DNA from: Thermococcus chitonophagus
GTDB lineage: Archaea > Methanobacteriota_B > Thermococci > Thermococcales > Thermococcaceae
Reading direction: 5' to 3'
Length of the DNA stretch: 64,000 nt
NCBI RefSeq assembly: GCF_002214605.1
Contig: NZ_CP015193.1
Coordinates: 600,978 to 664,977 of the forward strand
The notes under the pieces were generated by a model. It saw only the letters and a program-made list of their open reading frames with translations. It searched no databases and had not been told where the DNA came from. Position numbers and translations under genes: made by a program. Below, in pieces: positions 1 to 64,000 of the stretch. Numbering within the stretch: the stretch's first letter is position 1; each line of letters begins with the position of its first letter.

Positions 1-879
1 AACAAGGGCAGAAGTGGCTATGCTAAAGCCAAAAGCTGGCATGTACGCTATGCTCTCTACTCTAAGTCCTATTTGGTGGGCTGAAAGAGCTATCTTTCCG
101 AACCTAGTGACTATGCTCATATATAGAAAGTTGTAGAAGCTGAATAATCCTCTTTCCAGCATCGTCGGTGTTCCTATTCTAAGGATCTTCTCCACTATCT
201 CCCATCTTATCCTTAGCTCTAGCACTGGCTTCAAAACGAGTCTGTGGGCTATAAATAGGTATAGACCAACGAGAAACGCAACCGTAATTCCTATTCCTGA
301 AGCCCAAGCGGCACCTACTGGACCCATCCTGGGGAATCCTAACTTTCCAAACACCAAGAGATAGTCGAGGACTGCGTTTACAACATTCATTAATATATTT
401 AGAAGCATTGGCGTTTTCGTGTCTCCCGCTCCCCTCAGGGAAGAAAAGAACGCAAAGCCAACAAACCTTATCGGATAGAAAAAGAAGAGTACTCTAAGGT
501 AGGCGTACGCTATCTCAAAGACTTCTCCCCTAGCACCCATTATCCTGAGTATATCATCCCCAAAGAATATCCCAAAAAGCATCACGGGGATCCCTAGGAT
601 GAATGCTATGTACATACTCTGCTCCGCTACCCTTGATGCCTCCTCATAGTTTCCCTCTCCAACTCTCCTCGCAACTACAGCTAGTGTTCCCGTGGATACG
701 GCCATCATTATTGGAAACATGAACCAGCTTACCATTCCCCCTAAGCCGACTGCGCCAAGGGCGATTGCACTTACGTGGCCAACTATCATTGTATCAACTA
801 AGTTGAGAAGTGTCTGACTTATGTTTCCAGCTATTGCGGGCCATGCTAGCTTCCATAGCTTTTTCCTTATCTCGCTCAT
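1..879 (-). CDS. MATE family multidrug/Na+ efflux transporter (3' end missing)
   Basis: Reading the reverse strand from the ATG at 879 gives 293 codons with no stop, running off the window edge. The product begins MSEIRKKLWKLAWPAIAGNI and continues as a string of hydrophobic helices with the family features LAWPAIAGN, LGAVGLG, LRGAGDTKTPM and a second-half start IGTPTMLERG. These are typical of the two six-helix bundles of MATE/NorM/DinF cation-coupled exporters in the cytoplasmic membrane. Only about two thirds of the usual 440-460 residues are present because of the window boundary. There is no strong ribosome binding site before the ATG; a TTTTTAAATTC box lies about 55 bases upstream on the same strand. 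The substrate cannot be told from sequence. Confidence 0.88.
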   Translation of the reverse strand, partial: MSEIRKKLWKLAWPAIAGNISQTLLNLVDTMIVGHVSAIALGAVGLGGMVSWFMFPIMMAVSTGTLAVVARRVGEGNYEEASRVAEQSMYIAFILGIPVMLFGIFFGDDILRIMGARGEVFEIAYAYLRVLFFFYPIRFVGFAFFSSLRGAGDTKTPMLLNILMNVVNAVLDYLLVFGKLGFPRMGPVGAAWASGIGITVAFLVGLYLFIAHRLVLKPVLELRIRWEIVEKILRIGTPTMLERGLFSFYNFLYMSIVTRFGKIALSAHQIGLRVESIAYMPAFGFSIATSALV

Positions 880-1083
880 CTTTAATCACATTATCATTTT
901 TATCTAAACGGTTAAAGTTGCATAGAATTTAAAAACCTTATTATACCAATTTGGATATTCCTTAATCAATGAAAAGCTTTGAAGCTTTGAGTTGAAGGAA
1001 ATCCAACCCCTTAGCAAAAACCTTATATCTTCTTCGTTTGAAGACTAATTTGTCTTTTGTTAAAGCTTCAGGGGCGGACAAAT

Positions 1084-1842
1084 ATGGCAGTGATCGTTGT
1101 TACAGGAAGGGGTGGAGCTGGAAAAACCACAACGACTGCAAACCTAAGCACGTACTTTGCCCAAGCTGAGTATAGAGTTTTGGCTATAGACGGTGATCTC
1201 TACCTTCCAAATCTTGGCCTTCACTTTGCCTTGGATAATGTGAAGTACACGCTCCACTCCGTTGTTAAAGACCCCAATATGGATCCTGAATGGGCAATTT
1301 ATAAGCATAAAGAAACTGGGGTTTACGTTATGCCAGGAAGTTCAAGGCTAGAAGATGTTCTAGGAATTTCAGGCCAAAGATTGAGGGAGATAATAGAGAA
1401 TCTCAAGTACAAATATCCCCTAATATTTGTAGACTCACCAACTGGAGTACCCTTTGATACTCTCCCCGCATTTGAAGTATTTGATTATCAGATAATAGTT
1501 GTGGAGATTGAAAGATCTCCAATATATTCATTTGAGACTATGGTTGAGAACGAAGTCTTGAAGCTTAAAGCATTGGGAGACAGATTTGGATTAGATGTTG
1601 GAGTAGTCATAAACAAAGTTAGGGAAGCAGCAGATGTCATTGATAAGATAGTGGAGGTTATAGAAAGCGATATAGGTGTTCCCGTTCTGGGAGTTATTCC
1701 ATTCGATGATGCAGTTCCTGAATCTGTGAATGCTGGAATACCTGTTCTAGTATATAAGCCTCATAGTGATGCTGCGATAGCTTTTAAAGAGGCTGGACAA
1801 CTAACTGAAGAGTGGATATTTGGCTCTTCTACACAGAGGTGA
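1084..1842 (+). CDS. MinD/ParA-type deviant Walker A ATPase
   Basis: A 252-residue P-loop ATPase of the MinD/ParA/SIMIBI class. The deviant Walker A GRGGAGKTTT is at about residues 9-18, followed by ANLSTYFA and the switch region AIDGDLYLPN; a second conserved stretch LIFVDSPTG is near residue 125. I start at the ATG at 1084 rather than the in-frame TTG at 1057, because MAVIVVTGRG is the usual MinD-type N-terminus. A TTATAT box near 1022-1030 fits a promoter. It ends four bases before the hmgA start. Archaea carry several such paralogs with roles in positioning or cofactor assembly; which role applies here is not decidable. Confidence 0.85.
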   Translation: MAVIVVTGRGGAGKTTTTANLSTYFAQAEYRVLAIDGDLYLPNLGLHFALDNVKYTLHSVVKDPNMDPEWAIYKHKETGVYVMPGSSRLEDVLGISGQRLREIIENLKYKYPLIFVDSPTGVPFDTLPAFEVFDYQIIVVEIERSPIYSFETMVENEVLKLKALGDRFGLDVGVVINKVREAADVIDKIVEVIESDIGVPVLGVIPFDDAVPESVNAGIPVLVYKPHSDAAIAFKEAGQLTEEWIFGSSTQR

Positions 1843-1846
1843 GACC

Positions 1847-3073
1847 ATGAACGTTGAAGAAATTGTAGAGAAAGTTGCTAGGGGAGAGATTAAGCTCCAT
1901 CAAGTAGAAAACTATGTTAACGGTGATAAGAAGCTTGCAACCGAGATAAGAAGGAAAGCCTTAGAGAGAAAGCTTGGAATAAAGCTCGAGCATATAGGTC
2001 ACTATAGCATAGATCCCAACCAGCTCGTCGGAAGGAATATAGAAAACATGATCGGTGTAGTTCAGATCCCAATGGGCGTTGCCGGACCTCTCAAGATAAA
2101 CGGAGAGTACGCCAAGGGAGAGTTCTACATCCCTTTAGCAACCACGGAGGGAGCCCTAGTTGCCTCCGTGAACAGGGGCTGCTCAGCCTTGACCGAGGCG
2201 GGTGGAGTCGTTACTACTTTGTTGGATGACAAGATGACGAGGGCCCCGCTGATAAAGTGCCCCGACGCTAGGAGGGCGAGGGAAGTTGCACAGTGGGTTC
2301 AGGAGAACCTTGAGTACCTGCAGGAGAAGGCGGTAAGTAAGGTCACAAGGCACGGAAAGCTTAGGGGTGTTAAGCCCTTCATAGTAGGCAGGAACCTCTA
2401 CCTTCGCTTTGAATTCGAGACTGGGGATGCAATGGGAATGAACATGGTCACAATAGCGAGCGAGGAGATAATGAAGGTTATCGAGGAGCACTTTCCCGAT
2501 GTAAGATACCTAGCACTATCTGGAAACCTCTGCGTGGACAAAAAGCCCAACGCCGTGAACTTTATCCTCGGCAGGGGAAAAACAGTCGTTGCTGAAGCTG
2601 TAGTCCCCAGGGGGATAGTTGAGAGGAAACTCAAAACTACTCCAGAACTAATCGCGGAAGTGAACTACCTGAAGAACCTCGTTGGTTCCGCTCAAGCGGG
2701 TAGCTATGGCTTCAACGCCCACTTCGGCAACATAGTTGGTGCTATCTTTTTGGCAACCGGCCAGGATGAGGCTCAGATCACCGAGGGCTCTCACGGGATA
2801 ACCATAGCGGAAGTGACTCCCGAAGGCGATTTGTACATAAGCATAACGATGCCGAGCCTCGAAATAGGAACCGTTGGAGGGGGTACTAGGGTTCCAACCC
2901 AGAGGGAGGCCTTAGAGATAATGGGTGTTGCCGGTGGAGGGGATCCTCCTGGGATAAACGCTAAGAAGTTCGCTGAGATAGTCGCTGGTGCCGTTCTCGC
3001 TGGAGAATTATCCCTACTCGCGGCTATAGCGGCTAAACATTTAGCAAGAGCCCACAAGATGTTGGGAAGATGA
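1847..3073 (+). CDS. hmgA: Hydroxymethylglutaryl-CoA reductase (NADPH), class I
   Basis: Catalyses reduction of HMG-CoA to mevalonate with two NADPH, the committed step to the isoprenoid chains of archaeal membrane lipids. The 408-residue soluble protein shows the class I signatures: N-terminal helical domain, PMGVAGPL, the catalytic Glu in ATTEGALVAS, the NADPH motif DAMGMNM, the catalytic Lys in CVDKKPNAVN, the catalytic Asp in ATGQDEAQ, and the C-terminal His in AAKHLARAH. Start is the ATG at 1847 with AGGTGAG just upstream; an in-frame ATG at 1820 lies inside the preceding gene and lacks a site. Its stop overlaps the start of the next gene (ATGA), so it is probably cotranscribed with both neighbours. 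Confidence 0.97.
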   Translation: MNVEEIVEKVARGEIKLHQVENYVNGDKKLATEIRRKALERKLGIKLEHIGHYSIDPNQLVGRNIENMIGVVQIPMGVAGPLKINGEYAKGEFYIPLATTEGALVASVNRGCSALTEAGGVVTTLLDDKMTRAPLIKCPDARRAREVAQWVQENLEYLQEKAVSKVTRHGKLRGVKPFIVGRNLYLRFEFETGDAMGMNMVTIASEEIMKVIEEHFPDVRYLALSGNLCVDKKPNAVNFILGRGKTVVAEAVVPRGIVERKLKTTPELIAEVNYLKNLVGSAQAGSYGFNAHFGNIVGAIFLATGQDEAQITEGSHGITIAEVTPEGDLYISITMPSLEIGTVGGGTRVPTQREALEIMGVAGGGDPPGINAKKFAEIVAGAVLAGELSLLAAIAAKHLARAHKMLGR

Positions 3074-3558
3074 TAGAGATTAGATATAAGCCCATCGGGA
3101 TAATTAGAACGCCCTTCAAAGAGCCTAAGGGCGTTCCCATACAGTCTTCCGTAGCTAAGGGAGTTAGAGGTGAGGTTATAGTATTCCCTGAGTACGCTGA
3201 AGGTTTGAAGGATCTCGACGGCTTTTCCCACATAATTTTGATTTACCACTTTCACCTGGCTAAGCCCGGCTCCCTGCTTGTAAAGCCTTACATGCACGAT
3301 GAGTACCATGGGGTTTTTGCCACGAGGGCTCCAAGCAGGCCTAATCCCATAGGAATTTCCGTTGTGAGGCTTCTGAGAATAGAGGGGAACATTCTGTACG
3401 TTGAAGATGTTGACATAGTTGACGAAACTCCCCTTCTCGACATAAAACCGTATGTTCCTGAATTCGATATTAGGAGAGTTGATAGAATAGGATGGTTAGA
3501 AAGGAACGTCCACAAGCTTCCATACACTAGAGATGATGGTCGCTTCTCCAGGGGCTAA
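3070..3558 (+). CDS. TrmO/TsaA-like (UPF0066) protein, putative tRNA methyltransferase
   Basis: A 162-residue protein of the UPF0066/YaeB/TsaA family, beginning MIEIRYKPIGIIRTPFKEP. Conserved segments are the GIIRTP start, LDGFSHIILIYHFH, RAPSRPNPIGISVVRLL and VDIVDETPLLDIKPYVPEFD. In bacteria the family member TrmO uses S-adenosylmethionine to N6-methylate t6A37 in tRNA; the archaeal proteins are single-domain and the activity is inferred from the family. The ATG overlaps the hmgA stop codon, so translation is probably coupled. Nothing links it functionally to mevalonate synthesis. Confidence 0.88.
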   Translation: MIEIRYKPIGIIRTPFKEPKGVPIQSSVAKGVRGEVIVFPEYAEGLKDLDGFSHIILIYHFHLAKPGSLLVKPYMHDEYHGVFATRAPSRPNPIGISVVRLLRIEGNILYVEDVDIVDETPLLDIKPYVPEFDIRRVDRIGWLERNVHKLPYTRDDGRFSRG

Positions 3559-3615
3559 GTTTTTAAAACACTATTTTAATTACCTATTGGAAGAAAAACT
3601 GCTGGGGGTGATGAA

Positions 3616-4941
3616 ATGCCTGTTATAGAGGAGCTCCCAGCGGTTAAGTTTGAGAGAGTTGGAATGCACTCCCATATAAAGGGATTGGGATTAGATGAGA
3701 ACGGCAAGGCAAAGTTCATCGGGGATGGAATGGTCGGCCAAATCAAGGCTAGGGAAGCCGCTGGAATTGCCGTTAAGCTGATAAAGCAGGGTAAACTGGC
3801 TGGCAAGGGCATCTTGCTGGTTGGACCAACGGGAAGCGGTAAGACGGCAATAGCTATGGGTATAGCCAAGGAGCTTGGTGAAGATGTTCCCTTCGTTCAA
3901 ATAAGCGGTAGTGAAATTTATTCTGCAGAGGTTAAGAAGACTGAATTCTTGAAGCAGGCTTTGAGGAGGGCTATAGGTGTTAGAATCAGCGAGGAGAGGA
4001 AGGTCTACGAGGGAATGGTAGAGAAGATAGAGATCAAGAGAACGAGGCACCCCTTCAACCCCTACATAGAGATACCTGAGAGCGTTAAGATAACGCTAAA
4101 GACAAAGGACGATGAGAAGGTATTAAGGGCTGGCAGGGAAATAGCGTATCAGTTGCTCGAGCTTGGAATTGAGGAGGGGGATGTAATACAGATCGATGCC
4201 GAGACTGGAAGGGTTTCAAGGGTCGGAACGACGAAGGAGGAGGAAGGTTTATTCTTCAGGAGGAAAGTCGAATTGCCAAGCGGTCCTGTTCTTAAGGTTA
4301 AGGAGTTCACTTATACTGTGACCCTCCACGACCTTGACGTTGTAAACGCGAGGGCCGGAGGAATATTTAGCCTCTTGTTTGGCGGTGGAATGGAGATAAA
4401 CGATGAGATCAGGGAGAGGGTTGATCAGACAGTTAAGCAGTGGATAGAGGAGGGTAAGGCTACACTTGTTCCTGGGGTGCTCTTCATAGATGAGTGCCAC
4501 ATGCTCGACATTGAGGCATTCTCATTCTTGGCCAGAGCAATGGAGAACGAGCTGGCTCCAATACTAATCTTGGCAACCAATAGGGGAATGACGAAGATTA
4601 GAGGAACGGATATTGAGGCCCCACACGGAATTCCGCTGGACATGCTTGACAGGCTGTTAATAATAAACACTGAGCCCTACAAGAAGGAGGAGATCAGGGA
4701 GATCGTAAAGATAAGGGCCAAAGAGGAGGGAATAGAGCTCAGCGAGGAGGCTTTGGAGTACCTTGCGGAGCTCGGCGAGAAAACCAGCTTAAGATACGCA
4801 GTCCAGCTGCTGGCTCCTGCGAGCATAATAGCTGGAGGCAAGAGGGTCGAGAAGGAGCACGTTGAGAAGGCCAAGGAGTACTTTGCCGATGTCAAGAGGA
4901 GCATAGCCTTCGTTGAGAAGCTTGAGGGGATGCTACGTTAA
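3616..4941 (+). CDS. TIP49/RuvB-like AAA+ ATPase
   Basis: A 441-residue homolog of eukaryotic RuvBL1/RuvBL2 (TIP49, pontin/reptin). It has the N-terminal TIP49 segment (FERVGMHSHIKGLGLDENG), Walker A GPTGSGKTA near residues 69-77, an OB-fold insertion (about residues 125-285, including TGRVSRVG), Walker B LFIDECHMLD, sensor 1 ILATNRG and an arginine-rich sensor 2 (TSLRYAVQLL). In eukaryotes these rings serve chromatin remodelling and snoRNP assembly; archaeal function is not established. Start ATG at 3616 follows GGGGGTGATGAA; a TTTTTAAAA box at 3559-3569 is a plausible promoter. The last 9 bases overlap the convergent CPBP gene. The guide RNA genes near 44 kb make an RNP-assembly role tempting but unproven. 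Confidence 0.95.
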   Translation: MPVIEELPAVKFERVGMHSHIKGLGLDENGKAKFIGDGMVGQIKAREAAGIAVKLIKQGKLAGKGILLVGPTGSGKTAIAMGIAKELGEDVPFVQISGSEIYSAEVKKTEFLKQALRRAIGVRISEERKVYEGMVEKIEIKRTRHPFNPYIEIPESVKITLKTKDDEKVLRAGREIAYQLLELGIEEGDVIQIDAETGRVSRVGTTKEEEGLFFRRKVELPSGPVLKVKEFTYTVTLHDLDVVNARAGGIFSLLFGGGMEINDEIRERVDQTVKQWIEEGKATLVPGVLFIDECHMLDIEAFSFLARAMENELAPILILATNRGMTKIRGTDIEAPHGIPLDMLDRLLIINTEPYKKEEIREIVKIRAKEEGIELSEEALEYLAELGEKTSLRYAVQLLAPASIIAGGKRVEKEHVEKAKEYFADVKRSIAFVEKLEGMLR

Positions 4942-5502
4942 AGCACAGAGGATATCAAAGAATGCTGAGCCAAGCCAGTGAACTATGAAGCTCGGGAAGA
5001 AGCTTTCCTCTTTTAAATCTACTATTGCAAATATTATGCCAGCAAGAAAGGAGTAGGGGATCTCTATTACGGGCTTTCCAATGTGCAGAATTGCGTAGGG
5101 GATTGCTTGCCCTAGTATTCCTATCCACTTATTTTTCTTTGCGATGGGGAAAAGGAGAAAGCCCCTGAAGAACGCCTCATGGGTAAACATGACCACGCCC
5201 ATTTTGAGCTCTCCTAGGATGAAGCTATAAACACCTAAGTAAGAGAACCTGGGGTAGTAACTCCTCATGCTCTCATCAAGGAGCCCCAGGAAGCTCATTA
5301 TGACTGCAATTCCAAGGAGTATTAGTGTACTCCCCCAGCTTTTTGGAAGTTTGAAGCCAACGTCCTTAAGCTCTTTCCTGAACAGGACCACTGGAATTAG
5401 GAGGTAGAAGAACACTAAATATGCTATCCACATGTTAAACGTCCCTGGGATCCTTGACGGGATAAACGCTATTATAAAAAGTGCCAGTGTCCTAGGATCC
5501 AT
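4933..5502 (-). CDS. CPBP (Abi/CAAX) family intramembrane protease
   Basis: A 189-residue membrane protein with about six hydrophobic helices. It carries CPBP glutamic protease motifs: HEAFFRGFL near residue 110 (the family's E-E-x3-R, here with Ala replacing the second Glu), ILHIGKP near 141 and a third conserved His in VHWLGSAFFD near 175. Members cleave prenylated or other membrane substrates, and some act in bacteriocin self-immunity. The single Glu in motif 1 may change or weaken catalysis. Start is the ATG at 5502, preceded by GGGTAGTG. The gene runs towards TIP49 and overlaps its end by 9 bases. A 40-bp palindrome begins 27 bases upstream of the start. Confidence 0.82.
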   Translation of the reverse strand: MDPRTLALFIIAFIPSRIPGTFNMWIAYLVFFYLLIPVVLFRKELKDVGFKLPKSWGSTLILLGIAVIMSFLGLLDESMRSYYPRFSYLGVYSFILGELKMGVVMFTHEAFFRGFLLFPIAKKNKWIGILGQAIPYAILHIGKPVIEIPYSFLAGIIFAIVDLKEESFFPSFIVHWLGSAFFDILCALT

Positions 5503-5528
5503 GTTGACTACTTCTTCACTACCCTTTT

Positions 5529-5568
5529 AAACTACCACCCCAGTAGTATACTACTGGGGTGGTAGTTT
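5529..5568. repeat. 40-bp perfect palindrome
   Basis: Positions 5529-5568 read the same on both strands with no mismatch and no spacer: left arm AAACTACCACCCCAGTAGTA, right arm its exact reverse complement, centred at 5548/5549. It lies between the start of the CPBP gene (leftward) and the decayed start of an ATPase gene (rightward). The right arm contains GGGGTGGT, which would be the ribosome binding site of that ATPase, so a hairpin in RNA would hide it. It could be an operator, a cruciform-forming element, a terminator-like hairpin or the trace of a mobile element end. Confidence 0.9.
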
Positions 5569-5740
5569 GTACTTCGATCCAAAACCCAAGGAGAGAAGGG
5601 ATGTTCTTAGTAAACACGTGGGTACTAATAATTAGGACGGGATTATTCTGGGTGAGGAGGGTAAATTCTGGTGTTTGTTGCGTATCTTAAGGTGTGCAGA
5701 GTGATAGTCCTTTGTGATACTTGTTACATTGAGAGATTTA
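5567..5740 (+). pseudogene. N-terminal remnant of an archaeal P-loop ATPase
   Basis: From a TTG at 5567 the plus strand encodes LYFDPKPKERRDVLSKHVG before a stop. This matches the typical start of the large family of Thermococcales AAA-type ATPases (M-x-FDP-x-PK-x-RR-E). Further on, in shifted frames, come pieces resembling the P-loop region (WVRRVNSG, compare LGVRRVGKSS) and the strand after it (VIVLCDTCYIERFRGH). The reading frame is broken by stops and indels, so this is a dead fragment. The likely C-terminal tail of the same kind of protein lies at 6891-7103 on the same strand. Confidence 0.5.
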
Positions 5741-5744
5741 GAGG

Positions 5745-6551
5745 TCATTGTCCACTTAATTCCGTATTAATACTCACCGCTTCAATTTTTAGTGGAATTT
5801 TTGAAGTCGTCTTTTGATCGATTATCTGTTTTAAATTGCGAATATATTCAGGAGTTGCACCAACAATACCAAGTAGTATTACAGAGTTTCTCTTGTATAT
5901 CCTTTCGTATAATTTTCTAGCAGCCTCTAGATGTTTTATTGTTTTGAGGATAAACTCGGGTGGAAGAGGTTTAATTTTTATCTCAACTATGGCATCTGTT
6001 TTATCGTCTAGGGGCATTATAGCATCGACAACGTATTTACCAATCTTAACTTCTCGTTTGGCTATCGAATTATATTTGCGCTCAAGTTCTCTGATTGCGA
6101 GCTCTTCAATAACATATGGTGGTATTTTTTCAACGTGTTTAATTTGAATGGAACCTCTGTCTATCTTTGATTCATCTTGAAGCTCTTCACGTTTTCTGAT
6201 TTCTTTTTCCTGTATTTCTTGCGAAGAGGCGTAAGGGATTTTTTGGAGAGTATCGAAATATTTTGATGCTCCTTCCCCTCCTCTTAATATAGCTACGAGA
6301 TTTAAGAGAAACTCTAGTTTTGTGATACTTGTTGCAATAATGATTATTGAAATGAAATATATTAGTTCAGTGTGCGCAATTAAAGCTAATGATACGACTA
6401 GAACAATGCTAGAAATTCGAAGGGGTTCGCCAATGTCAAGATATTCCTTTTTGATTATCTTTGATATGAATAAAATCAGCATCATAACAAGTGAAAGTGT
6501 AACTCCAACAATCCCAGCTCCAATGACATCTGAAGTTCCTAGATTAAACAT
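5745..6551 (-). CDS. Membrane-anchored protein with PD-(D/E)XK-like C-terminal domain
   Basis: A 268-residue protein I do not recognise by name. Residues 1-90 hold three hydrophobic segments (about 8-30, 45-60, 63-88). A charged linker (EIQEKEIRKREELQDESK) follows. The C-terminal half reads as a restriction-endonuclease-like fold: helix EELAIRELERKYNSIA, then YVVDAIMPLDD (candidate Asp), then AIVEIKIKPLP (candidate E-x-K), then a helix and strand (SVILLGIVGA). This is the usual D/E-x-K layout, placed on the cytosolic side of a membrane anchor. Start ATG at 6551 has a strong GGGGGGAG site four bases away. The gene follows a 54-codon ORF without a gap, and both lie between two fragments of an ATPase gene. 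Nuclease function is inference. Confidence 0.65.
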   Translation of the reverse strand: MFNLGTSDVIGAGIVGVTLSLVMMLILFISKIIKKEYLDIGEPLRISSIVLVVSLALIAHTELIYFISIIIIATSITKLEFLLNLVAILRGGEGASKYFDTLQKIPYASSQEIQEKEIRKREELQDESKIDRGSIQIKHVEKIPPYVIEELAIRELERKYNSIAKREVKIGKYVVDAIMPLDDKTDAIVEIKIKPLPPEFILKTIKHLEAARKLYERIYKRNSVILLGIVGATPEYIRNLKQIIDQKTTSKIPLKIEAVSINTELSGQ

Positions 6552-6716
6552 CTAACTCCCCCCTAAACACCCTGCTAAGTACTGCTGGAAAGGGCTTTTC
6601 AAGCTCTTTTTACTCTCTTCAGCTCTTCCGGTGATCGCATAATCTTTAGTCTGCATATAGAATTTTTGGATGTATAAATATGTCTTCTTGCCTGTCTCAC
6701 TGTACTTCATCTTCAT
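6552..6716 (-). CDS. Small protein, 54 residues, upstream of membrane PD-(D/E)XK gene
   Basis: A short ORF starting MKMKYSETGKKTYLYIQ and ending AGCLGGS, with its TAG stop directly touching the ATG of the next gene at 6551. An AGGTAA sequence seven bases before the ATG at 6716 can serve as ribosome binding site. The protein is basic and polar, with no membrane segment. The adjacency and ribosome sites suggest a two-gene transcript with the membrane protein. I do not recognise a family. It could also be a chance ORF in a decayed region, so confidence is moderate. Confidence 0.42.
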   Translation of the reverse strand: MKMKYSETGKKTYLYIQKFYMQTKDYAITGRAEESKKSLKSPFQQYLAGCLGGS

Positions 6717-6890
6717 TTTCGTTACCTGACATATTAGTGAGCTTTACAATGTTAAATCCTTAACCCTTGTTGTCTTTTCTTGGCAGTTTTATTTGGACTT
6801 CCTTTGACAATAAATCCGTTTTATAGCTAGCTTTAATAATGATGGAAATCAGCCTTTGCTTTCACCAGTAGCTAAATTAGCATATTTTGA

Positions 6891-7103
6891 AAATTTTCGC
6901 TTTTCTTTGGGTATTTATTTCTCGGTTCACTGCTGGGCTTTAAGGTTCTTGGAACTGACTTTATCTACCCCTGGGGTTTAATATCAAAATTTGATATCTC
7001 AGTTAAGGCTGCATTCCTCGAGAAAATTATTGATGGAAGGAACATCGAATACAGGATCAGCGATCCGGTTCTTGAGCACGCACTTAAACGAGGAAGTTTA
7101 TGA
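6891..7103 (+). pseudogene. C-terminal remnant of an archaeal ATPase
   Basis: After stops at 6873 and 6888, an open stretch ends at the TGA at 7101-7103 and finishes FLEKIIDGRNIEYRISDPVLE followed by HALKRGSL. The pattern x-YRI-x-DPVL at the very C-terminus is characteristic of the winged-helix tail of the Thermococcales AAA-type ATPases whose N-terminus is seen at 5567. There is no start codon with a ribosome site, and upstream frames are closed. I read it as the tail of the same or a sister ATPase gene. The middle is missing and replaced by a minus-strand gene pair. Its end overlaps the LrgB-like gene by 20 bases. Confidence 0.45.
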
Positions 7104-7758
7104 TTGCCGGAAGGATAAATGCCGTGTAAACACCATTTAGGGCCATTCCCAGCCCGCTAACGGCTCCAGCGAGCTCGTCCTCAGTTATAATCCTTGCGGT
7201 TCCCAGGCCGTGGGAGGAAACTCCCGTCGCTAGTCCCCTCGCTACCCTATCCCTAACCCTGAAGATATTTAGGAGTTCCGGAGCTAGGGCGTTCCCCAGG
7301 ATACCAGTCAGTATTACTAGTACTGCAGTCAGGGGAGGAATCCCTCCTATCTTTTCGCTTACGCCCATAGCTATTGCAGTTGTAACGCTCTTCGGAGCAA
7401 AGCTCCTCTGAAGGATTTCAGGGGCATGAAAGGCCTTCAGCATGTAAACCGCCGATAGTATCGCCGTACTTCCTCCCACCACAACCCCAACCGCGATTTC
7501 CTTCTTGTATTCTCTGATTATGGACAACTGCTTGTAGAGTGGAATAGCTAAGCTTACAACGGCCGGCCCCAGGAGGAAACTCAGAAATTTCGCTGATTCC
7601 ATGTATTCCTCATATTTAATGCCCGTAGCCTTTAGAATAACTGCTATCGTGACTATTGAGAGGAGGACTGGATTTAAAGCCGGGGTTCTCTTCTTTGCGT
7701 ACACCCAGGAAAAGGCCGTGTACAGGAAGAACGTTAAGAATACTCCAAAAATATTCAT
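7084..7758 (-). CDS. LrgB/CidB/PlgG family membrane protein
   Basis: A 224-residue protein with about six hydrophobic helices. It carries the LrgB-family segments RSFAPKSVTTAIAMGVSEKI and ARGLATGVSSHGLGTAR. The family pairs with LrgA-type proteins; in bacteria the pair affects murein hydrolase export and cell death, and the fused plant protein PLGG1 carries glycolate and glycerate. Pyrococcus lacks murein, so transport of small carboxylates is the more likely role. Its start overlaps the stop of the LrgA-like gene (ATGA at 7755-7758), indicating coupled translation. Confidence 0.9.
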   Translation of the reverse strand: MNIFGVFLTFFLYTAFSWVYAKKRTPALNPVLLSIVTIAVILKATGIKYEEYMESAKFLSFLLGPAVVSLAIPLYKQLSIIREYKKEIAVGVVVGGSTAILSAVYMLKAFHAPEILQRSFAPKSVTTAIAMGVSEKIGGIPPLTAVLVILTGILGNALAPELLNIFRVRDRVARGLATGVSSHGLGTARIITEDELAGAVSGLGMALNGVYTAFILPAIINFLV

Positions 7759-8084
7759 CTTCTGAGCACCTCCACGGTCTTTGCAGTCACGAATAGAGTG
7801 ATTAGGAAGCTCAGAACTAGGGCAACTCCAATCGCAACTAAGTTTTCCTTAAGGAGATCCAAGTAGAGTATTATTCCAACTCCTGGAGGGATGAACATAA
7901 TGCTCATGTTCCTAACGAGAAATTCTCCTTCTCTCTCAACGTCTTCAAGCCTGACAATTCCCGTGATTAGTGCAAGGGTTAGTAAGAGCATCCCAAGAAC
8001 GCTTCCCGGTATTGGTACCCCGGCACTTTCTATCAGCCCCCCCAGGAATAGAAAGCCGAATATTATCGTCAGCCCCTTGTACAT
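7755..8084 (-). CDS. LrgA/CidA family holin-like membrane protein
   Basis: A 109-residue membrane protein with four hydrophobic helices. It has the LrgA signatures LGGLIESAGVPIPGSVLGMLLL and IMFIPPGVGIILY. It is the small partner of the LrgB-like protein downstream. Start is the ATG at 8084 with GGAGGTGGTAAA directly upstream. The promoter region is shared with the divergent smc gene, where a TATATATA box sits at 8113-8120. Confidence 0.9.
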   Translation of the reverse strand: MYKGLTIIFGFLFLGGLIESAGVPIPGSVLGMLLLTLALITGIVRLEDVEREGEFLVRNMSIMFIPPGVGIILYLDLLKENLVAIGVALVLSFLITLFVTAKTVEVLRR

Positions 8085-8110
8085 TTTACCACCTCCAGAG
8101 AATGGAGGAA

Positions 8111-8120
8111 GCTATATATA
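8111..8120 (+). promoter_or_regulatory. TATA box for smc, in divergent lrgA/smc region
   Basis: GCTATATATA lies 36-45 bases before the smc ATG, which places the expected start of transcription about 13 bases before the gene, leaving room for the AGGTG ribosome site. The box is nearly symmetric and could also serve the leftward lrgA gene. Confidence 0.55.
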
Positions 8121-8155
8121 CCAATTTCTCGGCTTAGTTTGATAGGTGTTAAATA

Positions 8156-11100
8156 ATGCCCTACATAGAGAAGCTCGAGCTTAAGGGGTTCAAATCTTAC
8201 GGTAATAAGAAGGTTGTTATCCCCTTCTCGAAGGGTTTTACCGCGATAGTTGGAGCTAACGGTTCCGGAAAGAGCAACATTGGGGATGCAATACTCTTCG
8301 TCCTCGGTGGACTCTCGGCGAAAGCCATGAGGGCAACGAGGATTAGTGACCTAATATTCGCGGGAACAAAAAGCGAGCCCCCAGCTAAATATGCTGAGGT
8401 AGCTATATACTTCAACAATGAGGACAGGGGATTTCCAATAGATGAGGATGAAGTTGTAATTAAGAGAAGAGTCTACCCAGATGGAAGGAGCACTTACTGG
8501 CTAAACGGAAAGAGAGCTACAAGAAGCGAAATCCTTGATCTTTTAAGTGCCGCAATGATCTCTCCCGAGGGCTACAACATAGTCCTTCAGGGTGACATAA
8601 CGAAGTTCATCAAAATGAGCCCCACGGAAAGAAGGCTTATAATTGATGACATTTCAGGAATAGCGGAGTACGATGCTAAGAAGGAGAAGGCCCTTCAGGA
8701 GCTGAAGCAGGCTGAGGAGAACCTCGCAAGGGTTGATCTTCTCATAAGGGAAGTAAAGAAACAGCTTGACAAACTCGAGAAGGAGAGGAACGATGCCCTA
8801 CGGTACCTTGATCTGAAGGAGAGGGTGGAGAAGGCTAGGGTTGCCCTGCTTCTCGGTGAGATAAAGAGGCTTGAAGAGGAGTTGTCTTCAAACGAGGCGA
8901 AGAGGAGTAGTATAGAGGAAGAAATTGAATCACTTGAGAGGAGAATAGAGGAAGTAGCTAGACTTATCGTCGAGAAGGAAAATGAGCTGAAGAAAATAGA
9001 AGAGGAGCTTGAAAGGGAGAGTAGCGAGGAGGCCCTTAGGGTAACGAGGAAGATCGGTGAGATAAACTCCAAGATAGAGCTGGCCAAGAGGAACATTGAG
9101 GTTGGAAAGAAGGAGCTTGACGAAGCTCAAGTGAGGCTGATAAGGGCTAAAGATGAACTGAAAAAGGTTCTCAGCGAGATAGAGAAAACCAAGGGCGCGA
9201 TAAACAGGTGGTCTAAGAGGAGAGATTCCCTAATAGAGGAAATAAAGGCGAAAGAGGAGGAGAGGAACCTTTTAGTGGTAAGGTTGGGCGAGATAGACAG
9301 GACTTTCGCCGTTGCAAGGGAGGAGTTTGATTCAGTGGTTAGGGAACTGGAGAATGCTAAAAAGGAGCTCTACGAAGGAGAAGCTGAGATAAAAAGGCTT
9401 GAGAGTGAAAAGGAAAAGCTGCAGTCTCAAATTCTCGTTCTGAAGGCGAGGTTGCCCGGTATAGATGAGAAGGTTAGGGAGCTTAACTCTCTACTTGATG
9501 AGAAGAAGGCTCAGCTCAGCGAGCTGGAGGGCAAATTAACCTCCATCTCCTCCCGCAGGAGGAAGGTTGAGGGTGAAATTGAGAAAAAAGGAAGGGAATT
9601 GGAAAATGTAAAATCTAAGCTCAACTCCCTCGAAAGAGAACTAATAAAAGCTGAGGCTCAGAGCGAGATAAGGGGGAATAGAGCAATAGATGCCCTAAAG
9701 AGCTCGGGCATCCCTGGGATTTACGGAACCTTGGCTGAATTAATAAGGGTTAAGGATGGCCAATATTCGATTGCGGTTGAGGTTGCCCTCGGCAATAGGG
9801 CGGACAACGTAGTCGTTGAAGACGAGATTGTCGCCGAGAAGGCTATTAAGTTCCTGAAGGAGAACAGGCTTGGAAGACTAACCTTCCTCCCCTTGAACAA
9901 GATAAAGCCAAGGAAGCCAAATGATTCCGTTGGCATTCCAGTCACGGATGTAATCGAGTACGATCCCAGGATAGACAGTGCCGTTAGGTTCGCCCTAGGC
10001 GATACGGTCATAGTGTCCTCAATGGAGGAGGCAAGACCCCACATCGGTAAAGTCAGAATGGTGACCTTGGAGGGAGAGCTCTATGAGAAAAGCGGGGCCA
10101 TTACTGGAGGTCACTACAAGCCGAGAGGGTTGGCCGTAGATACGAGGAAGCTTAGGGAGGAAGTGGAGTCTCTAAAAGCCAAGAAGGAGGCTCTTGAGTC
10201 TGAGCTTAATTCCCTTAAAGTTGAGCTTAGGGCTTTGGAAAATCAAGGTTTTGAGCTTAGGATAAAGATCAGCGACATTGAAAAGGAAATAGAGATAACG
10301 AGGAAAGATCTCGATAGGCTTTTGGCCGAGAAAAAAGCAATAGAGGAGGAAATTAAGAATTCAGATGATAAAATAAAGAAAATAGAAGAGGCCATTCATG
10401 CCAAGAGGGGAGAGCTGGCAAAGCTCAGAGGGAGGATAGAGAGGCTTGAAAAGAAGAGAGATAAGCTGAAGAAAGCCCTCGAGAACCCCGAGGCTAGAGA
10501 ACTCAGCGAGAAAATAAGACTTATAGAGGGGGAGATAGCGAAGCTAAGGGAAGAGCTCAGTAGGGTAGAGAGCAAGCTTGAGGCCTTTGAATCGAGACTT
10601 AACGAGGAGTTACTCCCCAGGAAGGCTTCGTTAGAGGAGGAAATTGAGGGGTTGGTCAACAAGATAAATGCTCTCAAGGCCAACATAAAGGAGAATGAAG
10701 AAGCCCTTAAAGAGCTGACCAAAGAACTTGAATCGCTTAGGGAGGAGGAAAAAGAAGTTTATTCCAAGATAGAGAGGGCCAAAGAGAGCAGGAAGAACTT
10801 AGAGAAAGAAATCTCTTCACTAAGGAAGGAGAAAGAAGAGCTCTCTAAGAGGATTCAAGAGCTCAGAATAGAGGCAAACACTCTAAGGGTCAGGGATGTC
10901 CAGCTCAGGTCGGTGCTTGAGGAGAAGAAGTCACAGCTAAAGCATTTCGACAAGGAGATCATCAAGTCAATAAAGGAGATTCCCCTTGATCTCGAGGCCT
11001 TGAAGAGGGAAATAGAGGAGATGGAGGAAGAGATAAGGTCTCTAGAGCCCGTGAACATGAAGGCCATAGAGGACTTTGAGGTAGTGGAGAGGAGGTACCT

Positions 11101-11677
11101 CGAGCTGAAGAGTAAGAGGGAGAAGCTTGAGGCCGAGAAGGAGAGCATAATAGAGTTCATTAACGAGATAGAGAAGGAAAAGAAGAACGTCTTCATGAAG
11201 ACGTTTGAGGCCATAGCCAAGAACTTCTCAGAGCTATTCGCTAAGCTGTCTCCTGGGGGAAGCGCTAGGCTAATCTTGGAGAATCCAGAGGATCCATTCT
11301 CAGGAGGGCTCGAGATAGAGGCCAAGCCGGCTGGCAAGGATGTGAAGAGGATAGAGGCTATGAGCGGTGGAGAGAAGGCTTTAACAGCCTTAGCGTTTGT
11401 ATTCGCGATTCAGAAGTTCAAGCCTGCTCCGTTCTACCTCTTCGATGAGATAGATGCCCACTTGGATGATGCCAATGTGAAGAGGGTTGCAGACTTAATC
11501 AAGGAGTCCTCAAAGGAGAGCCAGTTCATAGTGATAACCCTTAGGGACGTTATGATGGCCAACGCGGACAAGATAATAGGGGTTTCAATGAGGGACGGCG
11601 TTAGCAAGGTGGTTTCGCTAAGCCTCGAGAAGGCCATGAGAATACTTGAGGAGATAAGGAGGAGGCAGAATGTTTGA
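8156..11677 (+). CDS. smc: Chromosome segregation ATPase SMC
   Basis: The 1173-residue SMC protein that, with the kleisin ScpA, forms the condensin-like ring organising the chromosome. Visible parts in order: N-terminal ATPase half with Walker A GANGSGKSN (about 33-41) and the Q-loop VLQGDITKFI; long coiled coil with E/K/R heptads (about 170-490); hinge domain (about 500-660, with GIPGIYGTLAELI and GGxG-type EKSGAITGGH at its end); return coiled coil (about 665-1010); C-terminal ATPase half with signature MSGGEKALTAL and Walker B FYLFDEIDAHLDD. Length fits the family. Start ATG at 8156 is preceded by AGGTGTTAAATA. Its last 8 bases overlap the HEPN gene, so smc, HEPN, MNT and scpA form one translation-coupled unit. 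Confidence 0.98.
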   Translation: MPYIEKLELKGFKSYGNKKVVIPFSKGFTAIVGANGSGKSNIGDAILFVLGGLSAKAMRATRISDLIFAGTKSEPPAKYAEVAIYFNNEDRGFPIDEDEVVIKRRVYPDGRSTYWLNGKRATRSEILDLLSAAMISPEGYNIVLQGDITKFIKMSPTERRLIIDDISGIAEYDAKKEKALQELKQAEENLARVDLLIREVKKQLDKLEKERNDALRYLDLKERVEKARVALLLGEIKRLEEELSSNEAKRSSIEEEIESLERRIEEVARLIVEKENELKKIEEELERESSEEALRVTRKIGEINSKIELAKRNIEVGKKELDEAQVRLIRAKDELKKVLSEIEKTKGAINRWSKRRDSLIEEIKAKEEERNLLVVRLGEIDRTFAVAREEFDSVVRELENAKKELYEGEAEIKRLESEKEKLQSQILVLKARLPGIDEKVRELNSLLDEKKAQLSELEGKLTSISSRRRKVEGEIEKKGRELENVKSKLNSLERELIKAEAQSEIRGNRAIDALKSSGIPGIYGTLAELIRVKDGQYSIAVEVALGNRADNVVVEDEIVAEKAIKFLKENRLGRLTFLPLNKIKPRKPNDSVGIPVTDVIEYDPRIDSAVRFALGDTVIVSSMEEARPHIGKVRMVTLEGELYEKSGAITGGHYKPRGLAVDTRKLREEVESLKAKKEALESELNSLKVELRALENQGFELRIKISDIEKEIEITRKDLDRLLAEKKAIEEEIKNSDDKIKKIEEAIHAKRGELAKLRGRIERLEKKRDKLKKALENPEARELSEKIRLIEGEIAKLREELSRVESKLEAFESRLNEELLPRKASLEEEIEGLVNKINALKANIKENEEALKELTKELESLREEEKEVYSKIERAKESRKNLEKEISSLRKEKEELSKRIQELRIEANTLRVRDVQLRSVLEEKKSQLKHFDKEIIKSIKEIPLDLEALKREIEEMEEEIRSLEPVNMKAIEDFEVVERRYLELKSKREKLEAEKESIIEFINEIEKEKKNVFMKTFEAIAKNFSELFAKLSPGGSARLILENPEDPFSGGLEIEAKPAGKDVKRIEAMSGGEKALTALAFVFAIQKFKPAPFYLFDEIDAHLDDANVKRVADLIKESSKESQFIVITLRDVMMANADKIIGVSMRDGVSKVVSLSLEKAMRILEEIRRRQNV

Positions 11678-12080
11678 CAGGGAGGAATTTGAAAGATGGA
11701 TCAGGCAGGCCGAATATACACTTAGGAGTGCTCGAGCTGATGCTGAGAGCGGATTCTATTCATGGGCATGCTTTAAGGCTCAGCAAGCAGCAGAATTCGC
11801 TGTTAAAGGGCTGTTGCTTGGTCTAGGGATTCCTGCCTATGGCCACTCCACTGCTAAACTCCTTTCCATTCTCATATCTCAGGGTATTGAAGTTCCTCAG
11901 GAGATCCTTAGAATCGCTAGGGTTCTTGATAGGCTCTACATTCCAGCGAGATATCCAGATGCTCATGTTGAGGGCGCCCCATATGAATTCTACGATAAAA
12001 GAGATGCTGAAGAAGCAATAAATCTTGCTGAGACAATATTAAAATTCGTCATGGAGGTCGCTAAATGGAAGACAGAATAA
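11670..12080 (+). CDS. HEPN domain protein (HepT-like putative RNase toxin)
   Basis: A 136-residue, all-helical HEPN protein of the kind that pairs with minimal nucleotidyltransferases. Conserved segments are WIRQAEYTLRSAR near the N-terminus, SWACFKAQQAAEFAVKGLL (the classic HEPN helix), YGHSTAKLL, and IPARYPDAHVEG, which contains an R-x4-H (RYPDAH), the spacing of HEPN RNase catalytic residues. In the best-studied pair (HepT/MntA) the toxin is an RNase silenced by AMP transfer onto a tyrosine; tyrosines flank the motif here (LYIPARY, YEFYDKR). Its ATG lies within the last codons of smc, overlapping by 8 bases, and its end overlaps the MNT gene by 16 bases. Toxin activity is inferred from family and pairing. 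Confidence 0.85.
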   Translation: MFDREEFERWIRQAEYTLRSARADAESGFYSWACFKAQQAAEFAVKGLLLGLGIPAYGHSTAKLLSILISQGIEVPQEILRIARVLDRLYIPARYPDAHVEGAPYEFYDKRDAEEAINLAETILKFVMEVAKWKTE

Positions 12081-12478
12081 TGAATGACATAAGGGAGTAC
12101 ATTGAAACACTTAAAAAACACGGGATTAATGTCTTACTTGCTGTAGTTTTTGGTTCATTTGCCAAGGGAACTTATGGGTTAGGTAGTGATGTTGACCTTT
12201 TTATAGTAGCGAGAAATCTTCCTGAGGACTTCGATGAGAGATTAAAACTACTGTACCTCCTAAATGAGACCGAGACGGTAATAGATCCAAAAGCTTATAC
12301 GCTGGAGGAAGTCGAGAAAATGTTTGCAAAGGGTCATTTACTCCTCCTCGAACTTTCTGAGCATGGGAAGGTAATATATGTGGGAGATAATGAATATCTG
12401 GAGAAATTTTTTAGGAAGCTTAGAGCTCTAAAAGGGAGATACAGGCGGATAAATAATGCTTGGATCAAGGTGGTTTGA
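12065..12478 (+). CDS. Minimal nucleotidyltransferase (MntA-like putative antitoxin)
   Basis: A 137-residue polymerase-beta-fold nucleotidyltransferase. The active-site pattern G-S-x10-D-x-D is plain in GSFAKGTYGLGSDVDLFIVA at about residues 29-48, and a third acidic residue is likely in TVIDPKAY. MntA-type proteins transfer AMP to a tyrosine of the partner HEPN toxin and so neutralise it. I keep the ATG at 12065, which has GGAGGT six bases upstream (12053-12058); the ATG at 12080 lacks one. The TGA stop touches the scpA ATG with no gap, so the pair is tightly embedded between smc and scpA. Confidence 0.87.
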   Translation: MEDRIMNDIREYIETLKKHGINVLLAVVFGSFAKGTYGLGSDVDLFIVARNLPEDFDERLKLLYLLNETETVIDPKAYTLEEVEKMFAKGHLLLLELSEHGKVIYVGDNEYLEKFFRKLRALKGRYRRINNAWIKVV

Positions 12479-13135
12479 ATGGAGTCCAGATTTGAGCCCG
12501 AAGTAACTCCCGTCGACATTCTCTTACAGCTCGTGAGAATGGGTAAAGTGGATCCATGGAATATTGACATAGTTGATCTAACTGAGAAGTACATAAAGAT
12601 GCTTAGGCAGATGCAGGAGCTTGACCTCAGAATTTCTGCTAGGGCAATTTTGGCTGCGGCAATTCTCGTCAGAATGAAGAGCGAGGCTTTACTTCGAGAA
12701 GACGAGAAAAAAGAGGGGGAAAAGGAGGAAGAAAAAATAAGGGTTGAAGTTGACCCGCTGGTTCCCCCATTGAGGAGGGTTGAACGCTACTACACCCTTG
12801 ACGATCTGATCGAGGCTTTAATGGATGCCCTTGAGGAGGCAGAGAGGAGGAAGCCCAGGAAAAAGAAGAAGGTAGAGATAGAGGAAGAAATATTCGTTGT
12901 TGATGACTTTAGAGTTGACATAGAGAAGCACGTGAACAGGCTTTACCAGATTGTGAAGGAATTATACAGGGAAACAGGGAAGCCGATAAGGTTCTGGGAT
13001 CTAGTGTTTGATGTTGATCCTAAAATTATAGCTAGAACTTTCCTCTATCTCTTGTTCCTCGAGAACATGGGCAAGGTGGAGATGGTGCAGGAAGAGCCCT
13101 TTGGTGAGATACTTGTTGTTCCTCTTGAGTCTTAG
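12479..13135 (+). CDS. scpA: Segregation and condensation protein ScpA (kleisin)
   Basis: The 218-residue kleisin that bridges the SMC heads. The N-terminal part (EVTPVDILLQLVRMGKVDPW and IDIVDLTEKYIKML) is the ScpA SMC-binding region; a charged middle (EKKEGEKEEEKIRVE) follows; the C-terminal winged helix (FWDLVFDVDPKIIARTFLYLL) binds the other SMC head. Start ATG at 12479 directly follows the MNT stop. It belongs functionally with smc, yet two unrelated genes separate them. Confidence 0.93.
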   Translation: MESRFEPEVTPVDILLQLVRMGKVDPWNIDIVDLTEKYIKMLRQMQELDLRISARAILAAAILVRMKSEALLREDEKKEGEKEEEKIRVEVDPLVPPLRRVERYYTLDDLIEALMDALEEAERRKPRKKKKVEIEEEIFVVDDFRVDIEKHVNRLYQIVKELYRETGKPIRFWDLVFDVDPKIIARTFLYLLFLENMGKVEMVQEEPFGEILVVPLES

Positions 13136-13185
13136 AAAATTTTATATATTATGGGTAGTAAATTGTCTTTTTGAGGGCAAGCTTA

Positions 13186-13437
13186 ATGGATGCGTGGGTA
13201 GGTACTGCTATATTACTAGGTATTTCCCTCGTGGTATACCTCCTGCTAAGGGCTAGGGGATACTCGAAGGCGAAGGCGGGACTGTCCGCTATTATAACCT
13301 ATATGATAGTCGGAATAGTGCAAGTAGAACTCTTAGACTGGAGTGTTAGTCCTTGGGTAGTCGTGATTCCGGGGATTTTTGTAGCATTTCTCGATATTAT
13401 CCAGCTTCGCATGGCTGAGCACCACCAAAAGGCCTGA
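13186..13437 (+). CDS. Small membrane protein, 83 residues
   Basis: A protein with three hydrophobic stretches (about 6-24, 36-54 and 58-75) joined by the basic loop RARGYSKAKAG. It looks like a Thermococcales-specific integral membrane protein with no family I can name. I place the start at the ATG at 13186, after GAGGG; a TTG at 13171 in frame is possible. A TTTTATATATT box at 13139-13149 gives it its own promoter after scpA. The next membrane gene begins 10 bases after its stop, so the two are probably cotranscribed. Confidence 0.7.
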   Translation: MDAWVGTAILLGISLVVYLLLRARGYSKAKAGLSAIITYMIVGIVQVELLDWSVSPWVVVIPGIFVAFLDIIQLRMAEHHQKA

Positions 13438-13447
13438 GGTGATGGCT

Positions 13448-13816
13448 ATGGTTGTGGGAAAAAGGTTTGTTTCCGCTCTCTTTGTAGTGTTTTCAGCGGG
13501 AACAGCAACAGGACTGGCTAAATATTACTCCCCCGTAGTTGCGGTGGCCCTAGCAACTGCAACGGTGGCACTGGCACTTTTGTTGCCTTGGCTCATAGTC
13601 TCAGCGATCTCAAAGAAAAAGCACAGATACTCAGTTCCACTGGCGTTTTTATCGGCCTCCCTATGGGAATTCGCATGCTCTTACCTCGCTAAACTCCTAG
13701 ACTATCCACTCTGGAACATGTTCCTCTTTGCGGGACTTGGAGGGCTTATCACGGTGGTTTTCACGATGGTTGATGCCTTAACAAAACCCAGGAGGCACTC
13801 AGCTGAAGTAAAATAG
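13448..13816 (+). CDS. Membrane protein, 122 residues
   Basis: An unrecognised membrane protein with four hydrophobic segments. It begins MVVGKRFVSALFVVFSAGTA and has a short basic loop (SKKKHRYSVP). Start is chosen at the ATG at 13448, because GAGGTGAT lies at the right distance; ATG 13442 and GTG 13439 are in frame but sit on the ribosome site. It follows the previous membrane gene closely. Its 3' end overlaps the convergent gene at 13799 by 18 bases. Confidence 0.68.
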   Translation: MVVGKRFVSALFVVFSAGTATGLAKYYSPVVAVALATATVALALLLPWLIVSAISKKKHRYSVPLAFLSASLWEFACSYLAKLLDYPLWNMFLFAGLGGLITVVFTMVDALTKPRRHSAEVK

Positions 13817-14233
13817 CACTCTCTCCCATCTCTTTGCCGGCCTGAAGGTTAAAGCAAGTAGCGGTTCCTGGGTGCCTATGTACATAGATTTCTTTTCCCT
13901 GTTTATGTAAAAGTAGTACTTTCCTGGGGGTATTTCGCAGAGAAATTTCCTGGGTTTCGTTATCTTTACAAGCTTTTTATCCCAGAACACGCACTCATAG
14001 GTATCTTCAATGTCCCTAACCCTCTCGACAATTTCCTTTAAATCAAGAAGCTCGCCGTTAAGCTTTACGGCGACTAGAGTTTTCTTGCCGTTCGTGAAAA
14101 TTACCGTGTCCTCGATCTCAACCCTTACGGCATCTCTTAGAAAAGAAAAGAGGGCGGAATAAATCCTATCCAGCTTTCTCTTCTTTACTAGTCTTTTGGC
14201 TATTCTCTCCTTTGCGTGGTTTGTAAGTATCAT
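13799..14233 (-). CDS. Uncharacterised protein, 144 residues
   Basis: A soluble basic protein beginning [20 protein letters not shown]. The N-terminal pattern [10 protein letters not shown] resembles the start of small toxin-like DUF4258 folds, but the rest ([45 protein letters not shown]) does not let me assign it. Its ATG overlaps the pyrG stop codon (14230-14233), so it is translated as the second gene of a pyrG operon. Function unknown. Confidence 0.72.
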
Positions 14234-15831
14234 TTCTCCTGCTTGTACTCTTTTGCGGCCTTTACCAACCCGTGAAATACTGGGGCTGGCCTCATGGGTC
14301 TCGACTTAAACTCTGGGTGGAACTGGGTTGCTATGAAGTATCTCTTGTCCGGCAACTCGAGTATCTCCATCCTCCTCTCATCATCCCCTGCTATTCCGCT
14401 GAACACTAATCCAGCCTTCTCAAAGGCCTCGATGTAGTCCGGATTAACCTCCCAGCGGTGCCTGTGCCTTTCGTAAACAAGCTCCTTCCTGTACAGGCTG
14501 TACGCTAGGGTTCCCTTCTTTATCTTCACAGGATAAGCCCCCAGCCTCATGGTTCCTCCAAGCTTATCTAGGTTTCTCTGTTCGGGCATTAGATCTACCA
14601 CAGGATAGGGCGTTTGTGGATCTATCTCGGTTGAGTGTGCACCTTTCATCCCCAGGACGTTCCTTGCGAATTCAACAACGGTAAGCTGGAACCCAAAGCA
14701 TATTCCCAGGAAGGGAATATCGTTCTCTCTTGCATACCTAATGGTCATTATCTTGCCCTCTGAGCCCCTCGCCCCAAATCCTCCTGGGACTATTATTCCA
14801 TCAACACCTTCCAACAGCTTTGTTCCATGCTCCTCTATATCTTCAGCCTCAACCCACCTTATCTTTACCTTAACCTCATTGCTCACGCTTGCATGCTTTA
14901 GGGCTTCCTTTATGCTCAGGTAAGAATCGGTAAGCTTTACGTATTTGCCTACAACCGCTATTTCAACGGTGTCTTGAAGGGCCTTGTACTTAGCTACCAT
15001 CTTTTCCCATTCCTTCAAATTGGGCTCCCTATCTTCGAGGCCGAGCCTTTTCGTTAAGTATTTCCCTAGTCCTTCCCTCTCGAGGAGCAGGGGAACTTCA
15101 TAAGTATCTTCAACGTCGTAAGCACTTATCACGGCTTCCTCGGGAACGTTCGTGAATAGGCTTATCTTCTTCCTTGCAGATTCCTCGAGGGGATCTTCGC
15201 TCCTTGCCACTATTGCGTCTGGCTGGATTCCTAGGCTCCTGAGCTCTTTCACGCTGTGCTGAGTTGGCTTAGTCTTCTGCTCCCCAACCACCTTCAGCTT
15301 TGGAACGTACGTAACGTGAACAAATGCAACGTTTTCTCTTCCCTCTTCAAGTTGCATCTGTCTCGCTGCTTCGAGAAACGGCATGCTCTCTATATCCCCA
15401 ACTGTTCCTCCAATTTCAACTACAACAATGTCGTAATCCTTGGCTATTTCCCTTATTCTCCTCTTAATTTCGTCCGTTATGTGGGGAATAACTTGAACCG
15501 TAGCTCCTAGATACTCCCCTTTCCTTTCCTTCTCTATGACCGTTGAATAGACCTTTCCAGTTGTTATGTTGTGGTCGAACGTTAAATTAGTGTCAAGAAA
15601 CCTCTCATAATTCCCTAAGTCTAAGTCAACTTCTCCTCCATCGTCAAGAACAAAAACTTCCCCATGCTGATAGGGGTTCATTGTACCGGCGTCATAGTTG
15701 AGATAGGGATCTATCTTGATGTTCGTCGTTGTGTACCCTCTCGCTTTCATTAGAAGTCCTATTGAAGCGCTAGTAATTCCTTTCCCAAGACCGCTCACTA
15801 CTCCACCCGTTACGAAGATGAACTTCGTCAT
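14230..15831 (-). CDS. pyrG: CTP synthase (glutamine-hydrolysing)
   Basis: Makes CTP from UTP, ATP and glutamine, the last step of pyrimidine nucleotide synthesis. The 533-residue protein has the synthase domain first ([39 protein letters not shown]) and a class I glutamine amidotransferase domain second, with nucleophile Cys in [10 protein letters not shown] and the His/Glu pair in [12 protein letters not shown]. The motif G-I-C-F-G-F-Q differs slightly from the usual G-I-C-L-G-M-Q but keeps the catalytic Cys. Start is the ATG at 15831; an in-frame upstream ATG at 15891 precedes a non-conserved stretch. TTTTAAATCA at 15851-15860 sits 25 bases before the ATG, fitting a leaderless mRNA. Confidence 0.97.
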
Positions 15832-15963
15832 AGTTGAGGGCTGGTAGGGTTGATTTAAAATCTTTCGTTCCTTTGATAATTTTATCTTCATAAAACTTTT
15901 AAGTGAAAATCACCAAATATTAGCGGGAATTCCAAGAGAAAAGCGATTTTAAGGGTGATAATG

Positions 15964-17382
15964 ATGAATGAAGGGGATATTAGGGAGCAGTTAAGACCAT
16001 TTTTTGAGCCGAGAGCTGTTGCAATAATTGGAGCAACTAACAAGAGGGGAAAGGTCGGAAATGTCATCTTCGAGAACTTTAAGAGGAACAAAGAGAAGGG
16101 GATCTTCAAGGGTAATATCTATCCCGTTAATCCAAAACTTGACGAGATTGAGGGTTACAAAGTTTATCATGACGTTTCTGAGTTGCCCGATGATACCGAT
16201 CTAGCTGTAATTGCAATCCCGGCTCCTGCCGTCCCAGAGACTATGAAGAAGATAGCTGAAAAGGGAATTAAGGCAGTGATTATCATTACTGGGGGATTTG
16301 GTGAGCTTGGCGAGGAAGGAAAGAGGATGGAGAGGGAAATACTTGAGATAGCTAGGGCCCATGGAATAAGGATCATCGGGCCTAACTGCGTTGGAGTTTA
16401 CGCCCCGGATACCGGCGTTGATACAGTATTCCTCCCAGAGGAGAAGATGGATAGACCGCAGAGTGGGCCGATAGCATTCATAAGCCAGAGTGGAGCTTTT
16501 GCCGCCGCAATGCTCGACTGGGCCGCAATGGCTGGAATTGGTATTGGTAAGATGGTTAGTTATGGAAACAAGATAGATGTTGATGACGCTGATTTGATGG
16601 AGTATTTCGCCCACGATGATCAGATCAAGGTAATGACGTTCTACATTGAGGGCGTTAAGGATGGAAGGAAGTTCATGGAAGTCGCCAAGAAAGTTACAAA
16701 GATAAAGCCGATAATAGCCCTGAAGAGCGGAAGGACTGAGTATGGGGCTAAAGCCGCATCCTCTCATACGGGCTCGCTTGCAGGTCAGGACGTAATTTAT
16801 GATGCAGTGTTCAAGCAGACTGGAATCATTAGGGCTGAGGACTTTGAGCACATGTTCGACTTAGCTAAGGCCTTCGCAAAGTGCAAGCTTCCCAAGGGCG
16901 ACAGGATAGGGATAATAACTGATGGTGGTGGGGCTGGAGTCATGGCGAGTGATGCCGTAGCTAAGTTCGGTCTTAAGCTTGCCGAACTAAGCGAAGAGAC
17001 TATAAAGTTCCTGAGGGAAAGGTTCCCGCCCCATGCAGTCGTTGGCAATCCAACGGACGTTGTGGGGGATACAGACGCAGAGAGGTACAGGCTTGCCCTT
17101 GAAGCTTTCACCAAGGATCCAAACGTTGATGCAATCCTTGTAATTGTTCTATTCCAAGTTCCACTGTTAGATGAAGAGGAAGTCATAAATATTATAGCTG
17201 ATTACGCAAAGAAGAGTGAGAAGCCGATAGTTGCCGTCGCAATGGGGGGTTATAAGACGGACAAATATGCTAGAATGTTAGAGGAGAAAGGTGTTCCGGT
17301 TTATCCGACCCCTGAGAGGGGTGTTAGGGCTTTAGCTGGCTTGGTTAGATATGCCAAATATCTTAGGGGGAATGAGAAATGA
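15964..17382 (+). CDS. Acetyl-CoA synthetase (ADP-forming), alpha subunit
   Basis: The alpha subunit of an NDP-forming acyl-CoA synthetase, which converts acyl-CoA, ADP and phosphate to acid, CoA and ATP, an energy-yielding end step of peptide and sugar fermentation in Thermococcales. The 472-residue protein has the CoA-binding Rossmann domain (AVAIIGATNKRGKVGN), the ligase domain with ISQSGAFAAAMLDWA, and the phospho-accepting His in AASSHTGSLAG near residue 268. Start is the ATG at 15964 (after GGTGAT); GTG 15955 and ATG 15961 are alternatives. ACTTTTAAGTG at 15895-15904 is a likely promoter. It overlaps the beta gene by four bases. By context it resembles the third alpha isoform of P. furiosus rather than isoform I. 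Confidence 0.93.
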   Translation: MNEGDIREQLRPFFEPRAVAIIGATNKRGKVGNVIFENFKRNKEKGIFKGNIYPVNPKLDEIEGYKVYHDVSELPDDTDLAVIAIPAPAVPETMKKIAEKGIKAVIIITGGFGELGEEGKRMEREILEIARAHGIRIIGPNCVGVYAPDTGVDTVFLPEEKMDRPQSGPIAFISQSGAFAAAMLDWAAMAGIGIGKMVSYGNKIDVDDADLMEYFAHDDQIKVMTFYIEGVKDGRKFMEVAKKVTKIKPIIALKSGRTEYGAKAASSHTGSLAGQDVIYDAVFKQTGIIRAEDFEHMFDLAKAFAKCKLPKGDRIGIITDGGGAGVMASDAVAKFGLKLAELSEETIKFLRERFPPHAVVGNPTDVVGDTDAERYRLALEAFTKDPNVDAILVIVLFQVPLLDEEEVINIIADYAKKSEKPIVAVAMGGYKTDKYARMLEEKGVPVYPTPERGVRALAGLVRYAKYLRGNEK

Positions 17383-18137
17383 AGGAGGAAGCCGTTAAGG
17401 TTATTGAAGAGGTGTTGAAGCAGGGCAGGACGGCTATGGTTGAATACGAAGCAAAGCAGGTTTTAAAGGCTTATGGTTTGCCCGTGCCAGAAGAGAAGCT
17501 TGCAAAGACCCTTGATGAGGCCATTAAGTACGCGAAGGAAATTGGCTATCCTGTGGCGATGAAACTCATGTCACCCCAGATACTCCACAAGAGCGATGCT
17601 AAAGTTGTGATGCTTAACATAAAGAACGAGGAAGAACTCAAGAAGAAATGGGAGGAGATACACGAGAATGCGAAGAAGTACAACCCTAACGCTGAAATCC
17701 TTGGTGTTCTAATTGCCCCAATGCTCAAGCCAGGAAGGGAGGTAATCATTGGAGTCACAGAAGATCCTCAGTTTGGCCATGCAATAATGTTCGGTCTCGG
17801 TGGAATATTCGTTGAGATTCTGAAAGACGTTACGTTTAGGCTCGTCCCAATTACTGAGAAGGATGCAAGGAAGATGATAACGGAGATAAAAGCCTACCCA
17901 ATTCTAGCTGGGGCAAGAGGAGAGGAGCCAGCTGACATAGATGCTATAGTGGACATGCTCCTCAAAGTCTCTCAGTTGGTTGATGATCTCAAGGACTACA
18001 TAAAGGAAATGGATCTAAACCCAGTCTTCGTGTACAATAAGGGAGAAGGGGCAGTAATAGTTGATGCGAGGATAATCCTGAAGGCCAAGGAAGAGAAGAA
18101 GCCTGAGCCTGAGTATAAGGAGGAGAGGTGTGCTTAA
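17379..18137 (+). CDS. Acetyl-CoA synthetase (ADP-forming), beta subunit
   Basis: The ATP-grasp beta subunit partnering the alpha subunit just upstream (ATGA overlap). The 252-residue protein shows AKQVLKAYGLPVPEEKLA, the ATP-grasp segment YPVAMKLMSPQILHKSDA with the second phospho-His, EVIIGVTEDPQFGHAIMFGL and DLNPVFVYNKGEGAVIVDAR. It is 20 residues longer than the other beta subunit in this window (48306-49004), with an acidic/basic tail (KAKEEKKPEPEYKEE). The presence of a second beta gene elsewhere fits the known mixing of alpha and beta isoforms with different acid specificities. Confidence 0.93.
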   Translation: MKEEAVKVIEEVLKQGRTAMVEYEAKQVLKAYGLPVPEEKLAKTLDEAIKYAKEIGYPVAMKLMSPQILHKSDAKVVMLNIKNEEELKKKWEEIHENAKKYNPNAEILGVLIAPMLKPGREVIIGVTEDPQFGHAIMFGLGGIFVEILKDVTFRLVPITEKDARKMITEIKAYPILAGARGEEPADIDAIVDMLLKVSQLVDDLKDYIKEMDLNPVFVYNKGEGAVIVDARIILKAKEEKKPEPEYKEERCA

Positions 18138-18436
18138 CTTTTCCCATATTTTTCTTGCACATAGGTAAGTATATCGTGGATTATTAGGAGGTTTATTCCG
18201 GCGTCTATTGCCGAAAGTAGGTTGCCGACCATTAAATAGAGGAGGGCAAAGAAGAACTCGGCCCCTGCGTATATAAGCGCAGTTTTTATTGCTATCTTAA
18301 CTTCACTTCTTACTCCAACGGCCAATAAAAGGCTGAGGAGTCCAAACGCTTGGTACAGACCAGATCCCTGATACATAACGAATATCAAAACGGCGTTCAG
18401 TGCTAGGAGGTAGCTCGCTAATTGGAGGGGTTTCAT
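18134..18436 (-). CDS. Membrane protein, 100 residues
   Basis: A small protein with three to four hydrophobic helices (MKPLQLASYLLALNAVLIFV onward; GLLSLLLAVGV; ALIYAGAEFFFALLYLMVG). I do not recognise a family. Its start overlaps the stop of the PP-loop gene (18433-18436), and that gene overlaps the DUF998 gene upstream, so all three form one leftward operon. The last four bases overlap the convergent ACD beta gene. Confidence 0.7.
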   Translation of the reverse strand: MKPLQLASYLLALNAVLIFVMYQGSGLYQAFGLLSLLLAVGVRSEVKIAIKTALIYAGAEFFFALLYLMVGNLLSAIDAGINLLIIHDILTYVQEKYGKS

Positions 18437-19038
18437 AGGACATCCCTGGGGAGCTTATCTTTTACCTCTTCAAGTATCTTCTTAAACTGTCCAAGACCTG
18501 CCCTAACTACTGGAAACTTCGGAACGAAGGGGCAAGAGGGTTCCTCTTCTATGCTAATCTCAAATGTCCCTATCTCCTTTGCAATCCTAACTATTTCCTC
18601 CTTATCCAATGCTATAAGGGGTCTGAGGACTGGCATATCGGTTGCGGTGCTTATAACCATTAGATTGTCAAGAGTTTGGGATGCAACTTGTCCGAGAGAG
18701 TCCCCTGTTATAATGGCATCTGCCCCAATTTTCTTTGCGTACTCAGTTGCTACTATGTACATAGTGTACTTGCAGAATACGCACGTCCATTTTGCCTTTC
18801 CAATCTCTTTTAGCTTTTCAAAAACTGGAGCCTGAACTTCGAAGGCGTCCACTATTAGGGGCTCTTTTACGAGATCTCCGTGTATCTCTCTCAATTTCTT
18901 TACAAGCCTTCTCACTTTGTCCTCCTTTATCTCATCCTGCCTAAAGTGGAGAGGATAAACTTCAACACCCTTGCTCGCCATTAGGTGGATCGCAACAGGT
19001 GAATCTATCCCTGAGCTTAATAGTGCAACGACCTTCAT
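18433..19038 (-). CDS. ThiI-like PP-loop ATPase
   Basis: A 201-residue PP-loop (N-type ATP pyrophosphatase) protein beginning MKVVALLSSGIDSPVAIHLM, with the SGGxDS-type motif as SSGIDSPVA. Further family segments are WTCVFCKYTMYIVATEYA, IITGDSLGQVASQTLDNL, PVLRPLIALDKEEIVRIAK and EEPSCPFVPKFP. These match the C-terminal catalytic part of ThiI, which adenylates tRNA U8 for 4-thiouridine synthesis, but there is no THUMP domain and no rhodanese. It may work with a separate RNA-binding partner or on another substrate. The ATG at 19038 overlaps the stop of the DUF998 gene; longer in-frame starts lie inside that gene. Confidence 0.85.
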   Translation of the reverse strand: MKVVALLSSGIDSPVAIHLMASKGVEVYPLHFRQDEIKEDKVRRLVKKLREIHGDLVKEPLIVDAFEVQAPVFEKLKEIGKAKWTCVFCKYTMYIVATEYAKKIGADAIITGDSLGQVASQTLDNLMVISTATDMPVLRPLIALDKEEIVRIAKEIGTFEISIEEEPSCPFVPKFPVVRAGLGQFKKILEEVKDKLPRDVL

Positions 19039-19511
19039 TCTCTCCACCCCAGGTATATCATGTAAGTGATGATTGCCATCGCCCCAATAACTTCTGGGAT
19101 CGCTAATCCAATCCCTATCTTTATAAGGGCTATCATTAAGATAAAAGTTCCTGGGCCGATAATTCTCCACATCCCTCCGTAAAGCACCATGTCTAAGAAA
19201 GATAGTAGGTAAGTTAGAACGGCTGATGGAGTGTGTAATGGTTTTTCCTCCGGAAACACTCCTACAAGGATAAGAGCAAGCATCGCTATTTTAAGCACAT
19301 CTCTTTTTAGGGCTTTGGCCGTTATTAACCCCAAAGTTCCAAGGCCTATTATGTACAGGTTAAATATCCAGCCCTTTGGATTTTTGAGGGATCCCATGTC
19401 ACTTAGTGCATTTTCTGTAAAAGAGAACCACGGATTTTGGTTGACTACAAACGCTAGTCCAATTGTGAAGTATATAAGAACCACTAGGGGCAGCGCCTTT
19501 CGGGTATCCAT
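19035..19511 (-). CDS. DUF998 family membrane protein
   Basis: A 158-residue integral membrane protein with about five helices. The segment FSFTENALSDMGSLKNPKGW followed by IFNLYIIGLG is the DUF998 hallmark (S-D-x-G-x2). Function is unknown in the family. It heads a leftward operon with the PP-loop protein and a small membrane protein. A TATA-like box at 19530-19540 lies about 24 bases before its ATG, so it may be translated from a leaderless mRNA. Confidence 0.85.
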   Translation of the reverse strand: MDTRKALPLVVLIYFTIGLAFVVNQNPWFSFTENALSDMGSLKNPKGWIFNLYIIGLGTLGLITAKALKRDVLKIAMLALILVGVFPEEKPLHTPSAVLTYLLSFLDMVLYGGMWRIIGPGTFILMIALIKIGIGLAIPEVIGAMAIITYMIYLGWRE

Positions 19512-19529
19512 GTTTTCATCTTCAAAAAT

Positions 19530-19540
19530 AACTTTTATAT
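19530..19540. promoter_or_regulatory. Shared TATA box between DUF998 and archaemetzincin genes
   Basis: ACTTTTATATG is the only TATA-like sequence in the 52-base divergent spacer. It is centred about 28 bases before the rightward ATG (19564) and about 24 bases before the leftward ATG (19511), both distances expected for leaderless transcripts. Confidence 0.5.
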
Positions 19541-19563
19541 GTCCTTTCCGGTAAGTTGGCCTG

Positions 19564-20175
19564 ATGGCCGATTTAGTTGCCTTCGTTTACATGGGGGGAG
19601 AGGAGTATAAGTGGGTGTTCTTTGAGGTCTACGATAGGGTTAAGTCCTACCTTCGGGATATTGATCTGCCTGTTATTCCAGTCTATGGGGGCCACATAAA
19701 GTTGCCCCCAGGAACTTTAGTTCAGGTGAGAACCGAGAATGGAATAGTTAAGATGTATTCTTTCGAGGCCGTAGTTGAGGCCCTCTACGGCAGGTTAGTT
19801 GAGATGAGAAATGATGTAAATGACGAAAGTATAACCAAGATATTCGGTCTGACGACGTATCCAATAGGGTCTAGGAAGGAGTACTTTGACATTTACAAGA
19901 AATACTTGGGCCTTCAAGTTTCAATAGCCAACTATCACGTCCTTGCACTCTCAATAAAGCCATTTCATACTGAAAATAGAGAGCTCTTCGTGGAGAGGGT
20001 GTTTAAGGGTGTCCTTCATGAACTAGGCCACTTATATGGCCTTTCCCACTGCAAAAATGACTGCGTGATGAACCCTCCCAGTGACTTGAAGGATTGGGAT
20101 TTAAGGGCACCAACATTCTGTTCGAACTGTTTAAGAGAACTAAAGGAGAGGTTTAAGCCCAAGCTTCAGCTATAA
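19564..20175 (+). CDS. amzA: Archaemetzincin family zinc metalloprotease
   Basis: A 203-residue protein with the archaemetzincin zinc signature H-E-x2-H-x2-G-x2-H-C-x4-C-x-M visible as [19 protein letters not shown] near residues 152-170, followed by the second cysteine pair in [11 protein letters not shown]. The first three His bind the catalytic zinc; the four Cys bind a structural zinc. Archaemetzincins are aminopeptidase-like enzymes of unknown physiological substrate. Start ATG at 19564 has no ribosome site and probably begins a leaderless mRNA. Its 3' end overlaps the convergent mptA gene by 23 bases. Confidence 0.93.
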
Positions 20176-20959
20176 CGTCGTGCTTGTGGATGCTCTCATT
20201 GCTAATTACCCTCACGTGGATTCTGCCTTTGAACCTTTCCTTAGCTTTGGCGAGTATCTCCCTTGCAACATCTTCAACGAACTTTGGATTCTCGTACATT
20301 CTCCTGACGACGGCATTTTCATCCGAGGTTTTGAGCAGGGTGTACGTTGGAGAGCTGAACGAGCTCTCAACTACCTCTATCATGTCCTCTAGTGCTATGT
20401 TCTCTTCGAAGTCCGTTCTTATCTCCAGCTCTCCTATTGCCCTCTGGATGTGTGTTCTTCCTTGGTTGTTGGCCATTGCGTGGGGACAGGCGGTATTTCC
20501 TATAACCCTAACCTTGAGAACCTTCTCAATATTGCTCTCCTTGATAACTCCGACCTCGACGTCATATGGCTCATAGCTGATTTTTCTGCTTGTAGGTGTC
20601 TCCTTTTCAAGTATTAGGGTTGTCTTTATCCAAACTTCCGCCCTTCTATGAGGATGCTTTTCTTCGATTCTCTTTATTATCGCAAGGGCGAGTTCTTCAA
20701 GGGATGTATGTATTCTCTTTACCTCCTCTTCAATGGCCTCGCTCATTGCGTCCGTTATGCTCTCAATAAGCCTGCTCATGTGAATGCCCTTTTTCTCCTC
20801 TGTGAGGTCTATTGTAACTTCAAACGTTGGAATGAATGTATAGACTCTCCCCTTCCAGTTTATTTTCGCGACGGTTCTCAGGTTTGTAATCCCGACCCTG
20901 GGAAGTGGAAGCTTTATTTCGGGCTCTTCTTCTTGTGTTTCTATGTACAACTCTCTCAC
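20153..20959 (-). CDS. mptA: GTP cyclohydrolase MptA (FolE2-type)
   Basis: An Fe(II)-dependent GTP cyclohydrolase of the FolE2/MptA group, making a cyclic dihydroneopterin phosphate for tetrahydromethanopterin-type cofactors, and possibly feeding tRNA archaeosine. The 268-residue tunnel-fold protein starts with a GTG and shows [28 protein letters not shown], and the metal/catalytic region [30 protein letters not shown] at 20982-20990 is centred 27 bases before the GTG at 20959, so the transcript is probably leaderless. Confidence 0.93.
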
Positions 20960-20981
20960 CAGATTGCAGAAAAGAAACCGT

Positions 20982-20990
20982 GTTTTAAAA
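20982..20990 (-). promoter_or_regulatory. TATA box for mptA (leaderless)
   Basis: Reverse-strand TTTTAAAAC centred 27 bases before the GTG start at 20959; no ribosome site lies between, consistent with a leaderless transcript. Confidence 0.5.
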
Positions 20991-21026
20991 TGTAATGGTC
21001 AAAAGTAAAGAAGTCAAGAAAAGGCT

Positions 21027-21230
21027 TCAGCTCTTGATAGCGAGCTTGATGTCCTCGGCCTTGACGGTCTTTCTTCCGGCGTGCCTTGCAAACTCGACAG
21101 CCTTCTTTGAAACTTCAATTGCGTACTCCTCGAGGTACTCAGCGAGGATCTTTGCTGCCTCCTCGCTGACCCTCTCGGCACCTGCCTTCCTTATAAGCCT
21201 GTCAACTGGGGCAATTGGTAACTCTCCCAT
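21027..21230 (-). CDS. Archaeal histone (HPyA type)
   Basis: A 67-residue histone-fold protein that wraps DNA as stacked dimers. It begins [20 protein letters not shown], has the three-helix fold, with dimer/DNA-contact features [20 protein letters not shown] and the C-terminal [15 protein letters not shown] including the conserved R-x-T-V pair. It has no tails. The ATG at 21230 follows GGAGGTG by six bases; the in-frame ATGs just upstream fall too near that site. Expression should be high: a strong BRE plus TATA lies 61-79 bases upstream. Confidence 0.97.
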
Positions 21231-21290
21231 CATCCACACCTCCTAATTTAGTCATTTATGGGGGATCTGCATTTTGTTTTTTGAAAATGG

Positions 21291-21309
21291 GGATATATAA
21301 ACTTTTCGG
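21291..21309 (-). promoter_or_regulatory. Histone promoter (BRE + TATA)
   Basis: On the reverse strand CGAAAAG (BRE, purine-rich) is followed directly by TTTATATATCC. This is close to the Thermococcales consensus. Expected transcription start is near 21270, giving a 40-base leader that contains the GGAGGTG site. Confidence 0.7.
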
Positions 21310-21440
21310 ATTTGGGGCGCTCTCAGAATTTATCCGCCATGTTTGCTATGTATGATTAATGAACTAATGCAAAGACGTTGCCTCATCTGCTTTATTCAGC
21401 ATATTGTCACTCCCAAAAGTTACAATAGTGGGCAATTATA

Positions 21441-21893
21441 TCATGACCTCTTTCTAACGTAATCATTCTTCTCGATTATTTTCCCTCTATCTAGCTTTGC
21501 GACTGTTAATCTCTCAAAACCTACAGTTTCCATCTTGTATGCTAGTAAATACCTTGCCTCTTTTCCGAGTTTGGATTTGAGTGCCTGGGTGAACATGTAC
21601 ATGTTCTCGTAGTCAATGACGACAGCCCTGTCTTTGTTATCTAGGACTTTCTTAAGAATGTCAGCTCTTTTCCCTTCAATTACGCTGAAGATGACTTTAT
21701 ATCTTGTGTCCATTGAGAATACTTCTCCTGTAATAACCCTTTCGGGAAACTTTGGATGTATTGTCAGTGTTTCCATGCTTACCATGCCCTTCTCGCTGAG
21801 CCTATCTATGAAGTACTTGAGTAACCACCTAGGATTTCCAGTTATTATAATTATCCCATTTTCTGTATCTAAAACCTCTCTTAGACCAACCAT
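21441..21893 (-). CDS. Uncharacterised protein, 150 residues
   Basis: A soluble alpha/beta protein beginning MVGLREVLDTENGIIIITGN. The alternating strands (GIIIITGN, YKVIFSVIEGKRADIL, AVVIDYENMYMFTQAL, RYLLAYKMETVG) suggest a RecA-like or Rossmann-like core without a Walker A motif, reminiscent of Thermococcales-only domains of unknown function. It is transcribed away from the HD hydrolase gene; the 44-base spacer must hold both starts. I cannot assign a role. Confidence 0.7.
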   Translation of the reverse strand: MVGLREVLDTENGIIIITGNPRWLLKYFIDRLSEKGMVSMETLTIHPKFPERVITGEVFSMDTRYKVIFSVIEGKRADILKKVLDNKDRAVVIDYENMYMFTQALKSKLGKEARYLLAYKMETVGFERLTVAKLDRGKIIEKNDYVRKRS

Positions 21894-21937
21894 CGAGAAA
21901 AAGGTTAATATTTCTCCTGTTAAGCTTTTCTACGGGG

Positions 21938-23182
21938 TTGCATTTGGACGGAAAAATAATCCATGATCCAGTTCACGGGAGCATGAAGATTCCAGAGGAG
22001 GTCATGAAACTCGTTGAAACTCCTGAATTTCAGAGGTTAAGGTGTATAAAGCAACTTGGGCTTGCAAATCTAGTGTATCCTGGGGCAAACCATACCCGAT
22101 TTGAGCATTCTCTAGGGACTTGGTACCTTGCACGAAGGTTGTCCCTTGAACTTGAGCTTCAAGAGGAGGAGGCAATGCTAATTCAGCTTGCTGCTTTGTT
22201 GCATGATATTGGGCACGGACCCTTTAGTCATACCCTTGAGAGGATATATCGCGAAAGGCTTGAATTTAGTGACCATATGGAGGTAAGTAGGAGTGTCGTT
22301 GAGGGGAAAATAGAAATCTGTGAGGTACCAAATGAATTGCCTGACATTCTTAATAACTTGGGCTTTGACCCCAAGGAAATTGGTGAGCTAATCGCTGGAA
22401 CGCACGGGAAAAAATACCTTAGAATGGTAATTCATGGAGATATAGATGTTGATCAGCTTGACTACCTTAGTAGGGACGCCCACTATACGGGGGTTGCCCA
22501 TGGCATAATAGACTTGGAGAGGTTATTAACGGTAATGAAAGTCATTGATGGAGAGCTTGTAATAGATGAGAAGGGAATTGAAGCGGTAGAGGGAATGCTC
22601 GTTGCGAGGTCTTTAATGTACTCTAGGGTTTACTTTCACAGAACGGTCAAAATAGCAGAAGGTATGTTGATAAGGGCTGTAGAATACGCCTTAGATGAGG
22701 GTGAGCTTGAGGATTTCTGGAAGATGACTGATGACAGGCTTGTTGTGGAGCTCGAAGACTTGGGTGGCTATCCTGGGGACATAATAAGGAGAATAAGGCA
22801 GAGGAGACTATTCAAAGCTGCTGTGGTTGTTAGTCCTGAAGATTTGACATCTGAAGAGAAGAGAGCACTGACATCTCTTTATCGTAGCTCGAAGAAGAGG
22901 AGAGAGAAAGAGCTTGAATTAGCTGATAGGATAGGAGCAAAGGAGGGGGAAGTTATTCTTGAGTTATCAATCCCCGAATTAATATTAAGCGAACCGAGGC
23001 TAAAGCAGGTGGAGGTTAATGTTGTTCTTAAAGATGGAACCGTTGAGCCGATAGCTAAAGTTACCCCCCTAGCTTCTGCGATAAAGCGTAGGCAGACCCC
23101 CAGGTGGATACTGATAATTGCTACCCCGAAAGAACACATCATGAAGGTAAGAGAGATCTGGAGAAACGTTATATTTGACTGA
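21938..23182 (+). CDS. HD-superfamily phosphohydrolase (SAMHD1/dGTPase-like)
   Basis: A 414-residue HD-domain protein. The metal-binding residues appear as HTRFEHSLGTWYLARR, LLHDIGHGPFSHTLER and HGDIDVDQLDYLSRDAHYTG, the layout seen in dNTP triphosphohydrolases and SAMHD1. The N-terminal IIHDPVHGSMKIPEEV is also typical. It could hydrolyse dNTPs or another nucleotide. The start is uncertain: the frame opens with TTG at 21938 and has a second TTG at 21944, with GGGG as the only nearby purine run; no ATG precedes the conserved region. Confidence 0.88.
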   Translation: MHLDGKIIHDPVHGSMKIPEEVMKLVETPEFQRLRCIKQLGLANLVYPGANHTRFEHSLGTWYLARRLSLELELQEEEAMLIQLAALLHDIGHGPFSHTLERIYRERLEFSDHMEVSRSVVEGKIEICEVPNELPDILNNLGFDPKEIGELIAGTHGKKYLRMVIHGDIDVDQLDYLSRDAHYTGVAHGIIDLERLLTVMKVIDGELVIDEKGIEAVEGMLVARSLMYSRVYFHRTVKIAEGMLIRAVEYALDEGELEDFWKMTDDRLVVELEDLGGYPGDIIRRIRQRRLFKAAVVVSPEDLTSEEKRALTSLYRSSKKRREKELELADRIGAKEGEVILELSIPELILSEPRLKQVEVNVVLKDGTVEPIAKVTPLASAIKRRQTPRWILIIATPKEHIMKVREIWRNVIFD

Positions 23183-23254
23183 ATTCGGAAAATGTTATAA
23201 GGAGTGTTGAAGAAAAAAGCTTGGTAATTCATCACGAGCATAGAGGTGATGAAA

Positions 23255-23656
23255 GTGGGCCTCTTTGATAAACTTAAGAAGCCGGACGTTCAGAAAAAGA
23301 CTAAGCCTATCACTTCAATTAAGGGAAAAGTAACAGAGGAAAAGTCTGAAGTTGAGCTTGTACCAGTTGAGGAGGATAAGATAGTAAAGGAGATAATAAA
23401 GCCAAAGGTTATTTATGTCAAAAGGGTAAAGATATCTACTTATAATGACCTGAAGATAGTTTCCGATGAAGTCAGTGCCGGCAATATTGTAATAGTTGAT
23501 CTCTCACCTCTCATATCAAAGCCTGAGATCCTTAGTAAAGTTGCTGAGCAAGTCAAAATGAGTGCGACAACTTTTGGCTGGGACATCGCCATGGTATGTA
23601 AAGACCCTCCAAAGATCCTCGTTACACCCCAGGATATAAAGATAGCTAGGGAGTAA
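23255..23656 (+). CDS. sepF: SepF, archaeal cell division protein
   Basis: SepF anchors the FtsZ ring to the membrane in archaea without ESCRT division. The protein begins GLFDKLKKP, an amphipathic membrane-targeting start, followed by a variable charged linker and the SepF core from about residue 50: VYVKRVKISTYNDLKIVSDE is matched here as VIYVKRVKISTYNDLKIVSD, then IVDLSPL and the glycine-containing turn of the dimer strand. I prefer the GTG at 23255 (133 residues), because GGTGAT lies four bases upstream and archaeal SepF usually opens MGLFDKL; the ATG at 23249 sits on top of that site. Confidence 0.87.
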   Translation: MGLFDKLKKPDVQKKTKPITSIKGKVTEEKSEVELVPVEEDKIVKEIIKPKVIYVKRVKISTYNDLKIVSDEVSAGNIVIVDLSPLISKPEILSKVAEQVKMSATTFGWDIAMVCKDPPKILVTPQDIKIARE

Positions 23657-23730
23657 TATCCTTTCTCTTCTCCATCTTCATAAGGTTTAAATAATAGCAA
23701 AAGGGCCTAATGCTATTTGGTGGTGTTGTT

Positions 23731-24579
23731 ATGAAAGTGAAAACAATAATGACAAAGAACCCAGTGACGATAACTTTACCCGCCACGAGAAACTATGCTA
23801 TTGAGCTTTTTAAGAAGTACAAAGTCAGGAGCTTTCCAGTGGTTAACAAGGAAGGTAAGCTCGTAGGAATAATCAGCATAAAGCGCGTACTGACTAATCC
23901 TGATGAAGAGCAGTTAGCAATGCTTGTTAAGAGGGATGTTCCCACTGTAAAGGAGAACGATGATCTAAAAAAGGCCGCAAAGCTAATGTTGGAGTACGAC
24001 TACAGGAGGGTAATAGTTGTTGATGAGGAGGGGAAACCCGTTGGCATACTCACGGTTGGAGACATAATAAGGAGGTACTTAGCAAAGACTGAGAAGTATA
24101 AGGAGATCGAAATCGAGCCTTATTATCAGAGGCACGTAAGCATAGTATGGAAGGGGACTCCCCTTAAGGCTGCTTTAAAAGCCTTGCTATTGTCTAATGC
24201 AATGGCACTTCCAGTTGTTGATGATAATGGTGAGCTCATTGGAATCGTGGATGAAACAGATCTCCTCAAAGATAGTGAGATTGTGAGGATAATGAAGTCT
24301 ACTGAACTCGCTGCATCAAGTGAGGAGGAGTGGATTTTGGAAAGCCACCCAACATTACTGTTTGAGAAGTTTGAGTTGCAACTGCCAAATAAACCAGTTG
24401 AAGAAATAATGACCAAAGAGGTCATAATCGCTACGCCTCACATGACGGTGTACGATGTGGCTAGGAAAATGGCTAAACACCATATAGAACAGCTTCCTGT
24501 GATAAGGGGAGAGGGTGAATTAGTCGGACTTATAAGAGATTTCGACCTGATAAAGGTTCTCGTCAAGTCAAAATGTTGA
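23731..24579 (+). CDS. Four-CBS-domain protein
   Basis: A 282-residue protein made only of four CBS repeats in two tandem pairs. Repeat starts are visible as VKTIMTKNPVTI (residue 2), RDVPTVKENDDL (about 72), QRHVSIVWKGTPL (about 140) and VEEIMTKEVIIATPH (about 225), each closed by a segment like LVGIISI, PVGILTVGD, LIGIVDETD and LVGLIRDFD. CBS pairs bind adenosyl ligands and act as energy sensors. Start ATG at 23731 has GGTGGTG upstream; an in-frame ATG at 23710 is too early. GTTTAAATAAT near 23683-23693 is a likely TATA box. Confidence 0.9.
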   Translation: MKVKTIMTKNPVTITLPATRNYAIELFKKYKVRSFPVVNKEGKLVGIISIKRVLTNPDEEQLAMLVKRDVPTVKENDDLKKAAKLMLEYDYRRVIVVDEEGKPVGILTVGDIIRRYLAKTEKYKEIEIEPYYQRHVSIVWKGTPLKAALKALLLSNAMALPVVDDNGELIGIVDETDLLKDSEIVRIMKSTELAASSEEEWILESHPTLLFEKFELQLPNKPVEEIMTKEVIIATPHMTVYDVARKMAKHHIEQLPVIRGEGELVGLIRDFDLIKVLVKSKC

Positions 24580-24644
24580 TTCTCCTTTCTTCTACTGTTT
24601 GCAAAAATTTTTCATAAAATTTTATTCCGTGAGGGTGGAAACCT

Positions 24645-24662
24645 TCGAAAGTCTTTTAAATT
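24645..24662 (+). promoter_or_regulatory. Promoter of the S10/spc ribosomal operon (BRE + TATA)
   Basis: TCGAAAGT (BRE-like, purine-rich) followed by CTTTTAAATT (24653-24662). Expected transcription start is about 24684, leaving a 35-base leader with GGAGGG before the first ATG at 24719. Confidence 0.6.
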
Positions 24663-24718
24663 AAATACTGAAACACCACCACAGCTTTCAGAATAAGAGA
24701 AAGCCTTGGAGGGCAGAA

Positions 24719-25495
24719 ATGGCGTGGCACGTATTCATTCCAGATTCGCTCTTGGAAGAAACTAATGACCCGAAACTCAAGGCCTACAAGGTAGGACAAG
24801 TAGCTAGGGCGTGCGCAATATTTGGCGTTGAACACATATGGATATACAGGGCCGGAGGAAAGGATGGCAAGTTCATCAAGCTCCTGCTAGAGTACGCTGA
24901 AACTCCCCAGTACCTCAGGAAAAAACTGTTCCCATTAATGCCCGAACTCAAGTATGCTGGTGTAATGCCTCCCCTCCAGATCCCAAGCCACAAACCAAAA
25001 GCCAGTCCAAGGATAGGGGAAATCAGGGAAGGCTTTGCATTTAGGCGCGGAAAAAAGCTCTTCGCCGACATAGGACTTGACAGACCAGCACTTGTAAAGG
25101 GAATTACAAAGGAAGGCAGGTGGACATTCAAAATAGTTTCAGTAAAACCTCTCCGCGTAGTTCCTGCTGAACCTCCGGATTACTGGGGTTATAAGGTTCA
25201 CCTGAGTAGGAAAACTTTAGCGAAAACACTTAAAAATGCTGACCTTGACGTGGTCATCGCGACATCCCGTAGGGGTGTCGACGTGAGAGATGCCGAAGTG
25301 CCCCTTGAGGGCGAGGTCGGTATAGTCTTCGGCTCTCCCCGAAAGGGGGTCATGGAGATATTGAAGGAATATAATGAGGATTTCGAGTTCGATCTAATCG
25401 TGAACACAATTCCAGGTCAAAAAACGAAGACTGTAAGAACGGAGGAAGCGTTGTTAGCGACTCTCGCGATATTTAATGTCATTAGGAGGGATTGA
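24719..25495 (+). CDS. SPOUT-class RNA methyltransferase (DUF171 / SPOUT1 family)
   Basis: A 258-residue protein with a knotted SPOUT fold interrupted by an OB-like insertion (about residues 85-150). Segments: [20 protein letters not shown] at the start, [22 protein letters not shown], and the SAM-binding end with [35 protein letters not shown]. The family includes human SPOUT1 (C9orf114) and sits at the head of this ribosomal operon in Thermococcales, which suggests an rRNA target. The stop overlaps the spacer before rpl3. Confidence 0.88.
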
Positions 25496-25497
25496 GA

Positions 25498-26577
25498 ATG
25501 GGTAAGGTTCACAGACCAAGGAAGGGTTCACTTGGATTCAGCCCAAGAAAGAGGGCTAAAAGCATAGTCCCAAGAATTAGGAGTTGGCCTAAGGAGACAG
25601 AGGTTAGGATGCTTGGCTTTGCAGGGTACAAGGCTGGAATGACGCACATATTAATGATTGACGACGAACCGGGGCTCACAAACGGAAAGGAGATCTTCGT
25701 GCCAGTAACAATAATTGAAACTCCACCCCTAAGGATCTTTGGAATTAGAGCCTACAGGCAGGGCTATCTTGGCTTTGAAACTGCAACCGAGGTAATAATC
25801 CCAGACTTCCCACTCGACAACTACCCAAGCAAGAAGGCTAAGGACATTACATTCTACAAGCTCCTCGAGAGGAGAATTGCAACCCTACCAAAGAACTATA
25901 CTCAAGAAGTCTTTGAGCAGAAGCTCGGCCAGCTTGAGGACATGATAAAGGAAGGGGAGATAGTTGAGGTTAGGGCCCTCGTAAGCACCCAACCATGGAT
26001 AATTAAGCTCAAGAAGAAACCTGAAGTCATGGAGTACGCCATTGGTGGAACTAGCGTTGAGGAGAAGTTCAACTACATAAAGGAGAGGCTCGGAAAGGAG
26101 CTTAGGGTTAGTGAGGTTCTTAAAGAGGGAGAACTCCTCGATGTAATCGCAGTCACAAAGGGTAAGGGAACCCAAGGGCCAGTTAAGAGGTGGGGAATTA
26201 AGCTTAGAGCCCACAAGGACAGCAAGGGTAGGAGAAAGGTAGGTTCAATTGGTCCATGGCACCCGGCTAGGGTAATGTGGACAGTTCCAATGGCAGGTCA
26301 GACAGGATTCCACCACAGGACTGAACTCAATAAGAGGTTAATTGCGATAGGTGAGAACGGCAAGCTTAACTTGAATGGAAACGAGATCGAGATTACCCCG
26401 AAGGGTGGCTTCCCACACTATGGAATCGTGAGGAGCGACTTCATGATGATTGCTGGCAGTGTTCCTGGGCCCGTCAAGAGAATAATTAGGGTTAGGCCCG
26501 CTATAAGACCTCCAAAGAAGAAGCCTCCTGTTCAGAGGCCACAAATCACTTATGTTAGTGTTGAGTCAAAGCAGTGA
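25498..26577 (+). CDS. rpl3: Ribosomal protein L3 (uL3)
   Basis: A 359-residue archaeal/eukaryotic-type L3, beginning [19 protein letters not shown]. It has the long internal extension reaching to the peptidyl transferase centre ([21 protein letters not shown], with the Trp and the conserved His region) and a Pro/Lys-rich tail. Start is the ATG at 25498; an in-frame TTG at 25492 overlaps the previous stop. First ribosomal gene of the operon and a primary assembly protein of the large subunit. Confidence 0.98.
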
Positions 26578-26587
26578 GGTGAGATAA

Positions 26588-27355
26588 ATGAAGGTTAAGG
26601 TTTTCGACCTTAACGGTCAACCCGTTGATGAGATCGAGTTACCTAGGGTGTTCTTCACTCCATTTAGGCCCGACCTTATAAGGAGGGCTGTCATAGCTTC
26701 ATGGACCCACAGAATACAGCCCCAGGGTAGAGATCCAATGGCAGGTAAGAGAAGGGTCACCGAGAACATAGGAAAGGGCCACGGAATGGCGAGGGTTGAG
26801 AGGCTCAAGACACCACCGAGGTATGCTGCATTCGTTCCATTCGCTAGGGGTGGAAGGAGGACCCACCCACCGAAGGTCGAGAAGATAATCTGGGAGGACA
26901 TCAACAAGAAGGAGAGAAGGTTGGCAATAATGAGTGCCATAGCTGCAACCGCTAACTATGACATCGTTAAGGCGAGAGGACACGTTGTTGATAACGTTCC
27001 TCAGCTCCCACTTATAGTGGTTGATGACCTTCAGAAGATCCAGAAGACAAGGGAGACAAGAGAGATATTCAAGAAGCTCGGCATCTGGGACGACATCGAG
27101 AGGGCTAAGGAGAAGAGCGGAGTTAGGGCTGGGAAGGGTAAGATGAGGGGTAGGAGGTACAAGAAGGCTAAGGGCCCACTCATCGTCGTTGGGAAGAATG
27201 AAGGAATAGTCCTTGGAGCAAGAAATCACCCGGGAGTTGATGTTGTTGTCGTTGACAACTTGGGTGTGGAGCACCTGGCCCCTGGAACTCACCCCGGAAG
27301 GTTAACAGTTTGGACCGTTAGTGCTATAGAGAGGCTTAGGGAGATATACGGGTGA
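26588..27355 (+). CDS. rpl4: Ribosomal protein L4 (uL4)
   Basis: A 255-residue archaeal L4 (L1e type) with the exit-tunnel loop region [20 protein letters not shown] and [13 protein letters not shown]. The C-terminal part includes [19 protein letters not shown]. It binds 23S rRNA early and lines the constriction of the exit tunnel. GAGGTGAG precedes the ATG by five bases; gap to rpl3 is 10 bases. Confidence 0.97.
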
Positions 27356-27361
27356 TGAGGT

Positions 27362-27622
27362 ATGGATCCGTACAAGGTTATAATTAGGCCCGTAGTCACG
27401 GAAAAGGCGATTTCACTAATAGAGAAGGAGAACAAGCTCACCTTCATAGTGGACAGAAGGGCTACAAAGCAGGATATCAAAAGAGCCGTTGAGGAGATAT
27501 TCAATGTGAAAGTTGAGAAGGTGAACACCCTTATAACGCCTAAGGGTGAGAAGAAGGCGTATGTTAAGCTCAAGCCCGAGTACAGCGCGAGTGAAGTTGC
27601 CGCAAGGTTAGGATTATTCTGA
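27362..27622 (+). CDS. rpl23: Ribosomal protein L23 (uL23)
   Basis: An 86-residue archaeal L23, starting [20 protein letters not shown], with KANKLTF-like [20 protein letters not shown] and [15 protein letters not shown]. It sits at the tunnel exit and is the docking site for SRP54 and chaperones. It lies six bases after rpl4. Confidence 0.97.
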
Positions 27623-27633
27623 GGTGGTGAGTT

Positions 27634-28353
27634 ATGGGTAAGAGTCTAATCCAGCAAAGGAGAGGTAAAGGAAGTCCCACTTTCAAGTCACCTTCCCACA
27701 GGTTTAGGGGTGCTGTAAAGTACATCCCCCTGAACTACACCCAGGAGAAAACCCTTAGGGGAGTAGTTGAGGAGATAATGCACGATCCAGGTAGGACTGC
27801 ACCAGTTGCAAGGGTTAAGTTCGAAAATGGAATGGAGAAGCTTATCATTGCCCCTGAAGGGCTGCTCGTTGGTCAGGAGGTATACATTGGGCCGGAGGCT
27901 CCGGTTGCAATCGGCAACACCCTACCACTCTCAAAGATACCTGAGGGAACTTACGTCTACAACATTGAGGGTGTTCCTGGGGACGGAGGAAAGTACGTGA
28001 GAGCTGGAGGGACTTATGCTTTAGTTGTTTCAAGGGAAAAGGACAAGGTTATAGTTCAGCTACCTAGCGGTGAGCTCAAGGCGTTTGATCCAAACTGTAG
28101 GGCAACAATTGGTGTCGTTGCCGGTGGAGGTAGGCTTGAGAAGCCCTTAGTTAAGGCTGGTAAGGCCTACTACAAGTACAAGGCAAGAAACAAGTTCTGG
28201 CCAACGCCAAGAGGTGTTAAGATGAACGCGGTCAACCACCCATTCGGTGGTAAGGAGCACCACCCAGGTAAGCCAACCACGACCTCAAGGAGGGCTCCTC
28301 CAGGAAGGAAGGTTGGTCATATCGCTGCGAGGAGAACTGGTAGGAGGAAGTGA
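27634..28353 (+). CDS. rpl2: Ribosomal protein L2 (uL2)
   Basis: A 239-residue L2 with the universally conserved C-terminal region [19 protein letters not shown] carrying the His needed near the peptidyl transferase centre, and [14 protein letters not shown] in the OB part. It bridges the subunits. GAGGTGGTGAGTT precedes the ATG. Confidence 0.98.
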
Positions 28354-28363
28354 GGTGGTGTAA

Positions 28364-28762
28364 ATGGCGAGGAAGGAGTTTAGGTATCGCGGTTATACTC
28401 TCGAACAGTTGTTGAACATGTCCCTTGAGGAGTTAGCTAAGCTACTCCCCGCAAGGCAGAGAAGAAGTCTAAAGAGAGGCCTTACCCCAGAGCAGAAGAA
28501 GCTCCTCAGAAAGATAAGACTTGCTAAGAAGGGCAAGTACAACAAGCCCATAAGGACTCACTGCAGGGACATGATAATCCTTCCAGAAATGGTCGGAATG
28601 ACGATCTACGTCCACAACGGTAAGGAGTTTGTTCCAGTGGAAATTAAGCCGGAGATGATAGGGCACTATCTTGGGGAGTTCGCTCCAACTAGGAAGAGGG
28701 TACAGCACGGAGCACCTGGTATCGGTGCTACGAGGTCATCAATGTTCGTTGCCGTCAAGTGA
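28364..28762 (+). CDS. rps19: Ribosomal protein S19 (uS19)
   Basis: A 132-residue archaeal S19, beginning [20 protein letters not shown]. The rRNA-binding core is seen as [19 protein letters not shown] and the end as [18 protein letters not shown]. It lies in the small-subunit head beside S13. Ten bases after rpl2 with GAGGTGG. Confidence 0.97.
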
Positions 28763-28772
28763 GGTGGTTTAA

Positions 28773-29240
28773 ATGGCAAAGCGCTTTGGCTACTCTTTCC
28801 AAAATTATGATCCCGAGAGAATGGCAAGGGCAAGCGGTAGAGACCTTAGGATATCACCAAAGCTTGCCGTTGAAGTCTGCAGGGAGCTTAGGGGAATGAT
28901 GCTCAATGATGCCCTGAGGTACCTTGATGATGTAATTGCCCTAAAGAGGCCCGTTCCGCTGAGGAGGTATAATGACAGCCAGGGCCACAAGCCAGGAAAG
29001 GGCTTCGGCCCAGGAAGGTACCCAGTTAAGGTTGCCAAGGCAATAAAGAAGATTCTCCTCAACGCGAGGAACAACGCAGAGCAGAAGGGTCTTGACCCTG
29101 ACAAGCTGAGAATAATACACATAGTAGCTCACAAGGGACCCGTACTCAGGGGATGGTATCCGAGGGCTTTTGGAAGGGCCACACCGTTTAACGAGCAGAC
29201 AACTCACATAGAGGTAGTTGTTGAGGAGATTAGGAGGTGA
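28773..29240 (+). CDS. rpl22: Ribosomal protein L22 (uL22)
   Basis: A 155-residue archaeal L22 (eukaryotic L17 type), starting [20 protein letters not shown]. Its beta-hairpin ([20 protein letters not shown]) reaches into the exit tunnel. It overlaps no neighbour but ends five bases before the rps3 ATG. Confidence 0.97.
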
Positions 29241-29244
29241 GCTC

Positions 29245-29877
29245 ATGGCAATTGAGAGGTACTTCATTCGCGAGGCCGTTAAGGAAATGCTCATCGATGA
29301 ATTCCTTGAGAAGGAACTCAGAAGGGCAGGTTACGGAGGGCTTGACATTAAGAAGACCCCCCTTGGAACCAAGGTGATAATATTCGCTGCAAACCCTGGT
29401 TACGTCATTGGAAGGGGTGGAAGGAGAATAAGGCAGCTCACTAGGATACTTGAGACTCAGTTTGGCCTCGAGAACCCGCAAATAGAGGTCGAGGAGATCA
29501 AGAATCCATACCTCAACGCTAAGGTTCAGGCAGTAAGGCTTGCTCAGGCCCTTGAGAGGGGTATCCACTTCAGGAGAGCCGCTTACGCTGCTATGAGAGC
29601 TATAATGAACAATGGAGCTAGGGGAGTTGAGATAAGACTTAGTGGAAAGCTTACTGGTGAGAGAGCTAAGAGCGTTAGATTCTACCAGGGCTACCTCGCA
29701 AAGGTTGGAAACCCAGCTGAAACTCTCGTAAGCAAGGGCTATGCACAGGCCTTACTTAAGCTCGGTGTAATTGGTGTTAAGGTCGCAATAATGCCTCCAG
29801 ATGCTAGGCTTCCGGATGAAATTGAGATCCTCGAGAAGCCTGTAGAGGAGGAGGTGACCGAAAGTGAAGCCCAGTGA
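29245..29877 (+). CDS. rps3: Ribosomal protein S3 (uS3)
   Basis: A 210-residue S3 with KH domain ([20 protein letters not shown], the GxxG loop as GRGG) and the C-terminal S3 domain ([20 protein letters not shown]). It lies at the mRNA entry site. The ATG at 29245 has GGAGGTGAG upstream; an in-frame start at 29218 lies within rpl22. Its end overlaps rpl29 by 14 bases. Confidence 0.97.
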
Positions 29878-30070
29878 AATCAGGGAGATGAGCATAGAGG
29901 AGATAGATGCTAAAATTAGAGAGCTGAGGCTCCAGCTCGCTAAGGAGAGGGGAATGCTCACTATGGGTACTTCCCTTGAAAATCCGATGGTTATTAGGAA
30001 TTTGAGAAGGGATATTGCCCGCCTCCTTACCATAAAGAGGGAGAAGCTTAGGGAAATGCGCAAAAAGTGA
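29864..30070 (+). CDS. rpl29: Ribosomal protein L29 (uL29)
   Basis: A 68-residue two-helix protein starting [20 protein letters not shown] from a GTG, next to L23 at the tunnel exit. GAGGAGGTGACC precedes the GTG, which lies within the last codons of rps3, so the two are translationally coupled. Confidence 0.95.
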
Positions 30071-30082
30071 AGGTGGTGTTTG

Positions 30083-30379
30083 GTGCCGAGGATAGTAAAC
30101 CCACTGGATGAGATGCTCTTTAAGGAGGTCCTTAAGGAGCAGCAGAGAATTCGAGTTTACACGGAGAGAGCAAGGTACGGAAAAATCAAGACCATCATAG
30201 AGGGCATAGATGAGAAGGAGTTTGACCTTGAGGAGATCGCAAAGAAGCTGAAGGCGAAGCTGGCATGCGGAGGAACGGCAAAGAACGGAAGGATAGAGCT
30301 TCAGGGGGATCACAGGGACCGTATCAAGAAATTATTGGCAGAACTTGGATTTTCCGAGGATCTCATAGAGGTCGAGTAA
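30083..30379 (+). CDS. Translation initiation factor aIF1 (SUI1)
   Basis: A 98-residue SUI1-domain factor that binds the small subunit near the P site and enforces start-codon choice. Core motifs: [40 protein letters not shown] and [18 protein letters not shown]. The GTG at 30083 is preferred over the TTG at 30080 given AAGGTGGTG upstream. Its last 115 bases also encode the N-terminus of the RNase P protein in another frame. Confidence 0.95.
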
Positions 30380-30645
30380 ACAGAAAGAACATAATCTGGC
30401 ACGAGCTCATAGGCCTCAGGGTTAGGGTAGTGGGCTCTACGCATCCTGGGTTCGTGGGGATTGAAGGTTACGTCGTCGATGAGACAAGGAACACCCTCGT
30501 GATAGTGGGGGAGAAAGTTTGGAGAGTTCCCAAGGATATTTGCATCTTTGAATTTGAGACTGAAGATGGGACAAAAATTAAAATACCTGGGGAAAGATTG
30601 GTGGGCAGACCTGAGATGAGATTAAAGAAGAGGTGGAGAAAATGA
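30265..30645 (+). CDS. rnp1: RNase P protein component 1 (Rpp29/Pop4)
   Basis: A 126-residue archaeal Rpp29, a protein subunit of RNase P that matures the 5' ends of tRNA. The conserved Sm-like core starts at [20 protein letters not shown] and includes [19 protein letters not shown] and [18 protein letters not shown]. The N-terminal 38 residues (with [11 protein letters not shown]) overlap the aIF1 gene out of frame. This long N-terminus is a Pyrococcus feature I recall from the known protein, so the ATG at 30265 is kept. Its stop overlaps the rps17 start. Confidence 0.93.
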
Positions 30646-30983
30646 TGAGAGACATAGGCTTGAGGGTTCAACCTCCCGCTGAGAAGTGTGACGATCCCAA
30701 GTGTCCCTGGCATGGACACCTCAAGATCCACGGTAGAGTATTCGAGGGCATCGTGGTTAGTGACAAGCCAAGGAAAACCGTCACCGTTGAGAGACAGTAC
30801 TACCACTACCTGAAAAAGTACGAGAGATATGAGCTAAGGAGAAGCAGAATTCACGCTCACAACCCACCGTGCATCAACGCAAAGGTTGGGGATAGAGTAT
30901 TGATTGCTGAGACGAGGCCCCTAAGCAAGACGAAGCACTTCGTAGTCGTGGCAGTTCTCGAGAGGGCGGAGAAGAGGAGGTGA
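30642..30983 (+). CDS. rps17: Ribosomal protein S17 (uS17)
   Basis: A 113-residue archaeal S17 (eukaryotic S11 type) with an N-terminal extension containing [20 protein letters not shown] and the OB core [20 protein letters not shown]. The ATG at 30642 is in ATGATGA, overlapping the rnp1 stop; a second ATG at 30645 is equally possible. Cys and His in the extension could bind metal but this is not a known site. Confidence 0.96.
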
Positions 30984-30988
30984 CGTAG

Positions 30989-31414
30989 ATGGCAAAGAAG
31001 GGTGCTGGTGCAACTAGAGGTGTGAGCCCCGTCAGACCAACTAGGGCCCTTCCAATTGGCGCTTACCTTACGGTTGCTGACAACAGTGGTGCTAAGGTTA
31101 TCCAGATAATTGGTGTCGTTGAGTACCACGGAACTAGGAGGAGGCTTGCCTCAGCTGGAGTCGGTGACATGGTTGTTGCAACGGTGAAGAAGGGAAGGCC
31201 CGACATGAGGCACCAGGTAGTTAGGGCCGTGATAATTAGGCAGAGAAAGGAGTATAGAAGGCTTGACGGCATGAGGGTCAAGTTCGAGGACAACGCCGCT
31301 GTAATTGTAACCCCCGAAGGGGTTCCAAGGGGAACCGAGATTAGAGGTCCAGTAGCTAGGGAAGCTGCCGAGAGATGGGTTAGAATTGGTAGCATTGCGA
31401 GCATAATTGTGTGA
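30989..31414 (+). CDS. rpl14: Ribosomal protein L14 (uL14)
   Basis: A 141-residue L14 with the core signature [15 protein letters not shown] and [20 protein letters not shown]. It sits at the subunit interface near the GTPase factor site, where aIF6 binds. Starts five bases after rps17. Confidence 0.97.
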
Positions 31415-31421
31415 GGTGAGC

Positions 31422-31790
31422 ATGATGAGGTTAAATTCAAAGCAACCCAGGAAGCAGAGGAAGTTTCTATATAACGCTCCTCTCCATCTTAGGCAGAAGA
31501 TAATGTCTGCCCTCCTTAGCAGGGAGCTTAGAGAGAAGTACAAGGTTAGGAATCTCCCTGTTAGGGTGGGCGATAAGGTCAGGATAATGAGAGGGGACTT
31601 CAAGGGACACGAGGGGAAGGTTGTTGAAGTCGATCTAAAGAGGTACAGGATCTACGTTGAGGGTGCAACCCTAAGGAAGACTAACGGAACCGAGGTATTC
31701 TACCCAATTCACCCCTCGAACGTTATGATTATCGAGCTCAATCTTGACGATGAGAAGAGGAAGAAAATAATTGAGAGGAGGGCTGGATAA
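31422..31790 (+). CDS. rpl24: Ribosomal protein L24 (uL24)
   Basis: A 122-residue archaeal L24 (L26e type) starting [20 protein letters not shown]. It carries a KOW motif in [28 protein letters not shown] lies just before the ATGATG pair at 31422/31425; either could be used. Its stop overlaps the rps4e ATG by one base. Confidence 0.96.
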
Positions 31791-32521
31791 TGGCGAGAAA
31801 AGGACCTAAGAGGCACCTTAAGAGACTTGCTGCTCCTCCATCATGGTATATAGAGAGGAAAGCCTACAAGTGGGCAGTTAGACCAAGGCCAGGACCACAC
31901 AACATGAGGACTTCAATTCCACTGTTGTACATAGTTAGGGACTACCTTGGTTATGCTAAGACCGCGAGAGAGGCCAGGAAGATACTCAACGAGGGCAAGT
32001 TCCTTGTTGATGGTAGGGTCAGGAAGGACTACAAGTTTCCAGTTGGAATTATGGATGTAGTCTCAATCCCAGAGACCGGTGAGCACTACAGGGTTCTTCC
32101 AAACAGGATTGGAAAGCTAATTCTCCACCCAATAAGCGAGGAAGAGGCAAACATCAAGCCACTGAGAATTAGGAACAAGAGGATGGTTAAGGGGGCTAAG
32201 GTACAGCTGAACTTCCACGATGGAACCAACCATCTCATTCCGCTCAGCGAGAAGGACAATTACTTCACCTCATACACGGTCCTCATGAAAGTTCCGGAGA
32301 GGGAAATCGTTGAAGTCCTCCCATTCGAAAAGGGTGCCTATGTCTTCGTTACCCAGGGTAAGAACGTCGCAAGGAAGGGTAAGATAGTCGACATAAAGAG
32401 GTTCCCAATGGGCTGGCCAGATGTAGTTACGATTGAAGATGAAGAGGGAGAGCTCTTCGACACCCTAAAGGAGTACGCATTCGTCGTTGGCAGGGACAAG
32501 CCGAAGATCTCCCTTCCGTGA
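31790..32521 (+). CDS. rps4e: Ribosomal protein S4e (eS4)
   Basis: A 243-residue S4e with N-terminal S4-type RNA-binding domain ([20 protein letters not shown]), central domain and C-terminal KOW ([19 protein letters not shown]). Shared by archaea and eukaryotes only. The ATG overlaps the last base of the rpl24 stop. Confidence 0.97.
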
Positions 32522-32531
32522 GGTGGTATAA

Positions 32532-33092
32532 ATGGCAATCACTATTCCAAACAGGGAAGAGATACTTGCCGATTGGGAAGCTCACCCAATGAGGAGGCCA
32601 AAGATTGCGAAAGTCACAATTAACATAGGCGTTGGAGAGAGCGGTGAGAGGCTTACAAAGGCCGAGAAGATGCTTGAGCAATTGGTTGGTCAGAAGCCAA
32701 TAAGGAGGAAGGCCAAGAAGACAAACAGGGACTTCGGAATTAGAAGGGGAGAACCAATCGCCGTCAAAGTAACCCTGAGAGGCCCAAAGGCCTATGAGAT
32801 GCTCAAGAGGCTCCTTGCGGCCGTTGACAACAAGCTTAAAGCTTCAAGCTTTGATGAGCACGGTAACGTCTGCTTTGGTATAGAGGAGCACATCAACATC
32901 CCTGGGGTTGAGTACGATCCTGAGATCGGTATCTTCGGTATGGACGTTTGCGTTACCCTAGAGAGGCCCGGCTTTAGGGTCGCAAGGAGGAAGAGGAAGA
33001 GGGCTAAGATACCCACAAGGCACAAGCTCACGAAGGAAGAGGGTATGGTTTACATGATGGAAGAGTTTGGAGTTGAGATTGTGGAGGGATGA
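32532..33092 (+). CDS. rpl5: Ribosomal protein L5 (uL5)
   Basis: A 186-residue L5 that binds 5S rRNA and contacts the P-site tRNA. Core segments: [28 protein letters not shown]-type [20 protein letters not shown], and [27 protein letters not shown] precedes the ATG by six bases. Confidence 0.97.
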
Positions 33093-33095
33093 TGC

Positions 33096-33266
33096 ATGGC
33101 GAAGGCTGACTATAATAAGAGGAAGCCGAGAAAGTTTGGAAAGGGAGCGAGAAGATGTATTAGGTGTGGCCAGTACGGCCCGATAATTAGGATTCATGGT
33201 TTAATGCTCTGTAGGCACTGCTTTAGAGAGGTAGCTCCAAAGCTTGGCTTCAGGAAGTATGAGTGA
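33096..33266 (+). CDS. rps14: Ribosomal protein S14 (uS14), zinc-binding type
   Basis: A 56-residue gene, short enough to be missed by length filters. It begins [20 protein letters not shown] and has a C-x2-C...C-x2-C zinc ribbon: [20 protein letters not shown] followed by [13 protein letters not shown]. It lies in the small-subunit head. The ATG at 33096 follows the rpl5 stop by three bases, with GGAGGG upstream; rps8 begins 11 bases after its TGA. Confidence 0.97.
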
Positions 33267-33277
33267 GGTGAGAAAAG

Positions 33278-33670
33278 ATGACGCTACTTGACCCCTTGGC
33301 AAACGCTCTCTCTCATATAACCAACAGCGAGAGGGTCGGAAAGAGAGAGGTCTACATAAAGCCAGCCTCAAAGCTTATCGGCGAGGTACTTAGGGTCATG
33401 CAGAAGTACGGCTACATTGGCGAGTTCGAGTTCATTGACGATGGAAGGGCTGGAGTTTACAGGGTTCAGCTCCTTGGCAGGATAAACAAGGCTGGTGCAA
33501 TAAAGCCAAGGTTTCCAGTGAAGGTTTCGGAGTTCGAGAAGTGGGAGAAGAGATTCCTTCCAGCATTCGAGTTTGGAATACTCATCGTTTCCACATCCCA
33601 AGGAGTTATGAGCCACAAAGAGGCTATAGAGAAGGGAATTGGCGGGAGATTGATAGCTTACGTCTACTGA
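33278..33670 (+). CDS. rps8: Ribosomal protein S8 (uS8)
   Basis: A 130-residue S8 starting [20 protein letters not shown] and ending in the typical [20 protein letters not shown]. It binds the central domain of 16S rRNA; bacterial S8 is the operon's feedback repressor, but I see nothing here to test this. Confidence 0.97.
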
Positions 33671-33680
33671 GGTGAGAGGA

Positions 33681-34235
33681 ATGCCAGTCGATGCATGGGT
33701 TAGGGAAGAGGTTGAAATACCAGAGGGTGTCGAGGTCACGGTTCAAGATAACGTTGTAAAGGTTAAAGGACCCAAGGGAGAGCTTGAGAGGAAGTTCTTC
33801 TGGCCAGGGGTGCAGATATTCACCGAGGACGGTAAGGTGGTAATCTACAAAGACTTCCCAAGGAGAAAGGATATAGCCATAGTGAGAACGTTCAAGGCTC
33901 ACATAAACAACATGATCAAGGGTGTCACAGAGGGCTTCACGTACAAGCTTAAGGTAGTTTACAGCCACTTCCCGATCACCGTCAAGGTTCAGGGTGACGA
34001 AGTTATAATCGAGAACTTCCTCGGTGAGAAGGCTCCCAGGAAGGCTAAGATACTTCCTGGGGTCACTGTTAAGGTTAAGGGTCAGGAGATCATCGTCGAG
34101 GGCATTGACAAAGAAGCAGTTGGTCAGACCGCGGCAAACATTGAGCAGGCGACTAGGATTACCAAGTGGGATAGGAGAGTATTCCAGGACGGTATATACA
34201 TCGTTGAGAAGGCTGGAAAGCCCATAACATTCTGA
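33681..34235 (+). CDS. rpl6: Ribosomal protein L6 (uL6)
   Basis: A 184-residue archaeal L6 starting [20 protein letters not shown], with two L6 repeats ([14 protein letters not shown] and [20 protein letters not shown]). It lies near the sarcin-ricin loop. The ATG at 33681 is preferred over an in-frame GTG at 33672, which is part of the ribosome site. Confidence 0.97.
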
Positions 34236-34246
34236 GGTGAGAATAA

Positions 34247-34639
34247 ATGGACGAGAAGGAGTTTAAGAGGCTCCTCCGTGTGAGGGCGAGGCTCAAGAGG
34301 AAGAAGCCCAAGTTCCTCAGGCAGGAGTGGTGGAGGTACCCCAAGTTCAAGAACGATCCCAAGTGGAGGAGGCCCAAGGGCATAGACAGCAAGATGAGGC
34401 TCAAGCTCAAGGGCAAGCCAAGATCACCAAGCATTGGATGGAGCTCCCCAAGGCTCGTTAGGGGACTGCACCCAAGTGGCTACGAGGAAGTCCTCGTCCA
34501 CAACGTTAAGGAACTCGAAAAGCTTGATCCAAAGAGGCAGGCTGCAAGGATAGCCCACACCGTTGGAAGGAAGAAGAGGATTGAGATACTTAAGAGGGCC
34601 GAGGAGCTTGGAATTAAGGTGCTAAACCCAAGATTGTGA
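34247..34639 (+). CDS. rpl32e: Ribosomal protein L32e (eL32)
   Basis: A 130-residue archaeal/eukaryotic protein. Conserved segments: [40 protein letters not shown], and [33 protein letters not shown] precedes the ATG. Confidence 0.97.
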
Positions 34640-34648
34640 GGTGGTAAC

Positions 34649-35101
34649 ATGAACACCCTCAAGATGCAGAGGAGAATTGCGGCTGAGCTGTTAAAATGTG
34701 GCGAGAACAGGATATGGATTGATCCCGAGAGAGTTGATGATGTAGCCTCAGCTATAACTAGGGAAGACATAAGGAGGCTCATTAAGGAGGGAGTAATTAG
34801 GAAGAAGCCCGTCAAAGGGCAGAGCAGATACAGGGCAAGAATAAGGCATGAGCAGAAGAAGAAAGGAAGGCACAGGGGCCCAGGAAGCAGGAAGGGTAAG
34901 AAGACGGCAAGGATGGGTAAGAAGGAGCTCTGGATCAAGACTATAAGGGCCCTCAGAAAGGAGCTCAGGACGCTCAAGGAGCAGAAGAAGATAGACAGGA
35001 AGACTTACAGGATGCTCTACATCAGGGCCAAGGGTGGACAGTTCAAGAGCAAGCACCAGTTGTACCTGTTCCTTGAAGAGCGCGGTCTTTTGAAGAAGTG
35101 A
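34649..35101 (+). CDS. rpl19e: Ribosomal protein L19e (eL19)
   Basis: A 150-residue, very basic helical protein ([40 protein letters not shown]) that makes intersubunit bridges in archaea and eukaryotes. Starts 10 bases after rpl32e with GAGGTGG. Confidence 0.97.
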
Positions 35102-35111
35102 GGTGAGAGAA

Positions 35112-35723
35112 ATGGCTCACGGTCCTAGGTATAGGGTTCCATTCAGGAGGAGGAGAGAGGGTAAGACAAACTACAGGAAGAGGCTCAAGCTACTTAAATC
35201 TGGAAAGCCAAGGCTCGTCGTTAGGAAGAGTCTCAACCACCACATAGCTCAGATAATAGTTTACGACCCCAAGGGAGATAGAACACTAGTTTCAGCTCAC
35301 ACTAGGGAACTAATAAGGGACTTTGGCTGGAAGGGCCACTGCGGTAATACCCCTTCGGCCTACCTCTTGGGCCTGCTTATAGGTTACAAGGCAAAGAAGG
35401 CCGGAATTGAGGAAGCAATACTTGACATAGGCCTCCACCCACCTATTAGGGGTAGTTCAATATTTGCCGTACTCAAGGGAGCCGTTGATGCTGGTTTAAA
35501 CGTTCCTCACAGCCCAGAAATATTCCCTGAGGACTACAGGATAAGGGGAGAGCACATTGCCAACTATGCTAAGATGCTTAAGGAGCAGGATGAGGAGAGG
35601 TTTAGGAGGCAGTTTGGGGGTTACCTTGAGAAGGGTTTGGATCCTGAGAAGCTCCCCGAGCACTTTGAAGAGGTAAAGGCGAGAATTATTGGGAAGTTTG
35701 AAGGTGAGGGGGCGAGAGAATGA
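35112..35723 (+). CDS. rpl18: Ribosomal protein L18 (uL18)
   Basis: A 203-residue archaeal L18 (eukaryotic L5 type) that binds 5S rRNA with L5. It begins [20 protein letters not shown]; other segments are [20 protein letters not shown] and [20 protein letters not shown]. The ATG at 35112 is chosen over a GTG at 35103 that lies in the ribosome site. Four-base overlap with rps5. Confidence 0.97.
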
Positions 35724-36430
35724 GCCAGGAGTGGAAGGAGTACGCAAAGAGGGTTTTGGATGAGTGGGAGCCAAAGACCAAGCTTGGAATGCTCGTTAAA
35801 GAGGGTCAGATAACTGACATTCATGAGATATTCAGAAAGGGTTACCAGATAAAGGAGCCCGAGATAATTGATGTGCTACTTCCAGAGGTAAACGCAAGGG
35901 AGAACCAGGAGATACTCGACATAGCTCTAACGGTTAGAATGACCGACAGCGGTAGGAGGGTCAGGTTCAGGGTTCTTGCTGCAGTAGGAAACAGGGACGG
36001 TTACGTTGGCCTTGGAATTGGTCACGGTAGGGAAGTTGGAATTGCAATAAGGAAGGCTATAAACTACGCAAAGCTCAACATAATTGAGATCAAGAGGGGC
36101 TGTGGCTCTTGGGAGTGCAGGTGCAGGAGGCCCCACTCGGTGCCATTTACCGTTGAGGGTAAGGAAGGTAGCGTTAGGGTTAAGCTCATCCCAGGACCAA
36201 GAGGTCTCGGTCTCGTCATAGGTGACGTCGGTAAGAAGATCCTGAGGCTCGCAGGCATTCAAGACGTGTGGTCCCAGACCCTTGGTGAGACCAGAACGAC
36301 AGTCAACTTCGCTAAGGCGGTATTCAATGCCCTTTACAACACGAACAGGGTCGTCATAACCCCTGAGATGATAGAGAGGTACGGAATAGTCGTTGGAAGG
36401 GCAATGCCCGCAAGCTTTACCCTGGAGTGA
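35720..36430 (+). CDS. rps5: Ribosomal protein S5 (uS5)
   Basis: A 236-residue archaeal S5 (eukaryotic S2 type) with the N-terminal double-stranded-RNA-like domain ([40 protein letters not shown]) and C-terminal [10 protein letters not shown]-type [20 protein letters not shown]. Lies at the mRNA entry. [16 protein letters not shown] is a Cys-containing insert common to archaea. Confidence 0.97.
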
Positions 36431-36441
36431 GGTGAGCAGGG

Positions 36442-36909
36442 ATGGCAAAGCTCGCAGTAATAAGGATCAGGGGTAGGGTTAACGTTAAGAGGCCAGTTAG
36501 GGATACCCTCGCAATGCTTCGCCTTCACAGGGTTAACCACTGTGTCATCGTCGATGACACTCCAAGCTATCTAGGCATGCTACAGAAGGCCAAGGACTAC
36601 ATCACGTGGGGCGAGATAAATGCTGAAACCCTTGCAAAGCTGATCAGAAAGAGGGGCAGGCTAATTGGAAACAAGCCGGTAACAGATGAATACGTCAAGG
36701 AGAAGCTTGGTATGACGATAGAGGAGTTTGCACAGAAGGTTGTAAATGGTGAGATGAGCCTCAAGGATCTCCCTAACCTTAAGCCAGTCTTCAGACTGCA
36801 CCCGCCAAGAGGCGGCTTCAGGGGAAGCAAGAAGCGCTCCTTTAAGGAAGGAGGGGCCCTTGGCTACAGAGGCGAGAAGATAAACGACCTCATTGAGAGA
36901 ATGCTCTGA
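36442..36909 (+). CDS. rpl30: Ribosomal protein L30 (uL30)
   Basis: A 155-residue archaeal L30 (eukaryotic L7 type), beginning with the L30 core [20 protein letters not shown] and [20 protein letters not shown]; the C-terminal half is the archaeal extension [17 protein letters not shown]. It ends 10 bases before the rpl15 ATG. Confidence 0.97.
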
Positions 36910-36919
36910 GGTGGGTGAG

Positions 36920-37363
36920 ATGATTAGGAGGAGAAAGAAGGTTAGGAAGCTTAGAGGCAGTCACACTCACGGATGGGGATGTAAGAAGAAGCACAGGGGC
37001 GGCGGAAGCAAGGGCGGTAGAGGAATGGCCGGTACTGGTAAGAGAAACAAGAGCAAGTGGACTTGGACGATTAAGTACGCTCCAGACCACCTAGGCAAGA
37101 GGGGCTTTTCAAGACCTCCAGAGGTTCAGAGGGAAGTAAGGATTGTGAACCTCAAGTTCATTGACGAGCACTTGGATGAGCTTATGCAGATGGGCATAGC
37201 CTATGAGGAGGAGGGTAAAATAGTCGTTGATACCACTCAGTTTGCCGATAAAGTCTTGGGTACTGGTAAGCTTACTAGGCCTCTCATTATAAAGGCAAAG
37301 GCCTTCTCCCCCAAGGCTGAGGAGAAAATTAAGGCTGCAGGGGGAGAGGCCGTTCTCGTTTGA
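36920..37363 (+). CDS. rpl15: Ribosomal protein L15 (uL15)
   Basis: A 147-residue archaeal L15 (eukaryotic L27a type). It begins [20 protein letters not shown] and has the Gly-rich [20 protein letters not shown] arm. The ATG at 36920 has GAGGTGGGTGAG upstream; earlier in-frame starts lie within rpl30. It ends the ribosomal part of the operon. Confidence 0.97.
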
Positions 37364-37365
37364 AT

Positions 37366-37378
37366 TCCTTTATTTTTT
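37366..37378 (+). terminator. Possible T-tract terminator between rpl15 and secY
   Basis: TCCTTTATTTTTT directly follows the rpl15 stop. Archaeal RNA polymerase pauses and releases at such T-runs, so part of the transcripts may end here; secY may then be served by readthrough. No hairpin is visible. Confidence 0.35.
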
Positions 37379-37413
37379 GCACAATTTTCATAAAAGGGCA
37401 ATGGTGTTGGACC

Positions 37414-38820
37414 ATGGGGGCTAGGGACATAGTTTATGCCTTGGAGAAATGGTTTCCAGAAGTTGAAAGGCCAAAGAGACACGTTCCATTAAAGGAGAAG
37501 TTCATGTGGACGGGACTTGCACTAATACTGTACTACGTTTTAGCTGAAATCCCTGTTTATGGAATTCCAAAGCAGATACAGGATTACTTCCAGTTCCTTA
37601 GAGTGGTCCTCGCTGGTAGAAATGGTTCTCTCCTGACCCTGGGAATAGGGCCTATAGTCACGGCAGGTATAATCCTTCAGCTGTTAGTTGGTTCTGAAAT
37701 AATAAAGCTCGACCTTGCAGATCCAGAAGATAGAAGGTTTTACCAAGCGCTTCAGAGGGTATTCTCGGTGTTCATGTGCTTCTTTGAGGCGGCAATCTGG
37801 GTGCTTGGTGGGGCCTTCGGTAGAGTCGGAATAGATGTCACTCATGCTATAGCTGTCCTCATGATTCTCCAGCTCGCAATGGGTGGTGTTGTGTTAATAA
37901 TCCTGGATGAGCTTGTGAGTAAGTGGGGTATTGGAAGCGGTATAAGCCTATTTATAGCGGCTGGAGTTTCTCAGAGGATACTTACGAGGAGTCTTAATCC
38001 TCTGACCGATCCAAACATAGTTGATCCGCTGACGGGCAAGCCTGCTATTGTTGGTGCTATTCCATACTTCATTCAGCACATCCTAAAGGGAGATCTGTGG
38101 GGGGCCATTTACAGAGGTGGAACAGCACCGGACATGCTTGCAGTTATAGCAACGATAATAGTCTTCCTTGTAGTCGTGTACTTTGAGAGCATGCGCGTTG
38201 AGATCCCCTTGGGGTATAGGGGAGTGACGATTAGAGGAAGGTATCCGATAAGGTTCCTGTACGTCAGCAACATACCAATAATCTTGACATTCGCGCTCTA
38301 TGCAAACATTCAGCTCTGGGCTAGGTTGTTGTATAGGTACGGACATCCTTGGCTTGGGACATTTGATCCTAACACGGGTAATCCAATAAGTGGTTTCGTT
38401 CTATATGTAATACCCCCAAGGAGTATATTTACTGTGATAGACAATCCAGTAAGGGCACTGGTGTACCTGTTAATGACAGTAGCTTTTAGCCTGCTATTTG
38501 GGTTCCTGTGGGTTGAACTTACAGGTCTTGACGCGAAATCAATTGCAAGACAGCTACAGAGGGCAGGTCTTCAGATCCCAGGGTTCAGGAGAGATCCAAG
38601 GACCCTTGAGAGAGTATTGCAGAAGTATATACCTTACGTCACTTTTTGGGGCTCACTAACTGTGGCACTAATAGCCGTGCTCGCGGACTTCCTGGGGGCT
38701 TTGGGAACTGGAACCGGAATACTCCTAACAGTCGGTATTATCTATAGGTTCTACGAGGAGATAGCCAGAGAGCAGATCAGCGAGATGTTCCCAGCACTAA
38801 GAAAGTTCTTTACTTCCTAA
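37414..38820 (+). CDS. secY: Protein translocase subunit SecY
   Basis: The 468-residue pore subunit of the Sec translocon, with ten membrane helices. It begins [20 protein letters not shown]; recognisable parts are the plug/TM2 region ([20 protein letters not shown]), [20 protein letters not shown], the cytosolic loop [20 protein letters not shown], and [17 protein letters not shown] before TM9-10. The ATG at 37414 matches the known Pyrococcus protein start; the in-frame ATG at 37360 overlaps rpl15. No clear ribosome site precedes 37414, only GGTGTTGGACC. Confidence 0.97.
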
Positions 38821-38881
38821 CTTCTCCTTTCTTCCAAAATAATTTTAAACACCCTTCTACTTTCTACCTTGGGGGTGTTGA

Positions 38882-39472
38882 ATGCCATTCGTTGTAATCA
38901 TTACTGGAATACCTGGGGTAGGTAAGAGCACGATCACTAGGCTTGCACTTCAAAGGACGAGAGCAAAGTTTAGGCTTGTTAATTTTGGTGACTTAATGTT
39001 TGAGGAGGCCGTTAGAGCTGGTCTTGTAAAGCACAGGGATGAAATGAGAAAACTCCCCCTCCCCGTTCAGAGGGAACTTCAAAAGAAAGTAGCAGAAACG
39101 ATAGTTGAAATGGCTAAAAAGGAGCCTATATTGATAGATACTCATGCAACGATAAAAACTCCTCATGGGTACCTTTTAGGTCTTCCCTATGATGTAATAA
39201 GAACTCTTAATCCAAATTTTATCGTGATAATAGAAGCAACTCCGGCGGAGATACTAGGAAGGAGACTTAGAGATCTAAAGAGGGATAGAGATGTGGAAAC
39301 TGAGGAACAAATACAAAGGCATCAAGATTTAAATAGGGCTGCAGCAATAGCCTATGCAATGCATTCAAATGCCTTGATAAAGATAATAGAGAACCATGAG
39401 GATAAGGGTCTTGAGGAAGCTGTTAATGAGCTTGTAAAAATACTGGACCTGGCGGTGGAGGAGTATGCTTGA
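38882..39472 (+). CDS. adkA: Adenylate kinase, archaeal type
   Basis: A 196-residue archaeal AMP kinase (ATP + AMP to 2 ADP), unrelated in length to bacterial Adk. P-loop [13 protein letters not shown] near residues 8-20; further segments [34 protein letters not shown] and [31 protein letters not shown] precedes the ATG, and AATTTTAAAC at 38841-38850 gives a promoter of its own after the SecY stop. Overlaps the next gene by 8 bases. Confidence 0.94.
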
Positions 39473-39992
39473 GGGTATATACCTTGCATTAGACGAGTTA
39501 TTTGGCCCCCTTTTGAGGTCTGCCCATCCTATGTGGGTTGTTACGGTTTCAGGTGCAATACTAGGTGCATTCTTCGTGTTCCTAAACTACATCTTCGTTG
39601 ATCAGGAAAAGATGAAAAAGTTGCAGAAGATGGCGAAGGAAATTCAAGAGGAGTTCAAGAAGGCAAGAGAATCTGGGGATGAGAAAAAGCTAAGGAAGGT
39701 TCAGCAGAAACAACTAGAACTTCTAAAGCTCCAAAACGAGCTCATGAAAGATGCTTTCTTCAAGCCAATGCTTATCAGTTGGCCTTTAATGATAATCTTC
39801 TGGGGCTGGCTGAGGAGATGGTACATGGAGGTTGCGATAGTTAAGTATCCGTTTAACTTCTTCCTATTTGACATCTTCCATAAGATGTATCACTCCGCAC
39901 TAAAGCCTGATGAACTTGGCTACTTCGGCTGGTATTTCCTCACCAGCTATGTTGTTGGTTCGGTGCTGAGAAAAATATTGGATATGGCTTAA
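39465..39992 (+). CDS. DUF106 membrane protein, EMC3/Oxa1/YidC-superfamily insertase
   Basis: A 175-residue protein with three membrane helices: about 23-45, 105-122 and 155-172. Between the first two is the positively charged cytosolic coiled coil ([20 protein letters not shown]). This layout, N-out with a coiled-coil hairpin, is that of archaeal Ylp1/DUF106, related to EMC3, TMCO1 and YidC, which insert membrane proteins. Its place after secY and adk fits a role in protein export. The ATG overlaps the adk stop region by 8 bases; the end overlaps pdhB (convergent) by four. Confidence 0.9.
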
Positions 39993-41116
39993 CCAATCTG
40001 GAAGGCTGAGCTCCTCAGCTCTCCCCGCTCAAATCTCCATGGATCGAACCAATCCCAGTCTAGTGGCACTTTTGTTCTTCCCTTTACTATCTTCTCAGCC
40101 AATGCTTGAGCAACCGCTGGGGCCATCATGAATCCGTGTCCTGAGAATCCTATAGCCACGTAGAAATTCTCGGTTAATTTTCCAATAGCGGGATTGTTGT
40201 CGAGGGTTCTTGCGTAGTGCCCCGCCCACTGTCTCACAATGTGAACATGCCTCAAGGCTGGAACTATCTTAACTGCCCACCTTAAAACCTCCTTAGCGAA
40301 TTCGTAGGTTGGCGTTACATCGTCTGGTGAAGATTCGTACTCAAGGGCCGTTCCGCATATAACTCCTCCATCTTCTCCATCTTGAATTACATAACTATCG
40401 TTCCATGCCGGAGGGCAGACGAGGGGTTCTATTTGACCCCTCTCTATTGGCTCTGTCTTCACAAGCTGATGCTTAAAGGGCTTTATTGGAACAACGTCCT
40501 TCCCTATCATGGCATTAATTTCCCTTGCCCATGCGTTTGTTGCATTTACTATAATATCCACCTTGAACTCTCCCCTCGTGGTCTTTATTTTCCATCCTTC
40601 CTCTATGCCAATAACCTTTGTATACTCGTAGAACTTAACTCCAAGCCTCTCTCCAGCCTTTCTGTATGCATAAAGAGTGTGAAATGGGCTTGCCTTACCA
40701 TCCTCAGGATTCCACGCCCCTGCAAGGAAGGCATCTGCATTTAAGGGCGGAACTATCTCCTTAGCTTCTTCAGGGGTTATCAGCTTAGTGGGCACTCCGA
40801 ACTTGTTCTGGAGCTTTATGTTGTTCTTAAATGCCTCGACTTCCTCCTCGCTGGTTGCTAAGAATAGATAACCGGTCTGCTGGAACATCACGTCATGACC
40901 CAGCTCATCACTCAGCTCATTCCACCTGTCTATTGAATACTTCATCAGCTTTATATTAGCCTCATCCGTGAACTGGGCCCTAATTCCGCTTGCACACCTG
41001 AATGTTGAGCCCGAGCCGAGATACTTCTTCTCAAACACAACAACTTCCTCGCCAAGCTTTGCAAGCTCGTAAGCTGTAGCAACTCCTATTATTCCTCCTC
41101 CGATTATTCCAATCAT
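39989..41116 (-). CDS. pdhB: L-proline dehydrogenase, beta (catalytic) subunit
   Basis: A 375-residue FAD amine dehydrogenase of the DAO/sarcosine oxidase beta family that oxidises L-proline in the Thermococcales multi-subunit PDH. N-terminal dinucleotide motif GIIGGGIIGVATAYELAKLG; substrate and FAD regions GSGSTFRCASGIRAQFTDE, RQWAGHYARTLDNNPAIGKL and VAIGFSGHGFMMAPAVAQAL. Last gene of a four-gene operon in the order A-F-X-B; each pair overlaps by four bases, so all are translationally coupled. Confidence 0.93.
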   Translation of the reverse strand: MIGIIGGGIIGVATAYELAKLGEEVVVFEKKYLGSGSTFRCASGIRAQFTDEANIKLMKYSIDRWNELSDELGHDVMFQQTGYLFLATSEEEVEAFKNNIKLQNKFGVPTKLITPEEAKEIVPPLNADAFLAGAWNPEDGKASPFHTLYAYRKAGERLGVKFYEYTKVIGIEEGWKIKTTRGEFKVDIIVNATNAWAREINAMIGKDVVPIKPFKHQLVKTEPIERGQIEPLVCPPAWNDSYVIQDGEDGGVICGTALEYESSPDDVTPTYEFAKEVLRWAVKIVPALRHVHIVRQWAGHYARTLDNNPAIGKLTENFYVAIGFSGHGFMMAPAVAQALAEKIVKGRTKVPLDWDWFDPWRFERGELRSSAFQIG

Positions 41117-41373
41117 TTCTCTCCCTCCACGAGGGCCTCAATCTTTACAGGCCTAACCGGAAACCTCGCGTTAGGTAATGGTATCTCTTCTGGCCTTCTT
41201 CCGGTTTTTCTAGCTAGAATCGAGATAACTATTGGAATACATGTTCTGCCTTGGCAGGGCCCCATACCTATTCTCAGGAGTCTCCTGAGCTCTTCAAGGT
41301 CGGTAACTCCCTCATCTATCAGCTTTTCAATTTCTTCAACTGTTACATCATTGCACCTGCAGACTATTCTCAT
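41113..41373 (-). CDS. pdhX: Proline dehydrogenase small [2Fe-2S] subunit (BFD-like)
   Basis: An 86-residue BFD-like protein. Four cysteines in the pattern C-x-C...C-x4-C (IVCRCNDVTVEEI and MGPCQGRTCIP) bind a [2Fe-2S] cluster. It probably relays electrons within the PDH complex. It lies between pdhF and pdhB with ATGA overlaps at both ends. Confidence 0.9.
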   Translation of the reverse strand: MRIVCRCNDVTVEEIEKLIDEGVTDLEELRRLLRIGMGPCQGRTCIPIVISILARKTGRRPEEIPLPNARFPVRPVKIEALVEGEK

Positions 41374-41876
41374 TCTCTCACCACCTTAACTGCCCTTACA
41401 TCCCAGGCAAGCTCTATCGGCACCTCAACCGTTATTATTGGAGTATCTCCTCTTGCCTTCTCCCTGGGGACTACCGAAACTACTTTCCCTTTTCCAACTT
41501 TCTCTCCAACCCTATCCAGAAGAACTACTTCTTCGCCGGGCTTTGGAAGTGGGAGAAGCTCGTGTGGCATGGTTATCCTTGCCCTGTCTCCTACGTAGTG
41601 GATCATGAAGAATGCCAGCCCAGGGCAGACCTGAACGCAGAGTGAGCAACCTATGCACTTTTCATAGTCTACTTTGGGGATGTCGTTCGGATGCTCCATT
41701 ATTACGGCGTTGGTTGGGCATATCTCCTTGCATGGGGTGCATGGTATCTGTTGAGGGCACTCTGGAACGGCAACGGGCCTTTTCCTAAGCCTATCTTCGC
41801 TCGGTTTTGGAATTATTGAGAATAGCTCTTCGGGAGTTATATACCCGAACCTTAAATAATTTGGAATCTCGCTCAT
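41370..41876 (-). CDS. pdhF: Proline dehydrogenase ferredoxin-like subunit (2[4Fe-4S])
   Basis: A 168-residue electron-transfer subunit with two 4Fe-4S cysteine sets: CPQQIPCTPCKEICP near residue 39 and CIGCSLCVQVCPG near residue 75. The C-terminal 70 residues form an extra domain (VVLLDRVGEKVGKGKVVSVV) not found in simple ferredoxins. It would carry electrons from the FAD subunits of PDH. Confidence 0.9.
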   Translation of the reverse strand: MSEIPNYLRFGYITPEELFSIIPKPSEDRLRKRPVAVPECPQQIPCTPCKEICPTNAVIMEHPNDIPKVDYEKCIGCSLCVQVCPGLAFFMIHYVGDRARITMPHELLPLPKPGEEVVLLDRVGEKVGKGKVVSVVPREKARGDTPIITVEVPIELAWDVRAVKVVRE

Positions 41877-43300
41877 TGCAAAGCCTCCAGAAGCTTTTTA
41901 ATACCTTCAACAACGTGCTTTCCAAATGGACCGGAGCGGAATTCCTCGAGGTCTCTCTGGGCCTTCTCTATCTCTCCAATCCAGTTCTCGTCGGCAATTC
42001 CAAGCCTTAATGCTGCTGCAATTCCTGCTATCTTGCCTTCAAGCATTGCTGTAGTGGCTTCTTCTATTCCAGCCGTATCGCCCGCGACGAATATCCCTCT
42101 GACCGTCGTTTCCATCCACTCATCTCTAATAGCAATATGTCCTCCAAGCTCTCTAACATACTTTATCTGGCATCCAGCCTGTTGTAGCAGTTCTACGCTG
42201 GGTCTCAGGCCGACTGCAATTGCGATTAGATCCACTTCAAACTCTTTCTTCGTTCCGGGAATTGGTTGCCACTTTTCATCGATCTCAGCTATAACTGCCC
42301 TCTCAACCCTCTCTTTCCCTTCAGCCTTGAGAATTGTGTGCCTGGTTAAAATTGGAACTCCTAGCCTTCTAACCTTTGCAGCATGAACGAAGTATCCTCC
42401 AATCCTGGGCATCGCTTCAACTATCGCCTTAACCTCCACTCCTGCCTGTATGAGCTGGTAGGCCAAAATAAGACCGACGTTTCCAGCACCAACTATTAGG
42501 GCCCTCCCTCCTGGTTTTATCCCATAAGTATTCATAAGCGTTTGAATGGCTCCAGCTCCATATATTCCTGGGAGATCATTGTTCTCAAAGGGAACGGTTT
42601 TCTCCATGGCTCCAGTGGCCACTATTACCGCTCTTCCGTGGAATTCTATGAGTTCCTTTTCCTTTCTAACCCCAACCACGAGCTTTTCGTTGCCATTCTG
42701 GAATATGCCCACGGCAGAGGTCTCCAAGTACACATTAATATCCCTCTTTCTTACCTCTTCCTCAAGAATCTCTGCGATCTTTATTCCTCTAATCCCTGCA
42801 AACTGCTCTCTCTTTCCAAAGAACTTGTGGGTCTGCTTTACAAGCTGTCCTCCCAGCATTGGATTCTCATCTATGAGAACGACCTTAGCTCCCGCATCGT
42901 GAGCGTTTATCGCTGCCATTAGGCCCGCGGGCCCTCCACCTATTACAATTATATCTGCCTGAACTTTCTCTGCCTTCCTATTTTCTTTGTACCCAATATC
43001 TTTGGGCAATACTGGCTTGTTTTCCTCTATTTTCATACCATCTTCAGCGAGGGTTATACATGTTCTCACGTTTGGAATCCCGTTTACTGTCATTAGGCAT
43101 GATGAGCACTTACCTATTGCACAGAACAGACCTCTTGGCCTTTTCCTAACTCTCGAGTAGTTTAGAACCTTTATACCTGCAGCGTGAAGTGCTGCGGCTA
43201 TTGTTTCCCCTTCATAGGCCTTTATTGGTCGCCCCTTGTAATATATTGTAATCTCTCTTCCGCGTTTGAAGCTAAGAATAGGATGCTCATTTATTCTCAC
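41873..43300 (-). CDS. pdhA: Proline dehydrogenase, alpha subunit (FAD/NAD(P)-binding)
   Basis: A 475-residue protein homologous to heterotetrameric sarcosine oxidase alpha. Residues 1-95 form a [2Fe-2S] ferredoxin-like domain (CAIGKCSSCLMTVNGIPNVR plus a further Cys). An FAD fold follows (VIGGGPAGLMAAINAHDAGA) and then an NAD-binding fold (VGAGNVGLILAYQLIQAG); FVAGDTAGIEEATTA closes the FAD site. In the known enzymes this subunit has NADH dehydrogenase activity. It starts with GTG at 43300, with AGGTGA seven bases upstream, and heads the pdh operon. The regulator gene upstream is on the same strand. Confidence 0.93.
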   Translation of the reverse strand: MRINEHPILSFKRGREITIYYKGRPIKAYEGETIAAALHAAGIKVLNYSRVRKRPRGLFCAIGKCSSCLMTVNGIPNVRTCITLAEDGMKIEENKPVLPKDIGYKENRKAEKVQADIIVIGGGPAGLMAAINAHDAGAKVVLIDENPMLGGQLVKQTHKFFGKREQFAGIRGIKIAEILEEEVRKRDINVYLETSAVGIFQNGNEKLVVGVRKEKELIEFHGRAVIVATGAMEKTVPFENNDLPGIYGAGAIQTLMNTYGIKPGGRALIVGAGNVGLILAYQLIQAGVEVKAIVEAMPRIGGYFVHAAKVRRLGVPILTRHTILKAEGKERVERAVIAEIDEKWQPIPGTKKEFEVDLIAIAVGLRPSVELLQQAGCQIKYVRELGGHIAIRDEWMETTVRGIFVAGDTAGIEEATTAMLEGKIAGIAAALRLGIADENWIGEIEKAQRDLEEFRSGPFGKHVVEGIKKLLEALQ

Positions 43301-43374
43301 AATGTTTCACCTACTCAGAATATTTTACCAAAAACTTATGAAAATTTTTTGATAGAAAGGTTGTGCACCTAAGG

Positions 43375-43935
43375 TTAGCCCAGCCTGAATATATCAGACC
43401 GTGTAATGATCCCTATTGGCTTTCCATTCCTTCCTTGTACTATTACTGCAGGATGCTCCTCTAAGAGGTATTTAATAACCTCAAGATCCTCATCTTCTGA
43501 GACTAGAGGGAAGGGCCCCTCCATTATCTCTTCAACACTTCTTGAGTATATATCTTCATCTTCAAGGCTCTTCCTAACTAGGGCCCTTTCCGTAACTGAC
43601 CCTATGACTTTGTCTCCCTCCATAACAGGGACTTGGGAAATGTTGTGCTTCTTCATTAGCCTTACGACCTTCTCTACCTTGTCCTTTGGCGTCACGTAAA
43701 TTATTGGGGATGACATTATGCTCTTTGCTGTTACTTTTGCTTTCTGGCATTCAATTAAAGCCCTGAGTATCTTGTTAAACGTGGAGAGTCTTGGGTCAAC
43801 CTTTCCTGCTTCAAGCTTTGCTATGTATGCTTGAGTTACCCCGGCCTTTCTCGCTAGCTCCTCTTGGGTTATGCCAAGTTCCTTTCTAATCTTCTTGATA
43901 TCCCTGGGATCTATTGGCCTGGGTATTATCACCAT
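43375..43935 (-). CDS. HTH plus two CBS domains, putative transcription regulator
   Basis: A 186-residue protein joining an XRE-type helix-turn-helix (IRKELGITQEELARKAGVTQ then AYIAKLEAGKVDPRLSTF) to two CBS domains (AKSIMSSPIIYVTPKDKVEK and VEEIMEGPFPLVSEDED). CBS pairs bind adenosyl ligands, so it may tune transcription to energy state. I start at the ATG at 43935, with GGAGGTTATTGC upstream; the frame stays open to 44034 but that part lies in the H/ACA RNA gene and is not coding. The gene lies 74 bases before pdhA on the same strand and could regulate it. Confidence 0.88.
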   Translation of the reverse strand: MVIIPRPIDPRDIKKIRKELGITQEELARKAGVTQAYIAKLEAGKVDPRLSTFNKILRALIECQKAKVTAKSIMSSPIIYVTPKDKVEKVVRLMKKHNISQVPVMEGDKVIGSVTERALVRKSLEDEDIYSRSVEEIMEGPFPLVSEDEDLEVIKYLLEEHPAVIVQGRNGKPIGIITRSDIFRLG

Positions 43936-43982
43936 GCAATAACCTCCAGTTATTATTCGAAAAAATGATATTAAATTTTTGC

Positions 43983-44135
43983 TGTAGGCCGGCAACAGAG
44001 ACCCAGCGGTCATTGATCCCGCGGGCGGATGCACCGGCCCTGTGGGCTCGGCGTGAGCACACCCCGCTCATCGAACCCGAGACCTTGCGGGGGCGGGTGG
44101 ACCGAGCCCTTGCGAGGGAATTGTACCCTCGCTGT
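43983..44135 (-). ncRNA. H/ACA guide sRNA, two guide hairpins
   Basis: A GC-rich island in an AT-richer genome, read on the reverse strand. Two hairpins each end in ACA. Hairpin 1: outer stem GGGCTCGG (44109-44102) with CCGAGCCC (44051-44044), inner stem CCCCGC with GCGGGG, a GATGA k-turn side, then ACA at 44043-44041. Hairpin 2: outer stem GGCCGG (44039-44034) with CCGGCC (43992-43987), inner GCGG/CCGC around GATCAATGA (k-loop), then ACA at 43985-43983. Unpaired pockets between stems are about 10 bases each side, as needed to guide pseudouridine formation. A third, plain 7-bp hairpin (GCGAGGG/CCCTCGC, 44132-44112) forms the 5' end. The gene for Gar1, a protein of this RNP, lies 1.3 kb away. 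It may be one of the hgc RNAs known from P. furiosus; I cannot tell which. Confidence 0.82.
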
Positions 44136-44157
44136 CGGCAGTTGGTTATTCAATAAA

Positions 44158-44172
44158 GTTCTTAAAAACCCT
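44158..44172. promoter_or_regulatory. Shared bidirectional promoter for the two guide RNAs
   Basis: GTTCTTAAAAACCC reads as a TATA box in both directions. Rightward it is about 24 bases before the C/D RNA 5' stem (44189). Leftward it is about 25 bases before 44140, just ahead of the H/ACA RNA 5' hairpin. Confidence 0.5.
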
Positions 44173-44188
44173 TACGGTAGTGATCCTT

Positions 44189-44246
44189 GGCGGATGACGA
44201 GCCTTGCCCAGCCTGAGCTGTGATGATGTCGGTATTAGCTGACGCC
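44189..44246 (+). ncRNA. C/D box guide sRNA
   Basis: A compact 58-base RNA with all elements: terminal stem GGCG (44189-44192) with CGCC (44243-44246); box C GATGACGA (44193-44200); 12-base guide GCCTTGCCCAGC; box D' CTGA (44213-44216); spacer GCT; box C' GTGATGAT (44220-44227); 11-base guide GTCGGTATTAG; box D CTGA (44239-44242). Such RNAs direct 2'-O-methylation five bases upstream of each D box in rRNA or tRNA. Targets are not identified here. It lies 17 bases before the Cas4-like gene. Confidence 0.85.
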
Positions 44247-44263
44247 TCTTTGGAGGGAGCCCA

Positions 44264-44881
44264 ATGATAGAATTCTACGCTAGTGAAGCCCTAATATGTC
44301 CTCGAAGGGTTTGGTTTAGATTAAAGGGATTTCCAGAAAGGTGGCCCGAGATAGCTAAACCCAGGCTCGAGAAAGGAGTTAAAACTCACGAAGTCCTGGG
44401 GAAGGTACTTGAAGAAAAATTCGGATTCGAACTTGAGAAGGAGATAATCTTGAGATTTCCAAGGCTTGGGTTCGAAATTCACGGCAGAATGGACGCCTAT
44501 AAGGAATTTCCAATTGAGATAAAGGGTAAATCATCCCTACCTAGGTTTCCCCTTGAATACCATCTCGCCCAGTTGAACGTATACCTCAGGTGGAGCGAGG
44601 CTGAATACGGCTACCTTTACTACCTTAAGCTCCACGACGATCCAACTAAAATCGTGAACGGGCTTAACTTTGACAATTTTCCCAGGGTAAATGGGAAGAA
44701 CTTTAAGATGTTCGAGGTTCCCTACGATCCCATACTGTTCAAGGAGACGGTAAAATTCTTCTATGATATCAAGCTCTACCTAGATGAGGATGAGATGCCC
44801 TCGGGAGCGAAAGGCCCTCACTGCAAGTTCTGTCCCTATAGCTACATATGCCTCTCTCATCAGTTGGACGGATTCTTATAG
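44264..44881 (+). CDS. Cas4-like PD-(D/E)XK exonuclease with Fe-S cluster
   Basis: A 205-residue Cas4/RecB-type nuclease. One Cys near the start (ALICPRRVWFRL) and three near the end (CKFCPYSYICLSH) would bind a [4Fe-4S] cluster. The nuclease motif is GRMDAYKEFPIEIKGKS (Asp, then E-x-K) near residues 74-90, followed by HLAQLNVYLRWSEAEYGYLY (motif QxxxY-like). No cas1, cas2 or repeats are nearby, so it is a stand-alone paralog that may act in DNA repair rather than spacer acquisition. Start ATG follows GGAGGGAGCCCA. The 3' end overlaps the convergent phosphodiesterase gene by six bases. Confidence 0.85.
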   Translation: MIEFYASEALICPRRVWFRLKGFPERWPEIAKPRLEKGVKTHEVLGKVLEEKFGFELEKEIILRFPRLGFEIHGRMDAYKEFPIEIKGKSSLPRFPLEYHLAQLNVYLRWSEAEYGYLYYLKLHDDPTKIVNGLNFDNFPRVNGKNFKMFEVPYDPILFKETVKFFYDIKLYLDEDEMPSGAKGPHCKFCPYSYICLSHQLDGFL

Positions 44882-45370
44882 CATCCAAACATTGTAAAAT
44901 TTCACGTCTACATCTTCTCTGCTGAGGTTGAGAATTGCAAAACTCGGCTCGCTGAGCCTTGGCAAGGTTGGAGATCCTGGGTTGATGAGGATTACTCTCT
45001 TTCCCATGTAGGAAACTTCGTTGTAGTACGGCCTGTGAGTGTGCCCAAATACTAGAATATCCGCCCCCTCCTCAAGTGCTTTGTAGACTAAGTTCTGAGA
45101 GCTCAGTGAGAGGAATTGATGCCCGTGGATAATCAGGATGTTCCAGTCAAACACCCTCAGGACTTCCTCTTCGGGTAGTTTAAAAGAATCTGCATTTCCT
45201 TTCACGGCTATTACTGGAGCTACTTCTTCAAGAATTTCAATCAGAGCCTTGTCCTGTACATCTCCAGCGTGCACTATGTACTTGACACCTTTCTTCTTAA
45301 AGAAGTCCTTAACCTTGTCGGGAAAATATGCCTTGGGGAAGTGAGTATCGCTAATAACCCCTATCAACAT
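44876..45370 (-). CDS. YfcE/MJ0936-type metallophosphoesterase
   Basis: A 164-residue calcineurin-like phosphodiesterase. All metal motifs are seen: D-x-H in GVISDTHFPKAYFP, GDVQD in YIVHAGDVQDKAL, GN-x-D in AVKGNADSFKLP, His in LIIHGHQFL and GHTHRPYYN, then NPGSPTLPR. Homolog MJ0936 hydrolyses bis-p-nitrophenyl phosphate in vitro; the natural substrate is unknown. Independent gene, with Gar1 25 bases upstream on the same strand. Confidence 0.92.
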   Translation of the reverse strand: MLIGVISDTHFPKAYFPDKVKDFFKKKGVKYIVHAGDVQDKALIEILEEVAPVIAVKGNADSFKLPEEEVLRVFDWNILIIHGHQFLSLSSQNLVYKALEEGADILVFGHTHRPYYNEVSYMGKRVILINPGSPTLPRLSEPSFAILNLSREDVDVKFYNVWML

Positions 45371-45395
45371 CGGCGAGGTCCCCTCTCATCACACT

Positions 45396-45668
45396 TCAGA
45401 ATTTCTTCTTTCTCCTCATCTGTTTCTTTTCTTTCTTCTTTTTCCTGGTATCGATATAGAGCACCTCACCAACGTATTTCTCGGGATCTTTAACCTTTGG
45501 CTTGATAGCTACGTACGGGGCTTTAACTGGCCCGAAAACATCCTTAACTATCCCAACGAACCTTAGGTTCTTGTCAATGACTTTATCATTAAGCGAGGGC
45601 ACCCAGGTTGTTCTCACGATCAAGAACCCCTGCTTGGCGTAGTGGGAAACTTTTCCGAGCCTCTTCAT
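45396..45668 (-). CDS. gar1: H/ACA RNP protein Gar1
   Basis: A 90-residue Gar1, the H/ACA RNP subunit that binds Cbf5 and helps substrate turnover. The six-stranded core spans KRLGKVSHYAKQGFLIVRT, FVGIVKDVFGPVKAPYVAIK and DPEKYVGEVLYI, followed by a lysine/arginine-rich tail (RKKKKEKKQMRRKKKF). Starts with ATG at 45668 after GGTTGGGGTTGAG. The H/ACA guide RNA gene at 44 kb is a likely partner. Confidence 0.93.
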   Translation of the reverse strand: MKRLGKVSHYAKQGFLIVRTTWVPSLNDKVIDKNLRFVGIVKDVFGPVKAPYVAIKPKVKDPEKYVGEVLYIDTRKKKKEKKQMRRKKKF

Positions 45669-45695
45669 CTCAACCCCAACCTATGACTTTGACAT

Positions 45696-46301
45696 TTAAA
45701 GGTTTTCCATGAACTTTTCCTTGATCCTCTGAGCGTACGCTGGGGGCAATACCCTCTCTATCTCTTTAAATATTTCTTCCATCATGGCTTTGTTCTCTTC
45801 TGAGATCCTCTTCATGACGTTCTCAATGTACGTTTCCACTAACATTTTTACCTCTTCGAGTTCCCTCTTCTCTTCTATTATTTCCTTGATCCTTTCATCG
45901 AGTTCGTGCAGGAATTCTGCGAGTTCTTTCATCTTAACATCAATGGGCTCTTGGGATTTTATTAACTCTCTTGCCTGTTCGTACTCTGGGCTTTTTCTTA
46001 TGTCCTTAGGCTCGTACATCTCTGAACCGAAGAGCGTTGGGGTCAATAAGATCTCTAATCTTAGCCCCTTCTTTATCATGTAGTACTTTCTGGGTCTCCC
46101 CCTGGGAATTTTTTCTATCCTGCTCTCAACTAACCCGGCCTCTTCTAGTATTCTCAGGTGTTCGAGTACGGCCTTTTGTCCAACCCCAAGCTCTTGACTA
46201 AGTTCGCTAACGAAGTAGGGTCTCTTGGTTAGCAGGAACAGTATCCTCCTCCTGGTTTCGTTCCCCAGGACATCGAGTAATTTTCCCAACTCCTCGCTCA
46301 T
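45696..46301 (-). CDS. phr: Heat-shock transcription repressor Phr
   Basis: A 201-residue winged-helix repressor nearly identical in layout to P. furiosus Phr, which represses hsp20, the AAA+ gene and its own gene at normal temperature by blocking RNA polymerase recruitment. The DNA-binding domain is LLDVLGNETRRRILFLLTKR then ELGVGQKAVLEHLRILEEAG and the wing KIPRGRPRKYYMIKKGL; the C-terminal half is a long helical dimerisation region. The ATG at 46301 has GAGGTGGTGCTT upstream; an earlier in-frame ATG at 46310 is inside that site. A CTAACA-N3-TGTTAG inverted repeat lies in its upstream region. Confidence 0.93.
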   Translation of the reverse strand: MSEELGKLLDVLGNETRRRILFLLTKRPYFVSELSQELGVGQKAVLEHLRILEEAGLVESRIEKIPRGRPRKYYMIKKGLRLEILLTPTLFGSEMYEPKDIRKSPEYEQARELIKSQEPIDVKMKELAEFLHELDERIKEIIEEKRELEEVKMLVETYIENVMKRISEENKAMMEEIFKEIERVLPPAYAQRIKEKFMENL

Positions 46302-46331
46302 AAGCACCACCTCTCGCCCGCTCCATTTTAT

Positions 46332-46346
46332 CTAACAGAATGTTAG
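46332..46346. promoter_or_regulatory. Inverted repeat CTAACA-N3-TGTTAG between phr and the divergent gene
   Basis: A 6-3-6 perfect inverted repeat in the 83-base divergent spacer, 31-45 bases before the phr ATG and close to the expected phr transcription start, where an autoregulating repressor would bind. Assignment to Phr is a guess from position. Confidence 0.45.
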
Positions 46347-46384
46347 GAAAAACTATTTTAAATATTTTCCCAAAATTAGCAATT

Positions 46385-46651
46385 ATGAAGGTTAGAGAAG
46401 TGCTTGAGTTGCTTGATCAGGCTGAAGCCAACGTTAAGATGGCAATAGTCGCTTATCAGGCTAGAATCTTTGAGAGCCCCTACACATCTTGGGAGTTCAC
46501 ACAAAAGTCCCTTGAGTTGCAGGATATACTTGATGAACTTAAAACCCTCCGGAAAAAGCTTGAAAGTATGAATCCTGAAGAAGAATTTAAAGATGAGGGA
46601 GTAATAAAAGCCCTAGTCAGGCTGAAGAACCTTAGGAGTCATGCTCTATGA
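46385..46651 (+). CDS. Small helical protein, 88 residues
   Basis: A soluble helical protein beginning MKVREVLELLDQAEANVKMA, rich in Leu, Glu and Lys, with segments SWEFTQKSLELQDILDELKT and LRKKLESMNPEEEFKDEG. Not a family I can name. The ATG at 46385 is 26 bases after the centre of TATTTTAAATATT (46354-46366), so the mRNA is probably leaderless. It diverges from phr across a short spacer and so might share its control. Its end overlaps the convergent HAD gene by 20 bases. Confidence 0.7.
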   Translation: MKVREVLELLDQAEANVKMAIVAYQARIFESPYTSWEFTQKSLELQDILDELKTLRKKLESMNPEEEFKDEGVIKALVRLKNLRSHAL

Positions 46652-47285
46652 GATCAAGGAGCTCATTAAGATTTGTTATGTAATAGTCGGCACCTTCAAC
46701 TCTCCTGCCCCTTATTATCTGTACGACCTTTATCCCAGCATTTTTCCCGGCCTTAACGTCGAGTTCGCTGTCCCCTACAAGCAGGGTCTCTTTCTTCTTA
46801 ACCCCCAGTATATTTATGGCCTTTTCAATGAGGTAAGGATTTGGTTTGACGCCGTCTAGGTACGAATAGTCCTTGCCAAGAACGACATCGAAGTAGTCGA
46901 GGAGATCAAAGGCCCTGAGAACGAGCTCTGTGTTGTCCTGAGATGCGTTGCTAACGGCAGCCAGCTTTATGCCCTTAGCCTTGAGCTTTTTTATGACGTC
47001 AACGTCGGGGTAGGCATGTATCTTTCCCTCCTTTAGCAGTTTCTCCCTGTATCGTCGGTTCGCTCTGTCCATAGCCTTCCAGAATTCTACGTGATCTATG
47101 CCAAAATTTTCAACGTAGCTCCTTGGTAGCTCCCCCTTCGCCATCTTTCTAAACGTCTCCCAGTCAATGAGAATCCCGAGCTCCTTCATTGCCGGAATTG
47201 CAATACTCTCATACCACTCCCTCAGTGAGTATCCCTCATAATAAACGAGCGTCTCATCCACGTCAAAAATTATGGCCTTTATCAT
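46632..47285 (-). CDS. HAD-superfamily hydrolase
   Basis: A 217-residue haloacid dehalogenase-fold phosphatase. Motif I DVDETLVYYEG (nucleophile Asp and D-x-D-x-T), motif II AVSNAS, motif III Lys in GVKPNPYLIEKA, and motif IV LLVGDSELDVKAGKNAG. A helical cap lies between motifs I and II (residues 20-100). Substrate cannot be told; many archaeal members act on phosphoglycolate or other small phosphate esters. The ATG at 47285 lies 47 bases from the divergent epimerase ATG. Confidence 0.92.
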   Translation of the reverse strand: MIKAIIFDVDETLVYYEGYSLREWYESIAIPAMKELGILIDWETFRKMAKGELPRSYVENFGIDHVEFWKAMDRANRRYREKLLKEGKIHAYPDVDVIKKLKAKGIKLAAVSNASQDNTELVLRAFDLLDYFDVVLGKDYSYLDGVKPNPYLIEKAINILGVKKKETLLVGDSELDVKAGKNAGIKVVQIIRGRRVEGADYYITNLNELLDLIEHDS

Positions 47286-47332
47286 TCTCTTCCCCGAAAC
47301 CGTTTTATTTGAACTCCTTAAAATCCTTCTAC

Positions 47333-48259
47333 ATGAAAAATAAGCTCATCGTTGTTACTGGAGGAGCTGGTTTCATAGGCTCGCACATAGCAGAGACCTT
47401 GGCTAGAGACAATGATGTCGTCGTTATAGACAATCTATATTCTGGAAGAATTGAAAACGTGCCAGAAAACGTGAAGTTCATAAATGCGGATGTAAGGGAC
47501 TTCGAAGCTATAGCCGATGTAATCAGGGAGGCTGACTACGTATTTCATGAGGCCGCTCAAATAAGTGTCGACGAGAGCGTTAGGAATCCAGTCTTTACTG
47601 AGGAAGTCAACGTAATTGGAACGGTAAATATTTTGATGGCTCTTGCTGAGGGTAATGGAAAGCTAATATTCGCTTCATCTGCCGCTGTTTATGGAGACAA
47701 TCCGAACCTCCCCCTTAAAGAAAGTGAAACGCCGTCCCCGATATCTCCCTATGGTGTGACAAAGCTTGCGGGTGAACACTACTGTAGAGTATTTTATGAG
47801 ATCTATGGCGTTCCTACAGTGGTTCTTAGGTATTTCAACGTTTATGGACCGAGACAGAGTTCTGCATATGCAGGTGTGATAAGTATATTCATGAGGAATG
47901 CAATAAAGAATAAACCCCTAACGATCTTTGGTGATGGAAAGCAGACTCGTGACTTTATCTATGTTAAGGACGTTGTCGAGGCAAACTTGCTAGTTGCCAA
48001 AAAGAAGAAGGCTGAGGGGGAGGTATTCAACGTTGCTACTGGTAAGGAGACAACGGTGCTTGAGCTGGCTCTAAAGATAATAGACCTTAGTGGGGCATCT
48101 TCTTCAATAGTCTTTGCACCCCCAAGGCCCGGGGATATAAGGAGGAGCGTTGCCGATATAAGCAAGCTGAGGAAGCTAGGATTCTCCCCTAAGTACACCT
48201 TAGAAGAGGGCCTAAAAGAGACGTTTGGCTGGTTCAAAAATGAATGGAAATACTTTTAA
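47333..48259 (+). CDS. NAD-dependent sugar-nucleotide epimerase (GalE-like)
   Basis: A 308-residue extended short-chain dehydrogenase. NAD motif VVTGGAGFIGSHIAETLA at the start, ADVRDF, catalytic Ser in FASSAAVYGD and Y-x3-K in SPYGVTKLAGEHYCR; substrate-binding end YFNVYGPRQ and GDGKQTRDFIYVKDVVEA. Likely a UDP-glucose/GlcNAc 4-epimerase feeding glycosylation. The ATG at 47333 lies 27 bases after the centre of CGTTTTATTT, fitting a leaderless mRNA; the in-frame start at 47189 would run through the divergent gene. Confidence 0.93.
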   Translation: MKNKLIVVTGGAGFIGSHIAETLARDNDVVVIDNLYSGRIENVPENVKFINADVRDFEAIADVIREADYVFHEAAQISVDESVRNPVFTEEVNVIGTVNILMALAEGNGKLIFASSAAVYGDNPNLPLKESETPSPISPYGVTKLAGEHYCRVFYEIYGVPTVVLRYFNVYGPRQSSAYAGVISIFMRNAIKNKPLTIFGDGKQTRDFIYVKDVVEANLLVAKKKKAEGEVFNVATGKETTVLELALKIIDLSGASSSIVFAPPRPGDIRRSVADISKLRKLGFSPKYTLEEGLKETFGWFKNEWKYF

Positions 48260-48305
48260 CCACTAGAAAATATTGGTAAACGTCAAGATTACAGGGGTGA
48301 TTTAA

Positions 48306-49004
48306 ATGGACAGGATCGCGAAAGCTAGGGAAATTATTGAGAAAGCAAAGGCTGAGAACAGGCCACTTGTTGAGCCAGAAGCAAAGGAGATTCTTAAGCT
48401 TTATGGAATTCCCGTTCCTGAGTTTAAGGTTGCAAGGAATGAGGATGAAGCCGTTCAATTCGCAAGGGAGATAGGATACCCCGTTGTCATGAAGATCGTC
48501 TCACCACAGATAATCCACAAGAGCGACGCTGGCGGTGTTAAGATAAACATAAAGAACGATGAAGAGGCTAGAGAAGCCTTCAGGACGATAATGCAGAATG
48601 CAAAGAACTACAAGCCAGATGCTGACCTTTGGGGTGTCATAATTTACAGGATGCTTCCACTTGGAAAGGAAGTCATCGTTGGAATGATCAGGGATCCCCA
48701 GTTTGGACCTGCAGTCATGTTCGGCCTTGGTGGAATATTTGTCGAGATCCTTAAGGATGTAAGCTTCAGAGTTGCTCCAGTCAGCAAGGATGAGGCACTT
48801 GACATGATCAAGGAGATTAAGGCCTATCCAATCCTTGCTGGTGCAAGAGGTGAGAAGCCCGTCAATATTGAAGCATTGGCTGACATAATAGTCAAGGTTG
48901 GCGAGTTAGCTCTTGAGCTTCCTGAGATCAAGGAGATTGACATAAACCCAATCTTTGCATATGAGGATTCGGCAGTTGCCGTAGATGCTAGGATGATACT
49001 TTGA
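48306..49004 (+). CDS. acdB: Acetyl-CoA synthetase I (ADP-forming), beta subunit
   Basis: A 232-residue ATP-grasp subunit closely like the beta subunit of P. furiosus ACD I, whose alpha partner is encoded elsewhere. Conserved pieces: EAKEILKLYGIPVPEFKVAR, YPVVMKIVSPQIIHKSDAGG with the phospho-His, EVIVGMIRDPQFGPAVMFGL, and EIDINPIFAYEDSAVAVDAR. GGGGTGATTTAA precedes the ATG. It stands alone, unlike the alpha/beta pair at 16-18 kb. Confidence 0.94.
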   Translation: MDRIAKAREIIEKAKAENRPLVEPEAKEILKLYGIPVPEFKVARNEDEAVQFAREIGYPVVMKIVSPQIIHKSDAGGVKINIKNDEEAREAFRTIMQNAKNYKPDADLWGVIIYRMLPLGKEVIVGMIRDPQFGPAVMFGLGGIFVEILKDVSFRVAPVSKDEALDMIKEIKAYPILAGARGEKPVNIEALADIIVKVGELALELPEIKEIDINPIFAYEDSAVAVDARMIL

Positions 49005-49016
49005 CTTTTCTTATCA

Positions 49017-49039
49017 TTTCTCTGCTTATCTCAGAGAAA
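49017..49039. repeat. 8-bp inverted repeat after acdB
   Basis: TTTCTCTG (49017-49024) and CAGAGAAA (49032-49039) are perfectly complementary around a 7-base loop, 12 bases after the acdB stop. It could form an RNA 3' hairpin that protects the message, or be an operator for the next gene, whose possible TATA box (GCTTAAAAG) starts right after. No T-run follows. Confidence 0.4.
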
Positions 49040-49100
49040 AGCTTAAAAGAAAGGTTCTCATACGATTTATTGAAAACTTACAAGGAGGTATAGAGCGCCG

Positions 49101-49433
49101 ATGGAGGAGGAAGAGTCGAGTAGTTTTTGGGCAAAATTGTTTAAGAAGGATCATGAGCAGGTTTTAGAGCAGGAGATAACGGAAGATGCATATGAGGAAT
49201 TGAAATCTCTTCTCATGAGAGCAAAGCCCGAAATAAATGGGGACGATCTAATAGTTCACCTCCCCCGGGCAGATATAATCCTAAGACCTGGGAAGTTGCT
49301 CATTAAAGCGAAGACCAAGAAAGAGGCTGAAAAGGTATTGAGAAATATCCATCATTATTCACAACCTCCTGGTTTATGGCCTGCCTATGGCTTAACATAC
49401 TCTATAAAAAAGGAGAGAAGTCGAATATCTTAG
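49101..49433 (+). CDS. Uncharacterised protein, 110 residues
   Basis: A soluble acidic-then-basic protein, starting MEEEESSSFWAKLFKKDHEQ. The middle (PEINGDDLIVHLPRADIILR) looks like a small beta structure and KAKTKKEAEKVLRNIHHYSQ a helix. No family recognised. AGGAGGT lies 11 bases before the ATG, a bit far, so the start is uncertain. It has its own spacer on both sides. Confidence 0.6.
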   Translation: MEEEESSSFWAKLFKKDHEQVLEQEITEDAYEELKSLLMRAKPEINGDDLIVHLPRADIILRPGKLLIKAKTKKEAEKVLRNIHHYSQPPGLWPAYGLTYSIKKERSRIS

Positions 49434-49578
49434 CTCATCCTCAATTCAATTTTTCTTGGGATTTTTCTCACAAATTGTTACGAAATATAATAGAAAAATA
49501 TTAAAGCCTTGCATATTATCGAGCCACAAGGTGAAATGATAGTTAATTAGGTTACATCCAGATATGGAGGTGAATCGT

Positions 49579-50343
49579 TTGGATTTAACCTTGATATATT
49601 CGTTAGTAATAACTATCTCACTATTATATCTACTGGTATTCTTCATTCGGAGGATAAATAGGTATTCTGGAAAAGTTAGGAAGGCTATTGTTGGACTTAC
49701 AGGTTTTTTAACTCTTGCTGTTATTGTAAGAGCTGTAGAAACGTTTGGAAAATTTACCGGAAAAAGTGAGGTCGGAGCTGTAACTTATGTCATATACTCC
49801 TTTACAATACTTGGCATGATGATAATGATCACATGGTATGTTAAGTTCTTGGAGGAGGAATATCCATTCATAATACAACCTCAGAAGAAAGTAGGTGAGA
49901 ATGGAGGAGGGGAAAAGCTGATAGGGGCTTACATAATATCCGGAGCAAGATCAAGAATTGTGGATCTTATAAATATGATAAAAGAGCTCAATGCTCCAAT
50001 TTTGATTTTTACTCGTTCTCCAGACTTTTATAAGGATCTTGGAGAGAATGTAAGAGTTGTGTGGATAACTCAAGCTTCTGACGAAGGCATTCCTCCTACA
50101 AAACTACACGTGATTCAGGAATACGCCATAAGATTCGCGAAAGAAAATAACTATGCTGTGATAATAATTGACTGCCTCGAGTATCTTTTGATATATAATG
50201 AATTCCCGAGCGTGTTCAAGTTCCTTGTAAACCTCAAGGATCACCTTTTGATGCTCAACTCGGCACTAGTCTTGGCTGTTGATGAGAAGGCTCTTGAGCC
50301 GAGGCAGTACACTCTGCTCCTTAACGAGTTCGAGCCACTCTGA
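49579..50343 (+). CDS. DUF835 protein with three-helix membrane N-terminus
   Basis: A 254-residue protein. Three hydrophobic helices (about 3-24, 38-52 and 66-90) are followed by a linker with GENGGGEK and the cytosolic DUF835 domain (GAYIISGARSRIVDLINMIK, APILIFTRSPDF, NYAVIIIDCLEYLLIYNEFP, LLMLNSALVLAVDEKALEPR), a degenerate RecA-like fold common in Thermococcales. Role unknown; suspected in signalling or motility contexts in other archaea. I take the TTG at 49579, which has GGAGGTGA five bases upstream; the in-frame ATG at 49564 sits within that ribosome site. End overlaps the convergent MFS gene by 23 bases. Confidence 0.82.
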   Translation: MDLTLIYSLVITISLLYLLVFFIRRINRYSGKVRKAIVGLTGFLTLAVIVRAVETFGKFTGKSEVGAVTYVIYSFTILGMMIMITWYVKFLEEEYPFIIQPQKKVGENGGGEKLIGAYIISGARSRIVDLINMIKELNAPILIFTRSPDFYKDLGENVRVVWITQASDEGIPPTKLHVIQEYAIRFAKENNYAVIIIDCLEYLLIYNEFPSVFKFLVNLKDHLLMLNSALVLAVDEKALEPRQYTLLLNEFEPL

Positions 50344-51487
50344 GTATGAGGAAGAGGAGTGCCATAAGGACAAACATTACCAGACTTACGCCATAGGGCA
50401 AAGTTGGATGGGCGCTGGCTAATCCTCCGGCTACAAGTGGGGCAAATAGGGAGATAATCCTGTTGTAGCTTGAAATTGCAGCATGGAACTCGCTCACCCT
50501 GTCCTTTGGGATTAAAGAGAACTTCCATGCCCTATAGAACGGGAACCATATTGCGCTCCCCAAGGCCTCGAGCATGTAAGCAACGACAGCGAGCCAGAAA
50601 GGAGGGGAGAGGGCCATTATGAGTGCGTACAGGGCTGAGATAAACATGCCCAGTGACATTGCGATGAACCCCTTTTCCTTTGGGAACCTCTCGCTGAGAT
50701 AAGTTCCCAGGATCATCGCTACGCTGTTCGCACACTCTATTAGGGTAACCTCAAAGATCGTCTTGTGTAACGTGAAGACAACGTAGTTTATCAAGACAAA
50801 GGTTGGGGCAAGGGCCCAGGATAGTGTGAATAGGGCTTCAAAAAGCAGCAGAAGCTTAAACTCCCCAACCCTGAACTTAAATCCTTCCGGCTGTATTCTT
50901 TCTTCTTTCCCCACTGAGGGCAGGAAGAAGTGGATGTAGAGTATCGTTGGGATTGATAGGAGACCGAAGATCATGAAGGCCATTCGATAGTGTTCGGGCT
51001 TAAAGAATACGTATCCAAAGATGTAGCCCAGGATGGGATAGAATATTAGTCTGCTGATTTCCGGTATCCTCAGGTGCCATGCGAATATTTCCTCATATTT
51101 GTCTTCCGGATATATTATCTGCTCGTATGCCCTGTAGAGGGGATATAAAATCGTTGACACTTTCTCTATTAGCCTACCAAGGAAGAGCATTATCGAAGCA
51201 TAAACTCCCTGGGCCAAGCCGTAGAATATGTAGGCTACCCCATCGAGAGCATCTATCACCATTAACCCTTTCTTGATGTCCCACTTGTTGAATGCTCTGC
51301 CTATGATGTATGTCGCCGGAATTAGAGCTACATTAACAACCGTAAAGAGTATTCCAACGTCGAGAACGCTGTAGCCAGTGAGCATCATGTAGAGCGGCAG
51401 GAGTAGCCAGACGATAAGTTGGGGCTCTATGAGTGCGTGATATATCATGTACGCCTTGGCACCCTTAGGTATTTCGCTCCAGCGCAT
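50321..51487 (-). CDS. Major facilitator superfamily transporter
   Basis: A 388-residue MFS protein with 11-12 hydrophobic helices, beginning MRWSEIPKGAKAYMIYHALI. Typical loop signatures are FNKWDIKKGLMVIDALDG after TM2 and the second-half SERFPKEKGFIAMSLGMF. The closing RVARTR is basic. Substrate unknown. A second MFS gene lies at 52157-53314, with a broken acetyltransferase between them on the same strand. Confidence 0.88.
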   Translation of the reverse strand: MRWSEIPKGAKAYMIYHALIEPQLIVWLLLPLYMMLTGYSVLDVGILFTVVNVALIPATYIIGRAFNKWDIKKGLMVIDALDGVAYIFYGLAQGVYASIMLFLGRLIEKVSTILYPLYRAYEQIIYPEDKYEEIFAWHLRIPEISRLIFYPILGYIFGYVFFKPEHYRMAFMIFGLLSIPTILYIHFFLPSVGKEERIQPEGFKFRVGEFKLLLLFEALFTLSWALAPTFVLINYVVFTLHKTIFEVTLIECANSVAMILGTYLSERFPKEKGFIAMSLGMFISALYALIMALSPPFWLAVVAYMLEALGSAIWFPFYRAWKFSLIPKDRVSEFHAAISSYNRIISLFAPLVAGGLASAHPTLPYGVSLVMFVLMALLFLILRVARTR

Positions 51488-51522
51488 TGTGAAGGCTTTT
51501 CCATGTATTTTGATTTATAAAA

Positions 51523-52142
51523 TTATCCGCGGCGAAGCCACTCTTTTAAGGCCTTGCTGACTATTGAGATGAACTCTTCTTTTGTCCCTCCCTCGGAGTA
51601 GAACTTCTCTAGCAAATCTAGGAATTCGAGTTCTTCCCTTGTGTACTTCTCTCTGTCCCACTTAAATATCTTAAACTCCTCTCCCAGGATCTCTATTGTC
51701 CTAAGGGGAACTTCTTCATCGCTAAGATCTTTCATTAGCTCTATCGTGTTCACTATTTTGTATCCCATCTTCTTCCAAACCCAATGGCATCTTTATCCTG
51801 GGGGAGGACGTAGAGGTAGAGCGCATTGTCATGCTTTTTAACTTCCTCCTCAGCTCTCCTTACTAACGCCTTTCCCATCCCTTGTCCTCGGAATTTTGGC
51901 TTTACGAAGAGCTCCTCAATCCAGTAGCAGCCTTCTCTGGAGGACAGCCTTATAAATCCGGCAGGTTCATCCTTGTATGCTATGAATATCAGGTCTCCCC
52001 TCTCGAAGTATTCTTTCGCCTCTCTCTTTAACTCCTCCTCGTTAAAGCCCCATCCTTGCTTTCCTCGGAGCTCGCGGAAGAATTCAACGTAGAGGCTTTG
52101 AAAGTCTGCAAGGTTTTCTCTGCTCACCGTGAGTACCTTCAT
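51523..52142 (-). pseudogene. GNAT acetyltransferase gene with a frameshift
   Basis: The first frame (ATG 52142, after GGGGATG) encodes a GNAT domain: FIAYKDEPAGFIRLSSREG, the acetyl-CoA loop ELFVKPKFRGQGMGKALVRR, then ALYLYVLPQDKDAIGF and a premature stop at 51753. The other frame continues exactly where the family should: WKKMGYKIVNTIELMKDLSD, ending at 51523. Adding one T to the TTT run near 51774-51778 restores AIGFWKKMGYK, the usual GNAT C-terminal motif, and gives about 207 residues. So this is one gene split by a one-base loss, real or sequencing error. Either part alone would lack a complete fold. Confidence 0.82.
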
Positions 52143-52156
52143 GAACATCCCCTAAT

Positions 52157-53314
52157 CTAATATGTCGAGATATTAAAAATCCTAATTACTCGATATATCC
52201 AGAGACCTGAAGCGATAGCTAAGGCTCCGAGGCTTAGTGATAGAACTTCCTGGGGAGCTCCCCCCTCTATAAGCCATGCCACCAAAATTTGGGAGATTGG
52301 GATTATTAAAGTTGCAACGACATCGAAAATCCCCCTAATTGTTCCGAGCCTTTCAAGCGGAACATACTTCTGCATTATGCTATCGAATGAAACGTTCAAC
52401 AACTCTCCTCCCAGCCCCAGGATGAACACTGAAACCGAGAGAACAGCTAATACTGGAAAGCCAAGCATTGCCAAGGCTAGGCTTTGAAGCACGACCCCGA
52501 GCAGGAGAGACCTACTCACCCCTACACTCTTCCTATGAGTAATATAAGCTAACGCAGACACTCCAATTAGACTGCCGAAGGTTGTCACCGACTTTAGCAC
52601 TCCATATAAGAGTTCTCCCTCTTTAATCCTCCTGAGGTTGGAGAATATGAATATTCTAGCTGACCCAAGCGCGAAGTTAAACACTAGAACTGCCGTGAGG
52701 ATTCCAAAGACGAGCTTCCTATTAAACTTTACGGTTTCATGACTTTCAGCTCTCTTTTTGCCTACTTCAAGGTTGAGAAAAGGTACCAATGAGAGTGCAC
52801 CGATTATGAGGAGCAGGGAGTCGATTGCCATGGCCTCTATCCCGAGCTTTAAGGAGAGGAAGCCCGCTATTGGAAAGGCTACTAGTGATGTTACATTTTC
52901 AACGGTAGCTAGTGTTGAGTTTAGCCTTTGAAGTTCCTCCTCTTTCAAGGTCATCGACGCTATTAAGGAAAGCCCGTAATAGCGGTGAAGGATATCTAAG
53001 GCGGAAATTCCAGAAATTATCAGATAGAAGGCAATTAGATTTGACGATAGTGGAATTATAACTAGGACGAGTACTCCTTGAAGGAGAAGTGCCAAGAATG
53101 CTACCCTAACCTTCTTTTTGGTTCTATCGAGAGTTCTTCCCAAGATTGGTGGAAGGATAACCCAGGGAAGGTGCGAGAACAGCGCAAACCCTCCTATGCT
53201 CAGGAGAGAACTCGTACTGTTTAGTAGACTCCAAGGTAGGGCAACGCTTTCTATGGCATCACCTATAATCCTGAGAGCTGATGTTAGGAGGTGCAACTGG
53301 TAGAGCTTTTTCAT
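52157..53314 (-). CDS. Major facilitator superfamily transporter (enterobactin-exporter-like)
   Basis: A 385-residue MFS protein with about 12 hydrophobic helices, starting MKKLYQLHLLTSALRIIGDA. Signature loop GRTLDRTKKKVRVAFLALLL follows TM2, and KYVPLERLGTIRGIFDV lies near the end, as in MFS_3 exporters. It ends 15 bases before the acetyltransferase start. Export of a small molecule is likely, identity unknown. Confidence 0.88.
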   Translation of the reverse strand: MKKLYQLHLLTSALRIIGDAIESVALPWSLLNSTSSLLSIGGFALFSHLPWVILPPILGRTLDRTKKKVRVAFLALLLQGVLVLVIIPLSSNLIAFYLIISGISALDILHRYYGLSLIASMTLKEEELQRLNSTLATVENVTSLVAFPIAGFLSLKLGIEAMAIDSLLLIIGALSLVPFLNLEVGKKRAESHETVKFNRKLVFGILTAVLVFNFALGSARIFIFSNLRRIKEGELLYGVLKSVTTFGSLIGVSALAYITHRKSVGVSRSLLLGVVLQSLALAMLGFPVLAVLSVSVFILGLGGELLNVSFDSIMQKYVPLERLGTIRGIFDVVATLIIPISQILVAWLIEGGAPQEVLSLSLGALAIASGLWIYRVIRIFNISTY

Positions 53315-53421
53315 ACAGAGGGGATGAATTAATGAGGGTTAAAAATTTTGGTAGCTTGTCTAAGTCCTCTTTTATGTGCTTGGCAAATATTCCGGAATAG
53401 ATAAACATAGTTTCGGTTTCT

Positions 53422-53677
53422 TCAATTGATTATTATGCCCTCATAGGAGTCCAGCTCATTGAGCACGGAGTTAAGCTTTTGCAGGGCCTCATGAAGCTTG
53501 GTTGGGTTCGGTGTTGGCTTAAAAGTGTAGCTATTGAACTTCTCATAGCTTTCTAGTTTGATGCAGTACCACTCTTTCAACCTAGCTCTCTTCAAAGACC
53601 CAGTACTTTTCCAGCTTGCATTCGAGTTTATCGTGTCGAGTTTTTGGTTTCAGGAGGTCTTTCCCCTCTCTCATCAT
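53422..53677 (-). pseudogene. Small unknown gene with a frameshift
   Basis: From an ATG at 53677, with AGGAG five bases upstream, the reverse strand reads MMREGKDLLKPKTRHDKLEC then KLEKYWVFEES and stops at 53582. In another frame the text carries on as RARLKEWYCIKLESYEKFNS, then PTPNPTKLHEALQKLNSVLN and ELDSYEGIIIN to a stop at 53422. Removing one base near 53588-53592 joins them to ...KYWVFERARLKEWY..., an 84-85-residue protein with good coding character. I do not recognise the family. The spacers around it (53315-53421 and 53678-53895) show no other gene. Confidence 0.55.
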
Positions 53678-53895
53678 TAGGACTCCTGACAACCGTCAAA
53701 ATTTTATTCCATTATTTCTCCGATGATCTCAGTCGGAATGATATTTTAGATCTTTCTCCTGAAATAAGTTTTTCACTGAACTGAGTGGGTAATTCTGTGC
53801 TAAAGTTACGAAAGTTGCTAACTAAGGAACAGCCCTTGAGCAACATATGAGATAAGTTCAAAGAAAACACAGCTTTGGATTTTTTCTATCCTCTA

Positions 53896-53923
53896 AGAGG
53901 GAGTACTAGTGTCCCATCCCTCT
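53896..53923. promoter_or_regulatory. Inverted repeat before wHTH gene promoter
   Basis: AGAGGGA (53896-53902) and TCCCTCT (53917-53923) flank a 14-base spacer and end just before the TATA-like ACTATTTAAG (53925-53934). The place fits an operator for a repressor of the downstream helix-turn-helix operon, perhaps its own product. Confidence 0.4.
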
Positions 53924-53994
53924 CACTATTTAAGCTTCCCACCTGCTCACCTCTGACCAGAAAGCCTAAAGAAGTGATCACTGAATATAAATTC

Positions 53995-54435
53995 ATGCTA
54001 GATAGCGACTTAGCGAGGGAGCTTCAGGATCTCAGGAAGACTTTGGAAGACCTAAAAAAGAGCTTTCTCATAGTTTCCCAACTTGCTCAAGCTTACCTTA
54101 GGCTGATCAACATATACGCCGAGTATGGAGGAATAGGCATTGACGTTGCTATTCCTGAGATAAAGAATGATTCTATAGCTAGGGAGATAGTTAAGGTGCT
54201 GTTTGACTTGAGAAAGGCCAATATAAGCCAAATAACCCGCGAATTAAAGGGTAGAAGAGGTAAAGCTTCAAGAAACACTGTTAGAAGTAAGATTAAGTTG
54301 CTTAAGGATCTTGGGATTGTCGTTGAGGTTCCTGGGGAGAAGGGGAAGGTGTATGCGCTCTCTCGAGATGTGATCAAGAGGTGGCTTGAGATGATCGGAA
54401 TACCAATTACCCTTGATCACAATAATGAATATTGA
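53995..54435 (+). CDS. Winged-helix protein with N-terminal coiled coil
   Basis: A 146-residue protein. A coiled coil (LARELQDLRKTLEDLKKSFL) opens it; a winged helix follows (IVKVLFDLRKANISQITREL, TVRSKIKLLKDLGIVVEVPG, KGKVYALSRDVIKRWLEMIG). It reads as a transcription regulator of ArsR/MarR-like build. The ATG at 53995 has no ribosome site; GTG at 53973 is an alternative in frame. TATA-like ACTATTTAAG at 53925 is its likely promoter. Two small genes follow at once, forming a three- or four-gene operon. Confidence 0.72.
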   Translation: MLDSDLARELQDLRKTLEDLKKSFLIVSQLAQAYLRLINIYAEYGGIGIDVAIPEIKNDSIAREIVKVLFDLRKANISQITRELKGRRGKASRNTVRSKIKLLKDLGIVVEVPGEKGKVYALSRDVIKRWLEMIGIPITLDHNNEY

Positions 54436-54445
54436 GGTGGTTGAG

Positions 54446-54901
54446 ATGGCTGAGGAAAAGAAGAAGCTGGAGGAACTTATGGAAGAGCTCGTAGAGGAAA
54501 TGAAGAAGGCAAAGACTCCAGAAGAGCTTGAAGTACTTAAAAGGAAGGCAGAGATACTTGAAGACATTATAGAGACCTACGAGGGAGACAAAGACCTCGA
54601 AAAAGTAGCATTTTTAGTTGAAAAGCTTGGTGACGCTATAGAGGAGGTCATTGGGCCTATTAAGGATCTCCTCGCAGAACTTTACAACCCAGAGAGAATG
54701 CAGGTCATGGGGAAGAGCGTGGCTGAGTTCTACAAGACGCTGGTTGAGTCTGGAATGGACAAGGAGTCTGCCCTTGAGCTTACCAAAGAGTACATGGAGA
54801 GCATAAACATAGGAAAGCAACTCCTTAAGGCATTCGCTTCGTTTGTCCCAATGATGGGGCCTCACGGCCAGCATGGGAGAAAGGAGGGTAGCGAAGATTG
54901 A
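54446..54901 (+). CDS. Acidic coiled-coil protein, 151 residues
   Basis: A highly charged helical protein, beginning MAEEKKKLEELMEELVEEMK, with EVLKRKAEILEDIIETYEGD and a more hydrophobic C-terminal region (INIGKQLLKAFASFVPMMGP) ending in a Gly/His tail. No family recognised. The ATG at 54446 follows GAGGTGGTTGAG; earlier in-frame ATGs overlap the regulator gene. Its TGA overlaps the TTG of the next gene, so it is coupled to a small membrane-associated protein. The set looks like a regulator plus a membrane complex. Confidence 0.65.
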   Translation: MAEEKKKLEELMEELVEEMKKAKTPEELEVLKRKAEILEDIIETYEGDKDLEKVAFLVEKLGDAIEEVIGPIKDLLAELYNPERMQVMGKSVAEFYKTLVESGMDKESALELTKEYMESINIGKQLLKAFASFVPMMGPHGQHGRKEGSED

Positions 54902-55101
54902 TTTCCTCCTTCTTTAGATTTTTATTTAAGTTGGTGAGGATTTCTTTTGGTGTTGCGGGGATAGTTAGGATCGTTAATAGGGGGGAGAGGGCCTTCAAAA
55001 AAGCATTGATAAAAGAGGGCCTTCCCCAGGAAGTCGTTGAGGAACTAATGGAAGAATTTTCCTTACGTAAGGCATTTAACTTCCAAATGTTCTTCAGGTA
55101 A
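54898..55101 (+). CDS. Small membrane-associated protein, 67 residues
   Basis: Starts with TTG inside the stop of the preceding gene, giving MISSFFRFLFKLVRISFGVA followed by a basic helix (RIVNRGERAFKKALIKEGLP) and QEVVEELMEEFSLRKAFNF. One hydrophobic N-terminal segment suggests membrane anchoring. Unknown family. GGAGGGTAGCG upstream is a good ribosome site. It ends one base before the next gene. Confidence 0.6.
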   Translation: MISSFFRFLFKLVRISFGVAGIVRIVNRGERAFKKALIKEGLPQEVVEELMEEFSLRKAFNFQMFFR

Positions 55102-55102
55102 C

Positions 55103-55580
55103 ATGCCGTTCACTCCATTTCATTTGGGGCCTGCACTTCTCTTTTCCTACTTAATCCCCTATCTTGACATGTGGACGTTCTTAATGGCAAACGTTATAGT
55201 TGACTTCGAGCCCTTCCTTGTCCTCTCCTTTAACTTGGATCTAAAGTACGGGTATCCTCTGCACGGTTTCTTCCACACATACGTTGGAGGGGGAATTGTA
55301 GACCTTGTTTTGGCCTATGGGATGGCTCTTATCTATAGAACTACAGGAAAAGAATATAACATGGAAAGGCTGGGAATAACGGCTCTCTCGGGAGTTTTCC
55401 TTCATTATAACACTCGACTCGATAATGCATCCCGACGTGAAGCCCTTCTTTCCCTTAAGCTTTAGCCCTCTCTATGGTGCTACTTACGAGTTCAACGTTT
55501 ATATGTTCTGCATCCTTTCATTTTTAGCTTGGTTGTCCTTCAAGTTCTTTATCCGCTCCCCTATTGAGGGATGGGAATAG
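55103..55580 (+). pseudogene. YdjM/DUF457-like membrane hydrolase gene with a frameshift
   Basis: From ATG 55103 the frame gives MPFTPFHLGPALLFSYLIPY, YPLHGFFHTYVGGGIVDLVL and GITALSGVFLH, typical of the YdjM-like metal-dependent membrane hydrolases (conserved His/Asp in FHLGP and HGFFHT). It then shifts to a nonsense tail with a stop at 55465. In the next frame the natural continuation is ITLDSIMHPDVKPFFPLSFS, YEFNVYMFCILSFLAWLSFK and RSPIEGWE, ending at the TAG at 55578-55580. One extra T in CATTATAAC near 55403-55408 explains the break. The repaired protein would be about 158 residues. Confidence 0.8.
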
Positions 55581-56574
55581 ATAACATTGAACCATTTTGG
55601 TGTCTTTACCGGAATTTCATCGTGCTCGCTTATCTTCTTCAGGGCCCTTATCATGCATCGGCTCCAACCAGCTCGGCCGCGAATTCATCTGCCTCTAGCT
55701 CACACTTGAGGTTAAACCTCGCGAGCCTGTATAGGAGACCGGCTACAAGAATTACGAAGGAGAGCACGATATATATCGTTAGAACGGCCTCTGGAAGCCT
55801 GTCTCCAATCTTGAGGAGGATTGTCATTGGGACTATATGGAGAATCGAGAGAGCGTAGCCCTTGAGCATGTGTCTCTTCTTAACGTGGCCCAACTCGTGC
55901 GCTATAATCGCGAGTAACTCATCCCTCTCTAGATGCTCTATCGCACCTTTAGTCACGAATATTGTTTTCCCCTTAGCCCCGGTCACGAGCGCGTTTATCC
56001 CCTCGTCCTCGATGAGGTATATTCCGTCCACGTCAACACCGGTCCTCCTGCAGAGCTCCTCTACTTCCTTTCTAAGTTCTCCTCCAAGAGGCCTAGCTTT
56101 CTCGGCCTGTTTAATTATTCTGGAGAAAGCCTCCGCAACGGCAAGCATCAGGGCCAAGAAAATGATAATTCTGAACTCCACGGGGAACAGGGCTGGGATT
56201 ACCACGAATGCCACCGCGATTAGGAAGACCGCCCCCGATGCGAGGAGGAATGCCTTTAGGAGGTTCGTTTTGGCAGAGCCCTCAACTTCCTCCCTTATGA
56301 GATCCGCGACCGCTATAGAGGCGAGTATTGATATTATGACGGGTAAGAATAGTATTATCTTGTCAAGAGGCTCTTTGAATCTGCTGACGAAATCAAAGAA
56401 TCCTAAAACCCCCGTAACCATGAAAAGTGCTAGCGTTATAAAAATTCCGATGAAAACGGCTCTCTCAACTCTAATGAACCTCTCCTGCTTTTCTAGTTTT
56501 CTCGCCCTTCTACCCTCTATCACAACAAACAATAGGGATGTGATAATTGATATTAACAGTAATATCTCCCACAC
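55499..56574 (-). pseudogene. M48 (HtpX-like) membrane metalloprotease gene with a frameshift
   Basis: ATG 56574 starts a protease with N-terminal membrane helices (about 2-22, 42-62, 73-90, 105-150), zinc motif LLAIIAHELGHVKKRHMLKG, another two helices, and the third ligand region CELEADEFAAELVGA, then a premature TGA at 55651. Another frame continues as the family expects: MIRALKKISEHDEIPVKTPK, WFNVIYSHPSIGERIKNLKD, ending at the TAA at 55499-55501. One base is missing in GCCGATGCATG near 55653-55660. The active site is in the intact part, but the SHPS-x2-ER segment is lost. If repaired, the end overlaps the convergent YdjM-like gene by 82 bases. Confidence 0.82.
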
Positions 56575-56628
56575 GAGATTGCATTAAAAAATTGGGAAAT
56601 TAAAAAGGCTTTCCCAGGATGGTTTCGT

Positions 56629-57775
56629 CTATATATCAATCACGAGCCCAGAAACTTCCTCTACTATCGCCTTGAATCTGTGGAAGTCAATAATCGAGGA
56701 GTTTACAATCCCCCTGAGGATCTCATAAAAGTCTTCTCCAACCTTTTGATGGAGATCATGGAGGATTAGTGCGCCTTTCGTGTAGGAGAGCTCCCAGAAT
56801 CCCAACTTTCCCCACTCTGAGGGTTTTAGCTTTTCTGCCTCTGGGAATCTCTTAAGTACTGCCTCATAATTCCTCCGAAGGTTTTCTATGAATGAGTTAA
56901 ATGCTTCTTCTCCATGAATTTCCCTAATTGCCAAGGCTGTGAGGTAATTGGCAAAGGCTTCATCAAAGAACCTGCTTAGGTGGGTCTCTGGAGTCACCCT
57001 GGGATTCCAGAGGTGAGCGAGCTCGTGGTAGAGGTTCGCAGGAATCTTCCTCCTTAATGAGCTCCCTGAGACAAGGGCATAGCCCTTTCCTGCCTGACCA
57101 CCATAATTTTCGGGAGTTTCAATAACCGTGTACTTCGCTGTTTTCTTGCCGAGAATTGATGAGTAGAATTCATATGCCCTCTTTAACAGATCAAGCGTCC
57201 TCTTGATTCCCTTTATGCTCAGGACGAAGAGACGGAATTGTTCATCCTCTATCACGTGGAACGGGGCTATCGCAATGTCGAGCCTGTTGGTTCCCTCAAT
57301 TATCAGGTGATTACTCCTAATTTCGCCACCAAATGCTATCGTCAAATCCTCTGGAACTCCTCCTATCTCTATTTCCGCATTAAATTCAGAGCTTACAACA
57401 GACTTAACAAGGTTTTTCAAAGGTGGGCTCTGCTGGAATCGGATAAAACAGTGAATCAGTTCTGAGGAGTGTATATTCTCGGTTTATCGAGTCTTTGAGA
57501 TATGGAAGAACACTTTCATAGCTCTTCAGTTTTCCGGAGTATATTAGCTCGAGATTATTCGCGGGCTCCTCGAGTTCAACAACACTCACCTTGAATTTCT
57601 CAAATCCTTGAATTCCCTTGAGTTCCTGGGATAATTCCCTGTTTGCCTTCTCCACTTTGAGGCCTTTATTAAGTATGAAGGTTTTTGCTCTTCCCTTTAG
57701 GTTCATTTCTATACTCCCTTCAAGACTTCCAGTGCGGAGGTTTAAGTTCAGGGCCAGCTTGAGATTCTCAATCAT
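56629..57775 (-). pseudogene. M1-like gluzincin peptidase gene with a frameshift
   Basis: The 5' frame from ATG 57775 (AGGAGG seven bases upstream) starts MIENLKLALNLNLRTGSLEG, an M1-type N-terminal beta domain, and ends LLRTDSLFYPIPAEPTFEKP then C and a stop at 57404. The other frame carries on from KNLVKSVVSSEFNAEIEIGG to the zinc site ANLYHELAHLWNPR and the Glu ligand RFFDEAFANYLTAL, ending at 56629. Adding one A to the run of five near 57416-57420 joins them (TFEKNLVKS). The frame of the 5' part is open up to an ATG at 57937, which has its own GAGGTGAACC site, so a basic 54-residue N-terminal extension is possible. Without repair the catalytic half has no good start. Confidence 0.78.
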
Positions 57776-58075
57776 TTTTAGGCCTCCTGAATTTCTTATT
57801 ATACGCTTATTTTTCAGGAAACTTCCTTCAAAAATTAGATCCTTCAATTCTTTCAATGCTTGTATATGCTTTTCCCTGAATAATTTCCCTCTTCTACCCC
57901 GTGTTTTCAGCTTGAATGGATCCCGACCCTGAACCATGGTTCACCTCTGAACCTAATTTTACTCTCTTAAGTTTAAATATTACCAACATCTAAGCTTAAC
58001 TGGGAGTTTAGTCTCTGAATAAATCCTAGTCAGCTTATCCAAAACTCTTAAAAGTTATAGGGTGAGTATTATACT

Positions 58076-59443
58076 ATGCCAATAACTTTCATAAACAGGG
58101 AAAGGGAGCTTAAGTTTCTCGAAGAATTATGGGAGAAAGACAACTCGTTTCTTCCGATTTATGGGAGAAGACGTGTTGGAAAAACAAGACTTATGAAGGA
58201 ATTCATTCGTGACAAGCCAGCCGTTTACTATCTCGCTCGCATCAGCACTTATCAAGATAATCTCCGGGAATTTTCAAGGGCAGTCCTCGATAAGTTTCCT
58301 TCACGATACCTAAGTGAAGCGTCCTTTTCGAGGTTTTACGAAATTTTCCAGTATCTGGCAGAAAAAGGAAAGCTTGTGGTGGTTATAGATGAGTTTCCAT
58401 ATCTTATCCAGTCGGACAGGAAGGTTTTGAGTGAGTTTCAGTACATAGTGGATGAGATAGTTAGGACGTCGAACCTTCATCTATTCCTCGTTGGTTCCTC
58501 CATCGGCATGATGGAAGAGCACGTTCTTGGCCAGAAGAGTCTTCTTTACGGACGGAGAGATGGACAGATTAAACTTTCCCCGCTGAGCTTCTTTGACTCG
58601 TGGAAGCTACTGGGCGTGAGCATTGAGGAGGCGGTTAGGATATATGGGATAACTGGCGGGATTCCGGCTTATCTCGAACTTTTCAAAAAGTTTGAGGACG
58701 TTAAGAGGCTTGCTTTTGATAAAAGGGGCTTTCTCTATGCTGAAGGAGATTTCCTCCTCTCAAGTGAACTGAGGGAGCCGAGGGTCTATAAGCTGATACT
58801 CAAGGCAATTGCCGAGGGAAGGAGGCGGTTCAATGAGATAAGCAACTTCACTGGAATTCCACGCTCAAACCTCTTTAAGTACGTTGAGATCCTTGAGAGG
58901 CTTGGCTTTCTCCGCAGGGAAATTCCCATAACGGCCAAGCCAAAGACGAAGAACACACTTTACAGGATCAATGACAATTACCTCGCCTTTTACTTCCGCT
59001 TCATCGAGCGCTACAGGGAGGAGATAGAGCTTGAGGGTCTTGATTTCTGGGACGAGTTTCTTGAAGATTATAACTCCTATCTAGGCTGGATTTTTGAAGA
59101 TGTCGCGAAGGAATTTCTCGTTAGGCTAAATAAAGCTGGGAAGCTACCCTTCAGATTCACTAAAATTGGGAGGTGGTGGCACAAAAACGAGGAGATTGAC
59201 GTGGTAGCTTTAAACGAGCGGGAGAAGAAAGCTCTTTTCGTTGAAGTCAAATGGAAGGAGCTAGATGCAAGAGAGGTAAAGGGAATTTTCAAGGATTTAG
59301 AGAGAAAAGCCGAACTTTTGGGATTAGATGAATGGGAGAAGTTTTATGGAGTGGTCGCCAAGAAAATTAGTGGCAAGGGGAAGATGACGGGATTTACGTG
59401 GGATCTAAGGGACTTTGATAAAGCCAAAATTTGTGAAAATTAA
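58076..59443 (+). CDS. Archaeal AAA-type ATPase with C-terminal DUF234 nuclease-like domain
   Basis: A 455-residue protein of the large archaeal ATPase family. It begins with FINRERELKFLEELW, Walker A PIYGRRRVGKTRLMKEFI, Walker B LVVVIDEFPYLIQ, sensor LFLVGSSIGMMEE, a winged helix (FNEISNFTGIPRSNLFKYVE) and a C-terminal PD-(D/E)XK-like domain (EEIDVVALNEREKKALFVEV then KWK). Such genes move and multiply in Thermococcales; some are thought to be selfish or stress elements. No ribosome site is clear at ATG 58076, and TTAAAAGTTATAGGG upstream could hold the promoter. It is intact, unlike its neighbours. The spacer 57938-58075 has no gene. Confidence 0.9.
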   Translation: MPITFINRERELKFLEELWEKDNSFLPIYGRRRVGKTRLMKEFIRDKPAVYYLARISTYQDNLREFSRAVLDKFPSRYLSEASFSRFYEIFQYLAEKGKLVVVIDEFPYLIQSDRKVLSEFQYIVDEIVRTSNLHLFLVGSSIGMMEEHVLGQKSLLYGRRDGQIKLSPLSFFDSWKLLGVSIEEAVRIYGITGGIPAYLELFKKFEDVKRLAFDKRGFLYAEGDFLLSSELREPRVYKLILKAIAEGRRRFNEISNFTGIPRSNLFKYVEILERLGFLRREIPITAKPKTKNTLYRINDNYLAFYFRFIERYREEIELEGLDFWDEFLEDYNSYLGWIFEDVAKEFLVRLNKAGKLPFRFTKIGRWWHKNEEIDVVALNEREKKALFVEVKWKELDAREVKGIFKDLERKAELLGLDEWEKFYGVVAKKISGKGKMTGFTWDLRDFDKAKICEN

Positions 59444-59448
59444 TGAGT

Positions 59449-60160
59449 TTAGGGCTTCCCCTTTCCCCCGGTCTCCATCGATGAGCTTATTATCTCCTCG
59501 TACTCCTCCTTTGATAGCACCTGGGGCTCGTACTTTACTCCCTTGCTCCCCAATAATTTGACGAATGACCTGAGGTGGTTCCTGCTTCCCTTCATTAAGT
59601 TCTCATAGACAGCGATGATGTCCACTTTGTTGGTCTGAGCAATTCTCTCTTGCAGGTCAACTATGTCGGTTTCCTCTATGAGCGCACCGACCTTGAGTGC
59701 ATCTATCTCGCTCTTCATTCCCTCCTCTATGAGTTTGTTGTACAGCTCCTGCAACTTTGGATTCTTGAACTCCCCAATGCCCTCATCTTTCGTTGGGTCT
59801 GGAATGTTGTACTTCTCCAATAGCAACCTTACAGCGTTAACGTGGGTGCTTTCGCTGTTTGCAATGTTCTTGAATATCTCAAGGCCCCACTTCCCGTACA
59901 GCTTCGTGTATACGTCATGGGCCAACTTTTCTTCCTCAACCATGTATAACAATCCATCCTTCTCCTCTTGGGTCAACTCTCCCGCTGGTAGGGAATTTAT
60001 GTACGACTCGAGATCTTGCGTGTTTATATTCCCGCTTTCATCTGTTGCCACTGGGAATTTCCTCTGCCTGCGTTTGAGTTTGAGTAGGAGTTGAGCTACT
60101 TATGCATCCCGCACTAAACAGAACTAGAACTCCAATCAGTAATACCAGGGCTTTCCTCAT
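59449..60160 (-). pseudogene. DUF2202 lipoprotein gene with a frameshift
   Basis: An ATG at 60160, after GGGTGGTAAAA, starts a clear lipoprotein signal: MRKALVLLIGVLVLFSAGCI, then a Thr/Gln-rich linker (SSSTPTQTQTQAEEIPSGN) and a stop. The neighbouring frame continues VATDESGNINTQDLESYINS and a DUF2202 ferritin-like helical domain (EEKDGLLYMVEEEKLAHDVY, ESTHVNAVRLLLEKY) to 59449. One C too many in CCC (60053-60055) breaks EEIPVATDE. The repaired protein is about 236 residues, anchored outside the cell. Reading from the internal GTG gives a 200-residue protein without export signal. DUF2202 function is unknown; conserved Glu and His suggest metal binding. Confidence 0.82.
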
Positions 60161-60172
60161 TTTTACCACCCA

Positions 60173-60196
60173 ATATGTAATTCTACTGTTACATAT
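60173..60196. promoter_or_regulatory. Inverted repeat ATATGTAA-N8-TTACATAT
   Basis: A perfect 8-8-8 inverted repeat 13-36 bases before the DUF2202 gene start. On that strand it follows a TATA-like GCTTAAATAATC at about 60203-60214, so it covers the expected transcription start: a typical repressor position. Confidence 0.5.
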
Positions 60197-60225
60197 GTTC
60201 TTTGATTATTTAAGCTTTTTCTCTC

Positions 60226-60278
60226 GTCAATGGTACTATTGACACACAATTTTGTACTTTGAAATTGACAATTTGTCA
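60226..60278. promoter_or_regulatory. Two inverted repeats with TTGAC/GTCAA motifs before the his operon
   Basis: GTCAAT-N6-ATTGAC (60226-60243) and TGACA-ATT-TGTCA (60266-60278). Both use the same half-site (TTGAC/GTCAA) and lie just before the TATA-like AAATAGATTTATC (60289-60301). They could be the binding site of an amino-acid-responsive regulator of his genes. Confidence 0.4.
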
Positions 60279-60331
60279 TAAAAGCTTCAAATAGATTTAT
60301 CAACTGCAGGTTTTACCAAGAAAGGATTGCC

Positions 60332-60370
60332 ATGATGCCCTTAACTTATCGTCTTCATTGTCATCATTGA
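60332..60370 (+). CDS. Candidate His-rich leader peptide, 12 codons
   Basis: MMPLTYRLHCHH, then TGA. AAAGGA lies five bases before the ATG as a weak ribosome site. Three of the last four codons are His, and the stop is 32 bases before the hisZ start. In bacteria such peptides sense histidine by ribosome stalling. No clear alternative hairpins or T-run were found behind it, so function is a guess. Confidence 0.3.
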   Translation: MMPLTYRLHCHH

Positions 60371-60402
60371 CTGTTCTTCAGGGTTAGTGGGAGGTGTCGT
60401 TC

Positions 60403-61278
60403 TTGAGGAGGTTAATTGAGGAGTACATTAGACTAGCCGAAATAGGGAACAAGCTCAGGCTGATATTTGAGCTGTGGGGCTACAGGGAAGTAATATTCCC
60501 ATCAATTGAGGAGTATTCTCCGGAAATAAGGAAGGGCACGAAGTTCGCGTATAATAATGAGTTTTATCTTATAAATCCCGATGTTACTTCGAGAATCATC
60601 AAGAACTTTGACGATGGAAAAGCAAAGCTGTTCTACGTTGCCGAAGTCTTAAACGGTGGGGTAAAGGGAGAGTGGCAGGCTGGAGTTGAGTATATCGGAG
60701 GCGATCCTGATGCCATGATTCTGGAGGTTCTCTCTGTAATTGTCACATCACTAGAATCCCTGGGTATCCAAGAGTTCTACATAGATCTTGGAAGTATAGA
60801 AGTCTGGAAGAATTCTTCAGGGGAACACTGGGAGAAAGTCAAGGAAGCCCTGATTAGGAGGAACTTCGAGAAGATAGAGTCCCTCCCCATACCTCAGGAT
60901 AAGAAAGATGAGCTTTGGAGGCTGTTCAACTTCAGGGGAAGGGAAAGTGGCTATGAAAGGCTCGACCGCCTAATTAAAGCCCTGGGAGACGAGAGGATCT
61001 TTATAGACTTTGCAACCGTGAGGCCCCTCCCTTACTACACTGACGTGATATTTGAAGTGTACTCCCCGTCCTTGGGCAAGCCCATCGGGGGAGGGGGAGA
61101 GTATGAAGTGAAGGGAAAGACGGGAGTGGGCTTTGTATTTTATCTTGACAGGTTAGCAAAGCTCTACAGGCCAAAAGAGAGGTCTAGACAGGTTATCTCG
61201 TCTAAGGATTTAAGAAAGGCCTATGCCCTAGCTAGGGAAATGGTTAAGCTTGGAATTCCCGTGGAGGTGAGACTTTGA
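60403..61278 (+). CDS. hisZ: ATP phosphoribosyltransferase regulatory subunit HisZ
   Basis: A 291-residue catalytically dead histidyl-tRNA-synthetase relative that binds short-form HisG and makes it active and histidine-sensitive. Class II core is seen: [36 protein letters not shown], the motif-2 region [20 protein letters not shown] and [20 protein letters not shown]. The anticodon-binding domain of HisRS is missing, as in HisZ. I choose TTG at 60403, with GGGAGGTG six bases upstream; the in-frame GTG at 60394 lies in that site. Confidence 0.9.
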
Positions 61279-61889
61279 GGTTCGTCCTCCCGAAGGGCAG
61301 GCTCTTCAGGGATTCCATTGAAATCCTGGGTAAGGCTGGAATAGTAATTCCAGAAAGGCCTGAGAGAGTTTTAATATGGAGCAACGGTAGGGATGAGTTT
61401 TTACTTGCTAGAGCTTATGACGTTCCGGTTTACGTTGAGCATGGAATCGATGTTGGAATAGCTGGGAGCGATGTGGTGGAGGAGAGAGGTAGTGATGTTT
61501 TCATTCCCTTGGAGCTACCGTTCGGAAAGTGCAGGCTGAGCATAGCGATGCCCCGCGAGAGGGCTGTCCAGCCCGAAGATATGGACGGGTTCAGAATTGC
61601 CACCAAGTACGTCAACATAACTCAGAGGTTCTTTGAAAAATTGGGCGTTGAGGTTGAGATAATAAAGCTCCACGGGAGCGTTGAGCTTGCCCCAAGGATA
61701 GGAATAGCGGATGCGATAGTTGACATTGTGGAGACCGGAAACACCTTGAGGGCGAACGGCTTAGTTGAGGTTGCCAAAATAATGGACGTTTCTGCCCTCC
61801 TCCTCGTCAACCGGATAGCCCAGAAGGTCAAGTTTGAGGAGATAAACTCTCTTATTATGAGGCTTAGGAGGGTTATCAATGGAGCTTGA
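61275..61889 (+). CDS. hisG: ATP phosphoribosyltransferase, short form (HisG)
   Basis: First enzyme of histidine synthesis (ATP + PRPP). The 204-residue short form lacks the C-terminal regulatory domain, matching the presence of hisZ. Motifs: [54 protein letters not shown], and the PRPP-binding [19 protein letters not shown]. Starts with TTG overlapping the hisZ stop; GGAGGTGA is upstream. Overlaps hisD by 11 bases. Confidence 0.95.
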
Positions 61890-63009
61890 GGAGTATGTTA
61901 GGTCAATACTCGAGGATATAAGGAAGAGGGGTATTGAGGCTGTGAGGGAGTACTCCAAGAAGTTCGACAACTATGAGGGACCCTTCAAGGTAACCAGGGA
62001 GGAGTTCGAGGAAGCTGAGAGGTTGATACCTGAAGAGGATAAGGAAGTGATAAAGAAGACAATTGAAAGACTCAGGGAGTACCACGAGAAGCAAAAGCCA
62101 GCTGATATTGTGTACGTTAAGGAGGGCTCCCTTTACGGCATCGTATTCAAGCCAATAAGGAGGATCGGGATATACGTCCCTGGCGGGAAGTTTCCACTTG
62201 TGTCAACGCTGATGATGGTTGCAGTACCGGCCAAGATCGCTGGGGTGAGGGAGATAGTGGTGACAACTCCTCCAAGGGACGGAAGGGTTAATCCCTACAT
62301 ACTGTACACAGCGGAACTTCTGGGAATTGAGGAAGTTTACAAGCTTGGCGGAATTCAGGCTATAGCCGCGATGGCTTACGGGATCGGCATGGAGAAGGTG
62401 GATAAGATATTTGGCCCGGGAAACAGGTTCGTGAACGAGGCCAAGAGACAGGTTTTTGGAGTTGTAGGTATAGACAGCCTTGCTGGGCCCTCTGAAATAG
62501 CAGTAATAGCCGATGAAACTGCGGAAAAGGAGTACATTCTTGCGGACTTGATGAGTCAGCTTGAGCACGGGAAGGACAGCAAGGCATGGCTTCTAACAAC
62601 CTCCAAGGAGCTTGCAGAGTACTGCGGGAGGGAGGGAATTGAAGTTGTGTTGTGTAGTAGTCTCGAAGAGTGTGTTGAGAAGGTCAATGAGATAGCCCCG
62701 GAGCACCTTGAAATCATGACCAAGGAGCCCTTGGAGTTGTTAGACAGGATTCAGAACGCTGGGGCGATATATCTAGGCCCTTACACACCTGTCCCCTCGG
62801 CGGACTACTTCCTTGGGGTTAACCACGTCCTCCCAACGGGAGGGGCCGCGAAGTTCATGGGGGTTCTCACGGTCTTGGATTTCATGAAGCCGGTGAGCGT
62901 TGCGATGGTCTCAAGGAAGGAATTCATAGAGAATAGATACTTGGGAATAAGGCTGGCCGAAATCGAGGGTATGGAGCTTCATAAGAGGAGTATGGAGGTT
63001 AGGAAATGA
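61879..63009 (+). CDS. hisD: Histidinol dehydrogenase
   Basis: Zn and NAD-dependent enzyme for the last two oxidations, histidinol to histidine. The 376-residue protein is a little shorter than bacterial HisD. Segments: [80 protein letters not shown] (metal-binding Gln/His), ISPEHL-type [13 protein letters not shown] and the C-terminal [20 protein letters not shown] with catalytic His. Confidence 0.96.
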
Positions 63010-63084
63010 GGGTTAGGGCTAATCACTGCGTCCTTCACTGCATTCCGAAGGAAAGCCCGGTTTTGATGCTGTGGGGTGTTGGGC

Positions 63085-63615
63085 ATGAGGAGGAAGACGA
63101 AGGAGACGGACATAATTGTGGAGATAGGAAAAGAAGGGACAATAAGGACAGGGGATAGAGTTCTAGATCACATGCTCACAGCTTTGTTTTTCTACATGGG
63201 AGTTAAGGCCAGCGTGAAAGCTGAGTATGACCTGAGGCACCACCTGTGGGAAGACGTTGGAATAACGTTAGGGGAGGAGATAAGGGCCAAGCTCCCGGAG
63301 AAGTTCGCGAGGTTTGGGAATGCAGTGATGCCAATGGATGACGCTTTGGTTTTGGTTGCGGTGGATATCTCGGGGAGGCCCTACCTCAGCCTTGAGCTGG
63401 ATCCCAGGGAAGGGGAGGAGGGGTTCGAAGTTTCCTTGGTTAGAGAATTCCTGTGGGGGCTGGTTAGGTCTTTAAGGGCGACAATCCACGTTAAGCAGTT
63501 CTCGGGAATTAATGCCCATCACATCATTGAGGCGACATTTAAAGGGCTGGGTAAGGCCCTGGGTGAGGCGATAAAAGAGGTGGAAAGGTTGGAGAGCACG
63601 AAAGGGGTCATATAG
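63085..63615 (+). CDS. hisB: Imidazoleglycerol-phosphate dehydratase (HisB)
   Basis: Sixth step of histidine synthesis. A 176-residue monofunctional HisB with the two His-rich metal motifs LRHHLWEDVGITLGE and the second pair INAHHIIEATFKGLGKALGE; D-H-M in VLDHMLTALFFYMG also fits. The ATG at 63085 follows GGGGTGTTGGGC; a GTG in frame at 63076 is possible. The hisD-hisB spacer (63010-63084) holds an out-of-frame small ORF that overlaps hisB. No further his gene follows in the window. Confidence 0.95.
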   Translation: MRRKTKETDIIVEIGKEGTIRTGDRVLDHMLTALFFYMGVKASVKAEYDLRHHLWEDVGITLGEEIRAKLPEKFARFGNAVMPMDDALVLVAVDISGRPYLSLELDPREGEEGFEVSLVREFLWGLVRSLRATIHVKQFSGINAHHIIEATFKGLGKALGEAIKEVERLESTKGVI

Positions 63616-63670
63616 TCAGCACTTAAAATCCTCATCACGCCTCAGCGCTGCGCGGGCTCATCATGTCGCC
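63612..63670 (-). ncRNA. C/D box guide sRNA, antisense to the end of hisB
   Basis: On the reverse strand: GGCGAC, box C ATGATGA (63664-63658), guide GCCCGCGCAGCG, box D' CTGA (63645-63642), spacer GGC, box C' GTGATGA (63638-63632), guide GGATTTTAAGTG, box D CTGA (63619-63616). Both guides are 12 bases and the D'-C' spacer is 3 bases, which is canonical for Pyrococcus 2'-O-methylation guides. Box D touches the hisB stop codon on the other strand. Its own promoter would lie near 63690-63700, where TAAAGAGGTG/TATTAAAG sequences occur. Targets not identified. Confidence 0.8.
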
Positions 63671-63945
63671 TGTTTCTTTGTATACACCTCTTTAATAGTT
63701 TTTAGCAATATACCTATTAAGAACACCCTCCAAGACCATACACATCATAACTCAACACCGTTGTTGTACAGCTTTTGTTGGTAATTTTAGGCCTTCCACG
63801 ATAATGTCTGTCCCGATGGAAATAGTTAGAATTCTTCTATCGCCATTTTACTCTAGTTTACTCTAGTTGCTCATATTTGAATTTTAAACTTATAATGATC
63901 CCAAATTTTTTATACTATTCAGAGGAAATGTTGGTGGGTGATCAT
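63671..63945. other. Intergenic stretch without a gene
   Basis: AT-rich, no ORF of coding character on either strand. It contains a 10-base tandem repeat (TTTACTCTAG twice, 63847-63866) and, at its end, TTTTTTATACTA (63906-63917), a likely promoter for the gene starting at 63946. Confidence 0.6.
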
Positions 63946-64000
63946 ATGGAAAAGACAAAAGTTGAGGGGATAAGAACTCTACTCGTGATTGGAACACTTA
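63946..64000 (+). CDS. Start of an unidentified gene (cut by window edge)
   Basis: ATG at 63946 with GGTGGGTGATC directly upstream and a TATA-like box 30-40 bases before it. The visible 18 residues are MEKTKVEGIRTLLVIGTL, perhaps leading into a membrane segment. Too short to assign. Confidence 0.5.
   Translation, partial: MEKTKVEGIRTLLVIGTL

Follow-up and report, generated by a model that had tools for sequence, protein, structure and literature searches.

In the window, by which I mean the whole stretch of 64,000 nucleotides analysed here, an H/ACA guide RNA gene and a C/D guide RNA gene lie back to back among protein-coding genes, as follows.

43375-43935, minus strand: HTH-CBS regulator gene (Pfam HTH_3 and CBS), downstream of HgcF
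43972-44139, minus strand: HgcF/Pab35 H/ACA guide RNA (Rfam RF00058, 209.1 bits against a cut-off of 70)
44189-44246, plus strand: C/D sRNA including its closing stem GGCG/CGCC, with boxes read from the sequence
44190-44245, plus strand: snoPyro_CD C/D guide (Rfam RF00095, 54.8 bits against a cut-off of 45)
44194-44200, plus strand: C box ATGACGA, read from the sequence
44199-44212, plus strand: D′ guide, 12 Watson-Crick pairs with 16S rRNA GCUGGGCAAGGC, from 16S position 455
44213-44216, plus strand: D′ box CTGA, read from the sequence
44220-44226, plus strand: C′ box GTGATGA, read from the sequence
44227-44238, plus strand: D guide, 11 pairs, including two G-U, with 16S rRNA GUAAUACCGGCG, from position 484, in the 530-loop region
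44239-44242, plus strand: D box CTGA, read from the sequence
44264-44881, plus strand: cas4-like (DUF83) gene (Pfam Cas_Cas4, 22.3 bits, just below the cut-off of 22.7)
45396-45668, minus strand: gar1 (Pfam Gar1, 34.2 bits against a cut-off of 29.3)

The Rfam scan of the window gave three matches above cut-off, all at this locus. The RF00058 alignment of HgcF is full-length (168 positions). The plus-strand RNA is a C/D box sRNA by its C, D′, C′, and D boxes, its closing stem, and its RF00095 score, and the overlapping match on it is sR12 (RF01147, 39.0 bits). Thus, the covariance models bear out the claim of an earlier note on this DNA that guides of both classes lie divergently on opposite strands. 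The back-to-back layout also stands, but the spacing of 54 bases given there is corrected to 49 nt, counted between HgcF G1 (44139) and the G that opens the C/D closing stem (44189). Both RNA starts in the spacing figures are defined by the models.

HgcF belongs to the same family as the known Pab35, and no difference was seen in the RNA itself; its upstream neighbour in Pyrococcus is unlike that in other genera. According to PMC4652768, the P. abyssi copy is transcribed (318,227-410), with a 5′ end 4 nt longer than the model start. The HgcF coordinates in one of the genomes searched (G004) are those printed there for Pab35, and this genome was taken as P. abyssi. That paper also describes the P. 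abyssi Pab21 H/ACA and snoR9 C/D guides, which are likewise linked but lie on one strand in one transcript, whereas the pair in the window is divergent. The window C/D RNA and the Pyrococcus snoPyro_CD sRNAs are alike in the four boxes, the closing stem, and the two guides.

What may the guides modify? The 12 pairs of the D′ guide were equalled by 4 of 300 shuffled guides against 16S and by 18 of 300 against 16S and 23S together. The 11 pairs of the D guide were equalled by 35 of 300 and 78 of 300, respectively, so that this pairing is weak alone. The two targets are 29 nt apart on 16S. C/D-guided 2′-O-methylation usually follows the fifth-base rule, which predicts methylation at 16S positions 459 and 488 in the numbering of the window genome. 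I take these to correspond to about E. coli G505 and U534, by way of the universal 530-loop sequence. In the species of locus L019 (1392-1449, minus strand), there is one additional base ahead of the D′ box and the spacing to C′ differs, and the D′-guided 16S target would move by one nucleotide. For HgcF, a simple guide-pocket scan against rRNA gave no clear site.

Promoter-like sites between the two RNA genes

A 16-bp promoter matrix was built from the sequences preceding 24 tRNA genes of the window genome; 30 of its 45 tRNA matches were fetched as loci, and six of these, close behind another RNA gene, were excluded. The matrix scores BRE and TATA together as one site. It yielded the sites below, which are listed with the near-palindrome.

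44151-44166, plus strand: predicted BRE-TATA of the C/D RNA, CAATAAAGTTCTTAAA, score 6.9, from -38 to -23 relative to GGCGG
44158-44169, no strand: near-palindrome GTTCTTAAAAAC, the shared box, axis at 44163.5, self-complementary at 10 of 12 positions
44162-44177, minus strand: predicted BRE-TATA of HgcF, CCGTAAGGGTTTTTAA, score 7.8, from -38 to -23 relative to HgcF G1
43982-43967, minus strand: promoter-like site of the HTH-CBS gene, over the HgcF 3′ tail, score 6.7

Scores as high as those of the HgcF and C/D sites occur at fractions of 0.00038 and 0.00055 of window positions, respectively. The TATA octamers (44159-44166, plus; 44162-44169, minus) overlap by 5 bp and are offset by 3 bp; when both strands are read in one identical 8-bp register (44161-44168), the scores are 3.6 and 1.6. 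From the axis of GTTCTTAAAAAC, it is 24.5 nt to HgcF G1 and 25.5 nt to the C/D stem. Thus, the box is at a working distance from both RNA starts, as the earlier note had proposed; a median of 23 bp between TATA and start is given for T. kodakarensis in PMC4247193. The symmetric 14-base box described in that note needs revision. It begins at 44158 and not at 44159. Over the full 14-mer, a hand count gives only 6 of 14 self-complementary positions, but its first 12 bases form the near-palindrome. A symmetry of at least 10 is reached by 4 of 77 HgcF boxes of other genera and by about 4% of random stretches of the window.

At a score of at least 5, the window contains 69 sites on the plus strand and 78 on the minus strand. 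These form 11 overlapping opposite-strand pairs, the HgcF-C/D pair included, so that bidirectional boxes are common and not rare. In PMC6640164, differential RNA-seq of P. furiosus detects antisense transcription that begins about 50 bp upstream of the primary start; among 49 strong head-to-tail cases, 38 are reported to carry a BRE-TATA-BRE motif. In vitro, both RNAs were produced by one promoter from starts 49 bp apart. The HgcF-C/D locus shares with these cases the midway TATA, RNA starts (model-defined here) about 49-50 bp apart, predicted sites on both strands, and the genus, and its promoter looks like a type already known in Pyrococcus. The cases analysed closely there pair an mRNA with an antisense RNA assumed to be non-functional; in contrast, the products in the window are known stable guide RNAs of two classes. 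A description of the HgcF-C/D shared promoter was not found in the open-licence literature, supplements aside, and may be in print.

I consider it likely that two ancient guide genes stand back to back here with core promoters overlapping on one pseudo-symmetric BRE-TATA-BRE box. The promoter would also serve the cas4-like gene. The C/D sRNA lies within the leader of this gene, with 21 nt from the D box to the ATG, and no promoter-like site was found inside the leader (best matrix score -10.2). Since the RNA is in the leader and an internal site is lacking, the shared promoter probably drives the cas4-like gene as well.

Conservation within and beyond Pyrococcus

Is the shared box conserved in other Pyrococcus species? 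Nine Pyrococcus genomes were searched, eight of which have sequence upstream of HgcF. The C/D RNA lies upstream of HgcF in all eight, while in the ninth genome the two RNAs are on separate contigs. The spacers are 49, 49, 49, 48, 48, 50, 37, and 74 nt. All eight loci have their best C/D-direction site beginning 36-39 nt before the C/D stem, and seven have their best HgcF-direction site beginning at -38. The exception is L005 of P. abyssi, where the HgcF site at the box scores 1.9 against 2.6 elsewhere and the C/D site scores 2.3, all of them weak. In the six loci with spacers of 48-50 nt, both sites overlap at one box, with octamers sharing 5-7 bp. Where the spacer is 37 nt (L003) or 74 nt (L007), the C/D site has shifted along with the C/D RNA, resulting in two separate boxes, each at the proper distance from its own RNA. 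Thus, each RNA keeps a promoter at a fixed distance, and sharing arises when the spacer superposes the two. The claim of a single box for both RNAs holds insofar as the sites on the two strands overlap and one box is seen in six of the eight Pyrococcus loci; it is qualified by the 3-bp offset of the registers and by the two loci with separate boxes.

The same data bear on another explanation, in which two separate promoters overlap with TATA registers 3 bp apart and exclude each other sterically, without a common TBP site. The offset of the best registers (44159-44166 and 44162-44169), the separate boxes in L003 and L007, and the sR12/sR34 pair described below, which has two facing boxes at a gap of 36-37 nt, are all consistent with it. 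On the other hand, the identical register 44161-44168 scores on both strands, and the palindrome is centred almost midway between the two starts. I regard this explanation as unlikely, and prefer overlapping core promoters on one box. Against this preferred reading, the P. abyssi HgcF transcript is reported in PMC4652768 to begin 4 nt upstream of the model start, which puts the TATA of that species a little close.

The 10/12 palindrome is present in five of the six sharing loci, compared with the 4 of 77 HgcF boxes of other genera; these six loci are related, three being nearly identical, and contain only three different boxes. Scored in the antisense direction, the HgcF boxes of the six sharing Pyrococcus loci do not significantly exceed those of the 77 loci of other genera (p=0.098), and 39 of the 77 reach the lowest value among the six. 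These comparisons cover 90 loci less five (L008, L065, L096, L110, and L124), in which the start motif was inexact or upstream sequence was absent. Selection for bidirectionality in Pyrococcus was considered and is unsupported by this comparison. The HgcF box is two-faced by nature across much of Thermococcaceae, and the C/D gene may have done no more than arrive at a position from which the HgcF box was usable.

It was also assessed how the two RNAs are arranged in the whole family. Of 94 Thermococcaceae genomes, 91 contain a match to HgcF and 90 a match to a sequence model of the C/D RNA, which is strong (E<=5e-13) in 88. Both RNAs could be placed in 84 genomes. They lie within about 240 bp of each other in eight of these, all Pyrococcus. 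None of the 75 genomes of other genera links HgcF and the C/D RNA; the two are on one contig in 42 of them (nearest, 130,500 bp) and on different contigs in 33. A second, weak HgcF-like match of 24.6-36.8 bits (cut-off 70) occurs in seven genomes outside Pyrococcus (G013, G019, G029, G031, G060, G067, and G072), and is possibly a diverged paralogue.

The context of the C/D RNA was read for 45 of the 88 strong matches. The best 30 with loci represent Pyrococcus and two other genera, and a further 15 were chosen afterwards from the other three genera. The C/D anchors vary by one or two bases among loci. L020, L027, and L166 are among the loci that end at contig ends, so that neighbours beyond could be missed. 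Outside Pyrococcus, each of the 37 loci, which represent five genera, has its best C/D-direction site beginning 36-40 nt upstream of the RNA, with scores of 4.6-12.0 (22 loci) and 6.6-11.5 (15 loci). A cas4-like gene lies 3′ of the C/D RNA in 42 of the 45 loci (30/30 and 12/15); the three loci without it in the stretch inspected, just under 1 kb, are L199, L208, and L209, the three read from one genus.

Could the C/D RNA be trimmed from a longer read-through transcript, with no need for a promoter, so that the box serves HgcF only? According to a review of six archaea (PMC7994747), only about 20% of their C/D genes have a TATA-like motif within 50 nt; the window C/D gene differs from most archaeal C/D genes in having its own promoter-like site. 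In the window genome, 10 of the 30 C/D matches examined (of 42), the window C/D RNA included, have a site scoring at least 5 at the right place. In addition, a C/D RNA of this family stands behind a tRNA in L032 (1126-1263 and 977-1031), a MAG contig outside the 94-genome set and not a Pyrococcus-type locus, in a tRNA-C/D-cas4-like unit: it follows the tRNA by 8 nt, precedes a cas4-like gene, and is probably transcribed from the promoter of the tRNA. Thus, an own promoter is not obligatory for this RNA. These points agree with read-through. However, the C/D-direction site is at a kept distance in all 45 loci read, even where the spacer has changed, and plus-strand read-through from upstream would run antisense across HgcF. 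I find this explanation very improbable for the window. An sR58 C/D RNA also lies nearby in L032, on the other strand.

The simplest history suggested by these distributions would be a head-to-head joining, in the ancestor of Pyrococcus, of two units that already had a promoter each. The order of events in the spacer is only suggested, because the HTH-CBS gene tree leaves the placement of L007 as an open fork.

A candidate promoter for two guide classes

From the computed RNA identities, sites, spacing, and distribution, I infer the use of TBP and TFB, the starts, the co-transcription of the leader, and the rearrangement. TBP would sit on the box, some 25 bp away from either start, and the side on which TFB binds would set the direction, giving HgcF or the C/D RNA per binding event. 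The products would be a pseudouridine guide (HgcF) and a 2′-O-methylation guide (C/D RNA) predicted to act on 16S near the 530 loop. The C/D RNA, in the cas4-like leader, would probably be read from the same promoter as that gene. In the Pyrococcus ancestor, a rearrangement would have brought the HgcF and C/D-cas4-like units together in head-to-head orientation, and after the joining the two older promoters would have come to overlap.

The earlier note had also proposed that one promoter would co-regulate the two guides. This is a hypothesis that the data do not support: one TBP site with TFB bound either way could equally make the directions compete, or leave them independent. PMC12825309 reports that bidirectional promoters of E. 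coli have basal activity without competition, while strong activation of one direction possibly represses the other. For the HgcF-C/D box, competition is at least as plausible as co-regulation. A more specific form of this, in which the rearrangement merged the promoters into a single TBP site and the pseudouridine and methylation guides arise in mutually exclusive initiations at a ratio set by the two BREs, is in my view quite unlikely. The species whose spacers measure 37 and 74 nt provide natural controls for the un-merged state. In any case, the same two stable RNAs with spacers of 37, 48-50, and 74 nt form a small natural series, which offers material for studying the use of a single archaeal TATA box in both directions and any competition between them. 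Both products are known stable RNA families and not noise transcripts. The locus suggests that gene joining may merge two promoters with neither RNA lost. The arrangement itself is ordinary in kind and well conserved; what the analysis adds is the constancy of the promoter distances, a proposed history of joining, and two species whose boxes are separate.

A second head-to-head guide pair was seen, consisting of the C/D RNAs sR34 and sR12. It occurs at L044, 1412-1554 (60693-60838 in the window genome), and at L185-L195, with gaps of 2 nt (L185, L186, and L188), 36-37 nt, or 80 nt (L187 and L190). At 36-37 nt (five loci scanned), each RNA has a site at -38 or -39, so that two boxes face each other. 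At 2 nt (three loci), a recognisable promoter site was found for neither RNA.

Neighbouring genes

The earlier note had pointed to gar1 near the locus. The gene is real (Pfam Gar1), but it was found as a neighbour in Pyrococcus-type loci only, where the whole block is syntenic, and the functional link was rejected as evidence. In other genera, flanks of up to 1.5 kb were inspected at 21 HgcF and 22 C/D loci and gar1 was not found there; its proximity looks incidental. An sR52 C/D RNA at 45368-45420 (minus strand) is below threshold in the window (47.2 bits, cut-off 50), where it overlaps the gar1 3′ end and the first bases of a phosphoesterase gene. It is above cut-off at the matching place in L003, L005, and L019.

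On the other side of the locus, the HTH-CBS gene follows HgcF in all nine Pyrococcus loci and in 13 of 21 non-Pyrococcus loci (one of the rest is cut short). The inverted repeat AATAACTGGAGGTTATT (43938-43954, minus strand) covers its ribosome-binding site, and an exact AATAAC-N5-GTTATT is present in 14 of 30 HgcF loci within the stretch inspected. The repeat is a possible operator for self-regulation of the HTH-CBS gene.

Between the C/D RNA and the cas4-like start, a conserved GC-rich hairpin with a GAUGA/GA internal loop was seen just after the C/D RNA in all 15 folded loci of one genus, g3 (L162, L163, L167, L169-L171, L173, L175, and L178-L184), while it was not seen in eight Pyrococcus leaders or seven leaders of genus g5. 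By eye, the folded hairpin looks like a kink-turn, and it is possibly an L7Ae site in the mRNA leader.
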